From Bifidobacterium breve (GTDB lineage: Bacteria > Actinomycetota > Thermoleophilia > Solirubrobacterales > Solirubrobacteraceae): 64,000 nt of DNA. The stretch spans positions 1 to 64,000 of the forward strand of contig CAMCUD010000022.1 of NCBI GenBank assembly GCA_945878865.1. The letters are read 5' to 3'. The notes beneath the pieces are model-generated. The model did not search any database and was not told the origin of the DNA. It saw nothing but the letters and a program-made list of their open reading frames with translations. The translations under genes were made by a program, and so were the position numbers. Position 1 is the stretch's first letter. Every line of letters starts with the position of its first letter. Below, one piece after another: positions 1-64,000 of this stretch.

Positions 1-16
1 CCCCCCCCCCCCCCCC
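1..16. repeat. Poly-C tract at the window edge
   Basis: Sixteen consecutive C residues open the window. The tract may continue upstream. It could be a genuine homopolymer or an assembly or sequencing artefact at a contig end; the window alone cannot decide. Confidence 0.6.
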
Positions 17-179
17 GCCCGTGAGACCGGGCGCGGTCGAAGTGCGGAAGGCTCGGGCTCAGAGGCGGGTGGGGTGGGTGGCCGTCCCCAGCCGCATTCC
101 GGAGCGGGCCAGAAGCGAGGACGGCAGATCAGCCGACGAGTTCCTGCGAACCGGCGGGCGAGGGGCAGCACCCTCGACC
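17..179 (+). repeat. Complex repeat, copy A
   Basis: Positions 61-143 are almost identical (one mismatch, a C/T change at 86) to 7554-7636 in the same orientation, with weaker similarity back to about 17. In addition 132-160 is an exact 29-nt match to the reverse complement of 7422-7450, and the similarity continues through a GGGCAGCACCCT-like motif up to about 179. It lies in the gene-free left edge of the window. I see nothing further between 180 and 270. Confidence 0.75.
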
Positions 180-280
180 CCGCCCGCAAGACCAGCGCTC
201 AGTCGTAGGAGGCCGGAGGCCGAAACCTCTGGGTCAGGTTTCGGGCCACCCCCAATGACACATGTACCGGGATGAATCAC

Positions 281-310
281 GGTGTGCGGTGTCAAGGAAC
301 GCCGCACACC
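281..310 (+). promoter_or_regulatory. Leader hairpin upstream of small ORF
   Basis: GGTGTGCGG (281-289) and CCGCACACC (302-310) form a perfect 9-bp stem with a 12-nt loop. It ends just before the AAAGGAG ribosome site of the gene starting at 326, so it could be an operator or an RNA element controlling translation. The role is inferred from position only. Confidence 0.45.
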
Positions 311-325
311 CGAAAGGAGCCCGTC

Positions 326-685
326 ATGCCGTCCATCCGCCCGCACCTCCCGTTCCCCGCGCTGCGCCGCCGCCGTCCAGCCCGGCCCGCGCGTTCCGCC
401 GCGCCACCTGACCCGCCGGCGCCCGCCCCGCTTCCCCTGGTCGACGCGCTGCCGGCGCCGGCCTTCAACTGGATCACCCCGCCGCCCGCCGCCGACCTGC
501 GCGAGGAGCTCGTCCTGCTGGAGTCCGAGCGCGCGCTCGCGGCGCTCCACGGGCTGGATCGGACGGGTGCCTACGCCGAGGATCTCCGCGCCGAGCTCGA
601 CGCCGTGCGCACCGCGTACGTCGGGACGGCCGTCGTCGAGATCGCCGTGCTGCGCGCGGATCTCGCGGGCCGCCCGCAGGGGTGA
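326..685 (+). CDS. Small hypothetical protein (119 aa)
   Basis: I do not recognise this protein. Residues 1-50 are rich in Pro, Arg and Ala and look disordered. The rest, from about residue 58, is a predicted helical hairpin rich in Glu, Leu and Ala (around ELVLLESERALAALHGL and DLRAELDAVRTAYVG). There is no signal peptide or membrane segment. The ATG at 326 is chosen because AAAGGAG sits 7 nt upstream; an earlier ATG at 272 in the same frame has no ribosome site and would run through the hairpin at 281-310. Confidence 0.55.
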   Translation: MPSIRPHLPFPALRRRRPARPARSAAPPDPPAPAPLPLVDALPAPAFNWITPPPAADLREELVLLESERALAALHGLDRTGAYAEDLRAELDAVRTAYVGTAVVEIAVLRADLAGRPQG

Positions 686-823
686 TCGCGGCGGACGCCG
701 GTATGCGTGCGGCATGGATGCCGCGCGCCTGCCGTGGCGTCGCCCGGACACTGGGGAGCCGCAAAGCTGGACGAGTGTCCAAACACACTCTCGCCAGGGC
801 GTGCGGCGGTCGTTGATCACCGT

Positions 824-1270
824 ATGAACGCTCACGACCTCTCCTTCCCCGCTCCATCGAACCCCTGTGCCGACTTCGGTGACCGGCGAAGTGCCGTCGG
901 CCGGCTCGTCGAGCTGGCCGGCACCGTCACGGACGCGCGCATCACCTACGTCTGGCTCCGCGACGAGGAGGGCCGGGGGGTGTGCGGCAGCGCCCGCCCC
1001 GAGCCGAAGCTCCGGATGCACTCGCGCCGCGTCGTCGACACGGGCCGGCCGGTCGTCGTTCACGACGGCTTCGCGGCGACGGGCTTCAGCGCGGCCGATC
1101 GCGACCACGTCGTCGCGTTCGTGGGCGTGCCGATCGCTCGCGGAGACGGCGCGGTGCACGGCGCGCTCTGCGTGGTCGACCGGCGGCCGCGGATGTGGAC
1201 GACGCACGAGGTCGAGACGCTCACGACGCTCGGCCGCGCGATCGCCGCCGAGATCGAGCTGGGCTGCTAG
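824..1270 (+). CDS. GAF domain protein
   Basis: A 148-aa protein made almost entirely of one GAF domain, a fold that binds small molecules or senses redox or light in signalling proteins. The pattern is typical: a first strand around ITYVWLRDEEG, then VVDTGRPVVVHD, VVAFVGVPIARGDG, VHGALCVVDRRPRMWT and a final helix (HEVETLTTLGRAIAAEIE). No output domain is attached, so it probably acts with a partner encoded elsewhere. The ATG at 824 is preferred to one at 707, which gives a non-homologous extension. Its TAG stop overlaps the stop of the convergent lipase gene within a CTAG. Confidence 0.75.
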   Translation: MNAHDLSFPAPSNPCADFGDRRSAVGRLVELAGTVTDARITYVWLRDEEGRGVCGSARPEPKLRMHSRRVVDTGRPVVVHDGFAATGFSAADRDHVVAFVGVPIARGDGAVHGALCVVDRRPRMWTTHEVETLTTLGRAIAAEIELGC

Positions 1271-2160
1271 CCGCCGATCCAGGGCCGTGCGCGGGTGCAC
1301 GGCACCGGCGTGGGCTCGGCGGGATCGAGCGCGTGCAGCGTGAAGCCGACGGCGCGACGGTCGTACGCGATCGCCGCGTGATCGACGCGGTCCTGCGCGC
1401 AGCCGTCCTGCAGCACGATGTTCGTGGCGCCGGGGCCGGTGAGCAGGGCTGACGTCCACGGGGTGACGATCTGGTCGTAGCGCGTCTGGATGACGACGTA
1501 CGACACGCCCGGCACGGTCTCCGACCCCTCGTTGAGGCGGGTGAGGAATGGGGACCCTGCGGACTGGTCGGCGCACGCCGGGCACAGGCCGCCGGTCAGG
1601 CGGCGCAGCCACGACCGCGCCCACGCCGGGAGTTTCGGCGGCGTGTCGGCCTCGTCCTCACCGCCAGAGCCGTGGTTGGACGGCGCGAGCCCCACGAGCG
1701 TGCCGACCTTCGCGCCGCCGCCCTCGAACCGTATGTACTGCCGCGGCATCATCCCGCCCTGGGAGTGGCCGACGACGTCGACGCGCTCGGCTCCGGTGGC
1801 GGCCAGGACGCGGTCGACGAACGCCGCCAGTTCGCGCGCGGACCGTTCGACGGGCCCGAGCGCGTTGCCGCCGTAGTTCAGGGCGAAGACGCAGTACCCG
1901 CGGTTCTTCAGCTCCGGGCTCAGCGCCCGCCAGCTCAGGGCCATGTTCGCGCCCGTCCCGTGGACGAGGACCACGGGGCGTGGGTGCGCCGCGCGTGGCC
2001 GGCACGACCAGTCGTTGGCACCCGGCGGCGCGCTCGCCGGCCGGGCCTGGCCGCGCAGGATCGCGTCGATGAAGTCGTACGTCGGCTGCAGCTCGGCGTG
2101 TGCCGGCGCCGCCGTCAGCGCGGCGCTCAGCAGCACGGCCGCGATCGTCGCCCGGATCAC
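1267..2160 (-). CDS. Secreted triacylglycerol lipase/esterase, alpha/beta-hydrolase
   Basis: A 297-aa protein with a signal peptide (about residues 1-22, ending APAHA) followed by a lipase fold. The oxyanion strand is VVLVHGTG (about 63-70) and the nucleophile elbow is GHSQGG (Ser about 133). An Asp in QTRYDQIVTP and a His in RVDHAAIAYD fit the remaining triad. This resembles the class 2/EstA-type secreted lipases of actinobacteria that cleave acyl esters. The GTG at 2160 is chosen because it begins the signal peptide and follows a GGGGGGAG ribosome site. It converges on the GAF gene. Confidence 0.8.
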   Translation of the reverse strand: MIRATIAAVLLSAALTAAPAHAELQPTYDFIDAILRGQARPASAPPGANDWSCRPRAAHPRPVVLVHGTGANMALSWRALSPELKNRGYCVFALNYGGNALGPVERSARELAAFVDRVLAATGAERVDVVGHSQGGMMPRQYIRFEGGGAKVGTLVGLAPSNHGSGGEDEADTPPKLPAWARSWLRRLTGGLCPACADQSAGSPFLTRLNEGSETVPGVSYVVIQTRYDQIVTPWTSALLTGPGATNIVLQDGCAQDRVDHAAIAYDRRAVGFTLHALDPAEPTPVPCTRARPWIGG

Positions 2161-2254
2161 GGTGCGCTCCCCCCTGGAATGGCGTGAATCTATGCCCGCG
2201 ATCGGGGTCGCGTCAACGCGCCGGACGCGGCTGATCGCCCTTCGTCGGGCGTTC

Positions 2255-2405
2255 TCGCTACCGTTCTGGTTGTCAGAACGCCGAATCCGGCGCGCTCTTG
2301 GCGCGTCGGAGCGGGGGAACCAGGTCGTTGGGGCGAATCCACTCCAGGGTGAGTGGTAGCGCACTGCCTCGTGCGCGAGCCCGTCAGCTCACCCCGTAGG
2401 CACCA
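2255..2405 (+). ncRNA. c-di-AMP riboswitch (ydaO-yuaA type)
   Basis: The leader of the M23 peptidase gene carries the conserved blocks of the ydaO/yuaA element in order: CGCCGAATCC (2279-2288), GCGGGGGAACCAGG (2311-2324), TTGGGGCGAATCC (2328-2340), a variable stem around 2346-2378, and CCGTCAGCTCACCCCGTAGGC (2381-2401). In actinobacteria this riboswitch precedes cell-wall hydrolase genes such as rpf, NlpC/P60 and M23 peptidases, and c-di-AMP lowers expression. Block spacing and the gene downstream both fit; the outer boundaries are approximate. Confidence 0.85.
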
Positions 2406-2422
2406 GCTGCAGAGAGGTGTCG

Positions 2423-3310
2423 ATGACCACGCTGACCCGAACCCGCCGGGATACCCGTTCCCGCACGCGCCGCGCGATCGCCGCGGTCGCGCCGCTTGCC
2501 CTGCTCGCCTTCGGCGCGTCCCCCGCGCCGGCCGCGATGATCGGCGGCGCGAGCCCCGACGCCACGCCGGAGGTGACGTCGCTGCGTTGCCCTGCGGGAA
2601 CCGCCGGCGACGTGGTGCAGTGCCCGCGCGGCGAGGTGCTGCGCCTCAGCGGCGAGAACCTCCGCGATGCGCGGGCGGTCGTGTTCCTCGGCGGCAAGGG
2701 TTCCCGGGACGACCGGCGCGCGACGCCGACCACGTCCTCTCCGCATCGCGTCCTTGTCAAGGTCCCCTCGGGGGCCAAGAGCGGCCGCGTGCGGGTCATC
2801 AGCCGTCGCGCCGGCGCGTCTGCGCCCGGGCCGGCGCTGCAGATTCTGCCCGCCTCACGTGTGACGCCGGCGTCTGTCGGCTCGGGCGCCGAGGGGATCT
2901 TCCCGGTCCGCGGCAAGCACGACTTCGGGACCGAGGTCAACGGCTTCGGCGGCGGCCGCGGCCACCAGGGCCAGGACATCCTCGCCAACTGCGGCGTGCC
3001 GATCGTCAGCGCGCTGTCGGGCGAGATCCAGCATGTCGCGTTCCAGAGCGCGGCGGGCAACTACGTCGTCGTTCAGGCCGACGACGGCACGAGCCAGGCG
3101 TACATGCACATGCGCGAGCCGTCGACGTGGAAGAAGGGCCAGCCGGTGAAGGCCGGCGAGCAGCTCGGCGTCGTCGGGCAGACCGGCCGCGCCAGCGCCT
3201 GCCACCTGCACTTCGAGATGTGGACGGCACCCGGCTGGTACCTCGGCGGGGAGCCGATCGATCCGCTTCCGGTCCTCAAGCAGTGGGACAACCAGGCGGC
3301 GGGATCGTAG
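2423..3310 (+). CDS. Secreted M23 family metallopeptidase
   Basis: A 295-aa exported protein that should cut peptide bonds in peptidoglycan. A basic signal peptide (about 1-38) is followed by an IPT/TIG-like beta domain (about 50-140) and a C-terminal M23 domain (about 165-285). The zinc motifs are visible as GHQGQD and CHLHFEMW. The ATG at 2423 is chosen over a GTG at 2417 because AGAGAGG lies 5 nt before it. The c-di-AMP riboswitch directly upstream links its expression to cell-wall homeostasis. Confidence 0.88.
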   Translation: MTTLTRTRRDTRSRTRRAIAAVAPLALLAFGASPAPAAMIGGASPDATPEVTSLRCPAGTAGDVVQCPRGEVLRLSGENLRDARAVVFLGGKGSRDDRRATPTTSSPHRVLVKVPSGAKSGRVRVISRRAGASAPGPALQILPASRVTPASVGSGAEGIFPVRGKHDFGTEVNGFGGGRGHQGQDILANCGVPIVSALSGEIQHVAFQSAAGNYVVVQADDGTSQAYMHMREPSTWKKGQPVKAGEQLGVVGQTGRASACHLHFEMWTAPGWYLGGEPIDPLPVLKQWDNQAAGS

Positions 3311-3332
3311 GACCCCGCCGCCCGGCGGCGCG

Positions 3333-4853
3333 TCAGCGCTGACGCTTGGGCCCGCGGAACTGCGGGCTGTGCCCCTTGGGCTGGGCGCCCTTGTCCCGCC
3401 CGCGCGGCGCGCGGTCGTAGGCGAATACGCCGGTGGCGTAGGCCGCCCCGTCGGAGAGCTGGTCCAGGCCGGTGCGGTTCACGTTGTCGATCGTGTCGCA
3501 CGCCTGGTGGTAGCAGGCGTCGAACGCGATCCCCGCGGTCCCGCCGAACAGGTCGGCCTCCTCCGGCGTCTTGATCTCCTCAGCGCCGCTGAACAGCCCG
3601 CCCGCGGGGATGCCGACATCGATGAACGGTCCGTAGTCCGAGCGGCCGTCGAACGCGGTCGGCTTGGTGGCTAGACCGCGCTTGGCGTAGTAGTCGAGGA
3701 ACGTCTGCTCGATCTCGCCGGAGGTCGACGGGCCGGCCGTGCCGGTGTCCGACCCGTCGCCGTCGTAGACCAGGCGCGCGAAGTTCGGCGAGCCGAGCAT
3801 GTCGAAGTTCAGGTTCAGCCCGATCTGGGCGATCTCGGCGTCGCTGAGCCGCTCGACGTAGTGCGTCGAGCCGAGCAGGCCGGCCTCCTCGGCGCCCCAG
3901 AATCCGAAGCGCACCGGATTCGACGGCCGCGGCCCGTGCGCGAGCTCCTCGGCGATCTCGAGGATCGTGGCGGTGCCCGTGCCGTTGTCGTTGATGCCCG
4001 GCCCGTCGATCACGGAGTCCAGGTGCGCCCCGACGACGACGGTCTTGCCTGCGCGCTTGGCGTTCTTCGCCGGCAGGTCGCCGATCACGTTCTCCGTCGT
4101 GCGGGTCTCCGATTCGGTCTGCGTCGAGATGCGCACGGCGGTGCCCGCCTGCGCGAGCTCCTGCCCGAGCGCGAAGCTCACGGACACGGCCGGGATCCGC
4201 ACGGGATCGCCGAGCGTTCCCTGGAAGAGGTCGGTGCGGTCGGGGCCGCCGTCGCCCTGGTTGAAGACGATCGCGCCGACGGCACCGGCGGTCTGCGCGT
4301 TCGTCACCTTCTGGCCGAACGGGCACGTGCCGCGCTGCAGCAGCGCGACCGCGCCGGCCGGGAAGCCGGCGAAGTCCTCGGGTTCGCAGCCCGAGGTCGA
4401 CGCGGCGGGGTCGGCGATCGAGAGGTCGACGCCGACGACGTTCCCGGTCACGGTGCCGCTGCCGGAGTACTCCATGACGCTGTAGTCGGTGTCGACCGTG
4501 TACGTCGTGGGGGCCGGCGCGGTGCGGGCGAACGACGACGGGCCGGTCTCCCGGAAGAACGCGAAGTCAAACGGCTGGCGCGTGACGCGCAGGCCGGCCG
4601 CGCGCAGGCGCCGGGCGACGTAGTCGGCAGATGCGGTGAACCCGGGGGTGCCGGATGCCCGGGTGCCGTTGTTCGCGGTGGCGATCGTCTGCAGCGCCTG
4701 GAGGTGCTGCGTGATGCCGGTGACCGTGACCTCGCGGGCGAGGCGATCGGGCAGTCCGCCCGGGGGTGATGCGACGGCGGGGCCGGTGAACGTCAGACCG
4801 GCCGTGAGGGTGAGCGCGCACGCGAGCGTTCGCGGGCGAAGCGATGTAGGCAC
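3333..4853 (-). CDS. Secreted M28 aminopeptidase with PA domain
   Basis: A 506-aa exported zinc peptidase resembling Streptomyces griseus aminopeptidase and related M28 enzymes with a protease-associated insert. Signal peptide about 1-30; PA domain about 115-235 (GFPAGAVALLQRGTCPFGQKV); catalytic domain from about 240. The zinc and catalytic motifs are present: GAHLDSV, GINDNGTG, GAEEAG, NFDMLG and the late His in ACYHQACDTIDN. The GTG at 4853 follows a GGGAGG ribosome site 6 nt away and starts the signal peptide; earlier in-frame starts would bury it. The last about 20 residues are a basic tail. Confidence 0.9.
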   Translation of the reverse strand: MPTSLRPRTLACALTLTAGLTFTGPAVASPPGGLPDRLAREVTVTGITQHLQALQTIATANNGTRASGTPGFTASADYVARRLRAAGLRVTRQPFDFAFFRETGPSSFARTAPAPTTYTVDTDYSVMEYSGSGTVTGNVVGVDLSIADPAASTSGCEPEDFAGFPAGAVALLQRGTCPFGQKVTNAQTAGAVGAIVFNQGDGGPDRTDLFQGTLGDPVRIPAVSVSFALGQELAQAGTAVRISTQTESETRTTENVIGDLPAKNAKRAGKTVVVGAHLDSVIDGPGINDNGTGTATILEIAEELAHGPRPSNPVRFGFWGAEEAGLLGSTHYVERLSDAEIAQIGLNLNFDMLGSPNFARLVYDGDGSDTGTAGPSTSGEIEQTFLDYYAKRGLATKPTAFDGRSDYGPFIDVGIPAGGLFSGAEEIKTPEEADLFGGTAGIAFDACYHQACDTIDNVNRTGLDQLSDGAAYATGVFAYDRAPRGRDKGAQPKGHSPQFRGPKRQR

Positions 4854-4934
4854 GAAGCCTCCCTTCGTGTGGATCGCCGCCCCGTACCCGGGCCGGACCG
4901 ACGTCACACACGCCGATGACCCGGATGGCCCGAG

Positions 4935-6113
4935 TCACGCCGCTGAAGGGCGGGCGACCGCTGCGCGGAGGCGCTCGGCGCCCAGCACCGCGAGGCCTGC
5001 GAGCAGGCCCCAGAACGGCGCGCTGATCCCGGCGATCGTGATCGCTGACGCGCTCACGACGAGCGTCACGATCGCGGCCTCGCGGTGGCTGTCGGCCGCC
5101 ATCGCGCCGCGCATCGCGGCCGCCAGAGCGCCGAGCAGCGCCAATCCCGCGGCGGCCTGGATGAGCAGTGGCGGCGCGGCGGCGAGCAGCGCGGCTGCGG
5201 CGCCGGCGGAGAGGCCCAGCGCGAAGTAGGCCACGCCCGAGACGGCGGCGCCGATCCATCGGCGGTCGGGGTCGTCGCCGCCGTCCGGGCCGGCGACGAG
5301 CGCGGCGCTGATCGCGGCGAGGTTGACGCTGAACACGCCGAATGGCGCGCCGATCGCCGTGCCGCCCCCGGTCCCCACCAGCACGGGCCCGAGCCGCGGG
5401 CGGTAGCCGAAGCTCGCGAGCACGGTCATCCCCGTGATGTTCTGCGAGGCCATGGTCACGAGGAACAGCGGCAGCGCGAGGCCGACGATCGCGCCCGCGT
5501 CGAAGCTCGGCGTCGTCCAGGTCAGCGCGGGGAGCAGCCCTTCCGCAGGTGCGGTCGGGTCGTCGGCGACGAGGATCACGATGGCGGTCACCGCGATCGC
5601 GCCCGGCACCGCCCAGCGGCGTGCGACGACGAGCAGCACGAGCCAGGCCGCCACCACCGGCACCGCCTGTCCCGGGATCTCGGCGACCGCCTTCGCCGGT
5701 GCGATGCAGATCGGCAGCAGGACACCCGCGAGCATCGCGCTGGCCAGCGGCCGGGGGATCGCCTCGATCCACCGGCCGAGCGTCGTCGACAGGCCCGCGG
5801 CGAGCAGCAGCAGGCCGCAGACGAGGAACGCTCCGACCGCCGCGGCGTATCCACCGTCCGGTGCGCCCGTCGACAGGAGCAGCGCGGCGCCTGGTGTCGA
5901 CCACGCGATGCTCACCGGCATCCGCGTGCCGAACGCGAACACGATCGCCAGCACGCCCATGATCACGCACACGGCGAGCAACCCCGACGACGCCTGCTCG
6001 GAGCTTGCGCCCACCGAGCGCAGCCCGGTGAGCACGAGCGCGAACGTGCTGGAGAACCCGACGAGCGCGGTGACGACGCCCGCGACGTAGGGCTGTGACC
6101 GCGCGCCGCGCAT
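4935..6113 (-). CDS. benE: BenE-type benzoate/H+ symporter family transporter
   Basis: A 392-aa polytopic membrane protein with about 12 hydrophobic segments. The BenE family imports benzoate and similar aromatic acids with protons. The conserved ASQNITGMTVL and APFGVFSVNLAAISAAL regions are recognisable. Its ATG overlaps the stop of the upstream XRE-cupin gene (TGATG), so the two are translationally coupled and the regulator very probably controls this transporter. The substrate is assigned by family only. Confidence 0.85.
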   Translation of the reverse strand: MRGARSQPYVAGVVTALVGFSSTFALVLTGLRSVGASSEQASSGLLAVCVIMGVLAIVFAFGTRMPVSIAWSTPGAALLLSTGAPDGGYAAAVGAFLVCGLLLLAAGLSTTLGRWIEAIPRPLASAMLAGVLLPICIAPAKAVAEIPGQAVPVVAAWLVLLVVARRWAVPGAIAVTAIVILVADDPTAPAEGLLPALTWTTPSFDAGAIVGLALPLFLVTMASQNITGMTVLASFGYRPRLGPVLVGTGGGTAIGAPFGVFSVNLAAISAALVAGPDGGDDPDRRWIGAAVSGVAYFALGLSAGAAAALLAAAPPLLIQAAAGLALLGALAAAMRGAMAADSHREAAIVTLVVSASAITIAGISAPFWGLLAGLAVLGAERLRAAVARPSAA

Positions 6114-6673
6114 CAGTTCGCGTAGACGATCCAGTTCAGGGCGGCGGCGCCGCGCGTGGACGCGTAGCGATGCTCGCCGCCGGCGGCGAACCACGCCGCG
6201 TCGCCGGCCCGCAGCTCGACCTCCTCGCCGGCGGGCCCGGTCGTCATCCGCCCCCGCGTGCAGACGACGAGCTCGCGCGTGCCCGGAAGGTGGCCGGGCA
6301 CGAGATGATCAGTCGCCGCCGGCAGCGCGAGCGCGAACATCTCCGAGCGATGCGCGTGCGGCTCGCCGTGCAGCAATCGCCCGACGAGCCCGGACTCCGC
6401 GACCATCTCCTCGCCCTCACCCGCGCGCAGCACCCGCACGCGCGGCTCGTCGGGCGGGGCCAGCAACGTGCTCAGCGGGAGGTCGAGCGCGCGGGACAGG
6501 CGCCAGAGCGTCTCCATCGAGGGATTGCCCTCGCCGCGCTCGATCCGGGCGAGGATCGTCTTCGAGAGGCCACTGGCGCGGCTGAGGTCGCCGAGGGACG
6601 CGCCGCGGGCGGCGCGCTGCTCGCGCACGGCCCGGCCGACACGACGGGTGAGGTCGTCGAGACTGGAATCCAT
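6113..6673 (-). CDS. XRE-family regulator with C-terminal cupin
   Basis: A 186-aa transcriptional regulator. Residues 10-65 form an XRE helix-turn-helix (SLGDLSRASGLSKTILARIE), and residues about 105-180 form a cupin barrel (PGTRELVVCTRGRMTTGPAG, LRAGDAAWFAAGGEHRY) that normally binds a small ligand. It is the first gene of a two-gene operon with the BenE transporter, so the ligand may be the transported acid. A perfect palindrome abuts its start codon, as expected for autoregulation. Confidence 0.85.
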   Translation of the reverse strand: MDSSLDDLTRRVGRAVREQRAARGASLGDLSRASGLSKTILARIERGEGNPSMETLWRLSRALDLPLSTLLAPPDEPRVRVLRAGEGEEMVAESGLVGRLLHGEPHAHRSEMFALALPAATDHLVPGHLPGTRELVVCTRGRMTTGPAGEEVELRAGDAAWFAAGGEHRYASTRGAAALNWIVYAN

Positions 6674-6691
6674 AGTGGACAGTCGTCCACT
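6674..6691. promoter_or_regulatory. Operator palindrome abutting the XRE-cupin start
   Basis: AGTGGAC (6674-6680), a 4-nt spacer and GTCCACT (6685-6691) form a perfect inverted repeat touching the ATG of the minus-strand regulator and 36 bp before the plus-strand gene at 6728. It is the best candidate binding site for the XRE regulator. Confidence 0.6.
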
Positions 6692-6727
6692 CTAGTGCAC
6701 GGCCGCGTGGTGCGGCACACTGGAGGC

Positions 6728-7378
6728 ATGGCCGACACCCCCTCCCCCCAGACGCGGAGCGTCAAGATCGCGGACGACGAGCGGGGAGGCTGGTCCTCCG
6801 ATCGCCCGCGTCGCGACGGCGCCGCGCCCTCTGCCCGGCCGCGCGACATCTCCGTCCGCTGCCGCGTGCTGCAGCCCGCCTTCCGTCTGCGCTACACCCC
6901 CGGCAGCCTGCTGCTCATCGCCAGCGGCTCGACCGAGCAGGCCGAGCAGTTCGCCAACCGGGTCCTCGAAGAGAAGAACGCGATGCTCTCGCTCGCCAAG
7001 GTGCGGCGCCTGCTCGCGGGCAAGGTCAGCGGCGAGGAGCTCGAGGCGAAGGCCGCGCAGCTGCTCGACGCGGCGATCACGAAGCGCCTGCAGGCCGGCG
7101 AGTCCACGGTCGTCGTGCTCGACACGGTCGGCGCCGAGGAGCGCGAGCCGCTCGTGCGCGCCGCGGCGAACCTGCGCCGCCCGCGGCACATCATCCTGCT
7201 CGAGGCCCCGCGGGACGCGATCTCCGACGAGGACCGGCCGGTGCTCAACGAGCTGCGCAAGGCGCTGGATGCCGGGGATCTCGGCTCCGAGGGGATCCAG
7301 ACGGCGCTGCGGCTGGGTGGGGCGACGATCTCGGACACCAAGAAGATCGTGTTCCGGCCTCCGCCTGCTGACGACTGA
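6728..7378 (+). CDS. Degenerate P-loop kinase-like protein
   Basis: A 216-aa protein that follows the layout of the small AAA_33/polynucleotide-kinase-like P-loop family: a first strand LLLIASGSTEQAEQFA, then NAMLSLAKVRRLLAG in the substrate-binding position, then AAITKRLQAGESTVVVLDTV and RPRHIILLEAPRDA. The Walker A Lys-Ser/Thr is missing (GSTEQAEQF in place of a GxGKS/T pattern), so ATP hydrolysis is doubtful. The first about 45 residues are disordered. GGAGG stands only 1 nt before the ATG, an unusually tight spacing. Family assignment rests on pattern alone. Confidence 0.55.
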   Translation: MADTPSPQTRSVKIADDERGGWSSDRPRRDGAAPSARPRDISVRCRVLQPAFRLRYTPGSLLLIASGSTEQAEQFANRVLEEKNAMLSLAKVRRLLAGKVSGEELEAKAAQLLDAAITKRLQAGESTVVVLDTVGAEEREPLVRAAANLRRPRHIILLEAPRDAISDEDRPVLNELRKALDAGDLGSEGIQTALRLGGATISDTKKIVFRPPPADD

Positions 7379-7403
7379 GCGCTCTTGTGGTCGGCGCGGG
7401 GGC

Positions 7404-7508
7404 GGTCAGGGTGCTGCCCGTCGCCCGCCGGTTCGCAGGAACTCGTCGGCGTTCTCCGCCTTTCTCTCTGGCCTGCTCCTGAAGGCGGCGACAGACAGCA
7501 CCCTGACC
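7404..7508 (-). repeat. MITE-like repeat, copy B with 13-bp terminal inverted repeats
   Basis: The 105-bp unit is bounded by GGTCAGGGTGCTG (7404-7416) and its exact inverse CAGCACCCTGACC (7496-7508). Its interior contains an exact 29-nt match (7422-7450) to the reverse complement of 132-160 in copy A. It has no open frame of note, so it is a non-autonomous element or a structured intergenic repeat. The gene-free stretch 7379-7734 contains this copy, copy C and a hairpin; I see nothing else in it. Confidence 0.7.
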
Positions 7509-7509
7509 A

Positions 7510-7646
7510 CCCCCGTGACACCCGGCGCGGTCGCCGTGCGGACGCCGGGGCCCAGAGGCGGGTGGGGTGGGTGGCCGTTCCCAGCCGCATTCCGGAGCGG
7601 GCCAGAAGCGAGGACGGCAGATCAGCCGACGAGTTCCCGCGACCGT
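7510..7646 (+). repeat. Complex repeat, copy C
   Basis: This copy matches copy A at the left edge of the window with a constant offset of 7493 bp; 7554-7636 is nearly identical to 61-143. It lies 1 bp from copy B and in the opposite orientation, so B and C share the GCCGACGAGTTCC core in inverted arrangement between two convergent genes. Confidence 0.75.
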
Positions 7647-7681
7647 GCGGGCTGGGGGCGGTCACCGACCCCAACCCGCAC
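7645..7681. terminator. Hairpin between convergent genes
   Basis: GTGCGGGCTGGGG (7645-7657) pairs with CCCCAACCCGCAC (7669-7681) with one mismatch across an 11-nt loop. It lies downstream of both the gene ending at 7378 and the minus-strand thiolase ending at 7735, so it could end transcripts from both sides. Confidence 0.45.
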
Positions 7682-7734
7682 GATGACAGTGGTTTCGCCC
7701 TCCGATCACCGCAAGCGGCGATCTCCGGGCGACG

Positions 7735-8901
7735 TCACCGAAGCCGCTGGATGATCGCGGCCTCGCCCTGACCCTGAGCGACGCACATCGTCTCCAGCCC
7801 GAACTCGCCGTCCATCGTCTCGAGGTCGTTGAGCAGCGTCGTCAGGATGCGCACGCCGGTCTGGCCGAACGGGTGGCCGAGGGCGATCGCGCCGCCGTGC
7901 GGGTTGAGCTTGGCGTAGTCGAAGCCGACCTCGTCGGCGATCGGGATGACCTGCGCGGCGAACGCCTCGTTGAGCTCGTAGACGTCGATGTCGCCGATGC
8001 TCATGCCGGCGCGCTCGAGCGCCTTCTTGATCGCGCCGATCGGGGCGACGCCCATGTACTCGGGCTCGTTGCCCCAGGTGGCGGCGGTGATGAACTTCGC
8101 GCGCGGCTTGAGGCCGAGTTCGGCGGCCTTCTCCTCGCTCATGATCAGCGCGGCGGCCGCGCCGTCGTTGAGCGGGCACGAGTTGCCGGCCGTCACGGTG
8201 CCGCCCTCACGGAAGGCGGGCTGCAGCTGGCTGAGCTTCTCGTACGTCGAGGAGGCGCGCGGGCCGTCGTCCTTGGAGACGACCGTGCCGTCGGCGAGCG
8301 TCAGCGGGATGATCTCGCGGTCGAAGAACCCGCTCTCCTGGGCGGCGACGGCGCGCTCCTGGGACTGCTGGGCGAACTTGTCCTGGTCCTCGCGCGAGAC
8401 GCCGTACTTCTCGGCCACGTTCTCGGCGGTCAGGCCCATCGCGATGTACGCGTCGGGCTGGCCCGGCTCCTTGCCCTGGAGCTTCTCGTTCTGGTCCTCG
8501 GGGTGGGCGGCCTCCTGCGCGGCGTTGTAGCGCGAGACGAACTCGACGCCGCCGGCGATGTACACGTCGCCCTGGCCCGCCATGACGGCGTTCGCCGCGT
8601 TGCGGACGGCGTCGAGGCCCGACGCGCAGTAGCGCGAGACGGTGATGCCGTTGGTCTCCTGGCCGAGCTTCTCGCTGAGCAGGACGGCGATGCGGCTGAT
8701 GTTGTTGGCCTGCAGGCCCTGGGGGAGGCCGCAGCCCGTGACGACCTCTTCGACGAGCTTCGGGTCGACGCCCGGGTTGCGCTCGAGGAGCTGGTCGATG
8801 GTGTAGGCGAGCGTCTCGTCCGGGCGGAGCGAGGCGAGCGAGCCCTTGAACGCGCGGCCGACCGGGGTGCGGACGGCGTCGACGATCACGGCGTTGGGCA
8901 T
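7735..8901 (-). CDS. Acetyl-CoA C-acyltransferase (thiolase)
   Basis: A 388-aa thiolase that condenses or cleaves acyl-CoA with acetyl-CoA in fatty-acid or ketone-body metabolism. The nucleophilic Cys is in SRYCASGLDAV, the catalytic His in GGAIALGHPFGQTG and the second Cys in ETMCVAQGQGEA, where the more usual Gly-rich CxGGG sequence is altered. The NEAFA motif is present. The ATG at 8901 follows GAAAGGA at 8 nt. It stands alone on the minus strand, divergent from the RTX-like gene; a second thiolase lies at 35735. Confidence 0.9.
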   Translation of the reverse strand: MPNAVIVDAVRTPVGRAFKGSLASLRPDETLAYTIDQLLERNPGVDPKLVEEVVTGCGLPQGLQANNISRIAVLLSEKLGQETNGITVSRYCASGLDAVRNAANAVMAGQGDVYIAGGVEFVSRYNAAQEAAHPEDQNEKLQGKEPGQPDAYIAMGLTAENVAEKYGVSREDQDKFAQQSQERAVAAQESGFFDREIIPLTLADGTVVSKDDGPRASSTYEKLSQLQPAFREGGTVTAGNSCPLNDGAAAALIMSEEKAAELGLKPRAKFITAATWGNEPEYMGVAPIGAIKKALERAGMSIGDIDVYELNEAFAAQVIPIADEVGFDYAKLNPHGGAIALGHPFGQTGVRILTTLLNDLETMDGEFGLETMCVAQGQGEAAIIQRLR

Positions 8902-9032
8902 TCGTGGTCCTTTCAGTGCGTGGCCGCCGGGCGGTGATGGGTGCTGCCGGGCGGGTCTGGTTCCAGGCGCTGGGTTAGCCGGAACAGTGTGGCAGGGACG
9001 GTTCGGTGTCGCCCGGTGGCAGGGGTGCGTAT

Positions 9033-9058
9033 CACCGGTTTGGACTTTTACACCGGTT
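9033..9058 (+). promoter_or_regulatory. Direct repeat CACCGGTT in the RTX-like gene leader
   Basis: CACCGGTT occurs at 9033-9040 and 9051-9058, an 18-bp period, just before the ribosome site of the secreted protein at 9077. The spacing would put two sites on nearly the same DNA face, suggesting an activator or repressor site. Confidence 0.3.
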
Positions 9059-9076
9059 CTGGGAGGATCGGCGACC

Positions 9077-11191
9077 GTGCGTCTGCGGATCGTCCTTCTC
9101 GCGCTCGGCCTTGTGGGCGTCGTGCCCGACGCGGCGTCGGCGGCACCGGGCGTGTGCACGTATGACGCGGGCACGCAGATCGCGACGTACGAGTGGCCGT
9201 CCACGTACGCCACGAGTGAGGTGCCGGGCGTACAGCGTTTCGGCGCCGGTAACGCGCAGATCACCGTCGGGTACGCCCCCGACGGCGCCTGCGGCGCGGC
9301 GACGGTGACGAATACGAAGGAGGTCCGGATCGTCGGGACCCCGCCGGCGTCCACGAGCACCCGTGACGATTTCTCCATCGCGCTCAAGAACGGGGTGATG
9401 GCCCCCGGCAGCGGCGGGACGGGCGAGGTCAAGGTGACGTTCGTCAGCCCGGGCCGGACGATCTACGTGCGCGTGGGGGGCTCGCCGGATCCCGATCGCA
9501 TCACCGTCGGCGCGGCGGGGGTCAACCTCAACGCCGACGAGGCGACCGACGACGTCGACGTGACCCTGACGGGGTCCGGCGGGATGCTCGTCACCGGTCT
9601 CGGATGCACCGACTCGATCTGCAACGCCGACGGCTCGGCGGGCGATGACACCCTGAAGACGACCGGTGGCGACGCGACCGGCGCCGCGGCGCCGGGCAGC
9701 TTTGCGCGCAGCACGCGGGTCTTCGGGGGACCTGGCGCTGACACCATCACGGTGTCGCGGTACACGAGCGTGTTTCCCGGCCCCGACAGCGACGTGATCA
9801 CCGGCCCCGGCGTGCAGCCCGACCGCTTCCAGGCCGCGACGCTCGACTACCGCGGGACGCCCGCGGGGGTTGTCGTCGACCTCGACGCGGGCACGGCGAC
9901 GGGCGGGTCGGGTTCCGACACCGTGAGCGGGGTGCAGAACGTCGTGGGCACCTCGTTCCCCGACACGCTGCTGGGCGACGGCAACGCCAACAGCCTGTCG
10001 TCCGAGGGTGCGGGTGCGGACCTCATGCGCGGCCGCGGTGGAAACGACTCCCTCGCCGGAGGTAGCGGCGCAGACACGCTGGAAGGCGGGCCCGACGCCG
10101 ACGACCTGACCGGCAACGCGGGCGGCGACACCCTCAGCGGCGAGGAGGGCAACGACACGTTGACCGGCGATGTCGGCACGGGCTCGGCGGGCAACGACAC
10201 GCTCCTCGGCGGGCCCGGCAACGACGGGCTCGTCCCGGCCACCGGGGACGACATCGTCGACGGCGGACCCGACAAGGACGAGCTGCGCTTCGCCTACGTC
10301 ACCGCGACGCCCGTCGTGTTCGATCTCGCGGTGACGGCGAAGCAGAACACCGGTGGCGGCGGCCTGAAGACCGTCACCAACGTCGAGGACATCTCCGGCT
10401 CCTCGCAGAGCGACACGCTCTCCGGGGACGATGGTCCCAACGCGATCAACGGTGGGTTCGGCGGCAACGACACGCTCGACGGTCGCGGCGGGAACGACGC
10501 TGTGCGCAAGTTCTCGACGGCTGCAGGCCTCGCGCGGGGCGGTCCCGGCGCGGACACCGTCTCCGGCAGCGACGGGGCGGACGTCCTCGAGGGCGGCCCG
10601 GGGCCCGACACGATCCTCGCGCTGAAGGGCGACGACACGTTGCGCGGCCCGGCCGACGGCGAGAAGGACACGCTCTACTGCGGCGAGGGCACGGACACCA
10701 CCGAGCATGATGCGGGGCTCGACGTGTTGAGCGAGTGCGAGAACGGCACCGGCACGGTGTTCGTCCCGCCGCCCATCGTCACCCCGGACCCGGCGCCGGA
10801 GGTCTCCGCGCCCGCACCGGCTCCGCAGACGCCGGTCGTTCCCGCCGCCGCCACGCCCGCGGCGGCGCCGCTCCCCGCGATCCCCGCCGCCCAGGCGATC
10901 AAGCTTCCCGCCGCCACGTCGTGCGCGAGCCGCCGCACGCTCACCATCAACCTCGTGCAGCCCGCCGGCGTGACGTTCACCCGGGCGAAGGTCACGCTGA
11001 AAGCGGGGAAGAAGACGATCAACCGCACCCTGACGCCGAAGAAGGCGGGCAAGGGCCTGAAGATCGACGTCGACCTGCGCGGGCTGCCGAAGGGCCGGTT
11101 CACCGTGGCCATCGAGGTCGCCGCGGCGGACGGCAGGACGGTGAAGGCCTCGCGTGCCTACCGGACCTGCACGCCGAAGAAGCGGCGCTGA
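9077..11191 (+). CDS. Secreted RTX-like calcium-binding repeat protein
   Basis: A 704-aa exported protein. A short signal peptide (ending about residue 23, ASA) is followed by a Cys-containing N-terminal region. Several blocks of glycine/aspartate nonapeptides of the GGxGxDxLx type follow between about residues 215 and 560 (for example GGPGADTITV, GRGGNDSLAGGSGADTLEGG), which normally fold as a Ca2+-binding parallel beta roll. Then come a Pro/Ala-rich linker (about 565-610) and a basic Ig-like domain ending in CTPKKRR. GTG 9077 has GGGAGGA 9 nt upstream. A role at the cell surface is inferred; no enzymatic domain is seen. Confidence 0.8.
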   Translation: MRLRIVLLALGLVGVVPDAASAAPGVCTYDAGTQIATYEWPSTYATSEVPGVQRFGAGNAQITVGYAPDGACGAATVTNTKEVRIVGTPPASTSTRDDFSIALKNGVMAPGSGGTGEVKVTFVSPGRTIYVRVGGSPDPDRITVGAAGVNLNADEATDDVDVTLTGSGGMLVTGLGCTDSICNADGSAGDDTLKTTGGDATGAAAPGSFARSTRVFGGPGADTITVSRYTSVFPGPDSDVITGPGVQPDRFQAATLDYRGTPAGVVVDLDAGTATGGSGSDTVSGVQNVVGTSFPDTLLGDGNANSLSSEGAGADLMRGRGGNDSLAGGSGADTLEGGPDADDLTGNAGGDTLSGEEGNDTLTGDVGTGSAGNDTLLGGPGNDGLVPATGDDIVDGGPDKDELRFAYVTATPVVFDLAVTAKQNTGGGGLKTVTNVEDISGSSQSDTLSGDDGPNAINGGFGGNDTLDGRGGNDAVRKFSTAAGLARGGPGADTVSGSDGADVLEGGPGPDTILALKGDDTLRGPADGEKDTLYCGEGTDTTEHDAGLDVLSECENGTGTVFVPPPIVTPDPAPEVSAPAPAPQTPVVPAAATPAAAPLPAIPAAQAIKLPAATSCASRRTLTINLVQPAGVTFTRAKVTLKAGKKTINRTLTPKKAGKGLKIDVDLRGLPKGRFTVAIEVAAADGRTVKASRAYRTCTPKKRR

Positions 11192-11205
11192 GCCGCCTCC
11201 ACGCG

Positions 11206-11254
11206 GGGGTGTCGCCGAAACCGGTCGAGATCGGACCGTTTTCGGCGTCACCCC
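11206..11254. repeat. 49-bp palindromic repeat, copy 1 (intergenic, terminator position)
   Basis: An imperfect 49-bp palindrome that begins GGGGTGTCGCCGAAA and ends TTTTCGGCGTCACCCC. It lies between the stops of two convergent genes, so it can act as a bidirectional terminator. Three further 49-bp copies with the same ends are at 20095, 34547 and 35467. Confidence 0.8.
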
Positions 11255-11257
11255 GGG

Positions 11258-12943
11258 TCAGCCGGCCACGATCGGCAGCGGCGCGACCGGCTCGGGCTCG
11301 CCGCTCGCGGTCTTCCCCGCGATCGGGGCAGCGCCGATCGGCGCCCGCGCGGTCGCGCCCTCCTTCACCGGAATCTGCGCCATCGCGCGCTCGGTCAGCG
11401 CGGTGATCGTCAGCGACGGGTTGACCCCGACGTTCGCCGGGACGGCCGAGCCGTCGCAGACCAGGAGGTTCTCGTAGCCGTGCACGCGGTGGTCGGCGTC
11501 GATCACGCCGTCGTCCGCCGTCGCGCCAATGACCGCGCCCCCGAGGAAGTGCGCCGTCGACGGCACGTTCATGAGCGACTCGAACACCGAGGACTGCGCG
11601 ATCCCGCCGGTGCGCTCGGCCAGCCACTCGGTGAAGCGGTTGGCGTCGGCGATGTACGTCGGGTTCGGCTGGTCGGCGTGCTGGGCGGTCTGCAGCTTGA
11701 CCTTCCCGCCGCGGCCCACGCGCGCGGTCAGCCGGATCGCGTTGTCGAGCGATTGCATGACGAGCACGATGATCGTGCGCTCGGACCAGCCCGGCTGGAA
11801 CGTGTGCTTGAGGAACCGGCCGGGGTGGCGCACGATCTGGCCGAGGAGCTTCAGCGGGCGGGTGACCTTCGTCCCGTCGCCGACGAGCAGCCCGAACAGG
11901 CCGCGCATCGCGCCTGCGCCCTTGCCGTAGATGACCGTCTCGATGTGGGTGTGCGGGTCGGGGTAGATCGACGAGGTGATCGCGACCCGGTCGACCAGAC
12001 CGGCGTCCTGGCCCGGCGGAACGGTGACGGCGAGGATCGACTCGCTGTTGGTCCGCACGAGCTCGCCGAGGCGCGGGGAGAGGTGCGGCAGATTGCCGTC
12101 GGCCCGCGCCTGGGCGAGCAGCTGGTTCGTGCCGAGCGTGCCGCCGGCCACGACGACGCCCTTGCAGCGGATGATCTGGCGGTCCTTGCGCCGCCAGGCG
12201 CCGGTGCGCTCGTGGATGACCTCCCAGCCGTCTTCACCGCGTGCGCCGATCGGCCGGATCGTCGCGACCTCGCGCTCGGGCCGCACCTGCGCGCCGAGCT
12301 TCTCGGCGAACCACAGGTAGTTCTGCGTCAGCGTGTTCTTCGCGCCGACGTTGCAGCCGAGCATGCAGCGCCCGCACGAGATGCAGCCGGTGCGCTCGGG
12401 CCCCTCGCCGCCGAAGTACGGGTCGGCGACGGTCTGGCCGGGCGTGTCGAGGTACGTCCCGACGCGCGCCTTGCGGTACGTGTCGTCGACGCCGAGTTCA
12501 CGCCCGTACTCGCGCAGCCACTGGTCGGCCGGATCGTCGTACGTCACGTCCGTGACGCCGAGCATCCGCTGCGCCGTCTCGTAGTGCGGCTCGAGCTCGG
12601 CGTGCCAGTTCCGCAGGTCCGCCCACTGCCTGTCGAGGAAGAACGCAGGCGGCGGCGTGTAGAGCGTCATCGCGTACGCCAGCGACCCGCCGCCGACACC
12701 CGCCCCGCAGGAGATGAAGACGTCCTTGAACATCCGCAGGTGGAACAGGCCGCGCAGCCCGAGCTTGGGCGCGAAGAAGTAGTTGCGCACGTCCCAGTTC
12801 GAGTCGGGCATGTCGTCCGGCTCGAAGCGGCGGCCCTGCTCGAGGACCGTGACCCGGTAGCCCTTCTCGGCGAGGCGCAGCGCCGAGACGCTCCCGCCGA
12901 AACCGGAGCCGATGACCACCCAGTCGGTGTCGTGCGTTCCCAT
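11258..12943 (-). CDS. GMC oxidoreductase, ChoD-like (downstream paralogue)
   Basis: A 561-aa FAD-dependent oxidoreductase of the cholesterol-oxidase-like (ChoD) branch of the GMC family, which oxidises alcohols or sterols to ketones. The FAD-binding motif is GSGFGGSVSALRLAEKG near residue 12. A cysteine cluster TGCISCGRCMLGC (CxxCxxCxxxC) and the late GMC segments (STAHFLGGAVIG, NVGVNPSLTITALTERA) are present. It shares most of its sequence with the protein encoded immediately upstream (12967-14667), 23 nt away, and both are probably co-transcribed. The substrate is not known. Confidence 0.85.
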   Translation of the reverse strand: MGTHDTDWVVIGSGFGGSVSALRLAEKGYRVTVLEQGRRFEPDDMPDSNWDVRNYFFAPKLGLRGLFHLRMFKDVFISCGAGVGGGSLAYAMTLYTPPPAFFLDRQWADLRNWHAELEPHYETAQRMLGVTDVTYDDPADQWLREYGRELGVDDTYRKARVGTYLDTPGQTVADPYFGGEGPERTGCISCGRCMLGCNVGAKNTLTQNYLWFAEKLGAQVRPEREVATIRPIGARGEDGWEVIHERTGAWRRKDRQIIRCKGVVVAGGTLGTNQLLAQARADGNLPHLSPRLGELVRTNSESILAVTVPPGQDAGLVDRVAITSSIYPDPHTHIETVIYGKGAGAMRGLFGLLVGDGTKVTRPLKLLGQIVRHPGRFLKHTFQPGWSERTIIVLVMQSLDNAIRLTARVGRGGKVKLQTAQHADQPNPTYIADANRFTEWLAERTGGIAQSSVFESLMNVPSTAHFLGGAVIGATADDGVIDADHRVHGYENLLVCDGSAVPANVGVNPSLTITALTERAMAQIPVKEGATARAPIGAAPIAGKTASGEPEPVAPLPIVAG

Positions 12944-12966
12944 GGCCGGGAAGCGTACGGCCCGGA

Positions 12967-14667
12967 TCAGGCGGTGACGACCTCGACCTGCGCCGGCATC
13001 GGCCGCACGGGCTCGGGCGCGGCGGTCGCGGTCTGCCCGGGAATCGGGGTCGCGCCGATCGGCGGGTGCACGACCGCGCCGTCCTTCGCCGGCACCTGCG
13101 CCATCGCACGCTCGCTCATCGCGGTGATCGTCAGCGACGGGTTGACGCCGACGTTGGCCGGCACCGCGGCGCCGTCGCACACGATGAGGTTCTCGTACCC
13201 GTGGACGCGGTGGTCGGCGTCGATGACGCCGTCGTCCGCCGTCTCGCCGATGACGGCGCCGCCGAGGAAGTGGGCGGTCGACGGGATGCTCAGGACGGCC
13301 TCGAAGATCGATGACGACGCGATCCCGCCCGTGCGCTTGGCCAGCCACTCGGTGAACTGGTTGGCGATCGGGATGAACGTGGGGTTCGGCCGCTCGGGGT
13401 CCTGCTCGGTCTGCAGGCGGACCTTGCCGTTGCGCCCCGCCTTCGCGGTGAGCCGGATCGCGTTGTCGAGCGACTGCATGACGAGCACGATGATCGTGCG
13501 CTGCGACCACCCGCGCGAGAAGGTGAGCTTGGCGAACTGGCCGGGGTGTGTCGCGATCCGCGCCAGGAGCCGCAGCGGGCGCGTGAGCTTCGAGCCGTCG
13601 CCGGTCAGCAGCGTGAAGAGGCCGCGCATCGCGCCGCCACCCGCGCCGTAGACCACGGTCTCGATGTGCGTGTGCGGGTCGGGGTAGATCGACGACGTGA
13701 TCGCCACGCGCTTGGAGATCCGCTCCGCGTCGGCGCCCGCGGGGATGGTGACGCCGAGCACGGCCTCGCTGTTCGTGCGCACGAGCTCGCCGAGCCGCGG
13801 CGAGATGTTCGGCAGGTGGCCGTCGGCCCTGGCCTGGGCGAGCAGCTGGTTCGTGCCGAGCGTGCCGCCCGAGACGACGATGCCCTTCGCGCGCAGCACC
13901 TGGCGGTCCTTGCGCAGCCACGCGCCCGTGCGCTCGTGGACGATCTCCCAGCCGTCCTCACCGCGCGCGCCGATCGGCTTGATCGTCACGACCTGGCGGT
14001 CCGGCGTGATCGTCGCGCCGCGCCGCTCGGCGAACCAGAGGTAGTTCTTCGGCAGGCTGTTCTTCGCGCCGACCGGGCAGCCCATCATGCAGCGCCCGCA
14101 CGCGGTGCACCCGGTGCGTGCGGGGCCCTCGCCCCCGAAGTACGGGTCGGCCACCGTCTGGCCGGGCGTGTCGAGGTACGTGCCGACGCGCGCCTTGCGG
14201 TACGTGTCGTCGACGCCGAGCTCGCGGCCGTACTCGCGCAGGAGCTGGTCGGCCTCGTCGTCCTCGGTCACGTCGGTGACGCCGAGCATCCGCTGCGCCG
14301 TCTCGTAGTGCGGCTCGAGCTCGGCGTGCCAGTCGCGGATCGAACCCCACTGGGGGTCGCTGAAGAACGCCGGCGGCGGCGTGTACAGGGTCATCGCGTA
14401 GACGAGCGAGCCGCCGCCGACGCCCGTTCCGGACATGACGAAGATGTCCTTGAACGGCGTCATGCGGAACAGGCCGCGCAGCCCGAGCACGGGCGCGTAC
14501 AGCCAGCGGCGCAGGTCGAACGTGGAGCGCGGGATGTCCTCGTCCTCGATGCGCGGGCCCTGCTCCAGGACCGTGACGCTGTAGCCCTTCTCCGCGAGGC
14601 GCAGCGCCGAGACGCTCCCTCCGAAGCCCGAGCCGATGACCACCCAGTCGACGTCGTGCGAACCCAT
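12967..14667 (-). CDS. GMC oxidoreductase, ChoD-like (upstream paralogue)
   Basis: A 566-aa tandem paralogue of the next gene with the same layout: FAD motif GSGFGGSVSALRLAEKG, cysteine cluster TGCTACGRCMMGC, and C-terminal STAHFLGGAVIGETADDG and NVGVNPSLTITAMSERA. The family oxidises hydroxyl groups of sterols or similar hydrophobic alcohols. The ATG at 14667 starts the Rossmann fold directly; the open frame continues far upstream but that extension is opposite to the PucR gene and not homologous to the family. The two copies probably arose by local duplication. Confidence 0.86.
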   Translation of the reverse strand: MGSHDVDWVVIGSGFGGSVSALRLAEKGYSVTVLEQGPRIEDEDIPRSTFDLRRWLYAPVLGLRGLFRMTPFKDIFVMSGTGVGGGSLVYAMTLYTPPPAFFSDPQWGSIRDWHAELEPHYETAQRMLGVTDVTEDDEADQLLREYGRELGVDDTYRKARVGTYLDTPGQTVADPYFGGEGPARTGCTACGRCMMGCPVGAKNSLPKNYLWFAERRGATITPDRQVVTIKPIGARGEDGWEIVHERTGAWLRKDRQVLRAKGIVVSGGTLGTNQLLAQARADGHLPNISPRLGELVRTNSEAVLGVTIPAGADAERISKRVAITSSIYPDPHTHIETVVYGAGGGAMRGLFTLLTGDGSKLTRPLRLLARIATHPGQFAKLTFSRGWSQRTIIVLVMQSLDNAIRLTAKAGRNGKVRLQTEQDPERPNPTFIPIANQFTEWLAKRTGGIASSSIFEAVLSIPSTAHFLGGAVIGETADDGVIDADHRVHGYENLIVCDGAAVPANVGVNPSLTITAMSERAMAQVPAKDGAVVHPPIGATPIPGQTATAAPEPVRPMPAQVEVVTA

Positions 14668-14738
14668 GGATCGACGGTACGCCCGCGTCTGGGGAACCCC
14701 CGATGCCCGCGCACCAACGTCCGGTGCGCCGCGTGGGC

Positions 14739-15998
14739 TCACGGCACAGCGAGCACCGGGGCGCCGAGCGTCTGCGCGAGCGCCAACGCGACATGCAGCT
14801 CGACGCCCTGCGCCCCGAGCTCGCCGCCGAGCAGCTCCTCGCACGCGCGGACCCGGTTGCCGACGGTGTTCGCGTGAATGCCCAGCCGCCGGGCGACCGC
14901 CACCCGCGAGCCGTGCTCCTCGAGATACACGCGCAGCGTCGCGCGCAGCCGCCCGTGCTCGTCGTCGTCGACGGCCAGCGGGCCGAGGTGGCCCTGGACG
15001 AACCGGCGCACCCGCGTGAGGTCGTCGGACAGCAGGGCGGCGAGCTCGACCTTGCGGTACGTGACGATCGAGCCCATCCGGCGGCCCGCCGTGAGCGCGA
15101 CGCGGAACGCGTCCTGCGCGTCGCGGTGCGTCGAGCGGAAGCCCGAGACGCCGAATGACGGCTCTCCGAGCGCGACGGAGACCCGGTCGGCCCGCGGCTT
15201 CGTCGACAGCTGCGCGATCGCTGCGCTGGCCGCCTCGGGATCGGGGACCGCGACCCACGCGGCGAGCACCGCGCGGGCGTCCCACATGAGCAGCGCGCGG
15301 CCGCCGCCGAGCGCCTTGGCGACGTCCGCGGCGGCACGCTCCAGCGGCGCGGCGAGCTCCTCGTGGTCGCCCGACCCGGTGGTCCACAGCAGGACCCCCA
15401 CGTGATGGCGGCGCAGGTCGTAGGCCAGCAGGCGGCCGAGCGCGTCGATGTCGTGGCCGCCGCCCTCGAGGATCGCGCGGATCGTCTCGGCCCGCTGGGC
15501 CTCGCCCGTGCGGGTGAGCAGCTTGCGCTCCTCCTCGTAGGCCTGCGCGAGCTGCCCGCCCATGTTGTCCATCCAGGCGAAGCTCAGCTGCTGCGAGGCG
15601 ACGGTCGCCGCCAGCAGCGTCTCCTTCGGCAGGTCGAGCCCGGTGAGCTCGCGCTCCCACGTCGTCAGGAAGGCGCCGTGGCCGAGATGGCAGAGCCGAA
15701 GCAGCGGCAGGAACGCCTGGCCGGCCCGGGCGCGGTCACGCGCCGCGTCGATCGTCTCGGCCGTGGTCGGGACCGTGCCGATCGGGTGGCCGGTGCGCAC
15801 TGCGCGCAGGAAGGAGCGGATGATCTCCCGGCTGGCGCGCGACGTGACCACCCGCGTCTGCGGGTCGTCGCGCAGGTCCGGCTCCTCGCGGTGCAGGACG
15901 TCGGCGATCTCCTCGGCGATCGCGTCGATCTGCTCGTCGACGCGGCCGGCCGTGGCCCGGAGCGCGTCGAGGACCTCCGGGGTCAGGGCCTCGTCCAC
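14739..15998 (-). CDS. PucR-family transcriptional regulator
   Basis: A 419-aa regulator of the PucR/CdaR type. A helical N-terminal half (about 1-190) is followed by a GGDEF-like degenerate domain (about 200-320) and the C-terminal helix-turn-helix of the family (about 355-410: LRVYLEEHGSRVAVARRLGIHANTV). It begins 17 nt after the stop of the monooxygenase gene in the same direction, so it is in the same operon and likely senses a substrate or intermediate of the ligase/monooxygenase pathway. The start is a GTG with a weak ribosome site. Confidence 0.82.
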   Translation of the reverse strand: MDEALTPEVLDALRATAGRVDEQIDAIAEEIADVLHREEPDLRDDPQTRVVTSRASREIIRSFLRAVRTGHPIGTVPTTAETIDAARDRARAGQAFLPLLRLCHLGHGAFLTTWERELTGLDLPKETLLAATVASQQLSFAWMDNMGGQLAQAYEEERKLLTRTGEAQRAETIRAILEGGGHDIDALGRLLAYDLRRHHVGVLLWTTGSGDHEELAAPLERAAADVAKALGGGRALLMWDARAVLAAWVAVPDPEAASAAIAQLSTKPRADRVSVALGEPSFGVSGFRSTHRDAQDAFRVALTAGRRMGSIVTYRKVELAALLSDDLTRVRRFVQGHLGPLAVDDDEHGRLRATLRVYLEEHGSRVAVARRLGIHANTVGNRVRACEELLGGELGAQGVELHVALALAQTLGAPVLAVP

Positions 15999-16015
15999 GC
16001 CCTGAGCGTAGAGCC

Positions 16016-17491
16016 TCAGGCCGTCACGACCTCCGGCTCGGCGGGCGCCGGGGTGAGCGTCTCGTACTCGGCGGGCTCCAGGGACTTCGTCGCGCGCAGG
16101 TACGCGCGCATGTACCCGGGCCAGTTGTTGACCACCCGGCCGTCGTCGTCCTTGTACCAGGTCTCGCACTGCGTCCAGACGGACTCGCGCAGCTCGGCCT
16201 GCATCGCCTCGTCGGACGCGCCGGCCACGTCGGCGCGGACGTCGAGGGCGCGGCCGTCCAGCCGTCGCGCGTACTGCGCGAGGTACCGGGCCTGCGCCTC
16301 GATCATCACGAGGATCGAGCCGACGCCGAGGTTCGTGTTCGGCCCGTACATGAGGACCATGTTCGGGAAGCCGGGGACGGTCATGCCCAGGTGCGCGCGG
16401 GCGCCGCCGTCCCACGCGTCGGCGAGCAGGCGGCCGCCCCGGCCGGCGACCTCCATCGGCGCGACGAACGCATGCGCGGCGAAGCCGGTGCCCCAGATGA
16501 TCGTGTCCGCCGGGTGCTCCGCGCCGTCGGCCGTGCGCACCCCGGTCGGGGTGATCTCCGTGACCGCGTCGGTGAGGAGGTCGACGTTCGGGCGCTGCAG
16601 CGCCTCGTAGTACGCCGAGGAGAACAGGATCCGCTTGCAGCCGAACGCGTAGTCGGGCGTGAGCTTGGCCCGCAGCTCGGGGTCGCGGACCTTCATGCGC
16701 AGGTACGCGCTGCTCCACGCCTGGAACGCGCGCTTGACGGGCTTGGCCCCGCGCAGGGCGAAGATGAACGTCTCCATCGTGGCGAGCATCGACATGCGGC
16801 GCAGCCGCTGGAGGCCCGGCACCCCGCGGATCGCGGCGCGCGCCCAGCCGGCGTACGCGTTGTTGCGCCGCGGCAGCATCCACGCCGGGGTGCGCTGGAA
16901 CACGTCGACGTGCGCGGCCTGCTCGGCGACCGGCGGGATGAACTGCACGGCGCTCGCGCCCGTCCCGATGACGGAGACCCGCTCGCCCCGCAGGTTGTGC
17001 TCGTGGTTCCACTCGGCGCTGTGGAACTGCGTGCCGGTGAAGGTCTCGCGGCCGGGGAGGTTCGGCGTGACGGGGACGCTGAGCTGCCCGCAGGCGGGAA
17101 CGAGGATGTCGGCCTCGAACGTCTCGCCGCCGGCGATGTCGAGGACCCAGCGCAGGCGCTGCTCGTCCCAGGTCGCCTTCGTGATCTCGGTGGAGAGCCG
17201 CAGCTTCGGGGTGAGGCCGAAGCGGTCGGCGACGCCGGCCATGTACCGCTGGATCTCGTCCTGCGGCGAGCATGGCCGGGTCCAGTCCCGGCGCTGGGCG
17301 AAGCTGAACGAGTAGAGGTACGACGGGACGTCGCACGCGGCGCCCGGGTACGTGTTCGCCCGCCAGACGCCGCCGACCTCGGGCGCCTTGTCGAAGATGA
17401 CGTAGTCGGTCACGCCGGCGCGCTCGAGCTCGACGGCCGCGGCCAGGCCGCTCATGCCCGCCCCGATGATCGCGACGGTGGGGGTGCTCAC
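16016..17491 (-). CDS. Flavin-containing (Baeyer-Villiger-type) monooxygenase 1
   Basis: A 491-aa NADPH/FAD monooxygenase. FAD motif GAGMSG near residue 11, NADPH motif GTGASAVQF near 180, and between them FTGTQFHSAEWN, which matches the Baeyer-Villiger fingerprint FxGxxxHxxxW[PD] except that the last position is Asn. Family members insert oxygen into ketones to make esters or lactones, or oxidise heteroatoms. The GTG start overlaps the ligase stop (GTGA), so it is translationally coupled to the acyl-CoA ligase. It is closely similar to the gene at 26565-28058. Confidence 0.85.
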   Translation of the reverse strand: MSTPTVAIIGAGMSGLAAAVELERAGVTDYVIFDKAPEVGGVWRANTYPGAACDVPSYLYSFSFAQRRDWTRPCSPQDEIQRYMAGVADRFGLTPKLRLSTEITKATWDEQRLRWVLDIAGGETFEADILVPACGQLSVPVTPNLPGRETFTGTQFHSAEWNHEHNLRGERVSVIGTGASAVQFIPPVAEQAAHVDVFQRTPAWMLPRRNNAYAGWARAAIRGVPGLQRLRRMSMLATMETFIFALRGAKPVKRAFQAWSSAYLRMKVRDPELRAKLTPDYAFGCKRILFSSAYYEALQRPNVDLLTDAVTEITPTGVRTADGAEHPADTIIWGTGFAAHAFVAPMEVAGRGGRLLADAWDGGARAHLGMTVPGFPNMVLMYGPNTNLGVGSILVMIEAQARYLAQYARRLDGRALDVRADVAGASDEAMQAELRESVWTQCETWYKDDDGRVVNNWPGYMRAYLRATKSLEPAEYETLTPAPAEPEVVTA

Positions 17492-19185
17492 GTGTACAGC
17501 TCCTCGATCTGGTCGGCGTACTTGGCCGCGATGGGGGCGCGGCGCAGCTTCATCGTGGGGGTCAGCTCGTCGCCGCCCGGGACCCAGTCGCCCTCGACGA
17601 CGTGGTGGCGCTTGACCTGCTCGACCCGCGAGAGCCGCGCGTTCGCGGCCTCGATGCCCGCGGCGATCTGCGCGCGGACCTCCGGGTCGCAGCTGAGCGC
17701 GGCGACGTCGCCGGGCTTGCCGTGGGCCGGACCCCAGGCGGCGCACGCGTCGGGGTCGAGCACGACGAGCGCGGTGTTGAACGGCCGCGCGTCGCCGATG
17801 ACGGCGACCTGGCCGATCAGCGGGTGGGCGCTCTTCATCACCGACTCGATCGCCGACGGCGACATGTTCTTGCCGGCCGCGTTGATGATGAGCTCCTTCT
17901 TGCGGTCGACGATCCACAGGTAGCCGTCCCCGTCGATCCGCCCGACGTCGCCGGTGTGCAGCCACCCGTCGGCGTCGACGGTCTCGGCGGTCGCGTCCGG
18001 GCGTCCGTGGTAGCCGGCCATCAGCGACGGGCCGCGCAGCAGCACCTCGCCGTCGTCGGCGAGCCGGATCTCGTTGCCGGGCAGCGGCAGGCCGACGCTG
18101 CCCACACGCGGGCGGTCCGGCGGCACGGCCGTGCCGCAGGCGGCGCACTCGGTCATGCCCCACAGCTCGGAGACGGGCAGCCCGATGGCGTGGAAGAACG
18201 TCGTCACGTCGGGCGGGGTCGGGGCCGAGCCGGTGTTCAGCGCACGCGCTTCGTCGAGCCCCAGCGCGGTGCGCAGCGGGGCGAACGCGGCGGCGTCGAG
18301 CGCGTCGACGCGGCGCGCGAGCTCCTCGGGGACGGGCCGTCCGGCCTGGCGCAGCTCGAGCTCCTCGGTGGCGGTGGTCAGGGCCGCAGCGAAGCGCTCG
18401 GCGGCCTCCGGGCCGGCGGCGGCGACCTTCGCCTCGACGCCGGCCTTGAGCTTCTCCCACACCCGTGGGACCGCGAAGAACCACGTCGGGCGCACGGCCG
18501 CGAGCGCGTCGCCGATGCGCTTCGGGTCGGCGAGGGTCGTGACCTCGCTCCCGCCGATGACCGGCAGGTAGTAGTGCGCGCCACGCTCGGCGATGTGCGC
18601 CGCGGGCAGCCACGAGATGACCCGCCCGGGGCCGTCCTCGAGGCCGAGCATCGCGCCGAGGTTGCGCATCCCGGCGAGCACGGCGCGATGCGTGAGCTCG
18701 ACGCCCTTCGGCGGACCCGTCGTTCCCGACGTGTAGATGATCGTCAGCAGCTCGTCGGGGTCGCGGGGCCGCGTCGCATCGAACCCGGGCAGCGAGGCCT
18801 CGTCGAGGGCGTCGACGAAGATCACATCCGCGGCGACGTCCCCGCGCAGCAGCACCGGGTCGGCGATGAGCAGGCGGATGTCGGCGTCGCACAGGACGTG
18901 TGCGATCTGCTCCGGCGACGACGTCGCGTAGATGCTCACCGGCACCGCGCCGAGGAGGAGGATCGCGAGATCGGCGACGTAGAACTCGGGGCGGTTGGGG
19001 AGCAGCAAGCCGACGGCGTCCCCGGCGCGGATGCCGCGCGCGTGCAGCCCGCCGGCGAGTGCGGTGGCGCGGTCGCGCAGCTGCGCGCGCGTGATGCGGA
19101 CCGTGTCCTCGAGGTCGCGGACGAACAGCCGGTCAGGGCCGGCGGCGACCGTGGCGTCGAAGGCGTCGAGGAGATGCTCGGACAT
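17488..19185 (-). CDS. AMP-dependent acyl-CoA ligase
   Basis: A 565-aa ANL-superfamily enzyme that activates a carboxylic acid with ATP and CoA. The AMP-binding motif is YTSGTTGPPKG, followed by GMTECAACG, DGWLHTGDVG and the hinge DRKKELIINAAGKN. It resembles the FadD15-like long-chain ligases of actinobacteria. GAAGGAG stands directly against the ATG at 19185. The gene precedes and overlaps the Baeyer-Villiger-type monooxygenase and follows an alpha/beta hydrolase by 67 nt, which suggests that it activates the acid released by ester hydrolysis. Confidence 0.88.
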   Translation of the reverse strand: MSEHLLDAFDATVAAGPDRLFVRDLEDTVRITRAQLRDRATALAGGLHARGIRAGDAVGLLLPNRPEFYVADLAILLLGAVPVSIYATSSPEQIAHVLCDADIRLLIADPVLLRGDVAADVIFVDALDEASLPGFDATRPRDPDELLTIIYTSGTTGPPKGVELTHRAVLAGMRNLGAMLGLEDGPGRVISWLPAAHIAERGAHYYLPVIGGSEVTTLADPKRIGDALAAVRPTWFFAVPRVWEKLKAGVEAKVAAAGPEAAERFAAALTTATEELELRQAGRPVPEELARRVDALDAAAFAPLRTALGLDEARALNTGSAPTPPDVTTFFHAIGLPVSELWGMTECAACGTAVPPDRPRVGSVGLPLPGNEIRLADDGEVLLRGPSLMAGYHGRPDATAETVDADGWLHTGDVGRIDGDGYLWIVDRKKELIINAAGKNMSPSAIESVMKSAHPLIGQVAVIGDARPFNTALVVLDPDACAAWGPAHGKPGDVAALSCDPEVRAQIAAGIEAANARLSRVEQVKRHHVVEGDWVPGGDELTPTMKLRRAPIAAKYADQIEELYT

Positions 19186-19252
19186 CTCCTTCGATGCTGG
19201 ACGCCGCCGGGCGGAATGGCGTGTGTCGCGGCGACAGCGTTTCGCGCAGGGG

Positions 19253-20062
19253 CTAGGCCGCCGCGCCAGCGGGTGAGCGCGCGCCGACGGCGAGCGTCCG
19301 GGCCACGAGCGCGGGGTTGTCCCACGTCGGCACGTGGCCGACGCCGCGCAGCGTCACGTGCCGCGCGCGCGGGTACAGGCGGCGCGCGCGGTTGGCCTGG
19401 CGCGGGATGAGCAGGTGGTCGTGCTGCGCCCACGCGATCGTCACCGGCACACCCTCGAGGGCGTCGGCCGGTGGCGGGACGAGCGCGTCGAACGCCGCCA
19501 GCGTCGCGGGGAACGCGTCGCTGCCGCCGAGGCCGTCGAGCGTTGCGCGGGCCTCCTCGGCCGGCATCTTCCACGGCGTGTGCATGAGCTGGCCGGCGAG
19601 CGCCGCACGGCCCACGCCGGTGCCGGCGAGCGGCGCGAGCGCAGCGCCGGCGTGGCGGACGAGCGTGTACGAGCTCGTCAGGCTGAGCTGGCAGAAGCGC
19701 AGCTCGCGCCGGTTCCAGAAGCCGGCGGGCGACAGCGCGGTGGCGCTGCGCGCCTTGCCGCGGGCGGCGAGCTCCAGCGCGAGCGCCCCGCCCATCGAGT
19801 TGCCGCCGACGTGCGGCCGCTCCCAGCCGAGCTCGTGCTCGACGAAGTCCGTGATCGCGTCGGCGAGGGCGGCGACGGTTGGCCGGATGCCCGCCGGCAG
19901 CGGGGCCGAGGCGCCGAACCCGGGCGCGTCGATGGCGACCACGTCGAAGCCGTCGGCCACGAGCGCGTCGGTCACGGGGATCCATGCGCGGTGGCTGTGG
20001 CCGATGCCGTGGATGAGCAGCAGCGGCTCGCCCTCTCCTGCGCGGACGTAGTGCAGCGTCAT
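19253..20062 (-). CDS. Alpha/beta hydrolase
   Basis: A 269-aa hydrolase of the single-domain alpha/beta fold. The oxyanion strand is LLLIHGIGHSHRAW; the nucleophile elbow is GGNSMGG; an acidic residue lies in AWAQHDHLLIP and the His in GVGHVPTWDNP. There is no signal peptide, so it acts in the cytoplasm. It is the first gene of a minus-strand run with acyl-CoA ligase and monooxygenase, which fits hydrolysis of the ester or lactone made by the monooxygenase. That link is inferred from context. Confidence 0.82.
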   Translation of the reverse strand: MTLHYVRAGEGEPLLLIHGIGHSHRAWIPVTDALVADGFDVVAIDAPGFGASAPLPAGIRPTVAALADAITDFVEHELGWERPHVGGNSMGGALALELAARGKARSATALSPAGFWNRRELRFCQLSLTSSYTLVRHAGAALAPLAGTGVGRAALAGQLMHTPWKMPAEEARATLDGLGGSDAFPATLAAFDALVPPPADALEGVPVTIAWAQHDHLLIPRQANRARRLYPRARHVTLRGVGHVPTWDNPALVARTLAVGARSPAGAAA

Positions 20063-20094
20063 GGCGCCGACGGTATCCGCCGCTCCCCGCCGAG

Positions 20095-20143
20095 GGGGTG
20101 TGTCCCCGAACGTGCGTCTGGCGCGCGCTTGGGGTCACACCCC
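20095..20143. repeat. 49-bp palindromic repeat, copy 2 (divergent core)
   Basis: A 49-bp palindrome with ends GGGGTGTGTCCCC (20095-20107) and GGGGTCACACCCC (20131-20143), one mismatch between arms. The core differs from the other copies but length and ends agree. It follows the stop of the minus-strand secreted protein by 2 bp, a terminator position. Confidence 0.65.
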
Positions 20144-20145
20144 AG

Positions 20146-22020
20146 TCACGTGACGGTGATCGTCAGCGGCTGGGTGACCTTCGCGCCGCCGCCGGCGGGG
20201 GTGAACACCGCGGTGAGCTTGAGCTTGCCCTTCCTCGCGAACCGCACCTTGAAGGCCGCGACGCCCTGCTTCACGGCGACCGGCTTGGCGAAGCGCTTCG
20301 TCCCGCGGCGCAGCTCGACCTTGCCCGGGGCGGGGACCTTGACCTTCAGCGTCGCCTTCCGGCCGTGCTTGAACGAGGCCCCGACGAGCGTGAGCGTGAC
20401 CTTCGGCGCGGTCGTCGTCTTCGGCGGCGGCGCGGTGAGGATGATCGGCCCGCCGCCTCCCGAGAGCGGTGGGTCGCCGGAGGCGATCACGCAGACGGAG
20501 CGCTTCGAGCGCTTGCCGCCCAGCGTGGAGTAGCCGAACACCGCCTCGCCGGCGGCCACCGCGCTCGTGAACGCGGCGGACGCGTCGCCGTTGCCCGCGT
20601 CGTCGGTCGTGACGTCCTTCAGCCCGGCGAACCGCGCGCCGGCGTCCTCGGTGTCGCACGCCGGGGCCGCGTACCAGAGGACGCGGTACGTGGTCTTCGG
20701 CCCGTCGGCCACGGTGCCCGTCACCGCCCCGGTCGTCGCCGACCCGGGGTTCGGCGGCTTGGGCACCGTGCTGTCGCCGCCGGTCGTGGGCGGCGGTGGG
20801 ACCGTGTCCTTGTAGACGGTCACGTCGGCGGTCGCGGTCGCCTTCTGATCCGTCGACCCCGAGGTCGGGCTGCGCCAGACAGCCTGGCCGCGAAGCGTCG
20901 AGAGCGGCGGGGTCAGCGCGTCGCCGGTGATCTTCCCGGTGGCGGTGACCGACTCGCCCGGCAGCAGGGTCTTGCCGCTGATGCCCGCGTCGTCGCTGAC
21001 GTAGGAGATGCCGACCGAGGTCCCGGCCGGGCGCGCGAACGTCCCGGCCTGGAACCCGGCGGACTGCACCGCGCCGCCGGTGGCCGTCGCCTTCAGGGTC
21101 ACCGTGCGGGACTGGCCGAGCAGGATCGAGGGGCCGCCGACGTCCAGGGTCGCGGTGAGCGTCCCTCGCGCCCGCGGCGTGACGGTCCGGGTGATGTCGC
21201 TCTCGGCGACGTTGACCGTCTGCGCGACCCAGTTCTCCTGGGCGGGCGGGATCGCGGCGGGCCCCGCCTCTCCGCGCTGGAACGGGCTGAACAGGATCTT
21301 CCACGACGAGTTGGCCGGCAGCGGCATCCGCCACTGCGGATCCTTGCCCGGCGTGAGCGTGCCCGTCGCCTTGATGCAGTCGGCGGTGGTCGCGGTCGTC
21401 GAGAAGATCGTCGACGCCTCGACGCACGAGCCCCAGGTCGGCGTCGTGCCGGAGCGGACGGCGTACGCGATGCCGGCGGGCCAGTTCGTGGCGCCGCTGG
21501 AGTTGAACTGCACCCACCGCCACTTCGGCCGCGCGTAGAACCCGTAGCCCTGCTTGGCCTGGATGGTCGTGCTGCCGATCTGGTTGGCCGCGACGATCGT
21601 CTGCCAGAAGTCGCCGTCGATCCCGATGCCGCGCGGTCGGTAGACGAACGTGCAGAACGTCTTCTCGGCGGTGCAGCCGTCGGTGATCTGGACGGGCGCG
21701 GAGAGGTGTCCCGCGGGGATCGTGAACTTCCACGCGACGTTCGAGTACAGGCAGATGTGGAAGGCGTCGGGCACGCAGCCCTCCGGGAAGGCCACCCCGA
21801 ACGGCGGGTTGGGGTTCTGCGGCGCGCCGATCGTCACCGTCTCGTCGACGGCGACCGTCCGCAGCGTCGAGCTGGAGACCGTGCCGTAGACGGGATCGCA
21901 GCCCGCGACCTCGTAGAAGCACGTCGGCGCCGGCGGCGTGTCGGCCTGCGCCGGGACGGCCAGGGCGCTCGCGGTCAGCAGCGACAGCAGGACGGCGCGA
22001 AGCACCAGACGGGTGACCAT
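20146..22020 (-). CDS. Secreted protein with C-terminal Ig-like domain
   Basis: A 624-aa exported protein of unknown function. Signal peptide about 1-26 (ending AQA). The N-terminal part contains several Cys residues and alternating beta-type sequence. A Pro/Thr-rich linker lies near residues 400-425, a second one (about 525-538) is rich in Pro, Lys and Thr, and the last about 85 residues form a basic Ig-like repeat (VTLTLVGASFKHGRKATLKV). This last module resembles the terminal domain of the RTX-like protein at 9077. No catalytic motif is seen; a surface or matrix role is a guess. Confidence 0.65.
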   Translation of the reverse strand: MVTRLVLRAVLLSLLTASALAVPAQADTPPAPTCFYEVAGCDPVYGTVSSSTLRTVAVDETVTIGAPQNPNPPFGVAFPEGCVPDAFHICLYSNVAWKFTIPAGHLSAPVQITDGCTAEKTFCTFVYRPRGIGIDGDFWQTIVAANQIGSTTIQAKQGYGFYARPKWRWVQFNSSGATNWPAGIAYAVRSGTTPTWGSCVEASTIFSTTATTADCIKATGTLTPGKDPQWRMPLPANSSWKILFSPFQRGEAGPAAIPPAQENWVAQTVNVAESDITRTVTPRARGTLTATLDVGGPSILLGQSRTVTLKATATGGAVQSAGFQAGTFARPAGTSVGISYVSDDAGISGKTLLPGESVTATGKITGDALTPPLSTLRGQAVWRSPTSGSTDQKATATADVTVYKDTVPPPPTTGGDSTVPKPPNPGSATTGAVTGTVADGPKTTYRVLWYAAPACDTEDAGARFAGLKDVTTDDAGNGDASAAFTSAVAAGEAVFGYSTLGGKRSKRSVCVIASGDPPLSGGGGPIILTAPPPKTTTAPKVTLTLVGASFKHGRKATLKVKVPAPGKVELRRGTKRFAKPVAVKQGVAAFKVRFARKGKLKLTAVFTPAGGGAKVTQPLTITVT

Positions 22021-22062
22021 CGCGTGATGGTCCCCCAGCGAGGGGAGATCGCCAAACGCCCG

Positions 22063-22677
22063 CTACGCAGCGGTGCGTACTGTCGCGGCGAGCACCTTGG
22101 CGGCCTGATCGGCGAGCGCCATGATCCGGTCGACCGGGTAGTCGTCGGGGTCGGTGAGGACGAGCCGAGCGGCGTGCTCGGAGACACCCTGGGCGACGTG
22201 GACGACGAGGTCGATGTCGACGAGCTCCGGATCGACCCCCTCACGCCGCAGTCCCGCGGTCAGCGCGGCGGCAAGCTGCGCGCGGACGTCGGCGCGGTCA
22301 CGCGCCAGGCGCTCGTGGAGCGACCCCGGCGTGCCCTCGACGGGGACGAGCGTGAGCCGCCACGTCAGCGGCGCGCCGGCCACCGCCTCGAGGTAGCCGC
22401 GCAGCCCGTCGGCGATGACCTCGAGCAGCGGCCGCTCGTCCGACGCCTTGGGCAGCACCGCGGCGAGCTGCTCCAGCGCCCGCGCGTGCTCGCGATCCAG
22501 CAGGGCGTTGAGCAATCCGGGCAGGTCGTGGAAGTGGCCGTAGACGATCGGGCGGGTGATGCCGGCGGCCTTCGCGACCGCATCGATCGACACGCCCGTG
22601 AACCCCTCGCGGGAGATGAGTTCCAGTGTGGTGTCGAGGAGCTGCTCGCGGCGCTGCTCGGCGGTCATCCGTGCCAT
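22063..22677 (-). CDS. TetR-family regulator 1
   Basis: A 204-aa repressor. The helix-turn-helix lies at about residues 26-50 (VSIDAVAKAAGITRPIVYGHF), and the C-terminal part is the usual helical ligand domain. It is divergent from the monooxygenase/SDR operon starting at 22758, and the shared 80-bp region has matched half-sites overlapping a good promoter, so it most likely represses that operon and itself. The ligand is unknown; a substrate of the monooxygenase is plausible. Confidence 0.87.
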   Translation of the reverse strand: MARMTAEQRREQLLDTTLELISREGFTGVSIDAVAKAAGITRPIVYGHFHDLPGLLNALLDREHARALEQLAAVLPKASDERPLLEVIADGLRGYLEAVAGAPLTWRLTLVPVEGTPGSLHERLARDRADVRAQLAAALTAGLRREGVDPELVDIDLVVHVAQGVSEHAARLVLTDPDDYPVDRIMALADQAAKVLAATVRTAA

Positions 22678-22680
22678 GCC

Positions 22681-22739
22681 TTGACATTCTAGTTACACCG
22701 ACGTAACTTACGCAACCGCAAGTTACGGCAGTGCAACTT
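22681..22739 (+). promoter_or_regulatory. Promoter and TetR operator of the monooxygenase/SDR operon
   Basis: TTGACA (22681-22686), a 17-nt spacer and TAACTT (22704-22709) form a near-consensus promoter. Overlapping it, GTAACTT (22703-22709) and AAGTTAC (22720-22726) form a 24-bp inverted repeat, with extra half-sites AGTTAC at 22691 and GCAACTT at 22733. The arrangement is typical of a repressor that blocks RNA polymerase. Confidence 0.7.
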
Positions 22740-22757
22740 CCCCGCAAGGACCCGACC

Positions 22758-24266
22758 GTGTACTCCACCCTCACCCCGGACCACGACATCGTCGTCGTGG
22801 GCAGCGGCTTCGCCGGCCTCGGCATGGCGATCCGCCTCCAGCAGGAGGGCCGCACCGACCTCCTCGTCCTCGAGCAGGGCGACAGCGTCGGCGGCACCTG
22901 GCGCGACAACGACTACCCCGGCTGCGCGTGTGACGTGCCGAGCCACCTGTACTCGTTCTCGTTCGCGCAGAACCCCGACTGGTCGCGCACGTTCTCGCCG
23001 CAGGCCGAGATCCGCGACTACATCGAGCGCACCGCCGACCAGTTCGGCATGCGGGAGAAGATCCGCTTCAACAGCCGGCTGACCGCCGCGACGTGGGACG
23101 AGGACGCCCGCCTCTGGCGCCTGGAGGTCAACGGCGGGGAGACGACCGTCACCGCACGCGTGGTCATCGGCGGCCTGGGACCGCTCAACCGCCCGTCGTA
23201 CCCGAAAGTCGCCGGCCGCGACGACTTCGCCGGGACGGCGTTTCACTCGATGCACTGGGACCACGATCACGACCTGCGCGGCAAGCGCGTCGCGGTCATC
23301 GGCACCGGTGCCAGCGCGATCCAGTTCATCCCCGAGGTGGCCAAGGACGCCGCCGCCGTCGACGTCTACCAGCGCACCGCGCCGTGGGTCCTGCCCAAGC
23401 CCGACCGTCCCGTGCGCCCGCGCGTGCGCGCACTCTTCCGCCACGTCCCCGGGCTGCTCAGCGCCTACCGCGCGTGGATCTACGCGCGCCTGGAGGCCCG
23501 GGTCATCGCCTTCGACCACCCGCGGTTCGCGGTGTTCGGCGAGCGCCTGGCTCGGAGCTACGCGGCGCGCAAGATCCAGGACCCGGAGCTGCTGGAGAAG
23601 GTCATTCCCGACTACCGGATGGGCTGCAAGCGCGTCCTGCTCTCCAACAACTACCTGCGCGCCCTGGCCAAGGACCACGTCGACGTCATCACCACCGGCA
23701 TCGACGCGATCACCCCGGCGGGCATCCGCACCGCCGACGGCACCGAGCGCGCGTACGACACGATCATCTACGGCACCGGCTTCAAGGTCACCGAGCCGTA
23801 CTCGGAGATCGCGTTCACCGGGCGCGACGGCGTCGACCTCGCGGAGAAGTGGACCCGCGAGGGAACGCACGCACACAAGGGCGCGACGATCGACGGGTTC
23901 CCCAACCTGTTCCTGCTCGTCGGCCCGAACACCGGGCTGGGGCACAACTCGATCATCTACATGATCGAGTCGCAGATCACGTACGTGCTCGACGCGCTGA
24001 ACCAGATGGATACGCGGGGTGCGGTGGCCGTCGACGTCACGCCGGCGGCGATCACCGCCTACAACGACGAGCTCCAGCAGCGCCTCGCCGGCACGGTCTG
24101 GCAGTCGGGCGGCTGCGCGTCCTACTACCAGGACGAGCACGGCGTCAACCGCGCGATCTGGCCCGGGCACACCTACACGTTCCGTCGCCTCGTCCGCGAG
24201 TTCGACACGCCGAACTACGAGCTGATCCCCGCCGCCGTCCCGGCCGCCACGCCGGTCGCCGGCTGA
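22758..24266 (+). CDS. Flavin-containing (Baeyer-Villiger-type) monooxygenase 2
   Basis: A 502-aa FAD/NADPH monooxygenase. FAD motif GSGFAGLGMA near residue 15, complete Baeyer-Villiger fingerprint FAGTAFHSMHWD, NADPH motif GTGASAIQF and the late GPNTGLGHNS. Such enzymes convert ketones to esters or lactones. The GTG at 22758 is chosen because AAGGA lies 7 nt upstream and family proteins start close to the first beta strand; an alternative GTG is at 22731. It is followed after 20 nt by an SDR and regulated by the divergent TetR protein. Confidence 0.87.
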   Translation: MYSTLTPDHDIVVVGSGFAGLGMAIRLQQEGRTDLLVLEQGDSVGGTWRDNDYPGCACDVPSHLYSFSFAQNPDWSRTFSPQAEIRDYIERTADQFGMREKIRFNSRLTAATWDEDARLWRLEVNGGETTVTARVVIGGLGPLNRPSYPKVAGRDDFAGTAFHSMHWDHDHDLRGKRVAVIGTGASAIQFIPEVAKDAAAVDVYQRTAPWVLPKPDRPVRPRVRALFRHVPGLLSAYRAWIYARLEARVIAFDHPRFAVFGERLARSYAARKIQDPELLEKVIPDYRMGCKRVLLSNNYLRALAKDHVDVITTGIDAITPAGIRTADGTERAYDTIIYGTGFKVTEPYSEIAFTGRDGVDLAEKWTREGTHAHKGATIDGFPNLFLLVGPNTGLGHNSIIYMIESQITYVLDALNQMDTRGAVAVDVTPAAITAYNDELQQRLAGTVWQSGGCASYYQDEHGVNRAIWPGHTYTFRRLVREFDTPNYELIPAAVPAATPVAG

Positions 24267-24286
24267 CCCACCGAGGAGACACCACC

Positions 24287-25222
24287 ATGGGTTCCTACGA
24301 CGTCAACGGGCGCACCGTGTTCATCACGGGCGCGGCCCGTGGCATCGGCGCCGAGAGCGCCCGGCGCCTGCACGCCAAGGGCGCGAACGTCGCGCTGGTC
24401 GGCCTCGAGCCCGAGCGGCTCGAGGCGCTCGCCGCCGAGCTCGGCGACCGCGCGTTCGCCGTCGAGGCGGACACGACGGACGTCGCTGCGCTCGACCGCG
24501 CGGTCGCGGCGGTCGTCGAGCGCTTCGGCGGCATCGACGTGGCGATCGCCAACGCGGGCATCCAGCGGTCGGGCACCGTGCTCACCGGCGACCCCGACGC
24601 GATCGAGCGCACGATCGAGGTCAACCTCCTCGGCGTGTGGCGCACCGACCGCGCGGTCCTGCCCCACATCATCGAACGCAAGGGCTATCTGCTGAACATC
24701 GCGTCGCTGTCGGCGATCAGCCACGCGCCGCTGATGTCGGCCTACACCGCGTCGAAGGCGGGCGTGGAGGCGTTCACCGACGCGCTGCGGATCGAGACCT
24801 CGCCGACCGGGGCGAAGATCGGCTGCGCGTACTTCGGCTTCATCGACACGGACATCGTCCGCGGCTCGTTCGCGCAGCCGTCGGCGCAGCGGATGCGCGG
24901 CCTCATGCCGGGGTTCGTCGCCAAGCCGGCGCCGCTGTCGCAGGCGATCGACGCGATCGAGAAGGGCGTCGAGCGCCGGTCTGCGCGCGTGTGGGCGCCG
25001 CGGTTCGTCGGCCCGCTCATGGCGATTCGCGGGATCGCGCAGCCGCTGACCGAGTGGCAGATGATGCGGTTCGGGCGCAAGGACATCGCCGAGGCGGTCC
25101 GCCTCGCCGATCCGAAGACCGGTGCGGACCGCCCCGAGGATCCGTTGCTCGGCGCGTCGTCGCTGGCGGTCACGCCGCCGGAGGACGCAGCAGCGACTGC
25201 GCCCGAGGCCGCGCAGGTCTGA
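24287..25222 (+). CDS. Short-chain dehydrogenase/reductase 1
   Basis: A 311-aa NAD(P)-dependent SDR. The cofactor motif is TGAARGIG (about 14-21), NANAG is present as IANAGI, and the catalytic residues are the Ser in NIASLSAIS and YTASK. A C-terminal extension of about 60 residues ends in an Ala/Pro-rich tail. GAGGAG precedes the ATG. In the same operon as the Baeyer-Villiger-type monooxygenase, it could make the ketone from an alcohol. Its 3' end overlaps the convergent membrane-protein gene by 53 bp. Confidence 0.87.
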   Translation: MGSYDVNGRTVFITGAARGIGAESARRLHAKGANVALVGLEPERLEALAAELGDRAFAVEADTTDVAALDRAVAAVVERFGGIDVAIANAGIQRSGTVLTGDPDAIERTIEVNLLGVWRTDRAVLPHIIERKGYLLNIASLSAISHAPLMSAYTASKAGVEAFTDALRIETSPTGAKIGCAYFGFIDTDIVRGSFAQPSAQRMRGLMPGFVAKPAPLSQAIDAIEKGVERRSARVWAPRFVGPLMAIRGIAQPLTEWQMMRFGRKDIAEAVRLADPKTGADRPEDPLLGASSLAVTPPEDAAATAPEAAQV

Positions 25223-25802
25223 CCGGCTCGCTGCGGGGCGCCGGCGCCGCGGGAGCGGCCGGCGCCTTCGCCTTCTCGCTGCCCGACAGCCGCACGATGA
25301 GCAGCGTCAGGGCGGGGAGGACGACGATCGCCATCGACGCGAGGAACCACGGCGCGCCCGCATCGGTGCCCGCCCCGAGGGCGTGGCCGACGCTCAGCAC
25401 CCAGGCCAGCGCGGTGAACCGGTGCAGCCGGCGCCACCGCGCCGCGCCGATGCGGTCCTTGACGTAGTAGGACGCGCCAAGCGCGAGCAGCGTCCACGCG
25501 GCGATGATCCCCAGGCCCGTCCAGAACGGGGCGTAGTCCCCGGCGAACGGGACGAGGATGTCGCCCAGGCTCGGATGCAGCCACGGGTCGAGCAGGAGCA
25601 CGAACGCGTGCAGCGCGATCGCCGCGAGCGTCGCCAGCGCGAGACCCTCGTGGATCGCGCGCAGCTCCGCGGTGCGTGTCTTGACGGCCTTCAACCCGAT
25701 GAGCAGGCCGGCGGTGACGGCGGCGCTGGAGCACACCATCGCGGCGATGCCCGCGGCGCGGCTCGTCACCCAGAAGGCGGTGGTGTCGGCGAGGATCGAC
25801 AT
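25170..25802 (-). CDS. Ferric-reductase-like transmembrane protein
   Basis: A 210-aa membrane protein with five or six hydrophobic segments and paired histidines in RAIHEGLAL, IALHAFVLL, RRLHRFTAL and SVGHALGAG, as expected for heme b ligands in ferric-reductase-like/cytochrome b561-like domains. A Pro/Ala/Arg-rich cytosolic tail follows. It lacks FAD and NADPH domains, so a partner must supply electrons. The start codon overlaps the stop of the upstream gene, so the acidic single-span protein encoded there is the likely partner. Confidence 0.7.
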   Translation of the reverse strand: MSILADTTAFWVTSRAAGIAAMVCSSAAVTAGLLIGLKAVKTRTAELRAIHEGLALATLAAIALHAFVLLLDPWLHPSLGDILVPFAGDYAPFWTGLGIIAAWTLLALGASYYVKDRIGAARWRRLHRFTALAWVLSVGHALGAGTDAGAPWFLASMAIVVLPALTLLIVRLSGSEKAKAPAAPAAPAPRSEPVRPARPRAQSLLRPPAA

Positions 25803-26152
25803 CAGGACACCGAGGTGGTCGGGGCCGAGATCGACGACCCGCCGCTGTCGTCGTCGGAGGCCTGGCCGTCGGACTCGTGGTCGTCGTCGCTGAGGACCTG
25901 CGTCGCCTGGTCGATCCAGGACGACTCGTCGGTCCCCGCTTCGACCTGGCCGGAGGCCGCCTGCGCGGTGCGCCCGGCGTCCTCGTGCTGCTGGTACAGA
26001 ACCGCCGCGAGCGCGAGGACGAAGCTCGCCCCGCCGGCGGCCAGCGCGCGGTTGCGGATCCGCCGCAGACGCGCCTTCATCTCGGCGAGGCGCCGGGCGC
26101 CCTCGGCGCGGGCCCGTTCGGGGTCGGGGGGTGCAGTGGACATGGTCGACAT
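25802..26152 (-). CDS. Small single-span membrane protein with acidic outer tail
   Basis: A 116-aa protein: a basic helical N-terminus (about 10-37), one transmembrane helix (about 38-53, [17 protein letters not shown]) and a C-terminal half rich in Asp, Ser and Glu with no Cys or His cluster. I do not recognise the family. The upstream ATG is given; a second in-frame ATG lies 9 nt later. It is translationally coupled to the ferric-reductase-like gene, so it may be an accessory subunit. Confidence 0.6.
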
Positions 26153-26240
26153 GGTGCCGTCGCCGGGTAAAGGTCAAGCAACGGAAACCTGGGAGAACGC
26201 TGAGCGTCGAAAAACCCCCAGTTACGGGGATCTGCTTGCT

Positions 26241-26276
26241 ACGCTCCCGCTCGTACGAACACCCGGGCGGGAGCGT
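26241..26276 (+). promoter_or_regulatory. 5' leader hairpin 1 of the cold-shock gene
   Basis: ACGCTCCCG (26241-26249) and CGGGAGCGT (26268-26276) form a perfect 9-bp stem. Structured leaders that refold at low temperature are known for cspA-type mRNAs; whether this leader does so is inferred. Confidence 0.45.
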
Positions 26277-26307
26277 CCGGGCAAAGCAGTGTGAGGCGCC
26301 CGCAGTC

Positions 26308-26324
26308 GTTGCCCTTGAGGCAAC
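26308..26324 (+). promoter_or_regulatory. 5' leader hairpin 2 of the cold-shock gene
   Basis: GTTGCC and GGCAAC close a 5-nt CTTGA loop about 40 nt upstream of the cold-shock ATG. It is compact and could be part of the leader that controls translation. Confidence 0.45.
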
Positions 26325-26364
26325 CCTCCGCGTTCGCAGTGCACTCGACCGTGGAGGATCCACA

Positions 26365-26568
26365 ATGGCAACCGGAACCGTGAAGTGGTTCAGCGACGAG
26401 AAGGGCTTCGGCTTCATCACTCCCGATGAGGGCGGCAAGGACCTGTTCGTCCACCACACCGGCATCAACTCGGACGGCTACCGCTCGCTCGCCGAGGGCG
26501 CGCGCGTGACGTACGAGGCCGAGTCGGGCGACAAGGGCCCGAAGGCGGTCAACGTCTCGGCCGTCTAG
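26365..26568 (+). CDS. cspA: Cold-shock protein, CspA family
   Basis: A 67-aa single cold-shock domain that binds single-stranded RNA and DNA and melts RNA structure. RNP1 is KGFGFI and RNP2 is DLFVHH; the protein opens MATGTVKWF, the standard family start. GGAGG lies upstream and the 5' leader is structured. Its TAG stop shares a CTAG with the stop of the convergent monooxygenase gene. Confidence 0.95.
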
Positions 26569-28058
26569 GCCGCGACTCGCGTCTCACGCTGCTCCGCGTC
26601 CGCGCGGAGCAGCGTGTAGTGCTCCGGGTCCAGCGCAGCCGTCGCGCGCCGGTACTCGAACATGTAGCCGGGCCAGTTGTTGACCACCCGCCCGGCCGCG
26701 TTGCGGTACCAGCTCTGGCACCGCGTCCAGACGGAGTCCTTCAGGTGCGCCTGGGTCTGCGTGTCGTAGGCCCGCTCGACGTCCTCGCGCACGTCCCACG
26801 CCGCGCGCCCGCCGGCGGTCCGCAGCTTGCGCACCGCGTCGGCGACGTAGCCGGCCTGCGCCTCGAGCATCACGACGATCGAGCCGACGCCGAGGTTCGT
26901 GTTCGGCCCGTACAGCAGGAACAGGTTGGGGAAGTGCGGGACGGTGAGCCCGTAGAACGCGTGCGCGCCGTCGGCCCACGTGTCCGCGAGGCGGCGTCCG
27001 TCCGCGCCGACGATCTCCATCGGCGCGACGAACGCCTGCGTGTCGAAGCCCGTGCCCCAGATGATCGTGTCGGCGGGGTGCTCGACGCCATCGGCGGTGA
27101 TGATCCCGGTCGGCGTGATCTCCTGGATCGCCGTGTCGACGAGGTCGACATTCGGCCGCGCCAGCGCCGGGTAGTAGAACGACGAGAAGAGGATCCGCTT
27201 GCAGCCGTAGGCAAACGACGGTGTCAGGCGGCGCCGCAGCTCGCGGTCGCGGACGTGGCGGTGCAGCATCGCCCAGGACATCGTGCGCATGAGGCCTTCG
27301 ATGGCACGGTTGCCCTTCAAGCCCTTCACCATGAGCTCCATCATCGCCAGCATCTGCGCGCGGCGGAACGGCTGGAGGCCGGGGACGTGCGCGATCGCCC
27401 ACCGCATCGGTGGCAGGTACGGCCGGTTGCGGCGGGGCAGCATGTAGTTCGGCGTGCGCTGGAAGACGTCGAGGTGGCCGGCCTGCTCGGCGACGGGTGG
27501 AACGAACTGCACCGCACTCGCGCCCGTGCCGATGACGGCGACGCGTCGCCCGCGCAGGTCGTGGTCGTGGTCCCACCGCGCGCTGTGGAACGCGTGGCCG
27601 GCGAAGGTGTCGGCGCCGGGGATCTCCGGCGTCACCGGGATGCTGAGCTGGCCGCACGCGGGCACGAGCACGTCGGCCTCGGTCGTGGTGCCGTCGTCCA
27701 GGGCGAGGGTCCAGCGCAGCGCGCCCTCATCCCAGGTCGCGCGGGTGACCTCGGTGGAGAACCGGATCCGGGGCGTCACGCCGAACTGCGCGGCGGTCTC
27801 GGCGAGGTAGTCGTGGATCTCCTCCTGCGGCGAGCAGGGGCGCGTCCACGAACGGCGCTGATGAAACGAGAACGAGTACACGTGGGAGGGCACGTCGCAG
27901 GCGGCGCCCGGGTACGTGTTCTCCCGCCAGACACCGCCGAGGTCGTCGGCCTTCTCGAAGATCGTCAGGTCCGTGACGCCGTCGCGCAGCAGCGCGATCG
28001 CGGCGGCGATGCCGCCGAAGCCGGCGCCGACGATGGCCACCGAAGGTCCGCTCCCCAT
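26565..28058 (-). CDS. Flavin-containing (Baeyer-Villiger-type) monooxygenase 3
   Basis: A 497-aa monooxygenase closely related to the one at 16016 (both contain [19 protein letters not shown] and ACGQLS-PVTP, and both end with NNWPGYM). FAD motif GAGFGG near residue 12, complete fingerprint [17 protein letters not shown] motif GTGASAVQF. It should oxygenate a ketone or heteroatom. It is 22 nt downstream of a GGDEF-EAL gene on the same strand, which may be accidental. No dedicated regulator is adjacent. Confidence 0.87.
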
Positions 28059-28080
28059 GCGGCGGAGTCTAGGGCGGGGG

Positions 28081-30408
28081 TCAGGCGGCGGGGCGCAGCT
28101 CGTCGCCGCCGTGGACCCCGGCGCTGAGCAGCTGGCCGGCGTCGGCGACCGACGCGGGGCGCGAGTACAGGAAGCCCTGGCCGAGCACCGGCCCCATCGA
28201 CTGCAGGACCACGGCTTGGCCGCGGGTCTCGATGCCCTCCGCGACGACGGTGATGTCGAGCGCGTGCGCGAGGTTGATGATGCCCTGGGCGAGCTGGGCC
28301 TGCCCGTCGTCCATGTCGATCGCGTCGATGAACGCCTTGTCGACCTTCAGGGTGTCGACCGGCAGCTGGCGCAGGTAGGCGAGCACGGAGTGCCCGGTGC
28401 CGAAGTCGTCGATGGCGATCTTCACGCCGAGCGCGATGAGCGCGGTGAGCTCCTCGGCCATCGCATCCGGCCGCTCGACGAGCACGCTCTCGGTGATCTC
28501 CAGCTGCAGCTGACGCGGGTCCAGGCCCGTGCGCACGAGCGTGTCGCGGACCATGTCGTGCATGCCCGGGTCGGCCATCTGGAGCGCCGAGACGTTGACG
28601 CTGACGTGCTGGCGCGAGTTGGCCAGGCCCTCGTCCATCCAGGTCTTCATCTGCGCGCACGCGGTCTCCAGGACCCACTCGCCGAGCGGCAGGATCAGCC
28701 CGCTGTCCTCGGCCAGCTCGATGAACTCGGGCGGCGGGATGCGGCCGTGGACCGGGTGCGGCCAGCGCGCGAGCGCCTCCGCCCCGACGACGCGGTCGTC
28801 GGCGATGTCGACGATCGGCTGGTACTCGAGCAGCAGCCCGCCCTCCTCGAGCGCGCGGCGCAGATCCGCGGTGAGCTCGAGGCGGCGCATCGCGTCGGCG
28901 TGCATGTCGTCGGTGAACGTCGCCACGCGGTTCTTGCCGCCGTTCTTCGACGCGTACATCGCGACGTCGGCGTTGCGCAGCATCTCGTCGGCCGACGTGT
29001 AGCGGCCGTGCTCGCTGATCGCGACACCGGCGCTGCCCGACACGCGCAGCTCGCGCTCGCCGATGGTCATCGGCGCGCAGACGGCGCGCAGGATCTTGTC
29101 GGCGATGATCTGCGGCGCGCGCGAGTCCTCGTCGTGCTCGTGCAGGAGGATCGCGAACTCGTCGCCGCCGAGCCGGGCGATGACGTCGTCGTCGCTGATC
29201 TGCTGGCGGATGCGGCTGGCGACGACCCGCAGCAGCTCGTCGCCGGAGTGGTGGCCGAGGCTGTCGTTGATCGTCTTGAAGTCGTCGAGGTCGACGAAGA
29301 TGATCGCGAGCGTCTCGCCGGTCTCCGCGGCCTCCTTCAGCTCGGCGGCGAGGTGCTGCTCGAACAGCGTGCGGTTCGCCAGGCCGGTCAGCGCGTCGTG
29401 GTAGGCCTGGTGGCGCAGCTCGGCCTCGAGCGCGTGGCGCTCGGTGACGTCGCGCATGCTGAGCAGCAGGCCGCCGACCGCCTGGTCGGTGACGCGGTTG
29501 GCGGCGACGATCTCCACCGGGCGGTAGCGGCCGTCGCCGTCGCGGACGCTCACGTTCAGCGTGGCGGTGGTGCCCGCCGGGCGGCCGAGCAAGGCATGCA
29601 GGCGGCGCTCGGCGGCGTCGCGGTCGCGCGGGTGCAGCGCCTCGCGCAGCGGCTGGTCGTGCAGGCTTTCCGGCGTCCGGCCGAAGACGCGCTCCATCGA
29701 TGCGGCCTGCCAGCTGACCTTGAGGTCCTTGTCGAGCACGACGACGACGTCGGTGGCGTGCTCGGCCAGCGCACGCAGGCGCTCTTCGCTCTCGCGCTCG
29801 ACCTTGCGCGTCGCGGCGGCGACCTTCGACTTGCGGGCGAGGTGCTCGAAGCGCCAGGCCAGCAACCCGAGCAGCTGCAGGCCGGCGACGAGCGATCCGA
29901 CGAACAGCCAGCGGCCGATCGACGCCGAGTGCTCGGCCAGGCGGTCCTGCTTCTGCGCCTCGCTGCGCGTCAGCGCGTTCATCGTGTCGAGGCGGGGGGC
30001 GATCTCGGCGCGCTGGACGGCGTACGCCTCATCGCGCTTGCCGATAAGCCCGAGCTGCAGCGCCTTCGTCCCGTTGCGCACCAGCTGCCCGAGGTTCGCG
30101 CGCAGCCGGCGCAGGACGTTGCCGTCGATGCCCAGCGCGTCGAGCCGGTCGATCGACTGCTGCATCGCCGTGGCGATGCCGAACGCCTCACGGTTCTGTG
30201 GCGCGTCCGGCCGGCCGGTGCGGACCGCCTCGGCCTGGGCGGCGCGCAGCTGCTCGCCGAGGGCCTGGGCGTGACGCAGCTCGGCCTGGGCCTTGCGCTG
30301 CTGGTCCGACGTGTCGCGGGCGCGTTCGGAGACCGCGACCGTCACGGCCACGACGAGGATGGCGAGCAGCCCGACCGTCAGCCGCCCGGCTCGCGCGCTC
30401 CACCCCAT
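28081..30408 (-). CDS. Membrane-bound PAS-GGDEF-EAL protein (c-di-GMP metabolism)
   Basis: A 775-aa signalling protein. One transmembrane helix near the start, a helical periplasmic sensor (about 27-150), a second helix (about 155-177), a PAS domain (about 200-320), GGDEF (about 335-490) and EAL (about 500-760). The synthase motif RLGGDEF and the phosphodiesterase motifs GAEALARW, DDFGTGHS and AEGIET are intact, so both activities are possible. The RxxD inhibitory site before GGDEF is not conserved (Ser in place of Arg). An alternative GTG start lies 27 nt upstream. Confidence 0.88.
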   Translation of the reverse strand: MGWSARAGRLTVGLLAILVVAVTVAVSERARDTSDQQRKAQAELRHAQALGEQLRAAQAEAVRTGRPDAPQNREAFGIATAMQQSIDRLDALGIDGNVLRRLRANLGQLVRNGTKALQLGLIGKRDEAYAVQRAEIAPRLDTMNALTRSEAQKQDRLAEHSASIGRWLFVGSLVAGLQLLGLLAWRFEHLARKSKVAAATRKVERESEERLRALAEHATDVVVVLDKDLKVSWQAASMERVFGRTPESLHDQPLREALHPRDRDAAERRLHALLGRPAGTTATLNVSVRDGDGRYRPVEIVAANRVTDQAVGGLLLSMRDVTERHALEAELRHQAYHDALTGLANRTLFEQHLAAELKEAAETGETLAIIFVDLDDFKTINDSLGHHSGDELLRVVASRIRQQISDDDVIARLGGDEFAILLHEHDEDSRAPQIIADKILRAVCAPMTIGERELRVSGSAGVAISEHGRYTSADEMLRNADVAMYASKNGGKNRVATFTDDMHADAMRRLELTADLRRALEEGGLLLEYQPIVDIADDRVVGAEALARWPHPVHGRIPPPEFIELAEDSGLILPLGEWVLETACAQMKTWMDEGLANSRQHVSVNVSALQMADPGMHDMVRDTLVRTGLDPRQLQLEITESVLVERPDAMAEELTALIALGVKIAIDDFGTGHSVLAYLRQLPVDTLKVDKAFIDAIDMDDGQAQLAQGIINLAHALDITVVAEGIETRGQAVVLQSMGPVLGQGFLYSRPASVADAGQLLSAGVHGGDELRPAA

Positions 30409-30547
30409 GGCGCCCGATGCATCTCTGACACGCACACACCCCAGTTCGGCGCACCGGTCCGGAAGCTTGAGTCTTCGGTGGTGGGGGAGACCGAACGTCC
30501 AGACCGGGCAAGAACCCCCGGTGGGCCGGGGAAGACCGGTTTTTCGG

Positions 30548-31390
30548 CTATCGGGCGCGGTTGGCGAGCGGCAGGAGCCGGTCGATGATGTCGTAGTACC
30601 GGCTGGGCGCCGCGCGCGTGAGCAGGTCGATCGCGACGGCGTCCGCGCCGATGCGGATGCGCGCCTTCCCGCCCTCGATGCCCTCATGGATGATCTTCGC
30701 GGCCTTCTCCGGCGTGGTCTGCGCCATCTTCTGGAACTGCGCCGCGGCCTCCTCGTGGCTCTGGCCCTGGCCCGACGGGTCGGAGTGGAAGCGCGCGTTG
30801 GCGAGGATGTTCGTCTTGATGCCGCCCGGGTGGACGGCGATCGCGCGCACGCCCGTCCCGCGCAGCTCGTGGCGCAGCGACTCGGTGTAGCCGCGCACGG
30901 CGAACTTCGACGCGCAGTACGCGCTCTGCCCCGGGAAGCCCATGAGGCCGAACACGCTCGACGTGTTCACGATGACGCCGGAGTTCTGCTTCAGCAGGAT
31001 CGGCAGGTACGCGCGGATGCCGTTGATGACGCCGTCGAGATTGACCCCGAGCACCCACTCGTCGTCCTCGACGGCGGCCTCGGCGATCGTCTGCGTGGCG
31101 GTGACGCCCGCGTTGTTGAAGACGACGCCGATCGGCTGCGGCGCCCACTCGGCGACCTCAGCGGCGAAGACCATCTGCGCCTGGCGGTCGCGGACGTCGA
31201 GCTTGCGGGCGAGCACCGGTCCGTCGATCGCCGCGGCCGTCTCCTCGAGCCCCTCCTCGTTCCAGTCGGCGATGGCGACGGGGCAGCCGTGGCGGGCCAG
31301 CCGCTGCGCGAACGCGCGGCCGATGCCGGAGCCGGCGCCGGTGATGAAGGCCGTCTGGCCGTTGATGGTCGGAGGCTTCGTGCGAGGCAT
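30548..31390 (-). CDS. Short-chain dehydrogenase/reductase 2
   Basis: A 280-aa classical SDR. Cofactor motif TGAGSGIG (about 18-25), FNNAG, catalytic Ser in VNTSSVFGLMG and YCASK. The substrate is unknown. The N-terminal MPRTKPPTINGQTAFITG shows that the ATG chosen is near the usual start. It is divergent from the REC-flavoprotein gene; the intergenic gap is only 74 bp. Confidence 0.87.
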   Translation of the reverse strand: MPRTKPPTINGQTAFITGAGSGIGRAFAQRLARHGCPVAIADWNEEGLEETAAAIDGPVLARKLDVRDRQAQMVFAAEVAEWAPQPIGVVFNNAGVTATQTIAEAAVEDDEWVLGVNLDGVINGIRAYLPILLKQNSGVIVNTSSVFGLMGFPGQSAYCASKFAVRGYTESLRHELRGTGVRAIAVHPGGIKTNILANARFHSDPSGQGQSHEEAAAQFQKMAQTTPEKAAKIIHEGIEGGKARIRIGADAVAIDLLTRAAPSRYYDIIDRLLPLANRAR

Positions 31391-31464
31391 GGCGGCGGAC
31401 TATGCCGGATTTCCTACCGCGTGTGTCGAAAGGTGGGGTTGACGTCCTGCCTAGTCTCCAGGAC

Positions 31465-33150
31465 GTGAGCTCGCCCGAACCTGCCGCCCGCCGCCCAGTG
31501 ATCCTCGCGGTGGACGACGAACCGGCGGTGCTCTCGGCCGTCGCGCGCGACCTTCGCGCCCGGTACGGCGGCGAGTACCGCATCGTCCGCGCGACTTCGG
31601 GCAACGAGGCGAAGGGCGTGCTCGAGGAGCTGCGCCGCCGCGGCGAGACCGTCGCGCTCGTCCTCTCCGATCAGCGGATGCCCGACGGCGACGGCGTGTC
31701 GCTGCTGACCGCTGCGCGCGAGCTGTACCCGCAGGCCAAGCGGGCGCTGCTGACCGCCTATGCAGACACCGAGGCGGCGATCGCCGCGATCAACGCCGCG
31801 CAGACCGACTACTACCTGCTGAAGCCGTGGGACCCGCCGGAGGAGCGCCTCTACCCGACGCTCGACGACCTCCTCGGCGACTGGCAGGCCGACGCCGCGC
31901 TCACGGATGTCGCCGCGCGCGTCATCGGGCACCGCTTCAACCCCGCGAGTCACGAGGCCCGCGACTTCCTCGCGCGCAACCGCGTGCCGTACCTCTGGCT
32001 GGACGTCGACCGTGACGGTGAAGCTCGCCAGCTTCTGCAGATCGCCGGGGAGGACGAGTCGCGCCTGCCGATCGTCGTCCTGCGTGACGGCACCGCGCTG
32101 GCGCAGCCGACGAACCTCGAGCTCGCCGACCGGCTCGGGATCGCCCGCCGCGCCGAGCTCGACTTCTACGACCTCGTGATCGTCGGCGGCGGTCCAGCCG
32201 GCCTGGCGGCGGCGGTGTACGGCGCCTCCGAGGGGTTGCGCACGGTGCTCGTCGAGCGCGAGGCGCCGGGTGGCCAGGCGGGGCAGTCCTCGCGCATTGA
32301 GAACTACCTCGGCTTCCCCAATGGGCTGTCGGGGTCTGAACTGGCGCGGCGCGCGCTCGATCAGGCGCGCCGCTTCGGCGCGGAGGTGCTCACGGTGCAG
32401 GAGGTCGTCGGGCTCGATGCGCGCGAGCCGCAGCGTGTCGTGCGTCTGGCGGGCGGCGACGAGCTGGCCGGTCACACGGTCCTCGTCGCCTCGGGCGTCT
32501 CCTACCGGATGCTCGACGCGCCCGGCGTCGCGCAGTTCGCGGGCGCGGGCGTGTACTACGGCGCGGCGCTCGCCGAAGCCGACTCGTGCTCCAACCAGGA
32601 GGTCGTCGTGGTGGGCGGCGCGAACTCCGCAGGTCAGGCCGCGGTGTTCCTCGCGCGACGCGCGAAGAAGGTGACGATGCTCGTGCGCGCCGACTCGCTG
32701 GCGAAGTCGATGTCGCACTACCTCATCGAGCAGATCGCGGCGATCGACAACATCGAGGTGCGTACGTCGACCGTGGTCGCCGCCGCGTCGGGTGACGGGC
32801 AGCTGGAGCGCCTCTCGCTCGCGACGTCGTCGGGTGAGGACGCCGGCGAGATCGACCTCAGCGCGATGTTCATCTTCATCGGCGCGGCGCCCCGGACGGA
32901 CTGGCTTGGCGAGGCGGTCGTCCGCGACGACCACGGGTTCATCCTCGCGGGCTCGGATGTCGCGGCGCTGGACGGCGCCGTGCGGTGGCCCCTCGCGCAC
33001 CGTCGCGATCCATTCCTGCTCGAGTCCTCGCTGCCCGGGGTCTTCGTCGCCGGCGACGTGCGGCACCGCTCCATCAAGCGCGTCGCCAGCGCCGTCGGCG
33101 AGGGCTCGATGGCGGTCCAGTTCATCCACGAGTACCTCGCTGACGCATGA
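31465..33150 (+). CDS. Response-regulator/thioredoxin-reductase-like fusion flavoprotein
   Basis: A 561-aa fusion. An N-terminal receiver domain (about 11-125; phospho-acceptor Asp in LVLSDQRMP, Thr in LLTAYAD, Lys in LLKPWD) is joined by an alpha/beta segment (about 150-230) to a two-Rossmann thioredoxin-reductase-like domain (VIVGGGPAGLAAA; VVVGGANSAGQAA). The redox CxxC of true thioredoxin reductases is absent: only ADSCSNQE stands there. The output is therefore a flavoprotein of unknown acceptor. The GTG at 31465 has a poor ribosome site and an ATG at 31402 is possible. The stop overlaps the kinase start. Confidence 0.8.
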   Translation: MSSPEPAARRPVILAVDDEPAVLSAVARDLRARYGGEYRIVRATSGNEAKGVLEELRRRGETVALVLSDQRMPDGDGVSLLTAARELYPQAKRALLTAYADTEAAIAAINAAQTDYYLLKPWDPPEERLYPTLDDLLGDWQADAALTDVAARVIGHRFNPASHEARDFLARNRVPYLWLDVDRDGEARQLLQIAGEDESRLPIVVLRDGTALAQPTNLELADRLGIARRAELDFYDLVIVGGGPAGLAAAVYGASEGLRTVLVEREAPGGQAGQSSRIENYLGFPNGLSGSELARRALDQARRFGAEVLTVQEVVGLDAREPQRVVRLAGGDELAGHTVLVASGVSYRMLDAPGVAQFAGAGVYYGAALAEADSCSNQEVVVVGGANSAGQAAVFLARRAKKVTMLVRADSLAKSMSHYLIEQIAAIDNIEVRTSTVVAAASGDGQLERLSLATSSGEDAGEIDLSAMFIFIGAAPRTDWLGEAVVRDDHGFILAGSDVAALDGAVRWPLAHRRDPFLLESSLPGVFVAGDVRHRSIKRVASAVGEGSMAVQFIHEYLADA

Positions 33151-34553
33151 TCACCGCCGAGGAGCTCGCGTCGATCGATCTCTTCGACGAGGTCACGGAC
33201 GCCGAGCGGGCGGCGTGGGCCGCGGTCGCCGAGGAGCGCTGGTACGAGCCGGGTGACGAGGTCATCCGCGAAGGGATGCGGTTCGTCCTGCTGCTCGAGG
33301 GGCGCCTCGACGGGATCCGCGAGCGCGAGGACGGAACGTCCGAGGTCGAAGGTCAGCAGGTCGCCCCAACCTGGATGGGCGCGATCTCGGTGCTGACCGA
33401 GCAGCCGCCGCCGATGTGGTTCCGGGCGGTGGAGCGCACGCGGATCGGGACGGTCGGTCCAGAGGACTTCCGCCGGCTCGTCTTCGAGCAGCGCCCGGTG
33501 TTCCTGCGGATCATGCGCCAGTTCCGCCCGGTGATCTCCCGGGTCGAGGGCAACGAGATGCGCCGCGAGAAGCTCGCGTCGCTGGGCACGATGGCGGCGG
33601 GCCTCGCGCACGAGCTGAACAACCCGGCGTCGGCGGCCAAGCGCAGCGCCGACCAGCTCGCCGAGTCCCTGAACGCGGTGACGAGCGCGCTGCGGACGTT
33701 CGTCGAGGCCGGGGTCGAGCGTGAGGACGCGCAGAAGTTCGTCGAGCTGCAGGACCGCGCGGTGACGAGCTACGCGGCCTGCACGATCGAGGACAAGAAC
33801 CCGCTCGCCGTCGCCGACCGCGAGGACCGGTTGCTCGAGCTGTTGGAGGACCAGGGCGTCCGTGAGGCGTGGAAGTACGCCGAGCCCCTCGCGCGCGCGG
33901 GCGTGGACGAGGACTGGCTCGAGCAGCTTGTCGCCGCGGCGGGCGCCGCCACCGAGGCGGCGGTGCGCTGGGTGGCGGCGTCGTTGACCGCGCGCTCGCT
34001 CGCCGACGAGCTGCGCGAATCGACCGACCGGATGTCCGGTCTCGTGAGCGCGATGAAGACCTACGCGTACATGGACCAGGGCGACCTCGTCGAGGTCGAC
34101 GTGCACGAAGGCCTGGAGGCGACGCTCACGATCCTCGCCCACAAGCTCAAGCACACGTCGATCGAGGTCGTCCGGGCCTACGGCGATCACCTGCCGACCG
34201 TGTGCGTGTACGGCAGCGAGCTCAACCAGGTGTGGACGAACCTGCTCGACAACGCGATCTCCGCGCTCGGCGAGTCCGGGACGATCACCATCAGCACGCG
34301 CGCGTGGAACAGCGACGGCGTGGAGGTGGTCATCGAAGACGACGGCCCGGGGATCCCGGAGGAGCTCCAGCGCCAGGTCTTCGACCCCTTCTTCACGACG
34401 AAGGCGGTGGGGGAGGGCACCGGCCTGGGGCTCGACACCGCGCGCCGGATCGTGGTGGACCGCCACCAGGGCACGATGGACCTCGAGTCCCGGCCGGGGC
34501 GGACGGCGTTCACGGTCCATCTGCCGCGGGCGCCGCGGCGGGTGGAGGGGTGA
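33147..34553 (+). CDS. Sensor histidine kinase with N-terminal cNMP-binding-like domain
   Basis: A 468-aa cytoplasmic kinase. Residues about 5-120 resemble a cyclic-nucleotide-binding domain. The dimerisation helix carries the phospho-acceptor in GLAHELNNPASAA, and the ATPase domain has NLLDNAISA, DDGPGIPEE, FDPFFTTK and GTGLGLDTA. It has no membrane segment, so the signal is internal. ATGA overlap with the preceding REC-flavoprotein gene strongly suggests that the two proteins are partners. Its TGA stop lies inside a 49-bp palindrome. Confidence 0.87.
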   Translation: MITAEELASIDLFDEVTDAERAAWAAVAEERWYEPGDEVIREGMRFVLLLEGRLDGIREREDGTSEVEGQQVAPTWMGAISVLTEQPPPMWFRAVERTRIGTVGPEDFRRLVFEQRPVFLRIMRQFRPVISRVEGNEMRREKLASLGTMAAGLAHELNNPASAAKRSADQLAESLNAVTSALRTFVEAGVEREDAQKFVELQDRAVTSYAACTIEDKNPLAVADREDRLLELLEDQGVREAWKYAEPLARAGVDEDWLEQLVAAAGAATEAAVRWVAASLTARSLADELRESTDRMSGLVSAMKTYAYMDQGDLVEVDVHEGLEATLTILAHKLKHTSIEVVRAYGDHLPTVCVYGSELNQVWTNLLDNAISALGESGTITISTRAWNSDGVEVVIEDDGPGIPEELQRQVFDPFFTTKAVGEGTGLGLDTARRIVVDRHQGTMDLESRPGRTAFTVHLPRAPRRVEG

Positions 34554-34595
34554 CGCCGGAAACGGTCGAGATCGGACCGTTTTCGGCTACACCCC
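34547..34595. repeat. 49-bp palindromic repeat, copy 3 (3' flank of the AbiEi/DUF559-type gene)
   Basis: A 49-bp palindrome beginning GGGGTGACGCCGGAAACGG and ending CGGCTACACCCC. It contains the TGA stop of the kinase (34551-34553) and, on the other strand, the TAG stop of the AbiEi/DUF559-type gene (34587-34589). As a hairpin in both transcripts it could act as a bidirectional terminator. Confidence 0.8.
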
Positions 34596-35510
34596 CACGA
34601 GCAGGACCATGGTCTCGTCGAACCGGCGACGCTCGCGAGCGAACTGCCGGGTCGTAAAGCGGACGGTTTGCCACCCAGCCAGCAGGAGGTCAGCGTCCCG
34701 GAACCGGTCGTACTCCATCTGCTCGCGCCGCTCATGCGAGGTCCGCCCGTCGGCCTCGAGGATGATGCCGCGATCGGGCCACGCGAAGTCCGCGCGATAG
34801 CGCTTCCCGCTGTGTCCCTCGACGCGGTACTCGCAGATCGGGGGCAGGATCGGCAGGTCATCGAGCGCGAGCAGCATGCGGTTCGCCAGCGGGAGCACCG
34901 TTCGGCGTTCACGTGCTTCCTTCGGTGAGATCGCGCCGAGGTTCGCGAGGCCCGGATGACCGGGGTACCGCTCGGCCACGGTTTCGATGTCGCGATCGCG
35001 GACGACGCGGAGGTACAGCGCCTCGCCGACGAGCTGCTGGAGCGGCCGGCCGCTGAGATCCACGGCCAGGTCGACGAGCACCCGGAGCGGTTCGGTGACC
35101 GGCACGCCGCGGATCCTGCGGTGACGGATCTCGGCGCGGGTGTGGTGGATGACCAGACCGCGGCGGTCGCGGACGCGGCGGGTGGTGACGACGTGGTGCT
35201 GGTCGTCAGGTCGGGGCGCCATGCGGTAAGCCTCGGCGGCGGACCAGCCCGCGAGCATCGTCCGGCCGTGCGGCACCGCGAGGCAGGCGGCCGCGCGGTA
35301 TCCGTGCGCGGAGACGACCGGACTGAGGGCGTAGACATCGTCGTAGATCTCGAACAGGGTCTGCGCCCGGACGCGCTTGCGGATGCCCTGGCGCCCGAGC
35401 CCGAGATCGACGATCTGTCCGCCGCCGGCGACGCCTTGCTGGCGCGCGCAGAGGGCCGCCAGCTGGGGGGTGAGGCCCAACGGCGTCCGATTTCGACCGT
35501 TCTCGGACAC
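34587..35510 (-). CDS. AbiEi-type wHTH plus DUF559 (Vsr-like nuclease) domain protein
   Basis: A protein of about 300 aa. The N-terminal part ([20 protein letters not shown] and on) looks like the AbiEi antitoxin-type winged helix. The last about 90 residues ([17 protein letters not shown], then [20 protein letters not shown]) match the DUF559/Vsr-like endonuclease fold with its D...ExD pattern. No toxin gene is adjacent. The start is uncertain: GTG 35510 lies inside a 49-bp palindrome, TTG 35480 is an alternative. The stop lies inside another copy of the same palindrome, so the gene is exactly bracketed by repeats. Confidence 0.65.
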
Positions 35511-35515
35511 ACCCC
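35467..35515. repeat. 49-bp palindromic repeat, copy 4 (5' flank of the AbiEi/DUF559-type gene)
   Basis: A 49-bp copy beginning GGGGTGAGGCCCAACGGCG and ending TCTCGGACACACCCC. Unlike the other copies it is at the 5' end of a gene and not at a terminator position; the candidate GTG (35510) and TTG (35480) starts of the minus-strand gene both lie inside it. Confidence 0.75.
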
Positions 35516-35734
35516 CGACCCTGCCGACCCACCTGCGCACCAGGTGCGCAGCGTCGCACCACCTCCGCGCAGTGTCTCCCGCGCACACGCGCAAACGTGA
35601 ACGATGTGGGAACCGCACGACGCTTGGCTGGCTGGCCAACTACGATTAACCCACGGCGCTCCGACGGCGGCAGCGTCCCCTTTACCGCCCGCGGGTCTCG
35701 GCAGGCGGGCATCCACCTCATCAGGAGTCGATCC

Positions 35735-36952
<1,218 letters not shown>

Positions 36953-36967
36953 GGGAGACACCAGCAC

Positions 36968-39175
36968 ATGAGTGACATCACGACCATCCGCTACGACAAG
37001 GACGCGGAGGGCATCGTCACGCTGACGCTTGACGATCCCAACCAGTCGGCGAACACGATGAACGAGGCGTTCACGCGCTCGATCGTCGGCGTCGCGGACA
37101 AGCTCGCCGCCGAGGAGGGCCTGAAGGGCGTCATCTTCACCTCCGCGAAGAAGACCTTCTTCGCCGGCGGCGACCTGAACGACCTCATCCAGGCCAAGCC
37201 GGAGAACGCGCCGCAGATCACCGAGGGCCTCGACCTCATCAAGGGCGCCCTGCGCAAGATCGAGACGCTCGGCGTGCCGGTCGTCTCCTGCGTCAACGGC
37301 GCGGCGCTCGGCGGCGGTCTCGAGATCTGCCTCTCGACGCACCGCATCATCGTCGTCAACGACCCGAAGATCCAGCTCGGCCTCCCCGAGGTCTCGCTTG
37401 GTCTGCTCCCGGGCGGCGGCGGCGTGGTCCGCAGCGTCCGCAAGCTCGGCATCGTCAACGCGCTCATGCAGGTCCTCATGGAGGGCAAGCGCATGCGGCC
37501 GGAGAAGGCGAAGGAGATCGGCCTCGTCGAGGAGCTCGTCGACTCGCCGGACGACCTCATCCCCGCCGCGAAGAAGTTCATCGCGGAGAACCCGGAGTCC
37601 CAGCAGCCGTGGGACGTCAAGGGCTACAAGATGCCCGGCGGCCTGCCGAGCAACCCGAAGCTCGCGATGAACCTCCCGGCGTTCCCGGCCAACCTGCGCA
37701 AGCAGATCAAGGGCGCGAACTACCCGGCGCCGCACCACATCATGGCCGCGGCCGTCGAGGGCGCCCAGGTCGACTTCGAGACGGCGAGCGCCATCGAGGG
37801 CCGCTACTTCGTCGACCTCGTCACCGGCCAGGTCGCGAAGAACATGACGCAGGCGTTCTTCTTCGACCTGCAGGCCGTCAACGGCGACCGCAACCGCCCC
37901 GAGGACATCCCGGCGTGGAAGTCCGAGAAGGCGATCGTGCTCGGCGCGGGCATGATGGGCGCGGCCATCGCGTTCGTCTGCGCGAAGGCCGGCATCGAGG
38001 TCGTGCTCAAGGACATCTCGCAGGAGAACGCCGAGCGCGGCAAGGGCTACTCGAAGAACCTCGTCGACAAGGCCGTCTCGCGCGGCCGCATGACGCAGGA
38101 GAAGGCCGACGCGCTGCTCGGCCGCATCCTCCCGACGGCCGACCCCAAGGACGCGCAGGACTGCGACCTGGTCATCGAGGCCGTCTTCGAGGACCCGAAG
38201 GTCAAGGCGCAGGTCTTCGCCGAGATCGAGCCGTACCTCAAGCCCGACGCCGTCCTGGGCTCGAACACCTCGACCCTGCCGATCACCGGCCTGGCCGAGG
38301 GCGTGTCCCGCCCCGCCGACTTCATCGGCCTGCACTTCTTCTCCCCCGTGGACAAGATGCCGCTGCTGGAGATCATCAAGGGCGAGAAGACGTCGGACGA
38401 GGTCCTGTACCGCTCGCTGGACTTCAGCAAGCAGATCAAGAAGACCCCGATCGTCGTCAACGACTCGCGTGGCTTCTTCACCTCGCGCGTTATCGGCACG
38501 TTCATCAACGAGGCCATCGCGATGCTGACCGAGGGCGTCCCGGCGCCGTCGATCGAGCAGGCGACGTCGCAGGCCGGCTACCCGGCCCCGGCGCTCCAGC
38601 TCTCCGACGAGCTGAACCTCAACCTCATGGCGAAGATCCGCAAGGAGACGCAGGCGGCGCTGGAGGCCGAGGGCATCCAGGCCCCGGTCGACCACCCGGC
38701 GTTCGTCGTCATCGACAAGATGCTCGAGCTCGAGCGCGGCGGCCGCCTGGCGGGCGCCGGCTTCTACGACTACGAGGACGGCAAGCGCGTCGGCCTGTGG
38801 TCGGGCCTCAAGGAGCAGTGGGGCGGCACGAACACCGACATCCCGTTCGAGGACCTCAAGGAGCGCATGCTCTTCGCTGAGGCCATCGAGACCGTGAAGT
38901 GCTTCGACGAGGGCGTCCTCGAGACGATCTCCGACGCGAACATCGGCTCGATCTTCGGGATCGGCTTCCCGGCCTGGACGGGCGGCGTGATGCAGTACAT
39001 CAACGGCTACCCGCACCAGGACGACGCCGACGTCGTCGGCCCGGCGGCGTTCGTCGCCCGCGCGCGCGCGCTGGCCGAGAAGTACGGCGAGCGCTTCGAG
39101 CCGCCGGCGTCGCTGGTCGCCAAGGCCGAGGCCGGCGAGACGTACAGCGACGAGCAGGTCGCCGTCACCGCGTAG
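36968..39175 (+). CDS. fadB: FadB-type enoyl-CoA hydratase/3-hydroxyacyl-CoA dehydrogenase
   Basis: A 735-aa bifunctional beta-oxidation enzyme. The N-terminal crotonase domain (about 1-280) has the oxyanion segments FFAGGDLNDL and NGAALGGGLE and the motif PEVSLGLLPGGGG. The dehydrogenase begins near residue 318 with VLGAGMMGAAIA, contains NTSTLPITGLA and the catalytic HFFSPVDKMPLLEI, and ends with the C-terminal helical domain. It forms an operon with the thiolase. A strong hairpin follows the stop. Confidence 0.94.
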   Translation: MSDITTIRYDKDAEGIVTLTLDDPNQSANTMNEAFTRSIVGVADKLAAEEGLKGVIFTSAKKTFFAGGDLNDLIQAKPENAPQITEGLDLIKGALRKIETLGVPVVSCVNGAALGGGLEICLSTHRIIVVNDPKIQLGLPEVSLGLLPGGGGVVRSVRKLGIVNALMQVLMEGKRMRPEKAKEIGLVEELVDSPDDLIPAAKKFIAENPESQQPWDVKGYKMPGGLPSNPKLAMNLPAFPANLRKQIKGANYPAPHHIMAAAVEGAQVDFETASAIEGRYFVDLVTGQVAKNMTQAFFFDLQAVNGDRNRPEDIPAWKSEKAIVLGAGMMGAAIAFVCAKAGIEVVLKDISQENAERGKGYSKNLVDKAVSRGRMTQEKADALLGRILPTADPKDAQDCDLVIEAVFEDPKVKAQVFAEIEPYLKPDAVLGSNTSTLPITGLAEGVSRPADFIGLHFFSPVDKMPLLEIIKGEKTSDEVLYRSLDFSKQIKKTPIVVNDSRGFFTSRVIGTFINEAIAMLTEGVPAPSIEQATSQAGYPAPALQLSDELNLNLMAKIRKETQAALEAEGIQAPVDHPAFVVIDKMLELERGGRLAGAGFYDYEDGKRVGLWSGLKEQWGGTNTDIPFEDLKERMLFAEAIETVKCFDEGVLETISDANIGSIFGIGFPAWTGGVMQYINGYPHQDDADVVGPAAFVARARALAEKYGERFEPPASLVAKAEAGETYSDEQVAVTA

Positions 39176-41495
39176 CTTGCGGCGACACCTGGTGTGAGCG
39201 AAGGGGCGCCTGCGGGCGCCCCTTCTGCGTTGGGGGCGAGTCGGGGAGCGGCCGCGCCATGCGGACCCGCTTCTCGAGGTCCGCGGCGGGAACGGCCGGG
39301 CTGAACAGGTAGCCCTGGGCGCTCGAGACGCCGAGTGCGCGAAGCTCGGTCAGCACGTCGTCGGTCTCGACGCCCTCGGCGACGACGCGCAGCCCGAAGT
39401 CCCGGCTCAGGGACAGGGCGGCGCGGACGATCGCCGCGTCGTCGCCGCGCTCGAGCAGGCCGCTGACGAACGTCCGGTCGATCTTCAGCTCGTCGACCGG
39501 AAGCATCTTCAGCAGCGAGAGCGACGAGTGCCCCGTGCCGAAGTCATCGAGCGACACGGTGCAGCCGAGATCCCGGATGCGCTGAAGCGTCGCCAGCGTC
39601 CGTTCGGGGTGGACCATCACGTCCGTCTCGGTGAGTTCAACGTTGAGGCGGTCGGGCGAGACGCCGTGGGCGTCGAGCAGGAGCTCCACCTCGGTGGCCA
39701 GGTGGGCGTCGGCCGCGTCGGAGGCCGACAGGTTGACGGCCATCGCGATATCCAGGCCGTCACGTTCCCACGTTGCGAGCTGGGCGATTGCCGTGCGCAG
39801 GACGAAGCTCGTCACGCGCCGCATCATCCCTCCGCCTGCCGCCACGCTCAGGAAGGCGTCTGGACGCAGGACGCCGTGCTCGGGGTGGTCCCAGCGGATG
39901 AGGGCCTCGACGCCGTCGATGCGGCCGGTGCTCAGCGTGACCTGCGGCTGGTAGTGCAAGGTCAGCCCGCCGCCGTCCAGGTCGTTGAGCGCGCGGCGCA
40001 GATCCTCGACGAGCTGGAGACGCTCCCGCGTGTGCGCATCGCGCGCGGGGTCGTAGAACGCCACCGGCTGATGGTGGCTCTTGGCCTCGTACATGGCGAC
40101 GTCCGCGCGTTGGATGAGGTCTTCGGCCCCTGACGCGTGCTCGGGGTACACCGCGACGCCCACGCTGGCGTCGACATGCAGCTTGAGCTCGTCGATGAGA
40201 AACGGCGCGTCCAGGGCGCGCTGCACGCGCTCGGCGGCCTCCTGTGCCGCGGCCACGTCTGCGTCGCGGCACAGCACGGCGAACTCGTCGCCGCCCAGAC
40301 GGGCGACGAGGTCGCGCGGCCTCATCGCGCTGGCGAGCCGCGGTCCGAGCTGCGCCAGGAGGTGATCGCCCGCGCTGTGCCCGAGAGCGTCGTTGAGCTC
40401 CTTGAAGCGGTTGAGGTCGATGAGCAGGACGGCTGCGCCTGTGCACGTCCGGTCGGCGAGGAGGCGCGTGGCCCGCTGCAGGAACCAGCGGCGGTTGGCG
40501 AGTCCGGTCAGCTCGTCGGTGCGCGCCTCGCGTCGGACCTCAGGAAGCGCGCGCAGCTCTCCGAAGGTCATCACCGTGCGCATCACGACGACCAGCGTGG
40601 CGGCGACCGCGAGGACGATGGCGACGCCGTTGATCGGATGCCACGTGCCCACGGCCAGGATCGTCACTGCCGTCACGAGCGTGCCGACAGGGATGGCGGC
40701 CACTGCCCAGCTGGTCATCCGCAGATGGCGGTCGTGCCGGTCTGCGATCCACGGCGCAAGGGCGAACGCGACGTACCCGCACGGCTCGACCACCCCATGA
40801 AGGGTTGAGGCCTCCGCCTCGAACCCGTTGGTCAGCGACCAGAACTGGGCCGCATCGACGAACCAGATCGCGGTGGCCCCGCCCCCGAGGAGCAGGAGGT
40901 ACGGGGGCGCGGGGAGGCCGCTGAGCCGCAGCAGGACCGCGGCGAAGAAAACCGCGGCGAGCCCCAGGACGGGTGTCGCGATCTGCACGACCGCGCTCGC
41001 GGTGCTGATCCCTGCCGCATCGACGGTGACGGGAACGAAGTACGCGGCGTCGACGCTCGCGATCGCCAGCGCGAGCGCTGCGGTGTCGAGCCAGAAGCTC
41101 GCGGGCGGGCGAATCGACCACGACCGGGCGAGCAGGACGAGTGACGCGGCCACAAGCACCCACGCGAACGCGGTGACGACGTCGCCCGGCGACGCGCCGT
41201 TCGGCCAGACGCTGGCCTCGAGCGCCTCGCCTACGGCGAAGGCGACGAGCGCGGCGCCGAGCGTCAGGCTGGTGGCTCGCTGAGCGGTTCGTGTGCGGGC
41301 GTGCAAGAGCACGCACACGGCCGCGAGCAGCGCCACGACGCTCCCAAGGTGCGTCGTGGCGTCCTCGAGTTCCGCGCCGGTGAGCTGGCCTCCGATCGTG
41401 ACGCCTATGAGCGCGACCGCGAGAGCCGCGGTGGCCCCGAGTGCGAGGCGGATGTGGTGCGGCAGGGCCGCCGCATGGACAGAAGCGGAAGGCAT
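39165..41495 (-). CDS. Membrane-bound GGDEF-EAL protein (c-di-GMP metabolism)
   Basis: A 776-aa protein. Residues about 15-310 hold about nine or ten transmembrane helices of a MASE-like sensor; then GGDEF (about 330-490; RLGGDEF) and EAL (about 505-750; GVEALIRW, LDDFGTGHSS, AEGVET). The inhibitory RPRD site before GGDEF is intact, unlike the other GGDEF-EAL protein of this window. The last about 20 codons run across the hairpin that follows fadB, and the stop lies 11 bp inside fadB, so the C-terminal tail is shaped by that terminator. Confidence 0.87.
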   Translation of the reverse strand: MPSASVHAAALPHHIRLALGATAALAVALIGVTIGGQLTGAELEDATTHLGSVVALLAAVCVLLHARTRTAQRATSLTLGAALVAFAVGEALEASVWPNGASPGDVVTAFAWVLVAASLVLLARSWSIRPPASFWLDTAALALAIASVDAAYFVPVTVDAAGISTASAVVQIATPVLGLAAVFFAAVLLRLSGLPAPPYLLLLGGGATAIWFVDAAQFWSLTNGFEAEASTLHGVVEPCGYVAFALAPWIADRHDRHLRMTSWAVAAIPVGTLVTAVTILAVGTWHPINGVAIVLAVAATLVVVMRTVMTFGELRALPEVRREARTDELTGLANRRWFLQRATRLLADRTCTGAAVLLIDLNRFKELNDALGHSAGDHLLAQLGPRLASAMRPRDLVARLGGDEFAVLCRDADVAAAQEAAERVQRALDAPFLIDELKLHVDASVGVAVYPEHASGAEDLIQRADVAMYEAKSHHQPVAFYDPARDAHTRERLQLVEDLRRALNDLDGGGLTLHYQPQVTLSTGRIDGVEALIRWDHPEHGVLRPDAFLSVAAGGGMMRRVTSFVLRTAIAQLATWERDGLDIAMAVNLSASDAADAHLATEVELLLDAHGVSPDRLNVELTETDVMVHPERTLATLQRIRDLGCTVSLDDFGTGHSSLSLLKMLPVDELKIDRTFVSGLLERGDDAAIVRAALSLSRDFGLRVVAEGVETDDVLTELRALGVSSAQGYLFSPAVPAADLEKRVRMARPLPDSPPTQKGRPQAPLRSHQVSPQATR
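39201..39224. terminator. Terminator of the fad operon
   Basis: AAGGGGCGCC and GGCGCCCCTT form a perfect 10-bp stem around TGCG, 25 bp after the fadB stop, followed by TTCTGCGTT. It lies inside the 3' coding end of the opposite-strand GGDEF-EAL gene. Confidence 0.75.
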
Positions 41496-41596
41496 GGGGC
41501 GTTCTGAGCCAGTTCGGCGGAGAGGGACGCCCGCCTTCGATACACCGGTTGATGGTGGACCGATGGGGCCACGGCGGCCCCCGGAAGCGGGGAACA

Positions 41597-41619
41597 CGCG
41601 GGCAACAGACGTGCCCGCG
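41597..41619. terminator. Hairpin downstream of the FG-GAP gene
   Basis: CGCGGGCA (41597-41604) and TGCCCGCG (41612-41619) form an 8-bp stem just after the minus-strand FG-GAP stop. The neighbouring 41617-41636 repeats exactly 20 nt of the fad terminator region (39212-39231). Confidence 0.5.
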
Positions 41620-41644
41620 GGCGCCCCTTCTGCGTTCTTAGCGT

Positions 41645-42784
41645 TCAGCGCGCGATGCCGCGCACGGGCCCCAGGGCCCCGTCGGCCATGCCGAGCCGGA
41701 CGCCCAGGTGGCCTTCGAGGTCCAGCTCGACGATGTCGGTCCGCCGGTCGCCGTTCACATCAGCGGGCGCGAGCAGCATGTCCGCGCTGACGGCGCCGCC
41801 CTCCTGGGCCGCTCGGAGCCGGGTGAAGCCGCCCCGGCCGTCGCCGAGCAGGACGTCGAGGTCGACGGTGTTGCCGCTCTTCGTGACGAGGTCGGCGCGC
41901 CCGTCGCCGTTGACGTCCCCGGCGATCAGGTTGCGGAGCTGCTTGCCGAGCTTCGGGGTGAGCGTCGTGCGGGGGAAGCCGCCACGGCCGTCTCCGAGCA
42001 GGATGCGCGCCCGGGAGAGGGAGGGCACGAGCACGCCGGCGTCGAGCCGGCCGTCTCGGTCGAAGTCAGCGAGCGTGACGCCGAACGGGTACCGGCCGGT
42101 CGCGCCCTTCGGCCCGGACGAGCGCGGCATCCGCCCGTCGCGGGCGCCGCCGACGTTCGTCACGATCCCGCCGCCGCCGTGGCCGAACGGGGTGATGAGG
42201 TCCGTGTAGCCGTCACTGTTCATGTCCGCGGCGGCCGCGTCGTAGCAGTAGGGGCAGCTATTGGACCGGTTGCCCGCGGCGGCGCGGAACCGGCCCGTGC
42301 CGTCGCCGCGCAGCACCATGAGGGAGGCTCCGACGCCGGTGAACGCGAGATCGACGTTGCGGTCGCGGTCGAAGCGGCCGGCGCTCACGCTCCAGGGGTC
42401 GTGCCGGAGCTTGACCTGGCCGCCTGGAGCGGCGCGGAACCCACCCTTGCCGTCGCCGAGGAACACCGCGACGCGCTTGGCGCCGGTGGTGACGGCGAGG
42501 TCGAGCCGGCGGTCGCGGTTGACGTCCGCGGCGATGACCTGCCCGGCGCCGCCGCGCACGAGGACCGTCCGCGCGGCGCGGAACCCGCCGGTGCCGTCGC
42601 CGAGGCGGATGCGGACCTCGTTGGTGGTGCCGCTCGCGGCGAGGTCGACGCGGCCGTCGCCGTTGAAGTCCGCGGTGGTGAGTAACGAGGAGGACTGCAC
42701 GGCGGTCACGGCGGCGGATGCGGAGCTCGCGGGTAGCGCGACGGCGGCGACGGCGAGGGGGATGAGGGCGAGGTGGGGGCGCAT
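41645..42784 (-). CDS. Secreted FG-GAP/VCBS repeat protein
   Basis: A 379-aa exported protein with a signal peptide (about 1-24, ending ASA) and about seven repeats of the FG-GAP/VCBS type, each with a calcium-loop-like DxNxDGxxD (DFNGDGRVD, DVNRDRRLD, DMNSDGYTD, DVNGDGRAD, DVNGDRRTD) and a following LGDGxGGF strand. The pattern predicts a seven-bladed beta-propeller at the cell surface. No other domain is present, so its ligand is unknown. It is divergent from the gene at 42856. Confidence 0.85.
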   Translation of the reverse strand: MRPHLALIPLAVAAVALPASSASAAVTAVQSSSLLTTADFNGDGRVDLAASGTTNEVRIRLGDGTGGFRAARTVLVRGGAGQVIAADVNRDRRLDLAVTTGAKRVAVFLGDGKGGFRAAPGGQVKLRHDPWSVSAGRFDRDRNVDLAFTGVGASLMVLRGDGTGRFRAAAGNRSNSCPYCYDAAAADMNSDGYTDLITPFGHGGGGIVTNVGGARDGRMPRSSGPKGATGRYPFGVTLADFDRDGRLDAGVLVPSLSRARILLGDGRGGFPRTTLTPKLGKQLRNLIAGDVNGDGRADLVTKSGNTVDLDVLLGDGRGGFTRLRAAQEGGAVSADMLLAPADVNGDRRTDIVELDLEGHLGVRLGMADGALGPVRGIAR

Positions 42785-42855
42785 GGCCGGTCAACGGGCT
42801 GCCGGCGCGGGAGTTACGGCATCCGTGCGCGCCGTGCACCTGCGACGCTACCGGG

Positions 42856-43491
42856 GTGCAGGCGCTCCGGATCGAGGTCCCCGGGACGGTCGATCGCGAC
42901 GCGGTCGTCGCGCGCGCCCGTGAGCTCGGCGTGCTCGGCTGGGTCCGGGTCGACGACGACGGGCGCAGTCGCCTCCACGCCGAGGGGGACGCCGAGGCGG
43001 TGCAGGCGCTCGTGGCGTTCGTCGGCGGCGATGCGCAGCCGGCGAAGGTCGAGGGGCACGAGCAGTTCGCCGTGCGCGGCGTGCCGCACGGCAGCTTCGT
43101 CATCTCGATCCACGACGCGACGAGCCGCCACTTCGATCTCCGGTTGGAGGTCGACGGCGTGATGAAGTCCTGGGCCGTGCCGAAGGGCCCGTCGCTCGAC
43201 CCCGCGGCGAAGCGGCTCGCGATCGCGCAGCCCGACCACGCCATCGGCAGCGACGTGCCCGGTCCGACGCGGCTGATCTGGGACCGCGGCGTCTACGAGC
43301 AGGGCGGCAGGGTGCCGTGGCCCGAGGCGATCGACCGCGGCCACGCGGTGTTCGTCCTGCACGGCGAGAAGCTGCGCGGCGGCTTCGCGCTGCAGCGCAC
43401 GCCGCGCGGCTGGCTGCTCGTCAAGCGCAAGGACGACGAGGCGCGGCCGGGAAGCGACATCGTCGCGGAGCGGCCGGAGGCGGTGTCCTAA
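42856..43491 (+). CDS. Acylphosphatase-like/LigD 3'-phosphoesterase fusion
   Basis: A 211-aa protein. Residues about 4-62 follow the acylphosphatase layout (ARELGVLGWVRVDDDG, LHAEGDAEAVQAL) but lack the catalytic Arg and Asn. Residues about 70-205 are a LigD-type 3'-phosphoesterase domain, with HDATSRHFDLRLEVDG, SWAVPKGPSLDP and DH, the metal- and phosphate-binding set that trims 3' ends during NHEJ repair. The segment between DH and WDRG is shorter than usual. No LigD polymerase or ligase or Ku is in the window. It has a GTG start; the stop overlaps the LysR stop. Confidence 0.72.
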   Translation: MQALRIEVPGTVDRDAVVARARELGVLGWVRVDDDGRSRLHAEGDAEAVQALVAFVGGDAQPAKVEGHEQFAVRGVPHGSFVISIHDATSRHFDLRLEVDGVMKSWAVPKGPSLDPAAKRLAIAQPDHAIGSDVPGPTRLIWDRGVYEQGGRVPWPEAIDRGHAVFVLHGEKLRGGFALQRTPRGWLLVKRKDDEARPGSDIVAERPEAVS

Positions 43492-44423
43492 CGCGCGAGC
43501 CCGCTCGACGCCGACGTCGCGTGCTCGCGGACCGCGGCCAGCAGCGCCGCCGTCGACGGCCGTGCGGCGTCCACGGATCGGGTTGCGGCGAAGATCTCGC
43601 GTTCGACGGTCGCTCCGGCGATCGCACGCACGGTGACGCCGGGGTGGCGCTCGGGCAGGACGAGCCCTGGCAGCAGCGCGACCGTCAGCCCGCGCGCCAC
43701 CAGTGCGAGCGTCAAGATCGCGTCGTTCGTCCGATGCCGGATGTCCGGATCGAATCCGCCGTGCTCCCGGCACGTGCGCCGCGTCATCTCGTCCCAGCCC
43801 ATCTCCTCGTGGCCGGCCGCCCAGTACGCGTCGGCGAGTTCGGCGAGCGGCACCGCGTCGTCGTAGCGGCGGGCGAGCGCGTGGCGGACGGGCAGCACGA
43901 TGCGCACGGGGTCGCGCAGCAGGTCGTGGCGCTCGACCCCACGGGGCAATGCGCGCGGATGGTGCTGCCACTCGTCGCCGAGCACGAGGTCGTAGTCGCC
44001 GAGCGCGAGTGCGGGCAGGGAGTGCTCGGGCTCGTCCTCGACGAGCTCGCAGCGCAGCCGCGGCGCCGTGCGGGCCAGGGATTCCATGGTCGGCAGGACG
44101 ATCCGCAGCGCGGCCGACTGGAAGGTCGCGATCCGCCCGCGGCCGGCGACCTCGCCCGACGCCGCGGCGAGGTCGGCCTCCGCCGCAGCCGCGCGGTCGA
44201 GCAGCGCGTCGGCGTGCTCGACGAGGACGAGTCCCGCGTCGGTGAGCCGCACCCCGCGCCCGACGCGCTCGAGGAGCGGCACGCCCGCCTCGCGCTCGAG
44301 GACGGCGAGCTGCTGGGACACCGCCGACGGCGTGAACTGCAGCGCCTCGCCGACGGCGGCGATCGTTCCGCGTTCGTGCAGCTCGCGCAGGAGCCGGAGG
44401 CGGCGCAGGTCGAGCATCATCAA
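43488..44423 (-). CDS. LysR-family regulator
   Basis: A 311-aa LysR-type regulator. N-terminal winged helix (about 4-62: TIAAVGEALQFTPSAVSQQLAVLE), then the periplasmic-binding-protein-like effector domain (about 90-300). It is divergent from an EamA transporter with 58 bp between starts, the usual arrangement for a LysR protein and its target. Three consecutive ATG codons open the frame; the first is given. Confidence 0.88.
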   Translation of the reverse strand: MMMLDLRRLRLLRELHERGTIAAVGEALQFTPSAVSQQLAVLEREAGVPLLERVGRGVRLTDAGLVLVEHADALLDRAAAAEADLAAASGEVAGRGRIATFQSAALRIVLPTMESLARTAPRLRCELVEDEPEHSLPALALGDYDLVLGDEWQHHPRALPRGVERHDLLRDPVRIVLPVRHALARRYDDAVPLAELADAYWAAGHEEMGWDEMTRRTCREHGGFDPDIRHRTNDAILTLALVARGLTVALLPGLVLPERHPGVTVRAIAGATVEREIFAATRSVDAARPSTAALLAAVREHATSASSGLAR

Positions 44424-44435
44424 GCAACGCTACCG

Positions 44436-44458
44436 AGTTCAGCCAAGAAGTCCGAACT
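44436..44458. promoter_or_regulatory. Candidate LysR operator
   Basis: AGTTC (44436-44440) and GAACT (44454-44458) form an inverted repeat with a 13-nt spacer in the 58-bp gap between the divergent LysR and EamA genes. Confidence 0.5.
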
Positions 44459-44481
44459 GGTGCTGCACGATCACACCGCCG

Positions 44482-45417
44482 ATGATGAGGATCGTGCGCT
44501 CCTCCGGCACCCTCATGATCGTCGCCTCCGCCGCGGGCTTCGGGGCGATGGCGGTCTTCGGCAAGCTCGCCTACGACGAGGGCGTGACCGTGGGCACGCT
44601 GCTGTCGGCGCGCTTCGTCATCGCCGCGGCGCTCTTCTGGCTCATCGTCGTCGCGAGCGGCACGGCGACCCGCGATCTCCGCGCCCTCACACCCCGGGTG
44701 CTCGGCGTCGCGCTCGCCCTCGGCGCCGCCGGATACGCGATCCAGGCGGGCGCCTACTTCGCCGCGCTCGAGCGCATCGATGCGTCGCTGCTCACGCTCG
44801 TGCTCTACACGTTCCCCGCGATGGTCGCGATCGCCGCCGTCGCGCTCGGGCGCGAGCGGCTCGACGGCAGGCGCGTCGCCGCCCTCGCGCTCGCGGCCGG
44901 CGGGCTTGCGCTCGTCGTCGCGACCGCCGGCACCGGTGCGCTCGAACCCCTGGGCGTCGGCTTGGCGCTCGCCGCCGCGGTGACGTACTCCACGTACATC
45001 CTCGTCAGTGACGCGATCGTCGGCGAGCTGCCGCCTGCGCTGCTCTCCGCCCTCGTGGCCACAGGCGCCGCGCTGACCGTCGTCCCGGCCACTGCGCTGC
45101 TCGGCGACCTGCACCCCGGTGCCGTGACCGCGGCCGGCTGGGGCTGGCTCGCGTGCCTGGCGCTCATCTCGACGGTCGCCGCGGTGATGTTGTTCTTCTG
45201 CGGGCTGCGGCGGGTCGGCCCGACGACGGCGTCGATCGTCTCGACGGTCGAACCGGTCATCACCGTCGCGCTCGCCGTCGTCATCTTCGGCGAGGCGCTC
45301 GGGCCGTGGCAGGCCGCGGGAGGTGCGCTCGTGCTGAGCGCGGTGTTCGTCCTGCATCTCCCCCAGCGAGCGCTGGCGCCCCTGCGGGCCCGCCGCGCGG
45401 CTGAGGCGCAAGCCTGA
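44482..45417 (+). CDS. EamA/DMT-family transporter
   Basis: A 311-aa membrane protein with ten predicted helices in two EamA repeats (about 8-140 and 155-290), the layout of drug/metabolite exporters of the DMT superfamily. The second repeat has the typical ...VEPVITVALAVVIFGEAL motif. The ATG at 44482 (a second at 44485) starts just before the first helix. The substrate is unknown; the divergent LysR gene is the probable regulator. Confidence 0.87.
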   Translation: MMRIVRSSGTLMIVASAAGFGAMAVFGKLAYDEGVTVGTLLSARFVIAAALFWLIVVASGTATRDLRALTPRVLGVALALGAAGYAIQAGAYFAALERIDASLLTLVLYTFPAMVAIAAVALGRERLDGRRVAALALAAGGLALVVATAGTGALEPLGVGLALAAAVTYSTYILVSDAIVGELPPALLSALVATGAALTVVPATALLGDLHPGAVTAAGWGWLACLALISTVAAVMLFFCGLRRVGPTTASIVSTVEPVITVALAVVIFGEALGPWQAAGGALVLSAVFVLHLPQRALAPLRARRAAEAQA

Positions 45418-45427
45418 ACGTCGCCGG

Positions 45428-45943
45428 TCAGCGCGGCTCGGCCGGCGGGTCGCCGGGGTCGGCGAGCGCGCGCTGCAGGTACGCGACGTCGTGCCAGGCG
45501 CCGAGCTTGTAGCCGACCCGCCGCAGCAGCCCGGCGTCTTCGAAGCCGAACGCGCGATGCAGGCCGATACTCGGATCGTTCGGCACCGTGATGAGCGCGA
45601 TCGCCGACGCGAATCCCCGACGGGTCACGCGGTCGAGCAGCTCCGTGTACAGCGCGCGGCCGGCGCCCGTGCGCTTGCGCCCGCGTTCCACGTAGATGGA
45701 GACCTCACACGCCCACCGGTACGCGGCGCGGGCGTGGAACGGCGTCGCGTAGGCGTAGCCGAGGAGTCCGTCGCCGTCCTCGAGGACGAGGTACTCGTAC
45801 GCCGCGGCGATGCGCTCGGTGAACGCGTCAGCGCCGGGCGGCTCGGTCTCGAACGTGATCGCGGTGTCCGTGACGTACGGCGCGTAGATGGCCGCGCAGG
45901 CGGCGGCGTCGGCGGCGGTGGCGTCGCGGAGGGTGGGCGGCAT
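45428..45943 (-). CDS. GNAT N-acetyltransferase, PAT/Bar-like
   Basis: A 171-aa acetyltransferase of the phosphinothricin-acetyltransferase-like branch. Typical sequence: IYAPYVTDTAITFETEPP, acetyl-CoA loop RGRKRTGAGRAL, and LHRAFGFEDAGLLRRVGYKLGAWHDV. The family acetylates amino groups of small molecules; the natural substrate here is unknown. Only 10 bp separate it from the convergent EamA gene. Confidence 0.88.
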   Translation of the reverse strand: MPPTLRDATAADAAACAAIYAPYVTDTAITFETEPPGADAFTERIAAAYEYLVLEDGDGLLGYAYATPFHARAAYRWACEVSIYVERGRKRTGAGRALYTELLDRVTRRGFASAIALITVPNDPSIGLHRAFGFEDAGLLRRVGYKLGAWHDVAYLQRALADPGDPPAEPR

Positions 45944-45957
45944 CGGCGCCGCGGACC

Positions 45958-46356
45958 CTACTCCCCGCCGGCGAGCGCGCGAAGTGCCGCCAGCGCGTCG
46001 TCGCGGCGGTCGGCCGGGACGAGCAGGTGGTCGTGGAACCGGCCCGCCAGGACGTTGCAGCTGATCCCCGCCTCGGCGAGCGCAGCGCTGAACGCGGCGG
46101 TCAAGCCGACGGCGTCGAGCGCCGAGTGGACGCGCAGGGTGATCCAGGCGGCTTCGAACGCGATATCGAGCTGCAGGGCGCGCGCGGTCGCCAGGGGGAC
46201 GACCACGGTGAGGCCCTCGTCCTCGTGCACCGTCGCGTCCGGGGCGACGCCGGCGAGCGCCGCGTAGCCGTCGACCGTCGCCACGGCGTAGACGTCCGGC
46301 CGGGCCACCGGGTCCATGGACCGGACGAGCACGTCGAGGTCGCGTTCGCCGCTCAT
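45958..46356 (-). CDS. ACT-domain protein
   Basis: A 132-aa protein of two ACT-like halves, the fold that binds amino acids or other small ligands. The second half begins near residue 65 (AWITLRVHSALDAVGLTAAFSAALAEAGISCNVLAGRFHDHLLVP) and looks like the ACT_7 domain of small stand-alone proteins. No enzyme domain is fused. The start overlaps the stop of the YjbR gene, so they form a coupled pair. Confidence 0.8.
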   Translation of the reverse strand: MSGERDLDVLVRSMDPVARPDVYAVATVDGYAALAGVAPDATVHEDEGLTVVVPLATARALQLDIAFEAAWITLRVHSALDAVGLTAAFSAALAEAGISCNVLAGRFHDHLLVPADRRDDALAALRALAGGE

Positions 46357-46736
46357 CGCCCGAGATGCTGCTGTGCGAGCCGCGTCGGGGCGCGCGCGAG
46401 CCACGCCTCCTCGATGAGTTCGGCGAGCTCGTCCACCCCGATCACGTCGAGGCGGACGAGCACCGACGCGTGGCCGTCGAAGTGCGGGGTGGTGAAGAAC
46501 ACGCCGGGGTCGTCGGCGAGCAGCGCCTCCTTCGCGCCGAGGTGCTCGACGCGGGCGCCGAGGATCGGCCCGTCCGGCGCGTCGTCGCCGAGGTCCTCGC
46601 GGTCGCGCGCCCGCAGCGGCCGGTCCCACACGAACAGCTTGCCGCGCACCTTCCAGGCTGGCTGCCCGTACGCGGTGCCCTCCTCGGTCTCGGGGAGCGC
46701 GAGCGCCAGACGCCGGACGTCATCCCACGTGGCCAT
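46353..46736 (-). CDS. MmcQ/YjbR family protein
   Basis: A 127-aa protein of the YjbR/MmcQ (DUF419) family, whose fold is DNA-binding-like but whose function is not established. Family pattern: ALALPETEEGTAYGQPAWKVRGKLFVW and the later VLVRLDVIGVDELAELIEEAW. It precedes and overlaps the ACT-domain gene and is 12 nt from the AHSA1 gene upstream. Confidence 0.85.
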   Translation of the reverse strand: MATWDDVRRLALALPETEEGTAYGQPAWKVRGKLFVWDRPLRARDREDLGDDAPDGPILGARVEHLGAKEALLADDPGVFFTTPHFDGHASVLVRLDVIGVDELAELIEEAWLARAPTRLAQQHLGR

Positions 46737-46748
46737 GGCCGCAGGATC

Positions 46749-47231
46749 TCACGCTCCGCGCGCGAGCACCTCGTCGAGCCGCTCGTAGGTCTCCTGCAAC
46801 CCGCCTTCCATCCCGGACTGGAGCATCCCGTCGCGCTCCTCGGTGGTGAAGAACAGCGATTCGGTGACGACCCGGGTGCGATCGCCGAGATCGATGAACG
46901 TCGCCGTCTCGACCGAGACGTACCCCGGCATGCCGTCCCACTCGAAGGTCTGGACGATGCGCTCCCCGGGGACGATCTCCCGGTAGGCGCCCTGGAACCC
47001 GGTGGCGCTGCCGTCGCCGGCGACGACGGCGAAGCGCCAGCGGCCGCCGACGCGGACGTCCATCGCCTCGACCGTGACGGTTGTGCCGCGCGGGCCCCAC
47101 CACGCGGGGATGAGCTCCGGGTCGGTGTAGACCGCGTACACGCGGTCACGCGGAGCGTCGAACTCGCGCTCGATGTGGATGGTGCGGTCGGTCGGGGTGG
47201 TGACCGTCGCGGCGCGCTGGTCGGTGGTCAT
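46749..47231 (-). CDS. SRPBCC/AHSA1-like protein
   Basis: A 160-aa protein of the START/SRPBCC fold, AHSA1 type, with a hydrophobic cavity for a ligand. Family sequence: IHIEREFDAPRDRVYAVYTDPELIPAWWGPRG and the C-terminal GGLQETYERLDEVL. Its start overlaps the ArsR stop, the common ArsR-AHSA1 operon of actinobacteria. The biochemical role of such pairs is not established. Confidence 0.87.
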   Translation of the reverse strand: MTTDQRAATVTTPTDRTIHIEREFDAPRDRVYAVYTDPELIPAWWGPRGTTVTVEAMDVRVGGRWRFAVVAGDGSATGFQGAYREIVPGERIVQTFEWDGMPGYVSVETATFIDLGDRTRVVTESLFFTTEERDGMLQSGMEGGLQETYERLDEVLARGA

Positions 47232-47569
47232 GGGGACTCCTCCTTCGTGCGTTCGAGCAGCTCGCCGAGGCGATCGAGGCGCTCCTCGACCATCTGGCGG
47301 TAGGCCCGCATCCAGGCCTCGACGTCGTCGAGCCGGCCGGGGGCCGCGCGGCAGACGCGGGTGCGGCCGACCTTCTCGGTCGTCACCAGGCCGGCAGTCT
47401 CGAGCACCTGCACGTGCTTCTTGACGCCGGTGAGCGAGATGTCGTGGGGTGTGGCCAGCTCGGTGATGGTCGCGGCGCCGCCGCCGAGCTGCACGAGGAT
47501 CTCCCGGCGGGTCGGGTCGGCGAGCGCCGCGAAGGTGCGGTCGAGCTGCTCAGGTGAATACTGAACCAT
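47228..47569 (-). CDS. ArsR-family regulator
   Basis: A 113-aa winged-helix repressor (RTFAALADPTRREILVQL, then ITELATPHDISLTGVKKHVQVLETAGLV). It has no metal-binding Cys pair, so it probably responds to a non-metal signal. It is the first gene of an operon with the AHSA1-like gene, and a perfect palindrome covers its start codon, so it is very likely autoregulated. Confidence 0.9.
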   Translation of the reverse strand: MVQYSPEQLDRTFAALADPTRREILVQLGGGAATITELATPHDISLTGVKKHVQVLETAGLVTTEKVGRTRVCRAAPGRLDDVEAWMRAYRQMVEERLDRLGELLERTKEESP

Positions 47570-47582
47570 CTAGTTCAGTATT
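47557..47582. promoter_or_regulatory. ArsR operator covering the start codon
   Basis: AATACTGAAC (47557-47566), a 6-nt spacer and GTTCAGTATT (47573-47582) form a perfect 10-bp inverted repeat. The ATG of the minus-strand ArsR gene lies in the spacer (47567-47569), so binding would block initiation of the gene itself. Confidence 0.8.
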
Positions 47583-47607
47583 AGCAGGGCGTGCGAAAGC
47601 GCGCAAG

Positions 47608-48003
47608 TCAGGCCGCTCGTCGCCACAGGGGAAGCACCTCGATGGAGCGCAGGCGCCACCCGGCGCCCGTCCGGCGCGCGGTGAACGCGTAGCGCTCGCC
47701 GAGGGTCTCCGGCCCGGTCTCCCGCGCGAAGGTGGCGAGCAGGTTCGCGCTCACCGTCGCGCGGTCGTCCTCGACGTCGGCGAGGACGTCGGTGATGACG
47801 TGCTGGGTGACGACGTGCGCGTGCGTCCTCAGCGCCTGCGCGACGACCGCGTCGCGGCCCGTCGCCGTGCCGCCGGGTGTCGTGACGGTGGCGTCGTCGG
47901 TGAGGAGGTCGGCGGGGGCGGCGGTGGAGGCGTCGTCGAGCCACCGGCCCAGGCGGCTGACGAGGTCGGTGAGCTCGGCGCGGTCGGTGAGGGAGGCGGG
48001 CAT
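47608..48003 (-). CDS. SnoaL-like/NTF2-fold protein
   Basis: A 131-aa protein with the SnoaL-like NTF2 fold (TDRAELTDLVSRLGRWLDDAS, then TDDATVTTPGGTATGRDAVV and WRLRSIEVLPLW). The fold is used by isomerases and dehydratases and by many proteins of unknown role. GAAAGGA lies 6 nt before the ATG at 48003. It is divergent from the MarR gene, with matching operator sequences between them. Confidence 0.8.
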   Translation of the reverse strand: MPASLTDRAELTDLVSRLGRWLDDASTAAPADLLTDDATVTTPGGTATGRDAVVAQALRTHAHVVTQHVITDVLADVEDDRATVSANLLATFARETGPETLGERYAFTARRTGAGWRLRSIEVLPLWRRAA

Positions 48004-48029
48004 GACGCGTCCTTTCGTTGGATACAGCA

Positions 48030-48074
48030 ACGTTGGCGATACCAACGTAGCAGGCGAACGTGGGTTGCGCCAAC
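48030..48074. promoter_or_regulatory. MarR operators between SnoaL and MarR genes
   Basis: ACGTTGG (48030-48036) and CCAACGT (48042-48048) form a perfect 7-bp inverted repeat with a 5-nt spacer, and GTTG-CGC-CAAC follows at 48064-48074. Both share the half-site GTTG/CAAC and lie between the two divergent starts. Confidence 0.65.
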
Positions 48075-48077
48075 GGT

Positions 48078-48083
48078 TATCCT
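48078..48083 (+). promoter_or_regulatory. -10 element of a leaderless MarR transcript
   Basis: TATCCT ends 6 nt before the GTG at 48090, the spacing expected when transcription starts at the start codon itself. Confidence 0.4.
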
Positions 48084-48089
48084 GGAGGC

Positions 48090-48527
48090 GTGGACGACGA
48101 CGCGACCCCCGAGCGGATCCGCGCGCTGCCCAGCTGGCTGCTCGCCCGCGCGGCGCTCCGGGCCCAACGGACGGTCGCCGCGCATCTCGAGGACGCCGGC
48201 ATGCGCCGCCAGCACTACACGGTGCTCGCCACGCTCGAGGAGCGCGGCTCGGCCAGCCAGGCGGCGCTGGGCCGCGCCCTCGGCCTGGATCGCAGCGATC
48301 TGCACGCGATCGTGACCGCGCTCGAGGAGGACGCGCTGGTCACCCGGGAGCGCGACCCCGAGGATCGCCGGCGCAACGCCGTCCGGCTGACCGCGAAGGG
48401 CAGGCGCGCGCTCGCGCGGCTGCAGACCCGGATCGACGCCGCGCAGACCGAGCTGCTCGCCGGGCTCAGCGCGACCGACCGCCGCGAACTGCTGCGTCTC
48501 CTCGACCTCCTCGTCGCGGCCGGGTGA
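48090..48527 (+). CDS. MarR-family regulator
   Basis: A 145-aa winged-helix regulator (HYTVLATLEERGSASQAALGRALGLDRSDLHAIVTALEEDALVTRERDPEDRRRNAVRL is the MarR core, about residues 42-100). GTG 48090 has GGAGG just 1 nt upstream and a -10-like TATCCT, so it may be leaderless. It is divergent from the SnoaL-like gene, which it probably represses, and it is followed after 4 nt by an AraC-type gene. Confidence 0.87.
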   Translation: MDDDATPERIRALPSWLLARAALRAQRTVAAHLEDAGMRRQHYTVLATLEERGSASQAALGRALGLDRSDLHAIVTALEEDALVTRERDPEDRRRNAVRLTAKGRRALARLQTRIDAAQTELLAGLSATDRRELLRLLDLLVAAG

Positions 48528-48531
48528 TCGC

Positions 48532-48966
48532 ATGGCGCACGTGCCGACCGCCCGCCACCTCCTGCGCGCCAAGGACCTCGTCGACGCCCGATACGCCGAC
48601 CCGCTGACCGTCGACGACCTCGCGGCCGCCGCCGGCCTCTCGCGCGCCCACTTCAGCCGGGAGTTCCGCCGGACGTTCGGCGAGACGCCCCACGCGTACC
48701 TCCTGACCCGCCGGCTCGAGCGCGCCGCCACCCTGCTGCGCGTCACCGACCGGGCGGTCGCGGAGATCTGTCTCGACGTCGGCCTGCGCAGCGTCGGCTC
48801 GTTCACGACGAGCTTCACGCGGATGTACGGCCAGTCGCCGACCGCGTACCGCGCGGCCGCGCCGCCCGCCTCCCTGCAGGCGCGCGTGCCGATGTGCATC
48901 CTGCGCGCCCACACCCGCCCGCAACACCGCACGTTTCGAGAAGACAGGCGCACCGGCGCGGCGTAG
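48532..48966 (+). CDS. AraC-family regulator
   Basis: A 144-aa protein made mainly of the two-helix-turn-helix AraC DNA-binding domain (about 9-108: DLAAAAGLSRAHFSREFRRTFGE, then AEICLDVGLRSVGSFTTSFTRMYG). There is no ligand-binding N-terminus. Small AraC proteins followed by a glyoxalase-family gene, as here, are common in actinobacteria and are usually one module. Confidence 0.85.
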   Translation: MAHVPTARHLLRAKDLVDARYADPLTVDDLAAAAGLSRAHFSREFRRTFGETPHAYLLTRRLERAATLLRVTDRAVAEICLDVGLRSVGSFTTSFTRMYGQSPTAYRAAAPPASLQARVPMCILRAHTRPQHRTFREDRRTGAA

Positions 48967-48976
48967 CGTCCGCCCC

Positions 48977-49405
48977 ATGATCCGCATCGCCAACGCCCAG
49001 CTCTGGGTCCACGACCAGGACGAAGCCCTCGCCTTCTACACGGAGAAGCTCGGCTTCGAGGTCCGCAGCGACGTCTCCCTCCCGGAGATGGACGGCTTCC
49101 GGTGGGTGACCGTCGGGCCGCCCGGCCAGGACGAGGTCGCCATCGTCCTCATGGCCATCCCCGGCCCGCCGCTCGTCGACGACAAGACGCGCGCGCAGAT
49201 CGACGAGCTCATGGCCAAGGGCCTCGCCGGCACGGTCTTCCTCACCACCGAGGACTGCCGCGCCGACTACGAGCGGCTGACCGCCCGAGGCGTCGACTTC
49301 ACCGAGGAGCCGTTCGAGCAGCCGTACGGCATCGACTCCGGGTTCCGCGACCCCTCGGGCAACAGCCTGCGCCTCACGCAGGTCTTCGACCTCGCGCAGG
49401 CGTAA
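48977..49405 (+). CDS. VOC-family (glyoxalase/bleomycin-resistance-like) protein 1
   Basis: A 142-aa protein of two beta-alpha-beta-beta-beta modules (ANAQLWVHDQDEALAFYTEKLGFEV and VFLTTEDCRADYERLTARGVDF, ending RDPSGNSLRLTQ). The fold is used by metal-dependent lyases and dioxygenases and by drug-binding proteins. TAGCGT stands 7 nt before the ATG, so the mRNA may be leaderless. It is linked with the AraC gene immediately upstream. Confidence 0.85.
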   Translation: MIRIANAQLWVHDQDEALAFYTEKLGFEVRSDVSLPEMDGFRWVTVGPPGQDEVAIVLMAIPGPPLVDDKTRAQIDELMAKGLAGTVFLTTEDCRADYERLTARGVDFTEEPFEQPYGIDSGFRDPSGNSLRLTQVFDLAQA

Positions 49406-49409
49406 CGCG

Positions 49410-50315
49410 TCAGCCGACGAGCTCCAGCGAGACGTCCCACAGACGGCGGGCGTTGTCGGGGTCGACCGCGTAGGCGGCGACCCCGAAGTCCTCCCGCCGG
49501 TTCACGACGGGGGCTTCGTTGCAGTCCTCGAAGTACCGCCCGCCGACACCCTCGACCTCGGGGCGCACCGCGCAGACCACCGACGTCGCCGCGCCCTGCT
49601 CCGGCGTCTTCATGCGGTCCGCGGCGGCCGTCTTCATCCGCTCGATGACCTCATCGGGGACGTGGCGCTGCAGCGCGGTCATGATCCCGCCGGGCATGAG
49701 CGCGTTCGCGGTGATCCCGTCACCCGCCCAGCGGCGCGTCGCCTCGACGGCGAAGAGCACGTTCGCGGTCTTCGACTGGCCGTACGCGCTCCACGGGTCG
49801 TACGAGCGGAACGCGTAGTGCAGGTCGTCGAAGATCACCGGGGAGTTGCGGTGGCCCAGCGAGGACACGGAGACGATCCGCGCGTCGTCGGCCTGCGCGA
49901 GCGCGTCGTGCAGGCCGAGCGCCAGGCGGAAGTGGCCGAGGTGGTTGGTGGCGAACTGCGTCTCCCAGCCCTCGGGGGTGAGGGTGAGCTCAGGCAGCGC
50001 CATGACCCCGGCGTTGTTGACGAGGATGTGCAGCGGCCCCGACCACGCGGCGGCGAACGCGTCGACCGACGCGAGGTCGAGCAGTTCGAGGGGTGCGACG
50101 CGCACGTCGCCGTCGATCTCGTCGGCGACGCGCTCCCCGGCCGTGGTGTCGCGCACGGCGAGCGTGACCTCGGCGCCCGCGCCGGCCAGCGCGCGGGCGG
50201 TCTCGACCCCGATGCCCGACGCGCCGCCGGTGACGACGGCGCGCCGGCCCGAGAGGTCGATGCCCTCCACGACCTCGGCGGCCGTGGAGGTGCGATCGAA
50301 CGGCGTGGTGATCAC
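49410..50315 (-). CDS. Short-chain dehydrogenase/reductase 3
   Basis: A 301-aa SDR of the retinol-dehydrogenase/WWOX-like group. Cofactor motif TGGASGIG (about 30-37), NNAGVM, catalytic Ser in VSVSSLGHRNS and YGQSK. GTG 50315 overlaps the stop of the next SDR gene upstream (GTGA), so the two are translationally coupled. Together they are controlled by the divergent TetR gene at 51248. Confidence 0.86.
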   Translation of the reverse strand: MITTPFDRTSTAAEVVEGIDLSGRRAVVTGGASGIGVETARALAGAGAEVTLAVRDTTAGERVADEIDGDVRVAPLELLDLASVDAFAAAWSGPLHILVNNAGVMALPELTLTPEGWETQFATNHLGHFRLALGLHDALAQADDARIVSVSSLGHRNSPVIFDDLHYAFRSYDPWSAYGQSKTANVLFAVEATRRWAGDGITANALMPGGIMTALQRHVPDEVIERMKTAAADRMKTPEQGAATSVVCAVRPEVEGVGGRYFEDCNEAPVVNRREDFGVAAYAVDPDNARRLWDVSLELVG

Positions 50316-51151
50316 GGCGCCGCCGCCTTCTCGCCGTGGGCGGCGACCGCGACGTCGTTCCACGCCTCCCACTCGGCGAGCCGCTTGGCGTACTCGCCCT
50401 TGATCATCTCGAACGGCCCGTCGCCCAGGAACAGCCGCAGCGGCGGGTCTTCGGCGTCGACGACCGCGAGGACGGCCTGCGCTGTGGCCTCCGGATCGCC
50501 GGGCGTGGGGTTGCGGCGGGCAAAGCCGGCGGCCGCCTGGTCGCGCACGACGTCGTAGGCCTCGAGCGGCTCGGCGCGCACGGCGGAGGCCCCGCGCCAG
50601 TCGGTCGAGAACCCGGTGGGCTCGATGAGTGTCACGTGGACGCCGAACGGTGCGACCTCCTGGGCCAGCGACTGGCTGAAACCCTCGAGCGCCCACTTCG
50701 ACGCGTGGTAGAGACCCAGGGTCGGAAACGCGTTGACGCCGCCGATCGATGAGACCTGGAGGATGTGCCCCGAGCGCTGCTCGCGAAGGAACGGCAGTGC
50801 CGCCTGGGTGACCCAGAGGGCGCCGAACACGTTCGTCTCGAGCTGGGCGCGCGCCTGCTCCTCGCTGATCTCCTCGATCATGCCGAACAGGCCGTAGCCC
50901 GCGTTGTTGACGACGACGTCGAGCCGGCCGAAGTGCGCGTGCGCCTGCGCGACGGCGGCGTCGACGGCCGCCTTGTCGGTGACGTCCAGCGCGATCGGGA
51001 GGACGAGGTCGCCGTAGCGATCCACGAGTCCGTCGAGGGTGGTGATGTCGCGGGCGGTTGCGGCGACGCGATCGCCACGCTCCAGCGCCGCTTCAGCCCA
51101 GATGCGTCCGAAACCTTTTGAGGTGCCGGTGAGAAACCAGACCTTGGACAT
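50312..51151 (-). CDS. Short-chain dehydrogenase/reductase 4
   Basis: A 279-aa SDR. Cofactor motif TGTSKGFG, VNNAGYGLFG, Ser in QVSSIGG and YHASK. The ATG at 51151 (spacing 10 nt from AAGGAG) is chosen over a TTG at 51157. First gene of the SDR pair, divergent from a TetR regulator with two identical operators in the gap. The substrate is unknown. Confidence 0.87.
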   Translation of the reverse strand: MSKVWFLTGTSKGFGRIWAEAALERGDRVAATARDITTLDGLVDRYGDLVLPIALDVTDKAAVDAAVAQAHAHFGRLDVVVNNAGYGLFGMIEEISEEQARAQLETNVFGALWVTQAALPFLREQRSGHILQVSSIGGVNAFPTLGLYHASKWALEGFSQSLAQEVAPFGVHVTLIEPTGFSTDWRGASAVRAEPLEAYDVVRDQAAAGFARRNPTPGDPEATAQAVLAVVDAEDPPLRLFLGDGPFEMIKGEYAKRLAEWEAWNDVAVAAHGEKAAAP

Positions 51152-51184
51152 GGCCAAGACGCTCCTTTCCTCGCTATCCTAAAC

Positions 51185-51241
51185 CGGAGGAATCCTCCGC
51201 TTGCCGGAACGAGACTAGCAGGCAAACGGAGGCTGCCTCCG
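51185..51241. promoter_or_regulatory. Two TetR operators between SDR pair and TetR gene
   Basis: CGGAGG-N3-CCTCCG occurs twice, at 51185-51199 and 51227-51241, with identical 6-bp arms. The centres are 42 bp apart, four helical turns, so two dimers could bind on one face. They flank the start regions of both divergent units. Confidence 0.8.
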
Positions 51242-51247
51242 ATTTTC

Positions 51248-51820
51248 ATGGCCACGAGCCCCGAAAAGCCCCTCCGCGCCGACGCGCAACGCAATCGCGA
51301 GAAGCTCCTCGCAGCGGCCGTCGACGCATTCGCCGAGTGCGGTGACGACGCCTCGCTGGAGGGCGTCGCGCGCCGTGCCGGCGTGGGTATCGGCACCCTG
51401 TACCGCCACTTCCCCACGCGCGACGCGCTCGTCGAGGAGGCCTACCGCACGGAGGTCGCCCACCTCGGCGAAGCGGCCGACGACCTGCTCGCCGACCACC
51501 CGCCGGACGAGGCGCTGGCGCTGTGGCTCGACCGCTTCGTCGAGTACTCGGCAGCCAAGCGCGGGATGCTCGTCGCGCTCCGCGCCCTGGCCGAAGGGCA
51601 GGACGACTACTTCGCGTCGACCCGCGACCAGATCACCGGCGCGCTGACCCGTCTGCTCGACGCCGCGCAGGCCGCGGGCACGGTGCGCAAAGACGTCGAC
51701 GCGGGGGACATCTTCCGGGCCACGAAGGCGATCTTCGTCATGAGCGAGGACGACGACTGGCAGCCCAACGCCCGCAAGCTCCTCGCGCTGCTGATGGACG
51801 GCTTGCGCGCCGGCTCCTGA
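51248..51820 (+). CDS. TetR-family regulator 2
   Basis: A 190-aa repressor (helix-turn-helix about 34-56: ASLEGVARRAGVGIGTLYRHFPTR). It is divergent from the two coupled SDR genes, and its probable operators are the two perfect palindromes in the gap. The C-terminal half is the helical ligand domain of the AcrR/KstR-like type; the ligand is unknown. Confidence 0.88.
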   Translation: MATSPEKPLRADAQRNREKLLAAAVDAFAECGDDASLEGVARRAGVGIGTLYRHFPTRDALVEEAYRTEVAHLGEAADDLLADHPPDEALALWLDRFVEYSAAKRGMLVALRALAEGQDDYFASTRDQITGALTRLLDAAQAAGTVRKDVDAGDIFRATKAIFVMSEDDDWQPNARKLLALLMDGLRAGS

Positions 51821-51901
51821 CGTCCTCGTAGTTGCGGACAGAACCTGGCCTCAACGGTCGGGAGACTGCACGGGCAAGCGATTCCCGGAGGTGCCGCAGC
51901 C

Positions 51902-52279
51902 ATGGAGTACAAGCTCGAACTCGTCGCGATCCCGGTGACGGACGTCGACCGCGCCAAGCGGTTCTACGTCGAGCAGGTGGGCTTCCACGCCGACCACGAC
52001 CGCGTGGTCAATCCCGAGCTGCGCTTCGTCCAGCTCACCCCGCCCGGGTCTGGGTGCTCGATCGCGATGGGCAGCGGCATCACCGACGCTGAGCCCGGCT
52101 CGGTCCGGGGGATGCAGCTCGTGGTCGACGACGCGGATATCGCGCACGCCGAGCTCAAGGAGCGCGGTGTCGAGGTCAGTGACGTGCAGGAGTTCCCGTG
52201 GGGCCGGTTCGTCTTCTTTTCGGACCCGGACGGGAACGCGTGGGCGGTCCAGGAGCTGCCCCAGCGCGCGGCCGCGTAG
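51902..52279 (+). CDS. VOC-family protein 2
   Basis: A 125-aa glyoxalase-fold protein (KLELVAIPVTDVDRAKRFYVEQVGF, ending RFVFFSDPDGNAWAVQEL). This sub-group commonly accompanies oxidoreductases, but the role is not known. GGAGG lies about 11 nt before the ATG. It stands alone between TetR 2 and the secreted protein gene. Confidence 0.85.
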   Translation: MEYKLELVAIPVTDVDRAKRFYVEQVGFHADHDRVVNPELRFVQLTPPGSGCSIAMGSGITDAEPGSVRGMQLVVDDADIAHAELKERGVEVSDVQEFPWGRFVFFSDPDGNAWAVQELPQRAAA

Positions 52280-52326
52280 ACGCGCAGAACGCCCCGAGCT
52301 GGGTCCGTAGTCTGAACGGTTGGGAC

Positions 52327-52354
52327 GCTTCGACCGTCGGCGTACGGTCGAAGC
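52327..52354. promoter_or_regulatory. Perfect 11-bp inverted repeat touching a start codon
   Basis: GCTTCGACCGT (52327-52337) and ACGGTCGAAGC (52344-52354) are exact inverse complements with a 6-nt spacer, and the ATG begins at 52355. TACGGT (52343-52348) inside it could be the -10 of a leaderless transcript. Operator or start-site hairpin. Confidence 0.65.
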
Positions 52355-53815
52355 ATGTCCCTCCGAAGCAGGCGCGCGGCGGTTCTCGCCGCGGCGCTGT
52401 CCCTCCTCGTCGTACCGGTCGCCCGCGCCGCGGCCCCATGGGCCGATCCGCAGCCGCTGAGCGGCGGCTATCTCGCCACCTGGCGGGAGTCCGGCGGCCT
52501 GGCGTTCTCCACCGCACCGGCCCAGCTCGGCTTCACCCAGGGCGGCACGGGCTTCGCGGTCGTGGGGCGCTCCGCAGGAGGCTTGGGCTCCACGCGCTTC
52601 GCCGGCTCGCGCGGAGGGTTCGGCGCGGTCACGGCCTCGACGTTCCGATCGGTCGTCCCCGAGCACCTCGCGACGTTCGGGCGCTCCGGCGTCTACCTGG
52701 CGGGTGCCCTGGCCTCACCGTCGGCCCAGCAGACCGCCAACGGCGGCCCGCTCTCCGTGGCGGTGGTGCGCGGAAACGTGACGGGCGACTTCCCGACCCG
52801 GCAGACCCTCGCCCAGGGCTATCTCCCGAAGAAGGGCGTGCTCGCCGACCCGGGTGCCGCGACCGCCACGGCGCTCGCGTCGAACGCCACCGGCGTCGCG
52901 GCCGTAACGGTCAGCATCCCCGTCGTGGGGCGGACCCGGGTCATCGGCTACCGCTCCCGGCTGTTCGTGCGCTGGCGCGGGCAGAGCCTGTTCCGGAGGG
53001 TGCTGGACTACGGCAAGCAGACGGTGGGCAGCAGCCCGTCGGCGCTCGCCATCAACCCCACCGGGGACATCCTCCTGGCCTGGGACGATCGCACGTCCGT
53101 GCACGCGCGCCTCATCACCGCAGGCGGCAAGATCGCCACGGAGCAGCGATTGGGCCTCGGCGGCTCGGCGTACCTCGGACCGTCGTTCACGCGGATCGTC
53201 GCGTCGATCGACAGCACGCGGCGGATGCTCGTGGCCTGGCTCGCCCAGCGCGCGGGAAGCTCCGGAAACGCGGGCGGCCCCGGCATCGTCGCCGCGTCGG
53301 TGGCCTCGCCCGGCAAGCCGTTCGGGTCGCAGATCACCTTGGAGTCCGGCCTCAAGCAGGGCGACCGCGCGCTGATCTCCGGCACGGCGATCCAGGCCGC
53401 GATCCTGCGCGACCGCGGTGTCGTGACGTGGGACGGCTGGCAGGGCTCGACGCGCGTCGTGCGGACCGCCGACCTCGTCGGCGGTCGCGCCCAGGGCGCT
53501 CGGCTCCTCTCCACGGCCGGGGTGTCCTCCTGGCTGCAGGGGCTCGCCGTGGGGCCGCGCGGCGGCACCGTCGCGGTGTGGAGCGCCGAGGGCCAGGGTC
53601 TGCTGGCCGCCGCACGCGCCGGTGGAACCTCCAACTGGGATGGCACGGAGACCGTCGCGCCCGGAGCCGACACGACCGGGATGACGGACGCCCTGGTCGC
53701 GGGCAGCCCCGTGTCCGGTGACACCCTCGTGCTCGCCAGCGCGCCCGTCCCGATGAGCGGGGTCCCCACACCGGGGCCGATCCCGGCGTTCTCGATCCGC
53801 CGCCCCGGCTCCTAG
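52355..53815 (+). CDS. Secreted hypothetical protein (486 aa)
   Basis: An exported protein with a clear signal peptide (about 1-26, ending ARAA). The mature part is rich in Gly, Ala, Ser and Thr with regular beta-type segments of about 45 residues (for example GGYLATWRESGGLAFS, GDILLAWDDRTSVHARLI, RRMLVAWLAQRAG, GTVAVWSAEGQGLL), which suggests a beta-propeller. I do not recognise a family and see no catalytic motif. A perfect palindrome touches its start. Confidence 0.65.
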   Translation: MSLRSRRAAVLAAALSLLVVPVARAAAPWADPQPLSGGYLATWRESGGLAFSTAPAQLGFTQGGTGFAVVGRSAGGLGSTRFAGSRGGFGAVTASTFRSVVPEHLATFGRSGVYLAGALASPSAQQTANGGPLSVAVVRGNVTGDFPTRQTLAQGYLPKKGVLADPGAATATALASNATGVAAVTVSIPVVGRTRVIGYRSRLFVRWRGQSLFRRVLDYGKQTVGSSPSALAINPTGDILLAWDDRTSVHARLITAGGKIATEQRLGLGGSAYLGPSFTRIVASIDSTRRMLVAWLAQRAGSSGNAGGPGIVAASVASPGKPFGSQITLESGLKQGDRALISGTAIQAAILRDRGVVTWDGWQGSTRVVRTADLVGGRAQGARLLSTAGVSSWLQGLAVGPRGGTVAVWSAEGQGLLAAARAGGTSNWDGTETVAPGADTTGMTDALVAGSPVSGDTLVLASAPVPMSGVPTPGPIPAFSIRRPGS

Positions 53816-53851
53816 GGCGCGGTCTGCGTCGCCGCGCGACGGGCGCCCGGT

Positions 53852-54316
53852 TCAGCTCGCGCCTGCGAAACCCCGTTGGCGCCAGGCTTCGTACACCGCG
53901 ATCGACGCGGCGTTCGTGAGGTTCAGCGAACGCCGGGCGGGCAGCATCGGGATGCGCACGCGGTCGGTGACGTGCGGGTCGGCGAGCACGTGCTCGGGAA
54001 GCCCGTCGGGCTCGGGGCCGAACAGCAGCACGTCGTCGTCCTCGTAGGCGACGTCCGCGTATGACCGGGTCGCATGCGTGGTGAAGGCGAAGACGCGCGC
54101 GGGCAGCAGCGCGTCCCACGCCGCCTGGAGGTCCGCGTGCACCGTGACGTGCGCGAGGTCGTGGTAGTCCAAGCCGGCGCGGCGCAGCTGCGCATCCTCG
54201 AACGTGAAGCCGAGCGGTTCGACGAGATGCAGCGGCGCGCCGGTCACCGCCGACAAGCGGATGGCGTTGCCGGTGTTGGGCGGGATGCGGGGCTCGAAGA
54301 AGAGGATGCGCGGCAC
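53852..54316 (-). CDS. trmL: tRNA (cytidine(34)-2'-O)-methyltransferase, TrmL-like
   Basis: A 154-aa SPOUT methyltransferase that 2'-O-methylates the wobble base of tRNA-Leu. The SPOUT motifs are intact: EPRIPPNTGNAIRLS, LLFGPEPDGLPEHVL and RIPMLPARRSLNLTNAASI. The length matches the single-domain TrmL group. The start is GTG 54316; the open frame upstream overlaps the next gene in another frame. Confidence 0.92.
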   Translation of the reverse strand: MPRILFFEPRIPPNTGNAIRLSAVTGAPLHLVEPLGFTFEDAQLRRAGLDYHDLAHVTVHADLQAAWDALLPARVFAFTTHATRSYADVAYEDDDVLLFGPEPDGLPEHVLADPHVTDRVRIPMLPARRSLNLTNAASIAVYEAWRQRGFAGAS

Positions 54317-54354
54317 GGGCGCCTGATCCTCGCAGCGTCGCGCGCCGCCTGCGG

Positions 54355-55299
54355 TCAGCGCTTGCGGCCCGTGAGGATGCCGGCGCCGGCGAGCTTCGCC
54401 AGGCGGGAGCGCAGGACGCGGTAGGACGACCGCGCCTGCAGGCGCGGGCTGAGGAACGCCGAGTCCCAGGTCGCCGGCTGCGGCGGGGCGATGAAGTTGT
54501 AGAAGTAGATCCGCTGGAGGTTCGGACTGATGCGCCGCAGGGTGTCGAAGATGTACCGCGTCGCGTTGGCCGCGTGGGCGTACCCCTCGGGGATCTTCGT
54601 CGTGCTCGCGTTGCGGCGTTTGACGATCCCGCCCGTCTCGGTTAGCCACAGTCGCGCCCGCGGACCGATCGCTCGCAGCGTCATCTTCGTGTACGTGGTG
54701 CGGTAGCGGTTGGCGTCGAGGTAGTTGTGCAGGCCCCAGACCGTCGGCGCGATCACCGCCGCGCGCCGGAACGCGCGGACCCACTTCGGGATGTTGGGCG
54801 CGTCGACGAGATCGGCGGCGAGCACGGTGCAGCCGCGGCACTGCCGGCGCAGCTCGCGCCAGTAGGCCGCGACGCGGTCGGGCCGCCGGCAGGAGCGCGC
54901 GCCGCAGGCGTTCGCCTCGTTCCAGCTGGAGAACTCGCGCACCTCGGGGTAGCGCTCACGGAACGCCCGGACCCCCGCGCGGTACTGCTCGAGCGTGGGC
55001 AGGACCCGCGGCTGCGTGCGCGAGGTGCCGAACGTGACCTGCGCGACGAGGCCCTGCTGCCGGGCGGTGGAGAACCACCGGTCGAGGTCCGCGCGCTGCC
55101 AGTCGCTGCGCACCGCGTCCCACGGGACGATCGTCCGGACCCGCGCCAGGCGGGTGCGCTGGAACGCGGGGACGGTCATGAACTCCGCGCGCTGGTCGGC
55201 GATCCCGATGGTGATCGCGGGGGCGCTCGCAGGCAGGGCGGCAGCGCCGGCGAGGAGCGCGGCGCCGGTGAGGAGGGTGATAGCGGCGTGTCGGAACAT
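54355..55299 (-). CDS. Secreted glycoside-hydrolase-like TIM-barrel protein
   Basis: A 314-aa exported protein (signal peptide about 1-27). The fold looks like a clan GH-A barrel: SSWNEAN gives the usual acid/base Glu after strand 4 and LWLTETGG the nucleophile Glu near strand 7. Four Cys in ACGARSC and QCRGC suggest disulfides. The sugar target is not known. It is probably a stand-alone gene, 38 bp from trmL. Confidence 0.72.
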   Translation of the reverse strand: MFRHAAITLLTGAALLAGAAALPASAPAITIGIADQRAEFMTVPAFQRTRLARVRTIVPWDAVRSDWQRADLDRWFSTARQQGLVAQVTFGTSRTQPRVLPTLEQYRAGVRAFRERYPEVREFSSWNEANACGARSCRRPDRVAAYWRELRRQCRGCTVLAADLVDAPNIPKWVRAFRRAAVIAPTVWGLHNYLDANRYRTTYTKMTLRAIGPRARLWLTETGGIVKRRNASTTKIPEGYAHAANATRYIFDTLRRISPNLQRIYFYNFIAPPQPATWDSAFLSPRLQARSSYRVLRSRLAKLAGAGILTGRKR

Positions 55300-55365
55300 C
55301 GAAGCGGGGCTGTGCCCGGTCGTTCATGAGATGTAACGCCGGGGACGCCTCTACGCTGCGGTCCG

Positions 55366-56046
55366 ATGTCTGGGATCGGCGTGCTGCGCGAAGGTCCGCT
55401 GCACGCCGCGCTCAAGCAGGCCCTCGTCCAGCCGGGCGACCAGGTCGAGGTGGCGGTGGGGCGGTTCGTCATCGACCTCGTCCGCGCCGACGGGGAGCTC
55501 GTCGAGATCCAGACGGGCGGCTTCGGCCCGCTTGGCCCGAAGCTCGACGCGCTCCTGGACGAGCACCGTGTGCGCATCGTCCATCCGGTCGCCGCCGAGC
55601 GGCGCATCGTCCGGGTCGACGCCGAGGGGGAGGTGCTCTCCGCACGGCGATCGCCCAAGCGCGCGGGCGTCACGGAGGTGTTCGATCGCCTCGTCACGTT
55701 CCCATCGCTGCTGGCCCACCCGAACCTCACGCTCGAGGTCGTGCTGCTGCGCGAAGATCACGTGCGGGGGCCCGAGCCCGTCAAGGTTCGGCGACGGACG
55801 CGTGATCCCGGGGAACGGCGCCTCGTGGACATCCTCGAGCACGTGGAGCTGGGCGGTCCCGCCGACGTGCTCGCCGCGCTGCCGCAGTTGCCCCACGAGC
55901 CGTTCAGCACCCGTGAGCTCGGGGACCTGCTCGGCGCACGCCGTGTGCTCGCGCAGCGGATCGTCTACTGCCTGCGCCACCTCGACGTGCTCGAGCCGGC
56001 GGGGCGCCGCGCGCGCACGCCGCTGTATCGCCGCGTCGACCCGTGA
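55366..56046 (+). CDS. Hypothetical protein with a PD-(D/E)XK-like motif
   Basis: A 226-aa cytoplasmic protein. The N-terminal part has FVIDLVRADGELVEIQTG followed by a Lys-containing helix (FGPLGPKLDALLDEHRV), the D-x(7)-ExQ spacing of restriction-nuclease-like folds. The C-terminal part (about 150-225) looks like a winged helix (ELGDLLGARRVLAQRIVYCLRHLDVLE). A DNA-processing role is inferred only from these patterns. TACGCT lies 8 nt before the ATG, so it may be leaderless. Confidence 0.55.
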   Translation: MSGIGVLREGPLHAALKQALVQPGDQVEVAVGRFVIDLVRADGELVEIQTGGFGPLGPKLDALLDEHRVRIVHPVAAERRIVRVDAEGEVLSARRSPKRAGVTEVFDRLVTFPSLLAHPNLTLEVVLLREDHVRGPEPVKVRRRTRDPGERRLVDILEHVELGGPADVLAALPQLPHEPFSTRELGDLLGARRVLAQRIVYCLRHLDVLEPAGRRARTPLYRRVDP

Positions 56047-56143
56047 GTCGCCGCGCGTGGCGCGGCTGGGCAGGTTCGCCGGTCCGTTGCCCGGACGCGA
56101 CAGAGTAGGCTGGACATCCAGGGGTTCGAGGGAAGGGGTCGCC

Positions 56144-56485
56144 ATGACCCAGTCGAGTCGTCCCGCCAGTGGTCCGCGCCCGACCCACGCGCCCGCTTCC
56201 GGTGCAGCACGCTCGTCGTCGGAGCGCGACGACGAGATCCGCTCGCTCGTCACGCGCCTGGCGCGCCGGCATCGGTCGGGGGGCAGGGTCGTCGAACGCG
56301 CCGCCGTCCTCGCTGAGGGCGCGGACTTCGACGAAGTCCTGGCGTGGATCGTCCAGCACGGTGGCGTCCCCGAGGCCGCGGTGCCGCCGCGCGCTCCACG
56401 GGGGGTGCACGCTCCGCGCCAATCCGCGGAGGTCGCCGACCCGGTCCCGCTGCGCTTCATCTTTCCCGCCGGCGCGCTGCGCTGA
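56144..56485 (+). CDS. Small hypothetical protein (113 aa)
   Basis: Not recognised. The first 30 residues are Ser/Pro-rich, the middle (about 28-80) is a helical segment with alternating charges (RDDEIRSLVTRLARRHRSGG, ADFDEVLAWIVQHGG), and the end is Pro-rich. GGAAGGGG lies upstream of the ATG, and a TAGGCT -10-like element is at 56106. It is followed by another small gene after 25 nt. Confidence 0.5.
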   Translation: MTQSSRPASGPRPTHAPASGAARSSSERDDEIRSLVTRLARRHRSGGRVVERAAVLAEGADFDEVLAWIVQHGGVPEAAVPPRAPRGVHAPRQSAEVADPVPLRFIFPAGALR

Positions 56486-56510
56486 GCATCCACCAGGTCA
56501 GGAGACCAGC

Positions 56511-56708
56511 ATGACGAAGTCCCCCGAAGAGCCGCTGCGCGGAGACGACGCCTGGCAGGCGCAGAAGGCCGCCATCGACAAGCGCAACGATGCGGCGCGT
56601 GCCCGCGGCGCGGCGGAGCGCGACGTGAAGTCCGCCCGCGCGATGGCCGAGCGGCGCGCGATCGCCAAGCGCGAGCTGGCCGCGATGCCCAAGCAGCCGC
56701 GTCCCTGA
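56511..56708 (+). CDS. Small basic, helical protein (65 aa)
   Basis: A very charged, Ala/Lys/Arg-rich protein predicted to be one long helix (DDAWQAQKAAIDKRNDAARA onward). I know no family. AGGAGA lies upstream of the ATG, and the codon pattern agrees with the neighbours. It probably forms a unit with the preceding small gene. Confidence 0.55.
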   Translation: MTKSPEEPLRGDDAWQAQKAAIDKRNDAARARGAAERDVKSARAMAERRAIAKRELAAMPKQPRP

Positions 56709-56748
56709 CTCCGCGCGTCTCGCCGCGCGATCCGCAAGGATGCGCGGC

Positions 56749-56943
56749 ATGGACGCATTCCACGAGGGCCAGCGCGTGTGGGTCGAGCAGCAGGACGGCT
56801 CCCAGCGGGCCGCGATCTTCGTCGGCGAGGCCGACCAAGCCAGCTGGTTCGGCGGGCAGCCGGCCGCCTACGTCGTCTACCCCGACACGAAGAGCGGTGA
56901 GGAAGTGGCGCTCATGCGCGTCGTGGCACGCGATCCGGAGTGA
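56749..56943 (+). CDS. Small hypothetical protein (64 aa)
   Basis: A short soluble protein with beta-type sequence (GQRVWVEQQDGSQRAAIFVGE, AAYVVYPDTKSGEEVALMRVV), like an SH3- or KOW-type barrel. No known family is recognised. The ATG at 56749 is chosen because AAGGA stands 8 nt upstream; an ATG at 56740 overlaps that ribosome site. Its TGA abuts the stop of the convergent alcohol dehydrogenase in TGATCA. Confidence 0.6.
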   Translation: MDAFHEGQRVWVEQQDGSQRAAIFVGEADQASWFGGQPAAYVVYPDTKSGEEVALMRVVARDPE

Positions 56944-57972
56944 TCATCCGCGGGTGAACACGAGCTTCGTGTGCGGCTGCAGTAGCGCCGTCTGCGCCTC
57001 GCGCCACGGCAGCACGCGGTCGGTCACGAGCTCAGGACGGAACCTTCCTGTCCCGGCGAGCGCGAGCACCTCGTCGATCAGCGGGCGCGCCATCGCGCGG
57101 CTGGCGGTCAGGGTCACGCCGGTGGAGTACATCTCCAGCAGCGGGATCGGGGTCTCGACCTCGTAGATCACGCCGATGTGCGTGCAGTGCCCGCCCGGCG
57201 CCACCGAGCGGCACGCGCAGGCCAGCGACTGCGGGCTCGCGCCGGCGTCGACCACAATCCCCGCGCGAGGCTTGAGCTTGGCCTCCGTGCGATCGATCTC
57301 CACCGCCTCGGCGCCGAGGTCGGAGGCGACGGCGAGGCGGCCGGCGTCGTCGTCGGCGTAGCGCACCCGGCGCGCACCGAGGGCGACCGCGATGCCGGCG
57401 GCGTAGAGCCCGATCGACCGGCCGCCGCCGCCCATCACGAGCACGTCGGCGGTGGGGTCCGCGCGCAGATGGGGCGCGACGCAGCGCCAGGCGTCCGGGA
57501 GGTTGTCCGACGCGCTGGCGATCGCCGCGGGGTCGAGCTCCTCGGGGACCGGCACGAGCATCGCGTCGGCGTACGGCACGCGGACGACATCGCTGAGGAA
57601 GCCGCCCCAGTCGCCGCCGCCGAATGCGCCGAAGCCGTACATCGCGCCGGGCGGCACGCGCCGGCAGCTGCCGGTCTGCCCGCGGCGGCAGCGGTCGCAG
57701 GTGCCGCACGAGATCTGAAAGCTCACGATGACGCGGTCGCCGGGGCGCACGGAGGCGACGCCGTCGCCCACGGCGACGACCTCCGCGATGCCCTCGTGGC
57801 CCATCGCCACCTCGCCCGGGATCGGCGTCAGCCCGGACGCGATGGGGTGGTCGAGGTCGCAGGTCGCGACGACGACCGGGCGGACAAGCGCCTCGAGCGG
57901 ACCCCGAAGATCGGGTTCGGCGACCTCGCGCCACTCCAAGACGCCGGGGGCCGGGCGGGTGAGCTGTTCCAT
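56944..57972 (-). CDS. Zinc-dependent alcohol dehydrogenase (MDR family)
   Basis: A 342-aa medium-chain dehydrogenase. Catalytic zinc ligands Cys38 and His59-Glu60 (GHEGIAEV), structural zinc Cys at 89, 92, 95 and 103 (CGTCDRCRRGQTGSC), and the Rossmann motif VMGGGGRSIG. It oxidises an alcohol or reduces an aldehyde with NAD(P). A perfect TATGAC palindrome lies 14 bp before the start, so it is under repressor control. Confidence 0.87.
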   Translation of the reverse strand: MEQLTRPAPGVLEWREVAEPDLRGPLEALVRPVVVATCDLDHPIASGLTPIPGEVAMGHEGIAEVVAVGDGVASVRPGDRVIVSFQISCGTCDRCRRGQTGSCRRVPPGAMYGFGAFGGGDWGGFLSDVVRVPYADAMLVPVPEELDPAAIASASDNLPDAWRCVAPHLRADPTADVLVMGGGGRSIGLYAAGIAVALGARRVRYADDDAGRLAVASDLGAEAVEIDRTEAKLKPRAGIVVDAGASPQSLACACRSVAPGGHCTHIGVIYEVETPIPLLEMYSTGVTLTASRAMARPLIDEVLALAGTGRFRPELVTDRVLPWREAQTALLQPHTKLVFTRG

Positions 57973-57985
57973 CTCGCCACCGTAC

Positions 57986-58001
57986 TATGACGACTGTCAT
58001 A
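57986..58001. promoter_or_regulatory. Operator palindrome upstream of the alcohol dehydrogenase
   Basis: TATGAC (57986-57991), GACT and GTCATA (57996-58001) form a perfect inverted repeat, of the type bound by TetR-family repressors. The cognate regulator gene is not adjacent. Confidence 0.6.
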
Positions 58002-58053
58002 TTCGCAACCGGGAAAGGCGGTGGTCGGTGGAACTCCGTAAACTGGTGTGAGG

Positions 58054-58494
58054 ATGCTTCCCGGTTTGCGCAGTGCCGTCGTCGTCTCCGCGCTGGGCGG
58101 CGCCGTCCTCCTCGTGATCTGCGGCACGGCGATCGCGGTCGGCGCCACGCTCGTCGCCGGCCCGCGCGAGGCGCCGCCGGCGATCCGCCTCGGGACGGCG
58201 GGAGCGACGGTCGCGGTCGTGAGCCCGCGGGCGGGCTGGCACGTCGACGTCCCCGTCGAGGTGCGCCGCCCCGGCCGGCTCACCCTCTCGGTCGTCGCGG
58301 GCCCCGAGACCGTCGCCCAGGGCGAGGTGGCGGTCGAGGGCGAAGGCGTGACCTGGGTCAGCATCGCCCTGGCCCGGCCTGACGCGATCGCCTGGGCCGG
58401 CGTGCCCGTCGCCGTGGTCGGTCGTCACGAGGGCCCGTACGGGCGCGCCACCCGCGCCGCGGTGACGGGCGTGCTCGGGCGAACCACCTCCTGA
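58054..58494 (+). CDS. Small membrane-anchored protein (146 aa)
   Basis: Not recognised. One transmembrane helix near the N-terminus (about 9-35, VVVSALGGAVLLVICGTAIA) and a soluble beta-type outer domain (about 45-140). The ATG at 58054 is chosen; a GTG at 58048 is possible. TAAACT at 58039 could be its -10. It precedes the dehydrogenase gene by 38 nt and may be co-transcribed. Confidence 0.55.
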   Translation: MLPGLRSAVVVSALGGAVLLVICGTAIAVGATLVAGPREAPPAIRLGTAGATVAVVSPRAGWHVDVPVEVRRPGRLTLSVVAGPETVAQGEVAVEGEGVTWVSIALARPDAIAWAGVPVAVVGRHEGPYGRATRAAVTGVLGRTTS

Positions 58495-58532
58495 TTGCCC
58501 GCCGACCGCCGGCCGCGTACCGTCACCACACC

Positions 58533-60035
58533 ATGGACGGCACGACGACCACCGAACCCCGCACGCTGCGCAACCTCATCGGCGGCGCCTGGACCGTCGC
58601 CGCCGACGCGGAGCTCCTCGACGTGACGAATCCGGCGAACGGCGAGGTCCTCGCCCGCGTGCCCCTGTCCGGCGCCGCCGACGTCGAGCGCGCCGTCGCC
58701 GCGGCGCGCGACGCGCTGCCCGCCTGGCGCGGCACCTCGGTCATCGAGCGCGCCCGCCGGCTCTTCGCCCTGCGCGAGCTCATGGAGCGCCACGCCGCCG
58801 ACCTCGCGCGGTCGGTCACGCGCGAGATGGGCAAGACGCTTCCCGACGCCCGCGCCGAGGTCGCTCGGGCGATCGAGATGGTCGAGGCGGCGACTGCCGT
58901 GCCCCAGACGATGCAGGGACGGGTCCTGGAGGGCGTCGCCACGAACGTCGACGCCGAGACCATCCGCCAGCCCGTCGGCGTCTGCGCCGCGATCACGCCC
59001 TTCAACTTCCCGGCGATGGTCCCCATGTGGTTTCTGCCGTTCGCCATCGGCTGCGGGAACACGTTCGTCCTCAAGCCGTCCGAGCAGGACCCGCTGACGA
59101 TGGAGCTCGTCATGGGCCTGATCGCCGAGGCCGGGATCCCCGACGGCGTGGTGAACCTCGTGCTCGGCGGGGTCGACGTCGTCAACGGGATCCTCGACAG
59201 CCCCGGCATCGATGCGGTCTCGTTCGTCGGCTCGGCGCAGGTGGCGCGCTACGTCTATGAGCGCGCGAGTGCGAACGGCAAACGGGTGCAGGCCCTCGGC
59301 GGGGCGAAGAACTCGATGGTGGTCATGCCCGACGCCGTGATCGGGCAGACCGCGTCGAACATCATCGCCAGCGGCTTCGGTGCGGCCGGGCAGCGGTGCA
59401 TGGCCGGCTCGGTGATCGTCGCCGTCGGCGACGCCTGGGAGAGGCTGCGCCCTGAGCTCGTCGCGCGCACCGAGGCGCTGCAGGTCGGCGACGGCATGGA
59501 CCCGGCCACCGACGTCGGCCCGGTCATCAGCCCGGCCGCGTGCGACCGGATCACGGCGACGATCGACGCCGCCCTCGCGGCCGGCGCGTCCCTGGCCGTC
59601 GACGGCCGCGCGCCCTCCGGCGTGCCGGACGGCGGCGCGTACGTCGGGCCCACGATTCTCGAGGGCGTCGACCCCGGGAGCGCCACCGCGCGCGAGGAGA
59701 TCTTCGGGCCGGTTCTCGCCGTCGTGGAGGTCGAGACGCTCGACGACGCGATCGGCTTCGTCAACGCGTCGCGCTACGGCAACGGCACCTCGATCTTCAC
59801 GGAGTCCGGCGCGGCCGCGCGGCGCTACCGGGTCGACGTGCAGGTCGGCATGGTGGGCGTGAACGTCGGCGTCGCCGCCCCGGTGGCGTTCTTCCCGTTC
59901 AGCGGCTGGAAGGACTCGTTCCTCGGCGACCTGCATGCGCACGGCCCCGACGCCGTCGAGTTCTTCACGCGCAAGAAGACGGTGACGTCGCGCTGGTTCT
60001 CCGAGGGCGAGATCGGACGGTTCTTCGTCGAGTGA
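58533..60035 (+). CDS. mmsA: Methylmalonate-semialdehyde dehydrogenase (MmsA-type)
   Basis: A 500-aa aldehyde dehydrogenase of the CoA-acylating MmsA type, which converts methylmalonate semialdehyde to propionyl-CoA in valine and inositol catabolism. Catalytic Cys289 is in GQRCMAGS; FNFPAMVPMWFLPFA and the MmsA-type SFVGSAQVARYVYERA are present. The usual C-terminal KTVTSRWF is near the end. The pathway is inferred from family; no other valine genes are adjacent. Confidence 0.88.
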   Translation: MDGTTTTEPRTLRNLIGGAWTVAADAELLDVTNPANGEVLARVPLSGAADVERAVAAARDALPAWRGTSVIERARRLFALRELMERHAADLARSVTREMGKTLPDARAEVARAIEMVEAATAVPQTMQGRVLEGVATNVDAETIRQPVGVCAAITPFNFPAMVPMWFLPFAIGCGNTFVLKPSEQDPLTMELVMGLIAEAGIPDGVVNLVLGGVDVVNGILDSPGIDAVSFVGSAQVARYVYERASANGKRVQALGGAKNSMVVMPDAVIGQTASNIIASGFGAAGQRCMAGSVIVAVGDAWERLRPELVARTEALQVGDGMDPATDVGPVISPAACDRITATIDAALAAGASLAVDGRAPSGVPDGGAYVGPTILEGVDPGSATAREEIFGPVLAVVEVETLDDAIGFVNASRYGNGTSIFTESGAAARRYRVDVQVGMVGVNVGVAAPVAFFPFSGWKDSFLGDLHAHGPDAVEFFTRKKTVTSRWFSEGEIGRFFVE

Positions 60036-60053
60036 AGCGGGCATGCAGGAGGC

Positions 60054-60464
60054 ATGCCTGCAAAGAAGGAAGACCTCCCAAGCACGCTCGCGCGTTCGCC
60101 GAAGAAGGTCCAGCGGACGTACGAGAAGGCGCTCGACAGCGCCCACGACGAGTACGACTCCGAGCAGCGCGCCCACCGCACCGCCTGGGCGGCGGTCAAG
60201 CACGTCGCCGAGAAGCAGGGCGACCACTGGGAGCTGAAGGACGAGCCCGGCCCGTCCGACGCCCAGTCGGCGCAGAGCGGCAAGGCCGCGCGGGACCACC
60301 CCAAGGAGACGAAGGGCGGGGTCAACGCGAACAAGACGAAGGACGAGCTGCTCGAGGACGCCCGCAAGGCCGACATCGAGGGCCGCTCGAAGATGGACAA
60401 GGACGAGCTCGTCGACGCGCTGCGCAAGCACAACGACCGCGAGACCGCCAAGGCGCGGTCCTGA
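60054..60464 (+). CDS. chaB: ChaB-like protein with SAP/Rho-N-like tail
   Basis: A 136-aa protein. The first about 60 residues are a ChaB domain (KKEDLPSTLARSPKKVQRTY, a cation-transport-regulator family of unclear function), and the last about 45 (TKDELLEDARKADIEGRSKM) resemble the Rho-N/SAP DNA- or RNA-binding fold. The middle is disordered and charged. GGAGG stands 1 nt before the ATG. It is 18 nt from the mmsA stop. Confidence 0.8.
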   Translation: MPAKKEDLPSTLARSPKKVQRTYEKALDSAHDEYDSEQRAHRTAWAAVKHVAEKQGDHWELKDEPGPSDAQSAQSGKAARDHPKETKGGVNANKTKDELLEDARKADIEGRSKMDKDELVDALRKHNDRETAKARS

Positions 60465-60476
60465 GCGCCCGGCGCG

Positions 60477-61358
60477 TCAGGCGGCCAGCGCCTGACGCGC
60501 CAGCTCGAGCACGCCGTCGCGGCTGCCCGCCGCGGCCATGAAGCGCTTGCCGTGGCAGAAGATCGCGTCAGGCACCCCGGTGACCCGGGCGAGCTCGTCA
60601 CCGCTCAGGCCGGCCCACGCGGCCGGCAGGTCCTTCCGGTTGCCGAACGCGCCGACGGCCTTGGGCACGCACTGGATGCCCCACCCGTCGCTCTTGGGGT
60701 AGATGACGTAGAGCGCCTCCGGCGCGCCGGTGACTACCGGCTCGTGCCAGGGCATCTTGCGGTCCAGCTCGATGACGCGGGGGTCGGTCGCGCGGGCCAT
60801 CGCGTCGCGGACGAGGCGGTGCGCACGGGCCCGCGCCGCGGCGGTGCTCATCGCGCGCTCGATGATGCCCTCGGCCTTCTCGACGGCGATGAGGAACCGC
60901 GCGTCGTGCTCGGCCGGGGTGACCTCCTCGTCCCACGCGGGGTTCATCGCGCCGACGAAGTCGCTGACCGTCATGGGACGGACGTCGTCGATGAGGCTCT
61001 TCGTGAGCGTCACGCCGCCGTCGAGCGCGTCGATGCCCTGGACCAGGTAGGCGTCCACCTCGGCGGCGACCTGCGGGTCACCGCCGCACAGCTCCGCGCC
61101 GTAGGCCTTCCACACCAGCCCGAACGACGCGTACGGGATCCCGTTCTCCCGCGTGCCCGCGCCGCCGCGCTGGTGATGGTCGAAGTCCCCGGTCGCCGGA
61201 TCGGACCGCAGACCGACATCGACGCGCACGTCAGCGGCGGCGATCGCGTCCTCGTCGCGGGTGCGGACGAGCTCGAGTTCCGGAGTGCGCAGGCGCAGCA
61301 CGGCGACGGCGAAGACGTCGTCGGCGTGGAAGCTGCCGTCGTGGGTGGCGACCTTCAT
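60477..61358 (-). CDS. MYG1/UPF0160 family protein
   Basis: A 293-aa protein of the MYG1 family, related to the DHH phosphoesterases and in eukaryotes a 3'-5' RNA exonuclease. The opening ATHDGSFHADDVFAVAVL and the motif DFDHHQRGG are characteristic. Length agrees with bacterial members. Function in bacteria is not established. The start is ATG 61358. The neighbour at 61397 is divergent. Confidence 0.87.
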   Translation of the reverse strand: MKVATHDGSFHADDVFAVAVLRLRTPELELVRTRDEDAIAAADVRVDVGLRSDPATGDFDHHQRGGAGTRENGIPYASFGLVWKAYGAELCGGDPQVAAEVDAYLVQGIDALDGGVTLTKSLIDDVRPMTVSDFVGAMNPAWDEEVTPAEHDARFLIAVEKAEGIIERAMSTAAARARAHRLVRDAMARATDPRVIELDRKMPWHEPVVTGAPEALYVIYPKSDGWGIQCVPKAVGAFGNRKDLPAAWAGLSGDELARVTGVPDAIFCHGKRFMAAAGSRDGVLELARQALAA

Positions 61359-61396
61359 GGCCGTGCAACGGTACGCGGTGCCGTAGATTCGCGGTC

Positions 61397-62044
61397 GTGC
61401 GCATCGCCTGCATCTCCGACCTGCACGGCAACCTCCCGGAGATTCCGGCGTGTGACGTCCTGCTCGTCGGCGGGGACATCTGCCCGGTCACCGACCACGA
61501 CATCCACGCTCAGGCCGACTGGCTCGACGGCCCGTTCCGGGCCTGGCTGGAATCGGTGCCGGCCGAGGAGATCGTCGGCATCGCCGGCAACCACGACTTC
61601 GTCTTCGAGCGGGCGCCGGGGCTGCTCCCCGCCGACCTGGCGTGGACGTACCTGCAGGATCACGACGCCACCCTGGCGTCCGGCCTGAAGGTGTGGGGCT
61701 CGCCGTGGACCCCGTGGTTCCTCGACTGGGCGTTCAACGCGCCGCGGGATGAGAGCGAGGTGTTCCTCGCCGACCTCTACGCGAAGGTTCCGGCGGACGT
61801 CGACGTGCTGCTCGTCCACGGCCCGCCGCGGGGATACGGCGACCGCGTGCTCGGCGGCGCGGAGGTCGGCTCGACGGCCGAGCTCGAGCTGCTCGAGCGC
61901 CTGGCGCCCAAGGCCTGCGTGTACGGGCACATCCACGAGGGGCGGGGCCAGTGGACGCTGGGGCCGACGCAGCTCGTCAACGCCGCCGCGGTGACCGAGG
62001 CCTACGAGCTGCGTGACGAGCCGGTCGTGCTGATCGACCTCTGA
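61397..62044 (+). CDS. Metallophosphoesterase
   Basis: A 215-aa calcineurin-like phosphoesterase: SDLHGN, GGDICP, GNHDF, VHGPP and YGHIHEG give the two-metal site. It resembles the single-domain bacterial enzymes of this fold; the substrate is unknown. GTG 61397 lies 7 nt after TAGATT, so the mRNA may be leaderless. Confidence 0.9.
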   Translation: MRIACISDLHGNLPEIPACDVLLVGGDICPVTDHDIHAQADWLDGPFRAWLESVPAEEIVGIAGNHDFVFERAPGLLPADLAWTYLQDHDATLASGLKVWGSPWTPWFLDWAFNAPRDESEVFLADLYAKVPADVDVLLVHGPPRGYGDRVLGGAEVGSTAELELLERLAPKACVYGHIHEGRGQWTLGPTQLVNAAAVTEAYELRDEPVVLIDL

Positions 62045-62055
62045 CGCGTCACGCG

Positions 62056-62098
62056 GACGGTGACGAATGTCCCGCTGAGCGGGACGAACGTCACCGTC
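62056..62098. terminator. 43-bp palindrome between convergent genes
   Basis: GACGGTGACG (62056-62065) and CGTCACCGTC (62089-62098) are exact inverse arms around an inner GTCCCGC/GCGGGAC stem. It follows the phosphoesterase stop and overlaps the last codons of the convergent methyltransferase, so it could end both transcripts. Confidence 0.75.
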
Positions 62099-62816
62099 GG
62101 TAGAGCGTGACCGCCACCGCCGTCGCGAGGTTCAGCGACGACACCCCCTCGCGCATGGGAATCGCGACCCGCAGGTCGGCGTGGGCGAGCAGATCGTCCG
62201 TGAGCCCGTGCCGCTCGGTGCCGAACGCCAGCACCGCACGCACCGGGACGACGCCGGGCGCCAGGGGCTGCCCGTCCATGACGAGCCCGGCGAGCGGGCG
62301 GTCGCCGACCGGCGGTGGATCGTCCACGCGCGCGACGGGCAGCGCGTAGTGCAGGCCCGCCGAGGCGCGCAGCGCGTCGGGGTGCCACGGGTCGGCCGGG
62401 CCGGTCGTCAGCACCGCGGCGGCGTCGGCGGCCGCGGCGACGCGAATACAGGCGCCGATGTTGCCCAAGCGCCGTGGGGCCTCCAGCAGGACCACGGGCT
62501 TCGGGGCCGGATCGGCCAGAAGCGCGTCCACGTCGATTGGCGGGCGGCGTGCGATCGCCACGATCCGCCCGGCGGGCGGCACCATCGTGAGCTCGTCGAG
62601 CGCGTCCTCGCCGATCTCCTGCGCGCCGGCGACGACCTCCGCGACATCGGGTGCCAGCGACCGCGAAAGGTCGGCTACAGCCTCATGGTTCGCGCAGACC
62701 AGTCTGTCTATCTCCGCCCCAAAGCGGATCGCGTGCTTGACGGCGTGGAAGCCCTCGAGCACGGCGAGCGACGGATCGCGCCGGGCTCGGCGGACCTCCT
62801 GGAGCAGCGCGCTCAC
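62091..62816 (-). CDS. SpoU/TrmH-family RNA 2'-O-methyltransferase
   Basis: A 241-aa SPOUT methyltransferase. N-terminal substrate-binding part (about 1-100), then motif 1 LEAPRRLGNIGACIRV, motif 2 LAFGTERHGLTDDLL and motif 3 IPMREGVSSLNLATAVA. It 2'-O-methylates a tRNA or rRNA site that cannot be told from sequence. GTG 62816 overlaps the stop of the WYL regulator (GTGA). Confidence 0.88.
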   Translation of the reverse strand: MSALLQEVRRARRDPSLAVLEGFHAVKHAIRFGAEIDRLVCANHEAVADLSRSLAPDVAEVVAGAQEIGEDALDELTMVPPAGRIVAIARRPPIDVDALLADPAPKPVVLLEAPRRLGNIGACIRVAAAADAAAVLTTGPADPWHPDALRASAGLHYALPVARVDDPPPVGDRPLAGLVMDGQPLAPGVVPVRAVLAFGTERHGLTDDLLAHADLRVAIPMREGVSSLNLATAVAVTLYRR

Positions 62817-63772
62817 GCGGCCCCGGCCGCCGCGAGGCGCTCGGCGAGGCGGCCGCACTCCTCGCGCAGCACCGCGGGCTCATGCACTTCGAAGTCCACG
62901 CCGATCATCGCCAGGCGCAGCGCCAGCCACTCGATCGAGCTGTCGCTCGCGCGGTACTCGCAGCTGACCGCGTCGATCGGCTCGCACTGCGACGCCGCCC
63001 ACGGGCTGCGCAGCGCGACCTCGGCCTTCGAGGCGCGGAGCGTCACCCGCGCCTCGTGGCGAGGCGCGGAGCCCGACAGGTTGCGCGCGACGAACGCCGC
63101 CGGGTCGCCCCCGGGCAGCTGGCGCGGCTGGAACCGGCGGCCCGCGGCCGTGGGGCGCTCGAGGCGGTCCAGCCGGAACGTCCGCCACGCGTCGCGGTCG
63201 CAGTCCCACGCGACGAAGTACCAGCGGTTGCCGGTGTTCACGAGGGAATGCGGCTCGACGACGCGGCGCGACTCGACGCCGTCCTTCGCGCGGTAGGCGA
63301 AGCGCAGGCACTCGTGGTCGCGGCAGGCCCCCGCGATGATCGTGAGCGTCTCGGGGTCGACGGTCGGCCCGGCCGAGGGGGCGAGCGTGGCCGTCGCCTC
63401 GTTCAGCGCCGTGACCCGGCGACGCAGGTGCGCGGGCAGGACCTGCTCGAGCTTGACCAGGGCCCGCAGCGAGGTCTCCTCGATGCCGTCGACGAACGCG
63501 CCCGCGGCCGTGCGCAGGCCGACGGCGATGGCCACGGCCTCGTCGTCGTCGAGCAGCAGCGGCGGCATCGCGGTGCCCGCCTCCAGGCGATACCCGCCGT
63601 CGGGTCCGGTTGTCGCCTGGACCGGGTATCCCAGCTCCCGCAGGCGCTCGACGTCGCGGCGGATGGTCCGCCGGGACACCTCGAGGCGCCGCGCGAGCTC
63701 CTCGCCCGGCCAGTCGCGACGCGTCTGGAGCAGGGACAGGAGCTGCAGGAGCCGGCCGGACGTGACGGTCAT
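62813..63772 (-). CDS. YafY-type transcriptional regulator with WYL domain
   Basis: A 319-aa regulator. N-terminal HTH_11-type winged helix (about 4-60: WPGEELARRLEVSRRTIRRDV), WYL ligand domain (about 140-230: LRFAYRAKDGVESRRVVEPHSLVNTGNRWYFVAWD) and the C-terminal WCX extension. It is divergent from an ABC-transporter ATPase with a 23-bp palindrome between, the usual arrangement for control of an export pump. Confidence 0.9.
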   Translation of the reverse strand: MTVTSGRLLQLLSLLQTRRDWPGEELARRLEVSRRTIRRDVERLRELGYPVQATTGPDGGYRLEAGTAMPPLLLDDDEAVAIAVGLRTAAGAFVDGIEETSLRALVKLEQVLPAHLRRRVTALNEATATLAPSAGPTVDPETLTIIAGACRDHECLRFAYRAKDGVESRRVVEPHSLVNTGNRWYFVAWDCDRDAWRTFRLDRLERPTAAGRRFQPRQLPGGDPAAFVARNLSGSAPRHEARVTLRASKAEVALRSPWAASQCEPIDAVSCEYRASDSSIEWLALRLAMIGVDFEVHEPAVLREECGRLAERLAAAGAA

Positions 63773-63793
63773 GGCAGGAAAGATTCCATCACT

Positions 63794-63816
63794 TGCGGCC
63801 AGGTCCTGGCCGCAAT
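63794..63816. promoter_or_regulatory. Operator palindrome of the WYL regulator
   Basis: TTGCGGCCAG (63794-63803), GTC and CTGGCCGCAA (63807-63816) form a perfect 10-bp inverted repeat, between the divergent WYL gene and the ABC ATPase gene. Confidence 0.8.
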
Positions 63817-63836
63817 TCGACCTACGGTGCACGACA

Positions 63837-64000
63837 TGACATCCAACGCAGACGCTCCGGCCGCCGAGCCGGCCCCGCGAAGGACCTCACCTCAGCCCGC
63901 CGGGGACGCCGCGATCAGCGTGCGCGGGCTGGTCAAGACCTACGGCGAGGTCCGCGCCGTCGACGGCGTGAGCTTCGACGTCGAGCGCGGCACCGTGCTC
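63837..64000 (+). CDS. ABC-transporter ATP-binding protein (partial, 5' end)
   Basis: The first 54 codons of an ABC ATPase (AISVRGLVKTYGEVRAVDGV, then SFDVERGTVL) are present; the window ends just before the Walker A motif. A disordered N-terminus of about 25 residues precedes the domain, and the sequence resembles the DrrA-type exporter ATPases. TACGGT (63824-63829) is 7 nt before the ATG, consistent with a leaderless mRNA. It is probably repressed by the divergent WYL protein. Confidence 0.8.

What the first reader, a model, noticed from the sequence alone, without database searches (positions are those of the whole stretch)
34547..35515. AbiEi/DUF559-type gene exactly bracketed by two copies of a 49-bp palindrome
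The minus-strand gene encoding an AbiEi-type winged helix plus a DUF559/Vsr-like nuclease has its TAG stop inside palindrome 34547-34595. A GTG start (35510) and a TTG start (35480) lie inside palindrome 35467-35515. In gene sense both ends read GGGGGTGT. The palindrome also stands alone at 11206, so it is not simply the gene's terminator. A nuclease-like gene flanked by the repeat recalls REP elements with their RAYT transposases, but with a different protein family. It could be a repeat-associated mobile or defence cassette. The association is seen; the function is inference.
Basis: partly seen in the sequence, partly recalled or inferred. Interest (0 to 1): 0.8.

Follow-up and report, generated by a model that had tools for sequence, protein, structure and literature searches.

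The report
Nuclease gene paired with its palindromes
A bacterial DNA-cutting enzyme gene sits between two copies of a short mirror-image DNA repeat that is also scattered through the same genome, and the same pairing, each time with a different repeat, recurs across Actinobacteria, which points to an undescribed partnership between a nuclease and a spreading repeat.

Summary
The window gene (34587-35510, minus) encodes an AbiEi-like N-terminal region and a Vsr-like nuclease domain. It lies between two copies of a 49-bp palindrome that has about 17 copies in this genome. Relatives elsewhere are bracketed too, each by its own unrelated palindrome, dispersed in its own genome and absent from the other genera tested. 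Of 101 such genes, 35 carry matching palindromes at both ends (null 1.3%); at a stricter cut 13 of 72 nuclease genes pass against 0 of 87 neighbouring control genes. Orthologous sites show solo palindrome, palindrome-gene-palindrome, or neither, so both parts turn over. RAYT-type Y1 transposases are absent from seven of nine genomes checked. The predicted nuclease domain is nearest in structure to homing endonuclease I-Bth0305I and Vsr. Best explanation: a REP-like system in which the nuclease recognises its cognate palindrome, and cutting plus repair spreads the palindrome and relocates the gene. Association, specificity and turnover are shown; binding, cutting and mobilisation are inferred. 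No paper found links this protein family to dispersed palindromes.

The parts
34587..35510 (-). AbiEi-DUF559 (Vsr-like) nuclease gene, GTG start at 35510; alternative TTG start at 35480
   Evidence: AlphaFold pLDDT 90
34911..35486 (-). N-terminal AbiEi-antitoxin-like part (residues 8-199)
   Evidence: PDB 6y8q_A Z 10.8; PADLOC AbiEi 5e-11
34590..34901 (-). C-terminal PD-(D/E)XK Vsr-like nuclease domain; D240, E251, D253, H258, D267, R283 invariant in 30 relatives
   Evidence: DUF559 hit; alignment A3; 3r3p Z 12.8, Vsr 1cw0 Z 10.6
34547..34595 (.). 49-bp palindrome at the 3' end of the gene, containing the TAG stop
35467..35515 (.). 49-bp palindrome at the 5' end of the gene, diverged in one arm
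   Evidence: E 2.4e-8
11206..11254 (.). Solo copy of the palindrome in a short gap between converging genes
   Evidence: absent from the orthologous gaps in G001 and G002
33147..34553 (+). Left neighbour: cNMP-binding histidine kinase, used to find orthologous loci
35735..36952 (+). Right neighbour: thiolase, used to find orthologous loci

Best explanation
A REP-like two-part system. A chromosomal nuclease (AbiEi-type winged-helix N-terminus plus Vsr/homing-endonuclease-like C-terminus) recognises its own cognate palindrome. Cutting or nicking at the palindrome, followed by repair copying, spreads solo palindromes into gaps between genes and lets the gene relocate between palindromic sites, leaving palindrome-gene-palindrome or, after loss, a solo palindrome or nothing. 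Protein and palindrome therefore diverge together. Shown: gene-specific bracketing, genome-specific dispersal, presence/absence at orthologous sites. Inferred: binding, cutting, and that the nuclease drives the spread.
For: 13 of 72 nuclease genes vs 0 of 87 neighbouring genes have matching ends at score >=36 (Fisher p 2e-5); 35 of 101 genes at >=34 vs 1.3% of mismatched pairs, 31 vs 0.4% at >=50. Each palindrome family is dispersed in its own genome: at least 25 copies for the C77 gene, about 17 for the window family, 17 and 6 for two genes of G010, 9 in G047, 8 and 5 for two genes of Rothia G061, 12 in G063, 17 in G066; eight palindromes against seven actinobacterial genomes gave hits only on the diagonal. 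Two nuclease genes in one genome have two different palindrome families (G010, Rothia G061). Proteins above 80% identity share the palindrome, below about 70% they do not. At one Rothia locus with a 90% identical left flank, a 65% identical nuclease has a different palindrome at both ends. Solo in G000 = palindrome-gene-palindrome in G002 and G001 (site L003); window locus filled in G000 and G002, empty in G001. Catalytic residues invariant. Nearest folds: homing endonuclease I-Bth0305I, Vsr, AbiEi.
Against: No binding, cutting or movement was observed. Two thirds of the genes tested lack a detectable pair, and several palindromes (L044, L146, L256) were seen only at their gene. Solo sites that are empty in relatives often differ by further insertions or deletions, so a clean 49-bp insertion was not demonstrated. 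Orthologous genes share flanks by descent, so the protein-palindrome correlation is partly phylogenetic. Cargo other than the nuclease can also be bracketed (a toxin-antitoxin-like pair in Rothia G069).
Confidence: 0.6

Rival explanations
1. Operator and terminator only. The palindrome is the binding site through which the AbiEi-like part autoregulates its own gene, the 3' copy acts as a terminator, and the scattered copies are other binding sites or terminators kept by selection.
For: AbiEi antitoxins bind inverted repeats at their own promoter (established knowledge, not tested here); many genes have only a 5' palindrome; solo copies lie in short gaps after genes.
Against: Most bracketed genes carry similar copies at both ends, in direct orientation (28 direct, 7 inverted); solo copies lie mostly downstream of genes, not at promoters; copies come and go at orthologous sites.
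Confidence: 0.2
2. Hitchhiking. The palindromes spread by unrelated machinery and are merely good landing sites; the nuclease gene inserts into or recombines between them like other cargo.
For: A toxin-antitoxin-like pair is inserted between two identical palindrome copies at one Rothia site; palindromes also sit at sites where relatives carry extra genes.
Against: Control genes are not bracketed; each nuclease clade has its own palindrome family even within one genome.
Confidence: 0.15
3. Classical REP elements moved by a RAYT (Y1 tyrosine) transposase, with the nuclease unrelated to their movement.
For: Anatomy resembles REPtrons; G010 also carries three Y1 genes with their own repeats.
Against: No Y1 transposase (PF01797) in G000, G001, G002, G061, G063, G064, G066, which all have dispersed nuclease palindromes; in G010 the repeats seen at the Y1 genes are different sequences.
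Confidence: 0.03
4. Chance, or generic terminator hairpins at both ends of a gene.
For: GC-rich genomes contain many hairpins.
Against: Mismatched-pair null, control genes, reversed-pattern control and diagonal specificity.
Confidence: 0.01

Closest known systems
REP elements with RAYT (TnpA-REP) genes, 'REPtrons'/'TIRtrons' (PMC3733652, PMC8266576)
   Same: Short palindromes dispersed between genes, genome-specific families, a chromosomal gene bracketed by the same palindrome, several gene-palindrome pairs per genome.
   Different: The enzyme is a PD-(D/E)XK Vsr-like nuclease with an AbiEi-like N-terminus, not a Y1 HUH transposase; palindromes are about 37-80 bp, the window family without a GTAG tag; hosts are Actinobacteria.
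CGTC-tagged REPs (PMC3733652), which lack any known partner enzyme
   Same: Dispersed palindromes without a RAYT.
   Different: 8-9 bp stems and a CGTC tag, mostly Alphaproteobacteria; whether nuclease genes pair with them was not tested here.
EDxHD/Vsr-like homing endonucleases (I-Bth0305I)
   Same: Closest solved structure of the nuclease domain (Z 12.8); gene found at some target-like sites and not at others.
   Different: A homing gene normally interrupts its site; here two whole sites flank the gene and many unoccupied sites exist in the same genome; no intron or intein.
AbiEi antitoxins of type IV toxin-antitoxin systems
   Same: Fold of the N-terminal 190 residues (6y8q, Z 10.8).
   Different: No AbiEii toxin gene beside it in the window; fused to a nuclease.
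VsrA of Caulobacter (PMC12907096)
   Same: DUF559/Vsr-like chromosomal nuclease that can damage DNA.
   Different: Linked there to a cytosine methyltransferase; no palindrome association reported.

Membership tests
REP/RAYT REPtron | Gene bracketed by copies of a dispersed palindrome | tested here: met
REP/RAYT REPtron | Y1 HUH tyrosine transposase gene | tested here: not met
   The bracketed protein is DUF559/Vsr-like; PF01797 absent from seven of nine genomes
REP/RAYT REPtron | GTAG motif at one end of the palindrome | tested here: not met
   Window family ends GGGTG...CACCC in all 16 aligned copies
Homing endonuclease (EDxHD/Vsr-like) | Vsr-like catalytic domain with conserved residues | tested here: met
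Homing endonuclease (EDxHD/Vsr-like) | Gene interrupts its recognition site, carriers lack an intact site | tested here: not met
   Palindromes flank the gene and about 15 more lie in the genome, if the palindrome is the site
Homing endonuclease (EDxHD/Vsr-like) | Sequence-specific cleavage of the target | not testable with these tools
   Needs a biochemical assay
DUF559 (PF04480) | Score above the Pfam gathering cut-off | tested here: met
   23.3 bits vs 20.6
AbiE type IV toxin-antitoxin | AbiEii nucleotidyltransferase toxin gene beside AbiEi | tested here: not met
   Neighbours are a histidine kinase and a thiolase
Transposon with terminal inverted repeats | Ends in inverted orientation with target-site duplication | tested here: inconclusive
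   28 direct vs 7 inverted pairs; palindromic ends blur orientation; target duplication not tested systematically

The most novel reading that the evidence does not exclude
A phylum-wide class of selfish or domesticated repeat systems in which a Vsr/homing-type nuclease, not a transposase, propagates its cognate palindrome and itself by cut-and-repair, with protein and palindrome co-evolving.
Probability: 0.5. Interest if true: 0.92.

Novelty: new variant of a known kind. Interest (0 to 1): 0.85.

Why it matters
Dispersed bacterial palindromes are so far tied to one enzyme class (RAYTs); others, such as CGTC REPs, have no known partner. A second, unrelated enzyme family paired with its own palindromes across Actinobacteria would give a function to a large group of genes annotated only as 'domain of unknown function', would show a nuclease-based route to repeat spread, and offers dozens of natural protein-palindrome pairs for testing recognition and co-evolution.

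Tried and rejected
Nuclease paralogues of this genome do not lie beside the window palindrome; some have their own. A first look that scored L043 highly came from a gene cut by a contig end and was dropped. A single-protein scan of genome contigs found nothing; a 30-protein alignment was too diverse; a six-protein alignment worked. The two-domain family was not found in plasmid or phage records with the queries used (only short DUF559 fragments in two plasmids), so a plasmid or phage origin is not supported. Interiors between paired solo copies (G000 C49 and C21) share nothing with each other, so they are not a second element. Covariation in the 16 window-family copies is positive but modest: 6 pairs changed on both sides, 7 of 500 shuffles as high.

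Full report
OBSERVATION. The window holds three copies of a 49-bp palindrome, at 11206-11254, 34547-34595 and 35467-35515. The gene at 34587-35510 (minus) has its TAG stop in the second copy and possible GTG and TTG starts in the third. The core sequence occurs 11 times in the 4.96-Mb genome and its reversed control never. A covariance model built from 11 copies finds about 17 distinct sites. Solo copies lie mostly in short gaps behind genes, several between converging genes.

THE PROTEIN. Pfam places the C-terminus in DUF559; PADLOC places the N-terminus with AbiEi. The AlphaFold model (pLDDT 90.2) matches the homing endonuclease I-Bth0305I catalytic domain (Z 12.8) and Vsr (Z 10.6) over residues 203-306, and the AbiEi antitoxin (Z 10.8) over residues 8-199. 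D240, E251, D253, H258, D267 and R283 are invariant in 30 relatives, so the nuclease site appears to be kept by selection.

FAMILY-WIDE BRACKETING. Homologues from relatives were taken with their flanks. Comparing each gene's 5' flank with its own 3' flank, 13 of 72 scored 36 or more, against 0.33% of mismatched pairs and 0 of 87 neighbouring genes from the same loci (Fisher p 2e-5). Each bracketed gene has its own palindrome. A scan of named genomes gave 35 loci (five already in the first set) in Rothia, Rhodococcus, Micrococcaceae, Micropruina, Acidimicrobiia and Solirubrobacterales; most are bracketed by near-identical palindromes of roughly 45-80 bp. Pooled, 35 of 101 genes pass a score of 34 (null 1.3%) and 31 pass 50 (null 0.4%). 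The 35 include two Rothia clades of four and five loci and one pair of close orthologues, so about 27 independent cases by my count. Element length is 0.94-1.36 kb; the two copies are in direct orientation in 28 cases and inverted in 7. Genes without a detected pair are the majority, often with a 5' palindrome only.

DISPERSAL AND SPECIFICITY. Seventeen palindromes searched together in eight genomes hit their own genome repeatedly and other genera hardly at all. Eight more in seven actinobacterial genomes were strictly diagonal, each with its two gene copies and, in six of the seven genomes, further solo copies. The counts are my tally of the listed, partly truncated output and are lower bounds. 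Genomes with two such nuclease genes (G010, Rothia G061) have two separate palindrome families.

TURNOVER AT ORTHOLOGOUS SITES. G001 is Svornostia abyssi and G002 a Solirubrobacteraceae MAG (by matching contigs). The window locus holds the gene in G000 and G002 and neither gene nor palindrome in G001; the kinase is 81% identical between G000 and G002, the nuclease 54%, and the two G002 ends share GGGGGTGTGACG. Site L003 is a solo palindrome in G000 but palindrome-gene-palindrome in G002 and G001. Site L009 carries a window-type palindrome in G000 and the G001-type palindrome in G001 at the same position. Seven other solo sites of G000 show no palindrome in the relatives where flanks align; several relatives carry an extra gene there instead, so the direction of change is open. 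In Rothia strains solo palindromes are present or absent at the same site (L304, L307); at L303 strain G070 has changed both arms compensatorily, and in G069 a toxin-antitoxin-like pair (my reading of the sequence) lies between two identical copies. At a Rothia locus with a 90% identical left flank, nucleases 65% identical have different palindromes at both ends.

NOT RAYT. PF01797 is absent from G000, G001, G002, G061, G063, G064 and G066. In G010 the method recovers repeats at Y1 transposase genes (scores 43-97), a positive control, and these are different sequences.

LITERATURE. Fourteen papers in the held library mention DUF559 and none of those seen links it to dispersed palindromes (titles and abstracts read, not every full text). 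PMC3733652 reports that CGTC REPs have no known partner enzyme. The library lacks most subscription papers, so absence is not proof.

MECHANISM. Shown: gene-specific bracketing, genome-specific dispersal, co-occurrence, turnover. Inferred: that the AbiEi-like part recognises the palindrome, that the nuclease cuts there, and that repair spreads palindrome and gene. The preference for direct orientation and the duplication of the palindrome around inserted cargo fit repair or recombination at the palindrome better than a transposon with inverted ends. The main rival is autoregulation with palindromes as operators and terminators. On membership, the system fails the defining enzyme of REPtrons and the interrupted-site feature of homing genes, but would work like both.

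Noticed in passing
window 55-226 and 7351-7659: A 112-bp direct repeat (93%) and inverted matches (43 bp at 98%, 49 bp at 73%) link the two stretches; nature unknown.
   Followed up: no
window 10067-10499: Tandem GGxGxDxxx-type coding repeats, resembling calcium-binding RTX repeats.
   Followed up: no
window 11273-14026 and 16048-17152/26600-27716: Pairs of long 71-84% similar direct repeats, probably paralogous genes.
   Followed up: no
L099, L103, L133, L098, L107, L131 (gene ends): Many otherwise unrelated nuclease palindromes have an AT-rich apical loop (CTATG, CATATG, CTATAG) in a GC-rich hairpin; a possible shared recognition feature.
   Followed up: no
L317 440-1260 (Rothia G069): A toxin-antitoxin-like pair inserted at a solo palindrome, leaving two identical palindrome copies around it.
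   Followed up: partly
L300 vs L312-L314 (Rothia) and L011, L010, L012 vs G001/G002: Solo palindromes stand where relatives carry extra genes, as if at deletion junctions.
   Followed up: partly
L319 480-545 and L320 (Rothia site L307): A second, different palindrome (CGAATGCGAC...GTCGCATTCG) lies directly beside the first family's copy or alone.
   Followed up: no
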